From Campylobacteraceae bacterium (GTDB lineage: Bacteria > Campylobacterota > Campylobacteria > Campylobacterales > Sulfurovaceae), in the NCBI GenBank assembly GCA_027056615.1, contig JALUKJ010000022.1, positions 1 to 16,445 on the forward strand: a DNA stretch of 16,445 nucleotides. The letters are read 5' to 3'. A model generated the notes under the pieces. The model was not told the origin of the DNA. It saw only the letters and a list, made by a program, of their open reading frames with translations, and ran no database searches. The translations under genes and the position numbers were made by a program. Positions 1 to 16,445 of the stretch are shown in pieces (within the stretch, counting starts at the first letter, position 1; the number at the start of each line of letters is the position of its first letter).

Positions 1-1
1 A

Positions 2-100
2 GAGTGGGAAAAAGAGAATATTCCTGATACTGTTCGTAAAGAACGCTTGAAGTTTTTTAATAAGAATATCCAAAAACTGGAAATGGAGAAGTCGGCGTAG
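2..100 (+). CDS. C-terminal fragment of an unidentified protein (5' end outside window)
   Basis: An open frame enters from the left edge and ends at a TAG at 98-100. It encodes about 32 residues, beginning EWEKENIPDTVRKERL and ending KLEMEKSA. The composition is charged and looks helical, which is plausible for the tail of a real protein, but I recognise no family. It is the only apparent plus-strand gene and converges on the decayed DUF4258 gene, whose reading frame runs into it. It could be the tail of a neighbouring gene, or of a transposase if an insertion element ends at about 101-115. It could also be a chance open frame, since only about 100 bases are visible. Confidence 0.35.
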   Translation, partial: EWEKENIPDTVRKERLKFFNKNIQKLEMEKSA

Positions 101-386
101 TGGGGGGTTTTCCACAGCCTAGGTCAGGGATATAAGCCGTTATAATGGCTAAATACTCATCTTTAGGCGTACATACTACATGAACAGGACGATGGTCAAT
201 ATAAGCCATTAAGCAACTTTTACCTCGTGCGTCCTCTGGATAATCTTCAATAATCTCACCATACTCAATAACCTTTTCAACTTCAACTGTTGTTATCATC
301 CTATCCAATCTTGACATCTATTTTATTGCATGAGGCAAGAATAAAATCTTTTTATTTTTGGCTATGAGTATCTCTTGTTTATTCAT
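57..386 (-). pseudogene. DUF4258 family protein, interrupted by an in-frame TAG, aberrant C-terminus
   Basis: The reading frame starts at an ATG at 384-386, runs for 22 codons to LFLPHAIK, meets a TAG at 318-320 and continues in the same frame with MSRLDRMITTVEVEKVIEYG, then GEIIEDYPEDARGKSCL and PVHVVC...AIITAYIPDL. This is the DUF4258 pattern, in which HAIK is normally followed directly by a residue such as Gln and then MSR. A single CAG-to-TAG change explains the break. After IPDL, at about position 113, the sequence becomes Pro/Thr-rich and unlike the family's usual Trp/Glu/Arg-rich end, so the 3' end is also altered. DUF4258 proteins are small and often sit in toxin-antitoxin-like or mobile contexts; their biochemical role is not firmly established. 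Restart at the ATG at 315-317 would give an 86-residue product lacking the N-terminal His-Ala segment, but no ribosome binding site is visible there. I consider it a pseudogene. Confidence 0.7.
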
Positions 387-509
387 ATTTTGATTATATC
401 ATATAAATGATAAAATAGTCTCTTGAACCTAAAGAGTCAGACCCAAAATAGATAACTAAACTTAAATTAAAATTATTTTATATAAAAAATATGCTACAGT
501 TTGATAAAT
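387..509. other. AT-rich intergenic region between pelB and the DUF4258 remnant
   Basis: No gene is visible here. The region receives the 3' end of the Pel operon transcript on the minus strand. A weak hairpin with stem CTCTT (420-424) and AAGAG (432-436) and a 7-nt loop, extendable by one pair past a mismatch, could form part of a terminator, but it has no strong T-run. A short self-complementary TTTTATATAAAA-type tract lies around 475-486. The sequence AGAGTCAGACCC at 434-445 resembles tails I associate with repeat-type elements, but that is recollection only. Confidence 0.3.
393..401 (-). promoter_or_regulatory. Extended -10 promoter for the DUF4258 gene
   Basis: On the minus strand the bases read TGATATAAT, a consensus extended -10 element (TGnTATAAT). 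The -10 hexamer ends 6 nt before the ATG at 386, so transcription would be expected to begin at or within a base or two of the start codon. No Shine-Dalgarno sequence precedes that ATG. Both facts fit a leaderless mRNA. The alternative is that the true start codon lies further downstream. Confidence 0.45.
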
Positions 510-3500
510 TTAAAACCTATACCGAACACTTACCCCATAAAGAGGCTCAGAGACCACACCAACACCATCACTATAATTTAAAACTACATCTAAAGAGTCT
601 TTGTTTTTAACAATCTTAGAAAGTCCAAGCGATAGAGAAGTTCCTACATTATGGTGGTCATTAATAGCCATACCAACTGTTCCAAAAGGTTTCCAGCCGT
701 GGTTAAAGCTATTTTCCCTAGAAGTTCCAACACTAGCCGAAACTCCAAACTCTGAAAAGTCTTGGGCAATAGTTGGTGTAAAGGTATTGTGTGAGATGTA
801 GCTGTTGAAGTGAATATCTGGGTAGCCTAAACGTAAGGTATAGTTTGCACTTAGTTGTGTACTCTCTCCATCTCCTAAAAAATCTCCATTTTGTCTAAAG
901 TAGTGACTCTTTTTATGTAAGAAACTAAGGCTTACTCGTGGGCTAATAGTGGTTAATAGGTTTACTCCTAATGTACTCTCCATTCCATCACGTTCTAAAA
1001 TAGGTGTTAACTCACTTTTGCTATGGTATTTACTATTTAAAGTAATTTGAAAAGGCTGAAAGTTATAACCTATATTAAGTCTGCTACTTATAAAATTATC
1101 TTGACTATTGTTGTAGGCTAACGCAAAATCCCAAAGTAGTTTTGAACTACTATTTTTTAAAGCAAACTCAATATTTTTATTGGTTTTAGTTGGCTCTTGA
1201 CTAGAGTTATATATTTCTTTACTTACAGTTATATTGGCTTTTAATTTTTGGTAGAGTCGCCATTGGTATCTAAATGATAATTTCTCTAAATCCAATAGAG
1301 AGCTTAAATGCTTTTTCTTTACATTGGTAATAAAATGAATATGTTCATCATTATTAATTTTTTCATAAGCCTCATTGAGTAGAGAAGTTTGGGCTAAACA
1401 GATATCTTTTATAAGTTGTTGGTACTCTTTGCTATGAGGGTTCTCTTTGAGTAGCTGTTGACTCCAACGTTTGGCAACATCTAGTTGTTTTAGTTGTAAA
1501 GCAGAAACAATTGAGACTAATCCAACCTTTTTTTGAAGTTGGCTATTTTGTTTTAGTAACGATAACTCTTCTTCAATTTTTATTTTAAAAGTTGAGTTTG
1601 TTTTTAGATTGTCAAGTAGTAACCATAAGTAAGATTGATGAGTTGCTATACGGTTGGGTGCTAACTTAAATGCTTTAGTATAAGCTTTTAATGCAAGAGT
1701 AATTTTATGACTTTGAACATAGTAATTTGCTAAAAGAAGCTGATATCCAATATTGCTACTAAGCTTTTCTTTCTCTTTTGTTTTTATGCTTTTTAGTACT
1801 TTTTGAAATTTTTTGAACTCCTTTTTATCACTTAAATAGTATAAAAGTGCTAGTAGATTGTTACTATTATGGGTTGTTTTCCACGCTTTTAGGTAGAGTT
1901 TATCTATCTTTTTACCCCTATTTAGTCCTTTCTCTAAAGCTATTAACCGTTCATAACCTGTAGAGTTAAGTTGTTGTTTTTCTTCAAATTTCCAAAGTGT
2001 TTTATATAGATAAGAATAATCTTTCTGTTGCCATGCAAGGTCGACTAATAAGCGTTTCTTTTTGAGTTTATTATGTTTATTTAGCTCTTTAGTAAGAGTG
2101 TATGCTTTGGAAAACTCTTTAATTGCCAATGCACGTTTAATAGCAACTCTTTGCAAAGAGGGATTAAGACCATATCTTCTTTTATACTCTTGGTAGAGTT
2201 TTAAGCCCTTTTTAAAGTGGCTATTATCAAAAGTAAAATGAATAGTTGCACCATATACCTCTTTGTTCTTAACTTTTTTTAGAAGTGTAGAGAAGTACTC
2301 TTCTGCTTTGTCTATTTCACCTGTAAAATCAAAGTACTTTGAGAGCTTTTTAATAAAACTATAATTACCTTTATCGATCTTATTTTTATATATTTCACCT
2401 AGAATTTGGTAGCTATTATTAATATTGCTATACTTTAACAGGTACTTTTCGTATTTACTATCTTTATACTTCTTATAACCTTTAATATTGAGTTGAGTTA
2501 CATTTTTCATCTCTCCTAGCCATGTTGAGAGTTGAATACTTTTATCAAGATATTTCTCTTTATGAAAAGTTATTTCAGCATAATTTGAAATAGCTAGTGC
2601 TGGTTCTAACTTTGAGTTATAGATAAGTGCTTTAAGTGCTAAATTTATACTTTTTTCATCAAACTTTATAGCATACTCTTCAAATAGGCTATTTGAAAAG
2701 TAACTAGCTTCACTTAGTCGTCCTTGCTGTAATAAAGTATTGATAATGGAGTAGATATCGGAGCTATTTATGTTATTGTTCTCTATATAATCATCTATAA
2801 GACGTACGGTAGAGACCTTTGCTCCATCTTTGCTTTGTCCAAGAATATAGAGGATTGTATAGAAATATCTGCTTCTCTCATCTTGACTTTTAGCATTTAA
2901 AAAGAGTGTTTGAACTACATCATAGGCTCTTTCAAACTCCTTATGTTGAATTAAAGAGTTAATAGCATAATCTTGTAATTTTTTATCTATCTCTTTATAA
3001 TTAAGCAGATTAATGAGATGTTCATAGGCATCTTTTTTATACCCTAAATTGTTTGCAAGATAGTAGCTTATTTTCTCTAGTTCATAATCTATAATTTCAG
3101 GTCTCTCTTGCATAAGTTTTTGGAGTGAGATATATTTTAAATAAGTGTAGTCAATATTTGTTGACTCTGCATAGAAAAATAGATTGTCTCTATTTTTTCC
3201 CATAAAATTATAGTATTTAAGAAGCATATCTTTAAGCTTTCTTAACTCTTTTTGATTTGGAGTTTGAAAGTATATATCTTTTTTTAGTAAATACTCTGTT
3301 TTATAGAGTTTAGTTAGTAATTTTTTATCTTTTGTTGTTTTAATTAAATCACTATTAAGTACTAATGCTTTTTTAGTCTTTCCCATATAGTCATATTTTT
3401 CAATTAGTAACATTTTTAGTTTAAGATTGTCAGGGTGGTAAAGTAACAAGCTCTCTAGGTAATTAATAGAGAGATTTGTATGTCCTTTAGAACTCTCTAA

Positions 3501-3629
3501 AAATGCCTCAATATCATCTTTTGGAAATAGTAGATACAACACAAATGCAAAGACAATAACAATTGCCCCAATCTCTTTTAATGAAAGTATGGAGGTGCTA
3601 GTATCGTGGTTATTGACACTTAAATACAA
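510..3629 (-). CDS. pelB: Pel polysaccharide export protein PelB (TPR scaffold plus outer-membrane beta-barrel)
   Basis: PelB carries the Pel polymer across the periplasm and outer membrane. The 1039-residue protein shows the family layout. A hydrophobic N-terminal segment lies at about residues 20-36. A long helical region rich in Lys, Leu and Tyr, at about 45-785, fits degenerate TPR repeats, which in the characterised protein bind PelA. About 785-1039 is beta-rich and alternates polar and hydrophobic residues, ending in VSVRYRF with the C-terminal Phe typical of Bam-inserted barrels. It is somewhat shorter than the Pseudomonas aeruginosa protein (about 1190 residues), the shortfall most likely in the repeat region. 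The start is a TTG at 3627-3629; an AAGGGG on the minus strand lies 6 nt upstream and no ATG precedes the membrane segment. It overlaps the end of pelA by 20 nt, implying coupled translation. It is the last gene of the operon. Confidence 0.88.
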   Translation of the reverse strand: MYLSVNNHDTSTSILSLKEIGAIVIVFAFVLYLLFPKDDIEAFLESSKGHTNLSINYLESLLLYHPDNLKLKMLLIEKYDYMGKTKKALVLNSDLIKTTKDKKLLTKLYKTEYLLKKDIYFQTPNQKELRKLKDMLLKYYNFMGKNRDNLFFYAESTNIDYTYLKYISLQKLMQERPEIIDYELEKISYYLANNLGYKKDAYEHLINLLNYKEIDKKLQDYAINSLIQHKEFERAYDVVQTLFLNAKSQDERSRYFYTILYILGQSKDGAKVSTVRLIDDYIENNNINSSDIYSIINTLLQQGRLSEASYFSNSLFEEYAIKFDEKSINLALKALIYNSKLEPALAISNYAEITFHKEKYLDKSIQLSTWLGEMKNVTQLNIKGYKKYKDSKYEKYLLKYSNINNSYQILGEIYKNKIDKGNYSFIKKLSKYFDFTGEIDKAEEYFSTLLKKVKNKEVYGATIHFTFDNSHFKKGLKLYQEYKRRYGLNPSLQRVAIKRALAIKEFSKAYTLTKELNKHNKLKKKRLLVDLAWQQKDYSYLYKTLWKFEEKQQLNSTGYERLIALEKGLNRGKKIDKLYLKAWKTTHNSNNLLALLYYLSDKKEFKKFQKVLKSIKTKEKEKLSSNIGYQLLLANYYVQSHKITLALKAYTKAFKLAPNRIATHQSYLWLLLDNLKTNSTFKIKIEEELSLLKQNSQLQKKVGLVSIVSALQLKQLDVAKRWSQQLLKENPHSKEYQQLIKDICLAQTSLLNEAYEKINNDEHIHFITNVKKKHLSSLLDLEKLSFRYQWRLYQKLKANITVSKEIYNSSQEPTKTNKNIEFALKNSSSKLLWDFALAYNNSQDNFISSRLNIGYNFQPFQITLNSKYHSKSELTPILERDGMESTLGVNLLTTISPRVSLSFLHKKSHYFRQNGDFLGDGESTQLSANYTLRLGYPDIHFNSYISHNTFTPTIAQDFSEFGVSASVGTSRENSFNHGWKPFGTVGMAINDHHNVGTSLSLGLSKIVKNKDSLDVVLNYSDGVGVVSEPLYGVSVRYRF

Positions 3630-6336
3630 CCGTTACCCCTTTTTTACTCTTGGAACTTAAAAAAAGTTTATGATGATTATGTCTGCTTTTTATGGTAATA
3701 TTGGTTTTAAAACTACACCCTTTTGGTAAGTAAAAGTTTGCCTCTATGGGCATATTTGCTCTAAGCTCAAAACTATTATTTGCTACTCTACTTACCCATC
3801 CATTAGAGTCAATAAGATAGGGTGATGAGGTCTTTTTAGCTAAGATAATTTTGTACTCTCCACTACTGTCTAAAGTAACATAAGTAGAGTTGTTATCAAA
3901 GTTAAACCCTGCTACTCCTTTGCTCTTTTTCATATCAATATAAATTTTTTTGTCAAAGCGAACACTACGTAAAAAACCACTATTGCATACCTCATATCCA
4001 CCTTTAATCTTTGCAATAGCTGTTCTATAAAAACCTCGTCCTTTTTTGATATATTGAGAGGTATAGAGTTTAGATGTTTTCTGTTTCATTACCCACTCAT
4101 AGACCTCTTTTAGAGCATTAAGTGAAGATAGTTTAGAGCCATAGTAGTAGTGATAGTAGAGGTCAATTGGTTTAAGTCGATATGGTCTGTTAGTCATTTT
4201 ATATGTCTCTATAACATTTCTAAAACCCCAAAATGGTCCTAACCAATCGTTAGTATAGACATTCTCATCTTGTTCACCTGTATATATTTGCCAATACTCT
4301 CCACGCTCTATTCCAAAAGGGGCAATATAGGCAAGAGTTGGATTTTTCTTTTGAACAGTAGTATCTCCACCATTAAGGCTAAGAATCCCTTGTCTTTCAA
4401 TATAGGCTAAAATATCTCTAGTGGGTTGACAATCTCCTGACCAAAAGAGAAGTTTCTCTTTTTGTTTACTCTTTGGAGCAAATGAGAGTGCATAGTTAAT
4501 ACTTCCTATAGTCTCTTTTTGTAAAGAGAAGTAGTAGTTTTTAATAGGAAGATGAAAATGTTTTCCTACCTCTGGTGACCTATTTTTAGGTAATACTGCC
4601 TTTGCCCAAAAAAATGGGTGTGAATAGGTATGACTTGCAGGTTCAATCCAAGGTATAGCGTAAAGTTCTCTTACATCTTTTTTGAGTCTTTTAGTTAGTT
4701 TTGGAAAAATCTCCTCTATCTCCCCTTCAATAATGGATACACTTTGAGGTATTTTATACTTTTTAAATATTGGCTCCATAAGATACTCAATAGCTAGTAT
4801 ATCCATATTCATACGTACACGCTCAATCGAACCATCTCCATCAATATGCACAAAGAGTATTCGTCTACCTGCCTCTGTAGTTGGGTCAGGCATAGGAATA
4901 TCCTCTAGCTGTAAAGCCTCTTTTAGAAATTTAAAAGGGTTAATACTCCAATAGTTAGTATTGTCAATATCTGTTAAAAAGCTACTACTAATAGCATATC
5001 CACCCCAAGGAGTAATGGCTATGGGTTGGCTTTTTTGCCCATTTGGGTAAGTTGTCTCTATAATGGCTTTAGAGTGTGAACCTTTAATAAGTGTTGACTC
5101 AAAATCGACCGAAGCAGGTATCTCATAGGGTTTAAAACCATTGTGATAGTTAGTATGAACATTAGAGGTAAATCTGTTTTTATTTTTCTTAACACTTAAT
5201 CCAAATCTTTTTAGATTTTGATTGTTTTTTTCAAAAATAAAACTATTAAAAAAGAGTATTTTAACTCCTTGTTGTTTAACTTTTTGAGTCCATTCATAGA
5301 TTTTATCATCATTTTTAGTATGTCCATTTGACCAAACCACTACAGCGTGATATCTGTCTTCAACATGTTGAGGAAGCTCTTTAGTCGAGATGTCATAGAG
5401 TATAGGAATATATCCAAAATGTTCAATAGGCATAGAGATAGAGAGATGAACATCGGAATAGATAGAATTATGCTCTTTAAAAGCAGAAGAATTAAATAAA
5501 ATAAGTATATTTCGCCGAATACGCTCCACTTCACATTCACCTTGCTCTTGAAGTAAGCCATCTGTAACATAAGGGATAATTCCAAGCTTTTTAATCTTTT
5601 TAGCAATTTCCAGTCGCTCTTTAGTTGAACCATTACTATAGTCTATAGAGATGATATCTAAACCATATTTTTTTGCCTCTTTAAGTCGAGCTAAAATCCA
5701 TTTATAGTCTGCTTTAGGAACTTTACCATAACTCTTAGTCGCATTATCATAACGAGAGAGTAGGCTCTCTGCTACAACAGCAGATACATCGTTATGAATC
5801 TTATCAAGCAGTTCAAACCCACGATTTAAAATAAGCTTTGATTTTGGGTACTGTTTATGAAGTTTATGAATAATCTCAATTAATGCCTTTTGTTGATGTT
5901 TAAATAGTTTTTTGTCTTTGGCTGTTACATGGTAGGCATCCATTGTATCTAAAAAGAAGTTTCTATACCCCTTTTTATAGAGTGAAGCAACACGCTCAAA
6001 GATAAAGTTTTGATACTCTTTATTGCGTAAATCAGCAATAAGAGAGTTCCATGTCTTGTTTTTAGAGATAACCCATGATTTTTTGTAAGGGGTTTTAGTC
6101 TTTCTCCAAGGTTCAATCTCTCCTACACTTACATAGGCTACCATCTTTTGAGGGTATCGAATAGCGTAGATATTATCAATAGCATCAGCATCCACCACTA
6201 TTTTATCATAGAAGTTAATAAAAGTATCATCAATATTTTTACTGTAGATAAACGCATAACGATTGTCAGCAAAAACTCCTGAGAGTAGTAGTAAAAAAAG
6301 TACTAGTACCCTATTGCAACATAAATGTTTGATAAT
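3610..6336 (-). CDS. pelA: Pel polysaccharide hydrolase/deacetylase PelA, with non-canonical start
   Basis: PelA is a periplasmic bifunctional enzyme that partly deacetylates and cleaves the GalNAc-rich Pel polymer. The first ordinary start codon in frame is a GTG at 6196-6198, but translation upstream stays open to a TAG at 6337-6339 and encodes a clear signal peptide: IIKHLCCNR, then VLVLFLLLLSGVFA, then DNRYAF. I therefore extend the gene to about 6336 (908 residues; about 948 in Pseudomonas). Numbering from there, residues about 24-260 form a GH114-like TIM barrel with FLDTMDAY and a candidate catalytic Glu in VVAES (about 190). A reductase-like/linker region follows. The deacetylase has VHIDGDGS (about 496-503) and ASHTYSH (about 567-573), giving the metal-binding Asp-His-His set. 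A beta-rich C-terminal domain ends the protein. It overlaps pelG by about 26 nt and pelB by 20 nt. The function is secure; the start codon is not. Confidence 0.88.
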   Translation of the reverse strand: MIKHLCCNRVLVLFLLLLSGVFADNRYAFIYSKNIDDTFINFYDKIVVDADAIDNIYAIRYPQKMVAYVSVGEIEPWRKTKTPYKKSWVISKNKTWNSLIADLRNKEYQNFIFERVASLYKKGYRNFFLDTMDAYHVTAKDKKLFKHQQKALIEIIHKLHKQYPKSKLILNRGFELLDKIHNDVSAVVAESLLSRYDNATKSYGKVPKADYKWILARLKEAKKYGLDIISIDYSNGSTKERLEIAKKIKKLGIIPYVTDGLLQEQGECEVERIRRNILILFNSSAFKEHNSIYSDVHLSISMPIEHFGYIPILYDISTKELPQHVEDRYHAVVVWSNGHTKNDDKIYEWTQKVKQQGVKILFFNSFIFEKNNQNLKRFGLSVKKNKNRFTSNVHTNYHNGFKPYEIPASVDFESTLIKGSHSKAIIETTYPNGQKSQPIAITPWGGYAISSSFLTDIDNTNYWSINPFKFLKEALQLEDIPMPDPTTEAGRRILFVHIDGDGSIERVRMNMDILAIEYLMEPIFKKYKIPQSVSIIEGEIEEIFPKLTKRLKKDVRELYAIPWIEPASHTYSHPFFWAKAVLPKNRSPEVGKHFHLPIKNYYFSLQKETIGSINYALSFAPKSKQKEKLLFWSGDCQPTRDILAYIERQGILSLNGGDTTVQKKNPTLAYIAPFGIERGEYWQIYTGEQDENVYTNDWLGPFWGFRNVIETYKMTNRPYRLKPIDLYYHYYYGSKLSSLNALKEVYEWVMKQKTSKLYTSQYIKKGRGFYRTAIAKIKGGYEVCNSGFLRSVRFDKKIYIDMKKSKGVAGFNFDNNSTYVTLDSSGEYKIILAKKTSSPYLIDSNGWVSRVANNSFELRANMPIEANFYLPKGCSFKTNITIKSRHNHHKLFLSSKSKKGVTVVFKCQ

Positions 6337-7711
6337 CTAACTCCTGTAAAATTTTATTTAAAGTACGAATGGAACTCACAAAAAGAATAAGTAGTGCAAC
6401 GCTATAACCATAACCGTAAAAGTAAGGTCCCATCTGAATACTTACCCATGTAAGTAGTGCATTAAGTAGAACAAATGCCAAGGTATAGAGTAGTGCCTCT
6501 TTTTGTTTATCAAGATAGTAAAGATACGCCAAAATAGACATAAACCCAAGCTGTAACTGAACACCAATAACATCTACATAAAATAGAGGTAGATATAGTT
6601 TAGGTAGAGAAAATAACTCAAAAATGGTCTCTGCACTTAAAAAAAGTAGAATATTGAACATACCCTGAACAAACAAAATTTCTTGGATAGAGCGAGTAAC
6701 TGCATTTATCATCTGTTGTTTATGGTACTTAATTTGGCTCAAAGCACTATGTTTATTGATAGCACGGTAGAACTGCTCATAAGATTTGGCAAAGTCTACT
6801 TCTAGCCTAAAGAAGAAAATAGCCATACCAGGGATAATAGAAAGGTATGCTAAAAAGATAGGAAAATCATACACCATTGAGGCATGAAGCTTACCAATAA
6901 CTATATATCCCACAATAGGAGAGAACCAAAAGATAACCTTGTCAATCCAAATGGCTATATTGTAGAACATTCCAGAAAAACCAAGTTTCCAGTAAAATTT
7001 ACCATAGATATTTTGAAAAGCATCAAAACGAATAAATCGATTATTTGCTTTATTATAAGATGGGTAGTAGTAGATAATCCCCAAAAAGAGTAAAATAAAA
7101 AGTAGGGAGTTTCCAATAATAAAAGCAATAAGAAGTCCAAGAATCCCAAAATCTCTAAGAAGATAAGCAACAAGATAGATAAGTGCATATCCTGCAAGAT
7201 AGAATAAGATAACCTGTTTATATAGCTTTAGACTTGCTGCTAAAATATTTGCAATCCAAACACAAGAGAGAACAATAAATAGCGTTACATAGAGCAGAAC
7301 AAAAAAATTACTCTGTGTATCAAAGAGGAAAATTGCTAATGGTAGAGAGATAATTAACCCTCCAATAATGGTTAAAATAATTATCCCTAAAAAATTCGGT
7401 AAGATTAAGTAGTGCCTCTTCTCATACATTCTATCGGCAATAAAACGGGTAAATGGAAGCTGAAAAAACCCTGTATAGACCGAGCTTAGGGCTAAAGCAG
7501 AGACATAGGTAACCGAAGCCTTCAACATAGTTTGAGTTGGGTCTTGGGTATGGTATAGGTAGATATTTGCAAGACCAATTCCCAAGATAATAATCATCGA
7601 AATAACCCAAGGACCAGAACTTAAAATTGCCGAATATCCAAAGGTTTTAAGGACAGCCGTTAGTGTTCTCTCTCTTAAAATCTGTTTTAACTCAAAACCT
7701 ATTCCTGCCAT
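6311..7711 (-). CDS. pelG: Pel polysaccharide transport membrane protein PelG
   Basis: PelG is the polytopic inner-membrane protein of the Pel synthase complex. It belongs to the MOP flippase-like superfamily and, with PelD, PelE and PelF, moves the growing chain across the inner membrane. The 466-residue product begins with the characteristic family opening MAGIGFELKQILRERT followed by SSGPWVISMI. It contains about twelve hydrophobic segments spread to the C-terminus, interrupted by a charged loop near residues 325-350 (DFAKSYEQFYRAINKHS). The length matches the usual 450-460 residues. The ATG at 7709-7711 overlaps the pelF stop by one base (TAATG), with an AAGGA-type Shine-Dalgarno a few bases upstream inside pelF. 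Its 3' end overlaps the inferred start of pelA. Nothing appears truncated. Confidence 0.92.
   Translation of the reverse strand: MAGIGFELKQILRERTLTAVLKTFGYSAILSSGPWVISMIIILGIGLANIYLYHTQDPTQTMLKASVTYVSALALSSVYTGFFQLPFTRFIADRMYEKRHYLILPNFLGIIILTIIGGLIISLPLAIFLFDTQSNFFVLLYVTLFIVLSCVWIANILAASLKLYKQVILFYLAGYALIYLVAYLLRDFGILGLLIAFIIGNSLLFILLFLGIIYYYPSYNKANNRFIRFDAFQNIYGKFYWKLGFSGMFYNIAIWIDKVIFWFSPIVGYIVIGKLHASMVYDFPIFLAYLSIIPGMAIFFFRLEVDFAKSYEQFYRAINKHSALSQIKYHKQQMINAVTRSIQEILFVQGMFNILLFLSAETIFELFSLPKLYLPLFYVDVIGVQLQLGFMSILAYLYYLDKQKEALLYTLAFVLLNALLTWVSIQMGPYFYGYGYSVALLILFVSSIRTLNKILQELDYQTFMLQ
6341..6345 (-). promoter_or_regulatory. Probable Shine-Dalgarno for pelA, inside the end of pelG
   Basis: The minus strand reads AGGAG here, within the last codons of pelG. 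It lies 4 nt before an ATT (6334-6336) and 7 nt before an ATC (6331-6333), the only two codons ahead of the PelA signal peptide in the right frame. The spacing favours ATC or ATT as initiation codon. The motif also encodes part of pelG's Gln-Glu-Leu, so it may be coincidental. Confidence 0.4.
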
Positions 7712-9291
7712 TAGCTATCCTTTTTAGGAACCGATGGCTTTAGCCCCGATTCCAAAGAGTTTTTAGATAACTTTAAGCTCTCAAATGTATCTTCATAAAC
7801 CTTTTGATAAGTATCTAAAAAAAGTTCTTGGGTATAGAAGGTATTGACTCTTTTTATAGCAACCTCTTGTGCTTCTAACCATCGCTCTTCATTGCTAAGT
7901 AGTTCAATATAACCATTTGCTAAAGCTTCAGAGTCAGCAATGGGGCAAACGACACCTGCACTTCCTAATGCTTTGTCCTCTTCATTTTCACCACCATAGA
8001 TTAGCTCTTCACACGAACCAACATCAGTACTTACACAAGGTACTCCTGCTGCGAATCCCTCTAAAATAACCAAAGGCATACCCTCACTAATAGAAGTTAG
8101 AGTTAAAATCCCACTTTGAGGTAAAATTTTAGATATGTCTTGAAAACCTAAAAACTTAATATTCTTTTTCACATCGAGTATCTCAATAAGCTCAAAACAC
8201 TCTTGGGCATACTCTTTCTCTTCATCGTCAGGGCCAACAACCCATGCTTCTACATCAGGCAAAGTATTGGCTGTAATACGAATGGCTTGAATAAAGGTTT
8301 TAATATCTTTAATCGAAACCACACGACCAATAAGAGTAATAACTTGGGGAATCCCCTCTGGGCGATTTTCAATGGTTTTACCCAACTTTTCAATATCGAC
8401 CCCATTAGGAATAACACGACAGAGTTTAGGGTCAGCACCATAGGCAATTTGTGTATCTTTAGCCACTCCAAAAAGAGACAAAATAGGGTTAGCACGGCTA
8501 TAGCTCATCTTTCCAATTCCTTCAAAAAAACGTACCCACATACTCTGAATATAGTTAGTTGCCGAGGTATCTCTAAATATATCTAGTTTAGTATATAGAT
8601 TTAGAGAAGAGGAGATAAGGTCAATTTTTCGCTCTTTGGTATAGATACCATGTTCGGTTAAGATAAATGGTTTATTAGTCTCATTCGCAATCAGTGTTGA
8701 GAGAAACCCTGCATAACCTGTTGATGGCGAGTGAACAATCTTCCCTTTGTCTTTTAATAGTTCTGCTAGTTTTGCCATCTTCCAGATAGGAATATGAATA
8801 CTTCGTACAGACCAAAAGTAGTCTAAAAAAGAGAGGTCACTGGCATTTTCTTGGTTCATATTGCATATAAAATACCACGCCTCTTTACTATAGAGAAAGG
8901 TTGATTCATTAATTTTGTTAAGATAAAAGTCAAGATTTTTAACCTCTTTAGGAAAGCTCTCCTGACTCTTCTCTTCTCTAAACCACTGGTATAGTTTTTT
9001 TACCTTTTCAAAATCCTCTACTGAACCATTCTTCTCTTTAATAGGTGGTTTCTCCCCCTCATCAAACATAAAAAGCTCTACAACATAGACCAAGTTCTTA
9101 GGAAACTCATAGAGAGGTTTTGGAGGGTAGTCAGCTTTTCTACTTCCAATAAACACCACTCCAAACTTATATTGAGGTAGTCCTGTAATAAGTTGTGCAA
9201 TCCATGAAGCAACTCCACCACGAACAAAGGGATAGGTTCCCTCACAAGGTATCAAGATGTCAAATTCACTAATATCATGTAGAATTTTCAT
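7711..9291 (-). CDS. pelF: Pel polysaccharide glycosyltransferase PelF (GT4 family)
   Basis: PelF is the cytosolic glycosyltransferase that polymerises Pel from UDP-sugars; UDP-GlcNAc/GalNAc use is known for the family. The 526-residue protein has a GT-B fold. The N-terminal domain contains PCEGTYPFVRGGVASWI (residues about 15-31) and LTEHGIYTKERKID (about 211-224). The C-terminal domain has IPNGVDIEKL (about 294-303), LIGRVVSIKDIKTF (about 320-333) and the donor-binding SEGMPLVILEGFAAGVP (about 402-418), whose Glu403 and Glu411 form the GT4 E-x7-E motif. No signal peptide or membrane segment is visible, as expected. The ATG at 9289-9291 shares one base with the pelE stop, and a GGAG lies about 6 nt upstream. 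It is full length with key residues present. Confidence 0.95.
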   Translation of the reverse strand: MKILHDISEFDILIPCEGTYPFVRGGVASWIAQLITGLPQYKFGVVFIGSRKADYPPKPLYEFPKNLVYVVELFMFDEGEKPPIKEKNGSVEDFEKVKKLYQWFREEKSQESFPKEVKNLDFYLNKINESTFLYSKEAWYFICNMNQENASDLSFLDYFWSVRSIHIPIWKMAKLAELLKDKGKIVHSPSTGYAGFLSTLIANETNKPFILTEHGIYTKERKIDLISSSLNLYTKLDIFRDTSATNYIQSMWVRFFEGIGKMSYSRANPILSLFGVAKDTQIAYGADPKLCRVIPNGVDIEKLGKTIENRPEGIPQVITLIGRVVSIKDIKTFIQAIRITANTLPDVEAWVVGPDDEEKEYAQECFELIEILDVKKNIKFLGFQDISKILPQSGILTLTSISEGMPLVILEGFAAGVPCVSTDVGSCEELIYGGENEEDKALGSAGVVCPIADSEALANGYIELLSNEERWLEAQEVAIKRVNTFYTQELFLDTYQKVYEDTFESLKLSKNSLESGLKPSVPKKDS

Positions 9292-10250
9292 TAGTTACTC
9301 CACATCTTAACAAGAGGCTTTAGACGAATATCAATCTCAAAGTGTTCATTTGAGATATAGTTACTCACCTCATTATACTTTTGTTGTTCAAATCTAATCT
9401 CGGCTAAAAAAGTAAAGATAGCCTCTTTAGGTATACCTAGCTCAACAGCTCTTAAAAAAGCTTCCTCTGCCTCTTGATATTTATTATTAAAGAGGTGAAT
9501 TTTGCCTAAGAGTACAAAGGCTCGTGGATGTTTAGTTATCTGTGCCAAGGTGTTCTCTATCTTTTTGGTATAAAATCCAGAGAGTTTGTCACTCGCCACC
9601 CCATGAAAGATAAACTGCCAATAGGTCAATGCCAACTCGTATAGGTGTTGATTTTTCTCTTTCTTTGTCGATGAATTTTCTATCTTCTCTTGTATATTTT
9701 TAATTTGTGTATTGAGCTTCTTTTCAAATGAAGATATAAGTGCAAAAGCATATAGACGTGTCTCATCAGAGCTATCGGCTAAAAATTTTTTGATTTTACC
9801 AATGTTCCCTTCGGCATTACTATCGTATAGAATACTTAGAGACTTTATCTTCTCATCTGTAGATATGGCTTTTGTATGCTCTCCATCTATGGTTAAAATT
9901 CCCTCTTGAAACTTACTATTAACCAAAGGAAACTCTGAGAGATGGTCTTCAAAAAAGACCATCTCATAGTCTGGTTGACTCTCACGATGAGTTGCCCAAG
10001 AGAGACCAAACATCATCATGACGATGGTAAGTAAAATCCCAATATATAGTAGCCCAACATTAATGACTACAAAAAAAACAAATACCTCTTTTTTATATTT
10101 TTTAAAACGTTTTGGCATAAACTGAACAAGTAAAAAGGAGACTAATGCCCAAAAGAGTACTTCAAAAAGAATAAAATATAGTAGTGCATGAGTTGAATTT
10201 TGCTCTAATAAAAGTGAAGATAGAGAGTGTAAAGTGATATTAGTTAGCAC
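9291..10250 (-). CDS. pelE: Pel polysaccharide biosynthesis protein PelE (membrane/TPR)
   Basis: PelE is an inner-membrane partner of PelD and PelG in the synthase complex. The 319-residue protein has two hydrophobic segments at about 21-43 and 55-80, followed by a soluble helical region. That region includes a recognisable TPR-like repeat near 240-275 (AFVLLGKIHLFNNKYQEAEE, then AFLRAVELG) and a second helical pair after it. This is the PelE architecture, and its place between pelD and pelF supports the call. The start is a GTG at 10248-10250, preceded on the minus strand by AGAGGAG with about 7 nt spacing. It overlaps the end of pelD by 11 nt. Sequence conservation of PelE is low in general, so the assignment leans on context and topology. 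Confidence 0.85.
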   Translation of the reverse strand: MLTNITLHSLSSLLLEQNSTHALLYFILFEVLFWALVSFLLVQFMPKRFKKYKKEVFVFFVVINVGLLYIGILLTIVMMMFGLSWATHRESQPDYEMVFFEDHLSEFPLVNSKFQEGILTIDGEHTKAISTDEKIKSLSILYDSNAEGNIGKIKKFLADSSDETRLYAFALISSFEKKLNTQIKNIQEKIENSSTKKEKNQHLYELALTYWQFIFHGVASDKLSGFYTKKIENTLAQITKHPRAFVLLGKIHLFNNKYQEAEEAFLRAVELGIPKEAIFTFLAEIRFEQQKYNEVSNYISNEHFEIDIRLKPLVKMWSN

Positions 10251-11580
10251 AAGAAAACTCCTCTAATAGAGTGTTGAAGTTACGAACACTTGTGTGTTTT
10301 TTCTTTAAGCTCTCATAATCTTTTATGGAGAGTTGTTGCTCTAGTGCTTTATCAAATTTACGCATTCGTAATCGATTCTCTAACGCATACTCTAGCTCTT
10401 TGGACTTTTGATACATGGCAGGGTTAGAGACAAAAGGAATCAGAATAAAGTGAACATAGTTATCTTCACACTCCAAAGCAATTGATTGGTCAAGAATTTC
10501 TAAAATATCATTGTTATATAGAAAATCAGCTATCTCTAGGTGTAGATTTTTATTAGTTGTAGCCATTACATAAATACGACTGTCAATATTAAACCCATTC
10601 AAAATATTGTTGAGTCTTGCTACCTCTAGTTTAAAGTCTACAATATCTTGACGTTCATGGTTTTCATTCTCTAATGCAATGTTTTCTTGTCTACTGTTGA
10701 CAATTCTGTCTAAAGAGGCACGTTTTTTGTACTCTGTCCAAATATAATTAAAGACAACATTTATTTTTAAGAGGGTATCTTCATGGTAAAAGAGAAATGG
10801 AATCTCTTTAATAATCAAAAGTGCAACAACATTATCACGCTTATCCATAAAAGGAATAGCATATAGGTAAGAGGTCTGCTCCTTATTCTCTAAGTCATTT
10901 AGATAAACAGCTCTCTTTTGAGTAATTGCCTCTTGAATTAATTTATCATTTGGGTCAATTCGCTCATCTATATTACCAATAGAAGCAAAAGGATGCTTAG
11001 GCCTACCCTTTTTAATTCTCCAAATCATAGCAGAGTTAACAGCAAAAAACTTCTTAAGAACACGAAGGGTATTTTTTGCACTCTCTGTAGGAATATTATG
11101 CTCTGAACTCTCCAAAATCTCAGCAATAACAAACCGAAAGGAGGCAGGTTGAATAATATAAATTGACTCCAATTTATCATGAGAAATTTTTAGTGTAAAA
11201 AAGGCATTAGTTAGCTCTTTGAGTCTTAGTTGTAGATAGTTGGTTTTTACCTTATATTTGTCCATCTTACTATGAAGATTGGAGAAGAAAAGACCAAAAA
11301 GAAAGACAAAGAAGAGGTTTTCTAAAAGTACTGAGGTAAAAATAGGGTCATCTTTATAGGTAAAAAAGGAGACTACAGCAAAGTTTGTCCACATAAGTAG
11401 CCCCATGTTGAGTCCATAGAAAAGGGTTATAATAGCCAACCATAAGATTAAAAAAGAGAACTCATAATGTACCAAAAGAGGGTCACTCTTGTCAAAAAAG
11501 TAGCCCCCTACAACAATGATAAGAGAGAAGCTTATAACCTCAAAAGCTTGAACAAAGGCTGATTGTTGTTTAAGTGTCAT
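10240..11580 (-). CDS. pelD: Pel biosynthesis receptor PelD (GAF plus degenerate GGDEF)
   Basis: PelD is the inner-membrane regulatory subunit that in Pseudomonas activates Pel synthesis on binding c-di-GMP. The 446-residue protein (455 in Pseudomonas) has four hydrophobic segments within about residues 12-100, then a helical linker at about 103-145. A GAF-like domain follows at about 150-285 (RFVIAEILESSE, SAMIWRIKKGRP, YLYAIPFMDKRDNVVALLI). A GGDEF-like domain at about 310-415 has no GGDEF signature, as expected. At the position of the inhibitory-site RxxD the sequence is EILD (361-364), so the Arg that contacts c-di-GMP seems replaced. An unrelated RKFD occurs at 407-410, and whether it can substitute is unknown. 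The ATG at 11578-11580 follows the pelC stop by 3 nt. The identity is well supported; c-di-GMP responsiveness is uncertain. Confidence 0.9.
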   Translation of the reverse strand: MTLKQQSAFVQAFEVISFSLIIVVGGYFFDKSDPLLVHYEFSFLILWLAIITLFYGLNMGLLMWTNFAVVSFFTYKDDPIFTSVLLENLFFVFLFGLFFSNLHSKMDKYKVKTNYLQLRLKELTNAFFTLKISHDKLESIYIIQPASFRFVIAEILESSEHNIPTESAKNTLRVLKKFFAVNSAMIWRIKKGRPKHPFASIGNIDERIDPNDKLIQEAITQKRAVYLNDLENKEQTSYLYAIPFMDKRDNVVALLIIKEIPFLFYHEDTLLKINVVFNYIWTEYKKRASLDRIVNSRQENIALENENHERQDIVDFKLEVARLNNILNGFNIDSRIYVMATTNKNLHLEIADFLYNNDILEILDQSIALECEDNYVHFILIPFVSNPAMYQKSKELEYALENRLRMRKFDKALEQQLSIKDYESLKKKHTSVRNFNTLLEEFSCAN

Positions 11581-11583
11581 GGT

Positions 11584-12090
11584 TTAGTCTATAAATTTTG
11601 GAATAAGCTCGGAAGCTATCTCTTGAGCAACAACACCAATTGATTTGTTTCCCCAACCACTCTTAGCACCAACAGAGTTAAAAATTACATTACCACTCTT
11701 AAGCTCTATAATTTTAATGCTATAACTAACTACAGGTTCACCATCTATTCCTGTTTTATAACGCCACTCTTGCACTTCACCTGTTACAAGGTAGTCAGCT
11801 TTAAGATTTTTTGCTTTTTGGGTTTCCTCTTTTAAAAACCCTATTTTACTCTGTTTAAGAGATTTTTTTTCATCTCCCTCAACCAAAGATACTAAAGAGA
11901 GCTTCTCTTTTGATAAAACAGATTCAACAATAGAAGCTGTTTTAAGACCAGCCATAGGTGTTTGAGTATAGTTCCAAAATGAACCAACAGCATAAACTTT
12001 GTTGTGAGGAAGTTTAATATTTTCTTTATGAACAATAGAAGAACAAGCAATAAAAAATAGCGTAAAAGAAAGGGTTAAAAGTTTTAACAT
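11584..12090 (-). CDS. pelC: Pel outer-membrane lipoprotein PelC
   Basis: PelC is an outer-membrane-anchored lipoprotein that forms a periplasmic ring under the PelB pore and guides the cationic polymer. The 168-residue protein (172 in Pseudomonas) has a short hydrophobic signal and a lipobox FIAC, with Cys16 as the lipidation site. Family motifs follow: WNYTQTPMAGLKTASIVES (about 39-57), YLVTGEVQEWRYKTGIDGEP (about 100-119) and GAKSGWGNKSIGVVAQEIAS (about 141-160). Trp146 in the last is a candidate for the membrane-inserting Trp of the characterised ring. The ATG at 12088-12090 follows AGGGAG with a 9-nt spacer. It is the first gene of the Pel operon here, separated from recA by 173 bp that should hold the operon promoter. 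In Pseudomonas pelC is the third gene. Confidence 0.9.
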   Translation of the reverse strand: MLKLLTLSFTLFFIACSSIVHKENIKLPHNKVYAVGSFWNYTQTPMAGLKTASIVESVLSKEKLSLVSLVEGDEKKSLKQSKIGFLKEETQKAKNLKADYLVTGEVQEWRYKTGIDGEPVVSYSIKIIELKSGNVIFNSVGAKSGWGNKSIGVVAQEIASELIPKFID

Positions 12091-12127
12091 AAAAGTAGGC
12101 TCCCTATAAAATTAAAAAATATGCTTT

Positions 12128-12135
12128 ATTTTATA
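12128..12135 (-). promoter_or_regulatory. Candidate -10 region of the Pel operon
   Basis: The minus strand reads TATAAAAT here, 37 nt upstream of the pelC ATG, with a second TATAAC just before it (12138-12143). No convincing -35 is seen, which is normal for Campylobacterota sigma-70 promoters. No sigma-54 GG-N10-GC pattern is evident. AT-richness makes chance matches likely. Confidence 0.3.
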
Positions 12136-12217
12136 GAGTTATACTTAACTTTTTAAGAAAATTTTAGTTTGTTACTTAGATGTATACTTTTTCCTAAATC
12201 TTTGTAACATAAGTCAT

Positions 12218-12234
12218 AAAAAGATACACTTTTT
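12218..12234 (-). terminator. Possible weak terminator after recA
   Basis: A short inverted repeat, AAAAAG (12218-12223) and CTTTTT (12229-12234) with a 5-nt loop, lies 30 nt past the recA stop. The stem is only six pairs and nearly all A-T, though it ends in a T-run on either strand. It may allow partial read-through from recA into pelC rather than full termination. Confidence 0.25.
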
Positions 12235-12263
12235 TATGATTTATTGTTGAAGATGAGTAAGTT

Positions 12264-13310
12264 TTACTCTTCTTCACTATCCTTAATGTCTTTGGTATCC
12301 ATGGTTAACATACTTGTAATTCCAAGAGCCTCTTTGACTTTTGCTTCTATTTCATCACGAAGTTTGGTATCTTCTTTAAATTTTTTCTTAACATTCTCTT
12401 TCCCCTGACCAAGTTTCCCCTCACCATAAGAAAACCAAGCACCTGATTTGTCAATAATATCAAGTTTTACCCCATAGTCTACAAGCTCACCCTCTTTAGA
12501 GATACCCTCACCAAACATAATATCAAACTCTGCTTGTCTAAATGGTGGTGCTACTTTGTTTTTAATGACTTTAGCTTTAACACGGTTACCAATTTGCGAT
12601 TCACCCTGTTTAAGCGTAGCAATTCTTCTTACATCAATACGTACAGAAGCATAGAATTTAAGGGCATTCCCCCCTGTAGTAGTCTCTGGACTTCCATACC
12701 CCATCATTCCAATTTTCATACGAATTTGGTTAATAAAAATTACGGTAGTATTTGTTTTATGAAGTACCCCTGTTATCTTTCTTAGTGCTTTAGACATTAA
12801 ACGTGCTTGAAGACCTACTTGCATGTCTCCCATCTCACCCTCTATCTCTGCTTTTGGAGTTAATGCTGCAACAGAATCCACAACAATCACATCAACAGCA
12901 CCCGAACGTGCTAAAGTCTCTAAAACATCAAGCGCTTGTTCTCCAAAATCAGGTTGAGAGACTAAAAGGTTTTCAACATCTACTCCTAAGTTTTTAGCAT
13001 AGAGTATATCAAGAGCATGTTCAGCATCAATAAAAGCACAAATCTTTCCATCTGCTTGAGCCGAAGCTGTAATTTGTAGTGCCAAAGTGGTTTTACCTGA
13101 ACTCTCTGGTCCATAAATTTCAATAACTCTACCTTCAGGCACACCTCCAATACCTAGTGCCATGTCTAATCCAATAGAACCTGTACTAATAGCTGCAAGT
13201 GGTTCAATGACTTTGTCACCAAGACGAACTACTGTTCCTTTTCCAAATGTTTTATCTATCTGTTTTAGTGCCATATCTAAGGCTTTTTGTTTACTTGCAT
13301 CCATTGCCAT
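12264..13310 (-). CDS. recA: Recombinase RecA
   Basis: RecA is the ATP-dependent strand-exchange protein of homologous recombination. The 348-residue product is essentially the normal length. It has [20 protein letters not shown] at the N-terminus, the Walker [10 protein letters not shown] (about 67-75), Walker B in [10 protein letters not shown] (about 141-150) and [11 protein letters not shown] (about 191-201). The DNA-binding loop region is [20 protein letters not shown] (about 207-226), and the protein ends in an acidic tail, DIKDSEEE. The ATG at 13308-13310 has AGGAG 6 nt upstream. A second ATG two codons later is less well placed. I see no LexA-type CTGT-N8-ACAG box upstream, in keeping with the lack of LexA in most Campylobacterota. 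It is co-directional with the uptake genes upstream and the Pel operon downstream, but separated from both by intergenic spaces. Confidence 0.98.
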
Positions 13311-13410
13311 ATTGAACTCCTAATGTATAAAGTATTTCTTCCTTGATATTTTAGTGTAATTTTTTGAATTGACCTAGAAATATGTCAAATTGTAATCTTT
13401 TTTAATCATT
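13311..13410 (-). promoter_or_regulatory. recA leader and probable promoter region
   Basis: This 100-bp AT-rich gap between the permease stop and recA should hold the recA promoter. A TAAAAT-type -10 candidate lies on the minus strand at about 13347-13352. A TTGAC-N10-GTCAA inverted repeat at 13369-13388 lies just upstream of it and could be an operator or a chance match that includes a TTGACA. No clear terminator hairpin for the permease gene is visible. Confidence 0.3.
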
Positions 13411-14349
13411 CTACCGTTTACGCATAATCAAATAGATGAAAAAAGGCCCACCCAAAAATGCCGTAACAATTCCAATAGGAATGTCTGAATTTGTTCCCAA
13501 ATTCCGAGCAATAAGGTCACTCAAAACCAAAAATAACCCACCATAAAAGAAGATAGGAACTATAAGCTGTTCAGCCGATTTTTTCTGAATGCTTTTTAAA
13601 ATATGAGGAATAATCAACCCCACAAATCCAATAGGTCCAGTTAAAGAAACACAAACCCCAACAGCCAAAGAGACAGCAACAAGTAAAATGGTATTGACCC
13701 TTTTAACATTGACCCCTTTTAGGTAAGCATAATCATTAGATGTAAGTAGCAACTTTAGCTCTTTTTTGTAAAAAAGTGAAAGCCCAAGTAGCCCAAAACT
13801 TGTTAAAATAATAGGTAGTGTCTTCTCCAACCCCACCACATCAACCGACCCCATGGTAAAATGGATAATCTCAAAACTCTGTGACTCATCACTAAGATAA
13901 AATAGAATCATCAACGAAGCATTATAGAAAAAGGCTAAAGCAATTCCCACCAAAAGCAGAGCATTGGTCTCATAGGATTGAAGTTTAAGCGTCATTCCAA
14001 AGAGAATAAGCACGGTTAACAATGCTCCCAAAAAACCAAAGAGAGAAAGTAAAGAGCTAAACCCAAAGACAATAGCAAACGCCACCCCAAGAGTAGAACC
14101 TGTTGCTACACCAAGAGTATAGGGCGTAGACATTGGGTTTTTAAAAACAGACTGAAAAATTAGCCCACCAAGCGATAAAATTCCTCCTGCAAAAAAGGCT
14201 ACTAAAACACGAGGTAGGCGAATGTCCCAAAAAAGTTTGTGGTCTACGGTTGTGGGATTGGTTATGTTATTTAGTTCTAGAGGGATTTGTCCGTGGAATG
14301 GGGATAGGAAGATGATGGTTAGGGCTAATAAATAGGTTAATATTTTCAT
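13411..14349 (-). CDS. FecCD/BtuC-type ABC transporter permease (cobalamin or iron complex uptake)
   Basis: This is the inner-membrane permease of a type II ABC importer. The 312-residue protein carries the family pattern RLPRVLVAFFAGGILSLGG, then IFQSVFKNPMSTPYTLGVAT (about 45-83). Late in the protein is the coupling-helix region TGPIGFVGLIIPHILKSI (about 240-257), and IPIGIVTAFLGGPFFIYLI is the final membrane segment before KR at the end. About nine or ten hydrophobic helices are apparent, as in BtuC/FhuB-type proteins. The length is near the low end of the family (about 320-340) because the N-terminal segment is short. The ATG at 14347-14349 overlaps the ATPase stop by one base (TAATG). 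Substrate is inferred from neighbours: the BtuF-like binding protein and BtuB-like receptor favour cobalamin, but haem or siderophore cannot be excluded. Confidence 0.88.
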   Translation of the reverse strand: MKILTYLLALTIIFLSPFHGQIPLELNNITNPTTVDHKLFWDIRLPRVLVAFFAGGILSLGGLIFQSVFKNPMSTPYTLGVATGSTLGVAFAIVFGFSSLLSLFGFLGALLTVLILFGMTLKLQSYETNALLLVGIALAFFYNASLMILFYLSDESQSFEIIHFTMGSVDVVGLEKTLPIILTSFGLLGLSLFYKKELKLLLTSNDYAYLKGVNVKRVNTILLVAVSLAVGVCVSLTGPIGFVGLIIPHILKSIQKKSAEQLIVPIFFYGGLFLVLSDLIARNLGTNSDIPIGIVTAFLGGPFFIYLIMRKR

Positions 14350-15038
14350 TAAAAATCCACCACCAAAAACTCCTCAACCATCTTAACGGAAGAGCCAAAA
14401 TACTTATCAAGATTAGAATCATTAAAAAACTCTTCCGAACTTCCAAAAAAATCAACCTCTCCCTCTTTTATAAACAGCACATCATATCCTAATCTATAAG
14501 CTAAGGTAAGGTCATGGGTAATAATAATTTTACTCTGAAATAGTCCACTTTTTAGAAGTGAAAAAATATCTCGGCTCTTGTTTGGGTCAAGGTTGGCTGT
14601 GGGTTCGTCAAATATGGTTATTTTTGCATTATGAAGTACTGCTGTAGCTAACATGGTGAGTTGCTGTTCACCTGAGCTTAGTTGTTGGCAGGATTTGTTT
14701 TTTAGATGTTCAATTGCTAAGAGTTTAAGTAGTTTTTTTGACTCTAGTAGCGTATGGAGTCGGCTTAGGTCTAAGTACTCACCAAGGGTAATGTATTCGT
14801 CAAATATCTCTAGTTTAGCAGGAATATAGTTAATGAGTTTAGTTCTCTCTTTGGAACTGTAGTGAGAGAGTTGTTTTCCAAAGAGTTTAACTGATGATGG
14901 GCTAATACCACAAAGGGCTTTGGCAAGGGTTGATTTTCCTGCACCATTAAAGCCTAAGATGAGTAGGTTCTGTTTTGGTTTAAGTGCAAATGAGATATTT
15001 TTGAGGATTTGATTGGAGTAGTTATTGATTTGTAGCAT
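14349..15038 (-). CDS. ABC transporter ATP-binding protein (BtuD/FecE-like)
   Basis: This cytosolic subunit powers the adjacent permease. The 229-residue protein has all the ATPase signatures: Walker A GFNGAGKSTLAKALCG (about 33-48), signature QLSSGEQQLTML (about 119-130), Walker B ITIFDEPTANLDPNKS (about 139-154) and switch His in IIITHDLTLAYRLGYD (about 170-185). It is a little shorter than the roughly 250 residues usual for this family, lacking most of a C-terminal extension, but no catalytic element is missing. The ATG at 15036-15038 overlaps the end of the binding-protein gene by 17 nt, and the stop overlaps the permease start by one base. All three genes therefore belong to one translationally coupled unit. 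Confidence 0.9.
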   Translation of the reverse strand: MLQINNYSNQILKNISFALKPKQNLLILGFNGAGKSTLAKALCGISPSSVKLFGKQLSHYSSKERTKLINYIPAKLEIFDEYITLGEYLDLSRLHTLLESKKLLKLLAIEHLKNKSCQQLSSGEQQLTMLATAVLHNAKITIFDEPTANLDPNKSRDIFSLLKSGLFQSKIIITHDLTLAYRLGYDVLFIKEGEVDFFGSSEEFFNDSNLDKYFGSSVKMVEEFLVVDF

Positions 15039-15849
15039 TATAATCCTCTAACATTGTTCTAAAATCTTGCAAAAACAGAACCAAACGGTCACTTGGAATT
15101 CCTGCATAGATGTGTGAGTTGATATATATACTTTTTGTCTTTGACGCATTAATAGGTAGCTCTAGCCACGGTTTTATAAGTGCTTCATTATTAAGTCCAT
15201 CATCTTGATAACGTGCTAAGAGTAGAACAATGTCAGGATTACAAGCGATAATATTTTCCATATTTAAGATGGGTTGTCCTTTACGGTTGGATTGTAGGGC
15301 ATTGGTGTTGTTGCTTTCATTGATAATCTCATCATAGTATAGGTTTTGACCAGCTACAAAAACCTGTTTCTCTAAGGTTTGGTTACGTCCAAAGACAATA
15401 AGGATTTTTTTATTGGTTACAATATTTTGGAGTTTTTTACGCTCTTTGTTGATGTTATTGACTATCTCTTTGGCTTTTTCTTCTTTTTTTAGTCGTTTTC
15501 CAATTTCTAAAATGGCTTGGCTAATGCTTTTTAGGGTATCTATTTTAATAACTTTTGTCTTAATGCCTAAACGTTTAAGTTTGCTACTTAGCTTTGTGTT
15601 GTTGTTTTGCATAATAACAAGTGTGGGTTTTAGGGCTACAATTTTTTCTAAACTAGGAGAAAAGTAGCCACCTACTTTTGGAATTTTATCAGAGGCTTTT
15701 GGGTAGTGTGCGTAGGTTGTGTTGCCTACGATTTGTTTACCTGAATTAAGTGCGAAGATGATTTCGTTGATAGCAGGGCTAAGAGCGATGATGCGTTCGT
15801 TTGCATTTAAAGAAAAGATTAAAAAAAGGAATAAAAATATTTTTTTCAT
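15022..15849 (-). CDS. Periplasmic BtuF-like substrate-binding protein of ABC importer
   Basis: This is the periplasmic receptor that delivers ligand to the permease. The 275-residue protein begins with a signal peptide, MKKIFLFLFLIFSLNA, and there is no lipobox Cys, so it should be a free periplasmic protein. The mature part opens with ERIIALSPAINEIIFALNSG and continues with IVGNTTYAHYPKASDKIPKV, then GGYFSPSLEKIVALKPTLVI. This is the class III binding-protein pattern shared with BtuF. A Lys/Glu-rich helical linker at about 110-145 joins the second lobe, which contains MENIIACNPDIVLLLA. The ATG at 15847-15849 has only a weak AGG 6 nt upstream, because the repeat element ends 9 nt before the start codon. 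Cobalamin is the likeliest ligand by resemblance and by the receptor upstream. Iron or haem binding is possible. Confidence 0.87.
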   Translation of the reverse strand: MKKIFLFLFLIFSLNANERIIALSPAINEIIFALNSGKQIVGNTTYAHYPKASDKIPKVGGYFSPSLEKIVALKPTLVIMQNNNTKLSSKLKRLGIKTKVIKIDTLKSISQAILEIGKRLKKEEKAKEIVNNINKERKKLQNIVTNKKILIVFGRNQTLEKQVFVAGQNLYYDEIINESNNTNALQSNRKGQPILNMENIIACNPDIVLLLARYQDDGLNNEALIKPWLELPINASKTKSIYINSHIYAGIPSDRLVLFLQDFRTMLEDYNATNQ

Positions 15850-15858
15850 ATTGAGCCT

Positions 15859-15885
15859 GTAGGTCGGGTTGCCCTCATCCCGACA
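15859..15885. repeat. Left 27-bp terminal inverted repeat
   Basis: This arm runs from GTAGGTCGGG to CATCCCGACA and is the exact reverse complement of 16057-16083. It is itself a small hairpin: GTCGGG and CCCGAC flank a 10-nt centre. It can thus fold alone or pair with the distant arm. Confidence 0.9.
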
Positions 15886-15919
15886 AATATTTAAATATTA
15901 AATCTATTCCACTCACTCG

Positions 15920-15940
15920 TTCCCACCGTCTCGGTAGGAA
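15920..15940. repeat. Inner hairpin 1 of the nested repeat
   Basis: TTCCCACCG and CGGTAGGAA form a nine-position stem with one C-A mismatch and a TCT loop. The following GGAATGCATA (15937-15946) is the exact reverse complement of TATGCATTCC (15993-16002), linking it to inner hairpin 2. Confidence 0.8.
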
Positions 15941-15996
15941 TGCATAGGAGAGCTATTTTATTAAACAAAGTTTTTTGTAAATTAAATTCCAATATG

Positions 15997-16022
15997 CATT
16001 CCCAACGAGGACGTTGGGAATG
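15997..16022. repeat. Inner hairpin 2 of the nested repeat (perfect 11-bp stem)
   Basis: CATTCCCAACG (15997-16007) and CGTTGGGAATG (16012-16022) pair perfectly around the loop AGGA. The hairpin plus flanks is an imperfect inverted copy of inner hairpin 1 and its flanks, so the two form a second inverted-repeat pair inside the outer one. Confidence 0.9.
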
Positions 16023-16056
16023 AGAGTAAAATGGGTTTTTGATTTATGCGAATTGA

Positions 16057-16083
16057 TGTCGGGATGAGGGCAACCCGACCTAC
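16057..16083. repeat. Right 27-bp terminal inverted repeat
   Basis: This arm runs from TGTCGGGATG to CCCGACCTAC and is the exact reverse complement of 15859-15885. It ends 4 nt before the stop codon of the receptor gene as read on the plus strand. Confidence 0.9.
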
Positions 16084-16087
16084 GCAA

Positions 16088-16445
16088 TTAATACGTCAAT
16101 TTCATCCCTGCATAAACAGCTCTTGGGCTTGTTGCATAACCATCTACTGTTTGGTAGTATTTATCTGTAATGTTATCTACTTTTCCATAAAAGCTTAGGT
16201 GTGGGTCAAATTCATAGTTGGCTGTGAAGTTAGCAATAGTATATTTACCTGTTTGTGTGCCTTTCTCATCATCTAGTGAGTATCGTTCACCTACATACTC
16301 ACCATTTACTCCTAGATAAAGCTTATCTATACCATAGTAGTCTAAAGCCAACTTAATACTATCTTTTGGTATGCGACTAAGTCTCTCTTCTTTTGCATTT
16401 TTAGCATCTGTGTATGTATAAGATGAAGATATTAGAAAATCATCA
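16088..16445 (-). CDS. TonB-dependent outer-membrane receptor, BtuB-like (C-terminal part; N-terminus outside window)
   Basis: The minus-strand frame stays open to the window edge, giving about 118 C-terminal residues that begin DDFLISSSYTYTDAKNAKEE and continue RLSRIPKDSIKLALDYYGID. The end is a typical TonB-receptor barrel closure: FYGKVDNITDKYYQTVDGYA followed by SPRAVYAGMKLTY, with a terminal aromatic residue. YTDAKNA..LSRIPK and the NITDKYYQTVDGY segment resemble BtuB (YVDARNA, NLFDKDYETVYGY) more than siderophore receptors such as FepA, which favours cobalamin. Any TTG within the visible part is not a real start. The gene lies upstream of, and in the same direction as, the binding protein and ABC genes, forming an outer- and inner-membrane uptake set split by the nested repeat. 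A cobalamin riboswitch, if present, would lie outside the window. Confidence 0.85.
   Translation of the reverse strand, partial: DDFLISSSYTYTDAKNAKEERLSRIPKDSIKLALDYYGIDKLYLGVNGEYVGERYSLDDEKGTQTGKYTIANFTANYEFDPHLSFYGKVDNITDKYYQTVDGYATSPRAVYAGMKLTY

Follow-up and report, generated by a model that had tools for sequence, protein, structure and literature searches.

The pel operon and the start region of pelA

The window, by which we mean the whole 16,445 nt stretch of DNA analysed here, comes from a genome assembly of 467 contigs and carries on its minus strand part of a pel operon, consisting of pelF, pelG, pelA and a pelB-like gene (Table 1). PelA sits in the context expected of it, with pelF and pelG upstream and the pelB-like gene downstream; it contains a GH114-type hydrolase domain (PF03537, E 1.2e-20), and its residues 29–867, counted from the ATT codon described below, give a near full-length match to 9cgy_A (E 2e-115). 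The apparent TTG start of the pelB-like gene (3627-3629, minus strand) also lies inside pelA, with an AAGGGG motif upstream, and this second pel gene may likewise have a weak, overlapping start.

Table 1 Features of the pel operon in the window.
Feature	Position	Strand	Basis
pelF	7711..9291	-	NCBIfam PelF, 588 bits
pelG	6311..7711	-	PF16933, E 3e-123; C-terminus ...LQELDYQTFMLQ
pelG stop TAG	6313-6311	-	read from sequence
pelA, full-length reading (hydrolase + deacetylase)	3610..6333	-	PF03537; 9cgy_A alignment
Proposed pelA start codon ATC (AUC)	6331..6333	-	homologous-codon comparison
Shine-Dalgarno AGGAG inside pelG, 7 nt 5' of ATC	6341..6345	-	xGGAG in 19/19 genus overlapping pairs
pelG end/pelA start overlap, 23 nt	6311..6333	-	read from sequence
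Predicted Sec signal peptide (fMet)KHLCCNRVLVLFLLLLSGVFA, cleavage after VFA by eye	6268..6333	-	hydropathy + eye
GTG, first ordinary in-frame start, residue 47 counted from ATT; judged false start	6196..6198	-	
pelB-like TPR/beta-barrel protein, TTG start overlapping pelA	510..3629	-	PF24604

Read along the minus strand, the start region runs TAG (6339-6337), ATT (6336-6334) and ATC (6333-6331), followed by AAA CAT TTA TGT TGC AAT AGG GTA, with the AGGAG (6345-6341) placed 4 nt before the ATT and 7 nt before the ATC. The original prediction, made from the letters of the window, held that the pelA frame contains no ATG, GTG or TTG upstream of the GTG at 6198-6196, and that this stretch encodes a signal peptide and the first strand of the hydrolase. 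Both statements are borne out by our reading of the frame (IIKHLCCNRVLVLFLLLLSGVFADNRYAFIYS...), which lacks all three codons from the stop at 6337-6339 to that GTG; the export signal, recognised by hydropathy and by eye, belongs to the protein only if translation begins upstream of the GTG. The remaining two frames stop within 10 codons, so a single indel in the T run would supply no start, as had also been argued. With up to two mismatches allowed, the window contains the 15-mer AGGAGTTAGATTATC a single time (0.07 expected). The same ATC, Shine-Dalgarno (SD) sequence and frame are found in two relatives, G022 and G017 (87% and 81% PelA identity), and the pattern recurs across the genus, hence it is not an error of the window assembly alone.

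The homologous codon in relatives

PelA homologues were found in 22 of the 34 genomes of the genus, all fragmented assemblies, and PelG in 28 of 175 family genomes and in 43 of 398 genomes drawn from the order (30 of 46 places became loci); to these were added the best 80 of at least 523 PelG matches in named genome records. Identical junctions were merged and one locus whose contig ends before the stop (L049) was left out, giving 116 distinct pelG ends, of which 66 rows count as Campylobacterota, judged by their record title or by the order search (22 within the genus and 44 outside it). The named records that share an identical junction with a genus locus are assemblies of uncultured Sulfurovum and of other Campylobacterota, most of them carrying MAG in their title.

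The C-terminus of PelG is near constant, mostly ...Y-x-T-F-M-L followed by Q, R or H and the stop, and the pelA start codon overlaps the codons for the tyrosine and for residue x. The third base of the start codon doubles as the first of codon x, so that substitutions in PelG switch the pelA start: glutamate gives ATG, glutamine ATC and lysine ATA. Outside the genus, residue x is glutamate and the pelA codon ATG in all 44 sampled rows, the frame staying open for more than 60 codons in 42, so ATG is found in 42 of 42 open overlapping pairs. Of the two other rows, L178 has no pelA frame after the junction, and in L051 (G126) a duplication repeats 30 nt around the pelG end, including the pelA ATG, 122 nt downstream; here pelA comes after the second copy, which naturally uncouples the two genes. 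Within the genus, 19 of 22 junctions have an open pelA frame, beginning with ATC in nine, ATA in five and ATG in five; a non-ATG codon is thus kept in 14 of 19 overlapping pairs, and the comparison with the rows outside the genus gives a Fisher p of 5e-10 (relatedness ignored). At the three exceptions the frame after the ATC or ATA closes within 11–19 codons and pelA does not follow: in L038 and L046 pelA has its own ATG just downstream, and in L039 no pelA frame was found after the site, the PelA pieces of that genome lying on other contigs.

The alignment therefore places a conserved extension upstream of the GTG in the related genomes, starting at a codon that is ATC, ATA or, in some relatives, ATG, in support of the predicted pelA start inside pelG at a codon other than ATG, GTG or TTG. 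The prediction had left the choice between ATT and ATC; the comparison favours the ATC, constrained to ATC, ATA or ATG, over the preceding codon, which varies freely between ATT (as in the window) and ACT. By eye, three loci from Elusimicrobia records (L115, L125 and L155), outside the Campylobacterota, show the same overlap with an ATG and then a hydrophobic stretch. One genus genome also encodes, elsewhere, a second protein (G026:C175:10704-11495, L026), which is shorter than PelA and 34% identical to the N-terminal part of the latter.

All 44 rows sampled from outside the genus have ATG, which, with a PelG ending ...YETFMLQ, is likely the ancestral state of the codon. Parsimony requires at least four changes between ATG and non-ATG among 24 labelled rows (3 of 27 being left out), and a loss-only model rooted in ATG and a reversible model have much the same negative log-likelihood (8.77 and 8.52), such that repeated losses and losses with regain are indistinguishable. 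Three database proteins (P0087, P0088 and P0093; protein data only) begin two codons further upstream, at a TTG-like codon or ATG.

Signal peptide, Shine-Dalgarno sequence and database predictions

In all 14 non-ATG genomes the pelA frame is open and encodes a strongly hydrophobic core by hydropathy. Nine of these, including the window, have no ATG, GTG or TTG from the upstream stop to the mature protein, whilst the other five (L033, L035, L041, L047 and L048) have ATG or TTG codons within the signal peptide and three of the five an upstream in-frame TTG, at codon -16 (L035 and L047) or codon -2 (L048). Second codon positions of the signal-peptide core tend to be spared, with 20 of 129 differences against ca. 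43 expected over nine partly overlapping pairs of relatives: 0 of 7 in L027–L029, 1 of 24 in L031–L033 and 5 of 28 in L036 with L042 or L045, whereas in L030–L033 they are not spared (5 of 13).

All 19 overlapping pairs of the genus have an xGGAG 7 nt before the start codon. When its first codon encodes glutamine, this is CAG in 16 of 16 cases vs. 110 of 312 (35%) in the pelG body, the remaining three rows having CGG, AAG and GAG; the glutamate codon is GAG in 19 of 19 (59% in the body) and the tyrosine codon TAT in 19 of 19 (67% in the body), all of these comparisons ignoring shared ancestry. The three genus genomes without pelA at the site have CAA twice and CAG once, with GAG and TAT in 3 of 3. 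The predicted SD duplex energies of the 14 non-ATG cases (-6.9 to -8.7 kcal/mol) are stronger than those of 38 other Campylobacterota junctions (mean -5.9, range -12.4 to -2.6 kcal/mol; Mann–Whitney p 0.002, uncorrected for relatedness). Compensation specific to the non-ATG codons was rejected as a reading of this difference, the SD being equally strong in five genus genomes with ATG and in four family genomes, and the strong SD is at most permissive. In the two nearest relatives (L028 and L029) the RNA from 20 nt before to 40 nt after the ATC is predicted to fold at -12.7 and -13.0 kcal/mol, vs. -2.6 in the window, much more stably than in most of the others too.

Database PelA clusters were collected as 349 hits at E ≤1e-100 among 8000 scored candidates, of which the best 120 were listed and P0001–P0097 examined. 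Among these 97 near full-length clusters, 44 begin M[K/R/Q], the form expected if the site holds ATG, 43 start within the signal peptide or beyond it, and ten have another complete start. On their tree the ATG and truncated classes require at least 11 changes (87 clusters labelled), against a minimum of 23 and a mean of 29.6 in 200 shuffles of the labels. A truncated prediction is only an indirect sign that the codon is not ATG. From the second residue on, nine of the 97 are identical to genus loci: all six from non-ATG junctions are truncated (P0004 from G017, P0033 from G031, P0062 from G030, P0066 from G001, P0076 from G029 and P0094 from G008), and all three with ATG at the site or downstream are complete (P0050 from G009, P0054 from G011 and P0083 from G007). 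P0033, P0062 and P0076 are labelled ‘Extracellular Matrix protein PelA’ of uncultured Sulfurovum. Standard annotation hence strips the signal peptide, wholly or partly, from an exported Pel enzyme in several Sulfurovum-like entries.

A dispersed, palindrome-like repeat, GGCTAAAGCCATCGGTTCC, is present at the 3' end of pelF (7727-7745, minus strand), in frame as SLESGLKPSVP. There are 19 exact copies in the window genome and 80 in G004, and the repeat occurs in 18 of the 34 genus genomes, in a search of which its reversed control gave no copies. In L040 (G028) a longer copy of this repeat separates the pelA start codon from the signal peptide without breaking the frame, and several database PelAs, e.g. 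P0061, P0067 and P0081, have similar inserts at their N-terminus. The repeat resembles protein-coding palindromic repeats such as the Rickettsia RPE.

Proposed initiation at AUC, its alternatives and known systems

We consider it highly probable, from the comparative sequence evidence, that pelA starts at the AUC (6333-6331), read by the ordinary initiator tRNA and placed by the AGGAG, 23 nt before the end of pelG. The initiating fMet-tRNA would be positioned by the SD 7 nt upstream, and ribosomes finishing pelG would probably assist; the overlap makes translational coupling of pelG and pelA likely. A change of PelG glutamate to glutamine or lysine would have turned the overlapping AUG into AUC or AUA, with the strong SD and the coupling keeping pelA translated, probably at a lower level, and the product would be exported. 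The ordinary initiator anticodon arm GGGCTCATAACCC was found as an exact pattern in 29 of 34 genus genomes, and an arm with a changed first anticodon base, also searched as an exact pattern, in 0 of 34 (five of which gave no match to the ordinary arm). In infC, examined for an AUN start, all 30 genus loci (from 31 genomes with a match) have TTG, thus it yields no second AUN-start gene as a positive control, and from infC alone there is no sign of a general AUN habit in the genus.

A lower PelA level owing to the rare codon, a possibility raised in the original prediction, is plausible by analogy, as expected from the reported weakness of AUN starts elsewhere. AUU is cited as giving ca. 0.3% of the AUG level in E. 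coli (PMC10666635), and in S. aureus reporters AUA and AUU starts reach ~10–30% of AUG (PMC13009471). Weaker third-base pairs are described as disfavoured by IF3 (PMC10158994), and AUA, AUU and AUC are counted among the seven strongest start codons (PMC12350097).

Among other readings of the junction, initiation one codon earlier, at the ATT (6336-6334), would share the frame and the AGGAG, yet it appears very unlikely: the SD would stand just 4 nt away, five of the 19 overlapping genus genomes have ACT here (with the Asp codon GAC in PelG), and the ATG of relatives corresponds to the next codon. We regard as similarly improbable a +1 frameshift at the end of pelG, which would make a PelG–PelA fusion with the signal peptide as an internal, cleaved segment. 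In its favour are the pelA frame, which is +1 to pelG, and the SD-like sequence upstream; however, no slippery site for programmed frameshifting was seen by eye on the genus junctions, with no re-pairing at CAR TAR or TTG nor from CAA to AAU, in relatives an ordinary ATG occupies this position, pelA exists with its own downstream ATG (L038 and L046), and the L051 duplication puts a second copy of the ATG away from pelG.

A start at the GTG (6198-6196), with a cytosolic PelA, has in its favour that this is the first ordinary start codon and that database predictions for some close relatives begin even later (P0002 and P0004), but it would delete residues 26–46, which are conserved in relatives and, from residue 29 on, align to solved PelA structures; it would also leave the conserved signal peptide unexplained, and the Pel model has PelA in the periplasm (PMC12022489). 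We give it very little weight, and the original warning that the first ordinary start loses the signal peptide holds. About as remote is initiation at some other codon, or at several weak starts together: there are a number of codons close to the SD, and L035, L047 and L048 have an in-frame TTG upstream, but the window has no such codon, and only the AT[C/A/G] codon is kept as ATN with the correct spacing. The division of the genome into 467 contigs would suit a sequencing or assembly error that hid an ATG, an explanation we find scarcely credible, given that the homologous codon is ATC or ATA in 14 genomes and agrees in each with an intact glutamine or lysine codon of PelG.

For the preferred start at the AUC, a wider proposition is that a coupled overlap with a strong SD needs only AUN, and that AUG, AUC and AUA are interchangeable dosage settings reached through evolution of the upstream protein; we put this forward tentatively, as rather doubtful at present. 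If true, the pelG–pelA junction would be a natural series of dosage settings, and annotation would be concealing many coupled genes that start with AUH. The junctions form a natural experiment in which AUG, AUC and AUA have changed several times with SD, spacing and product alike, so the native junctions let start-codon strength and coupling be measured, and they show an overlapping gene dictating the start codon of its neighbour. In the open-access literature we found no report of a non-AUG pelA start, nor of a bacterial start-codon series set by an overlapping gene.

In E. coli, infC and pcnB have AUU starts, near-cognate AUN codons that lower translation; pelA differs in encoding no translation factor and in offering no suggestion of autoregulation such as is mentioned for E. 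coli, and infC of the genus uses TTG. Pseudomonas pelA has an ordinary start, unlike the pelA of the window with its AUC buried in pelG. The products are alike, Pseudomonas PelA (9cgy and 5tcb) being described as a hydrolase and deacetylase with a signal sequence for export (PMC12022489). In pairs coupled by termination–reinitiation (PMC10666635, PMC2268962), the second gene begins inside the first, close to the stop of the latter, as in pelA, although the 23 nt pelG/pelA overlap is longer than the common overlaps of 1, 4 or 8 nt. A natural loss of AUG to AUA is described for rpoS in one E. coli isolate (PMC12864459). The closest parallels are the AUN starts of S. aureus ccpN (AUA), cvfC1 (AUU), infC (AUA) and citZ (AUA), of which ccpN, cvfC1 and infC share with pelA a strong, extended SD, and ccpN and cvfC1 a start conserved among relatives (PMC13009471). 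The S. aureus starts are not described as lying inside another gene in the available text of that source, whereas the pelA codon is fixed by the upstream gene, and pelA further differs in using AUC and in varying between AUG, AUC and AUA in one genus (PMC13009471). Conserved AUN starts as such are already known from ccpN and cvfC1 (PMC13009471); what appears to be new is a start codon tied to an overlapping gene and changed repeatedly within one genus.
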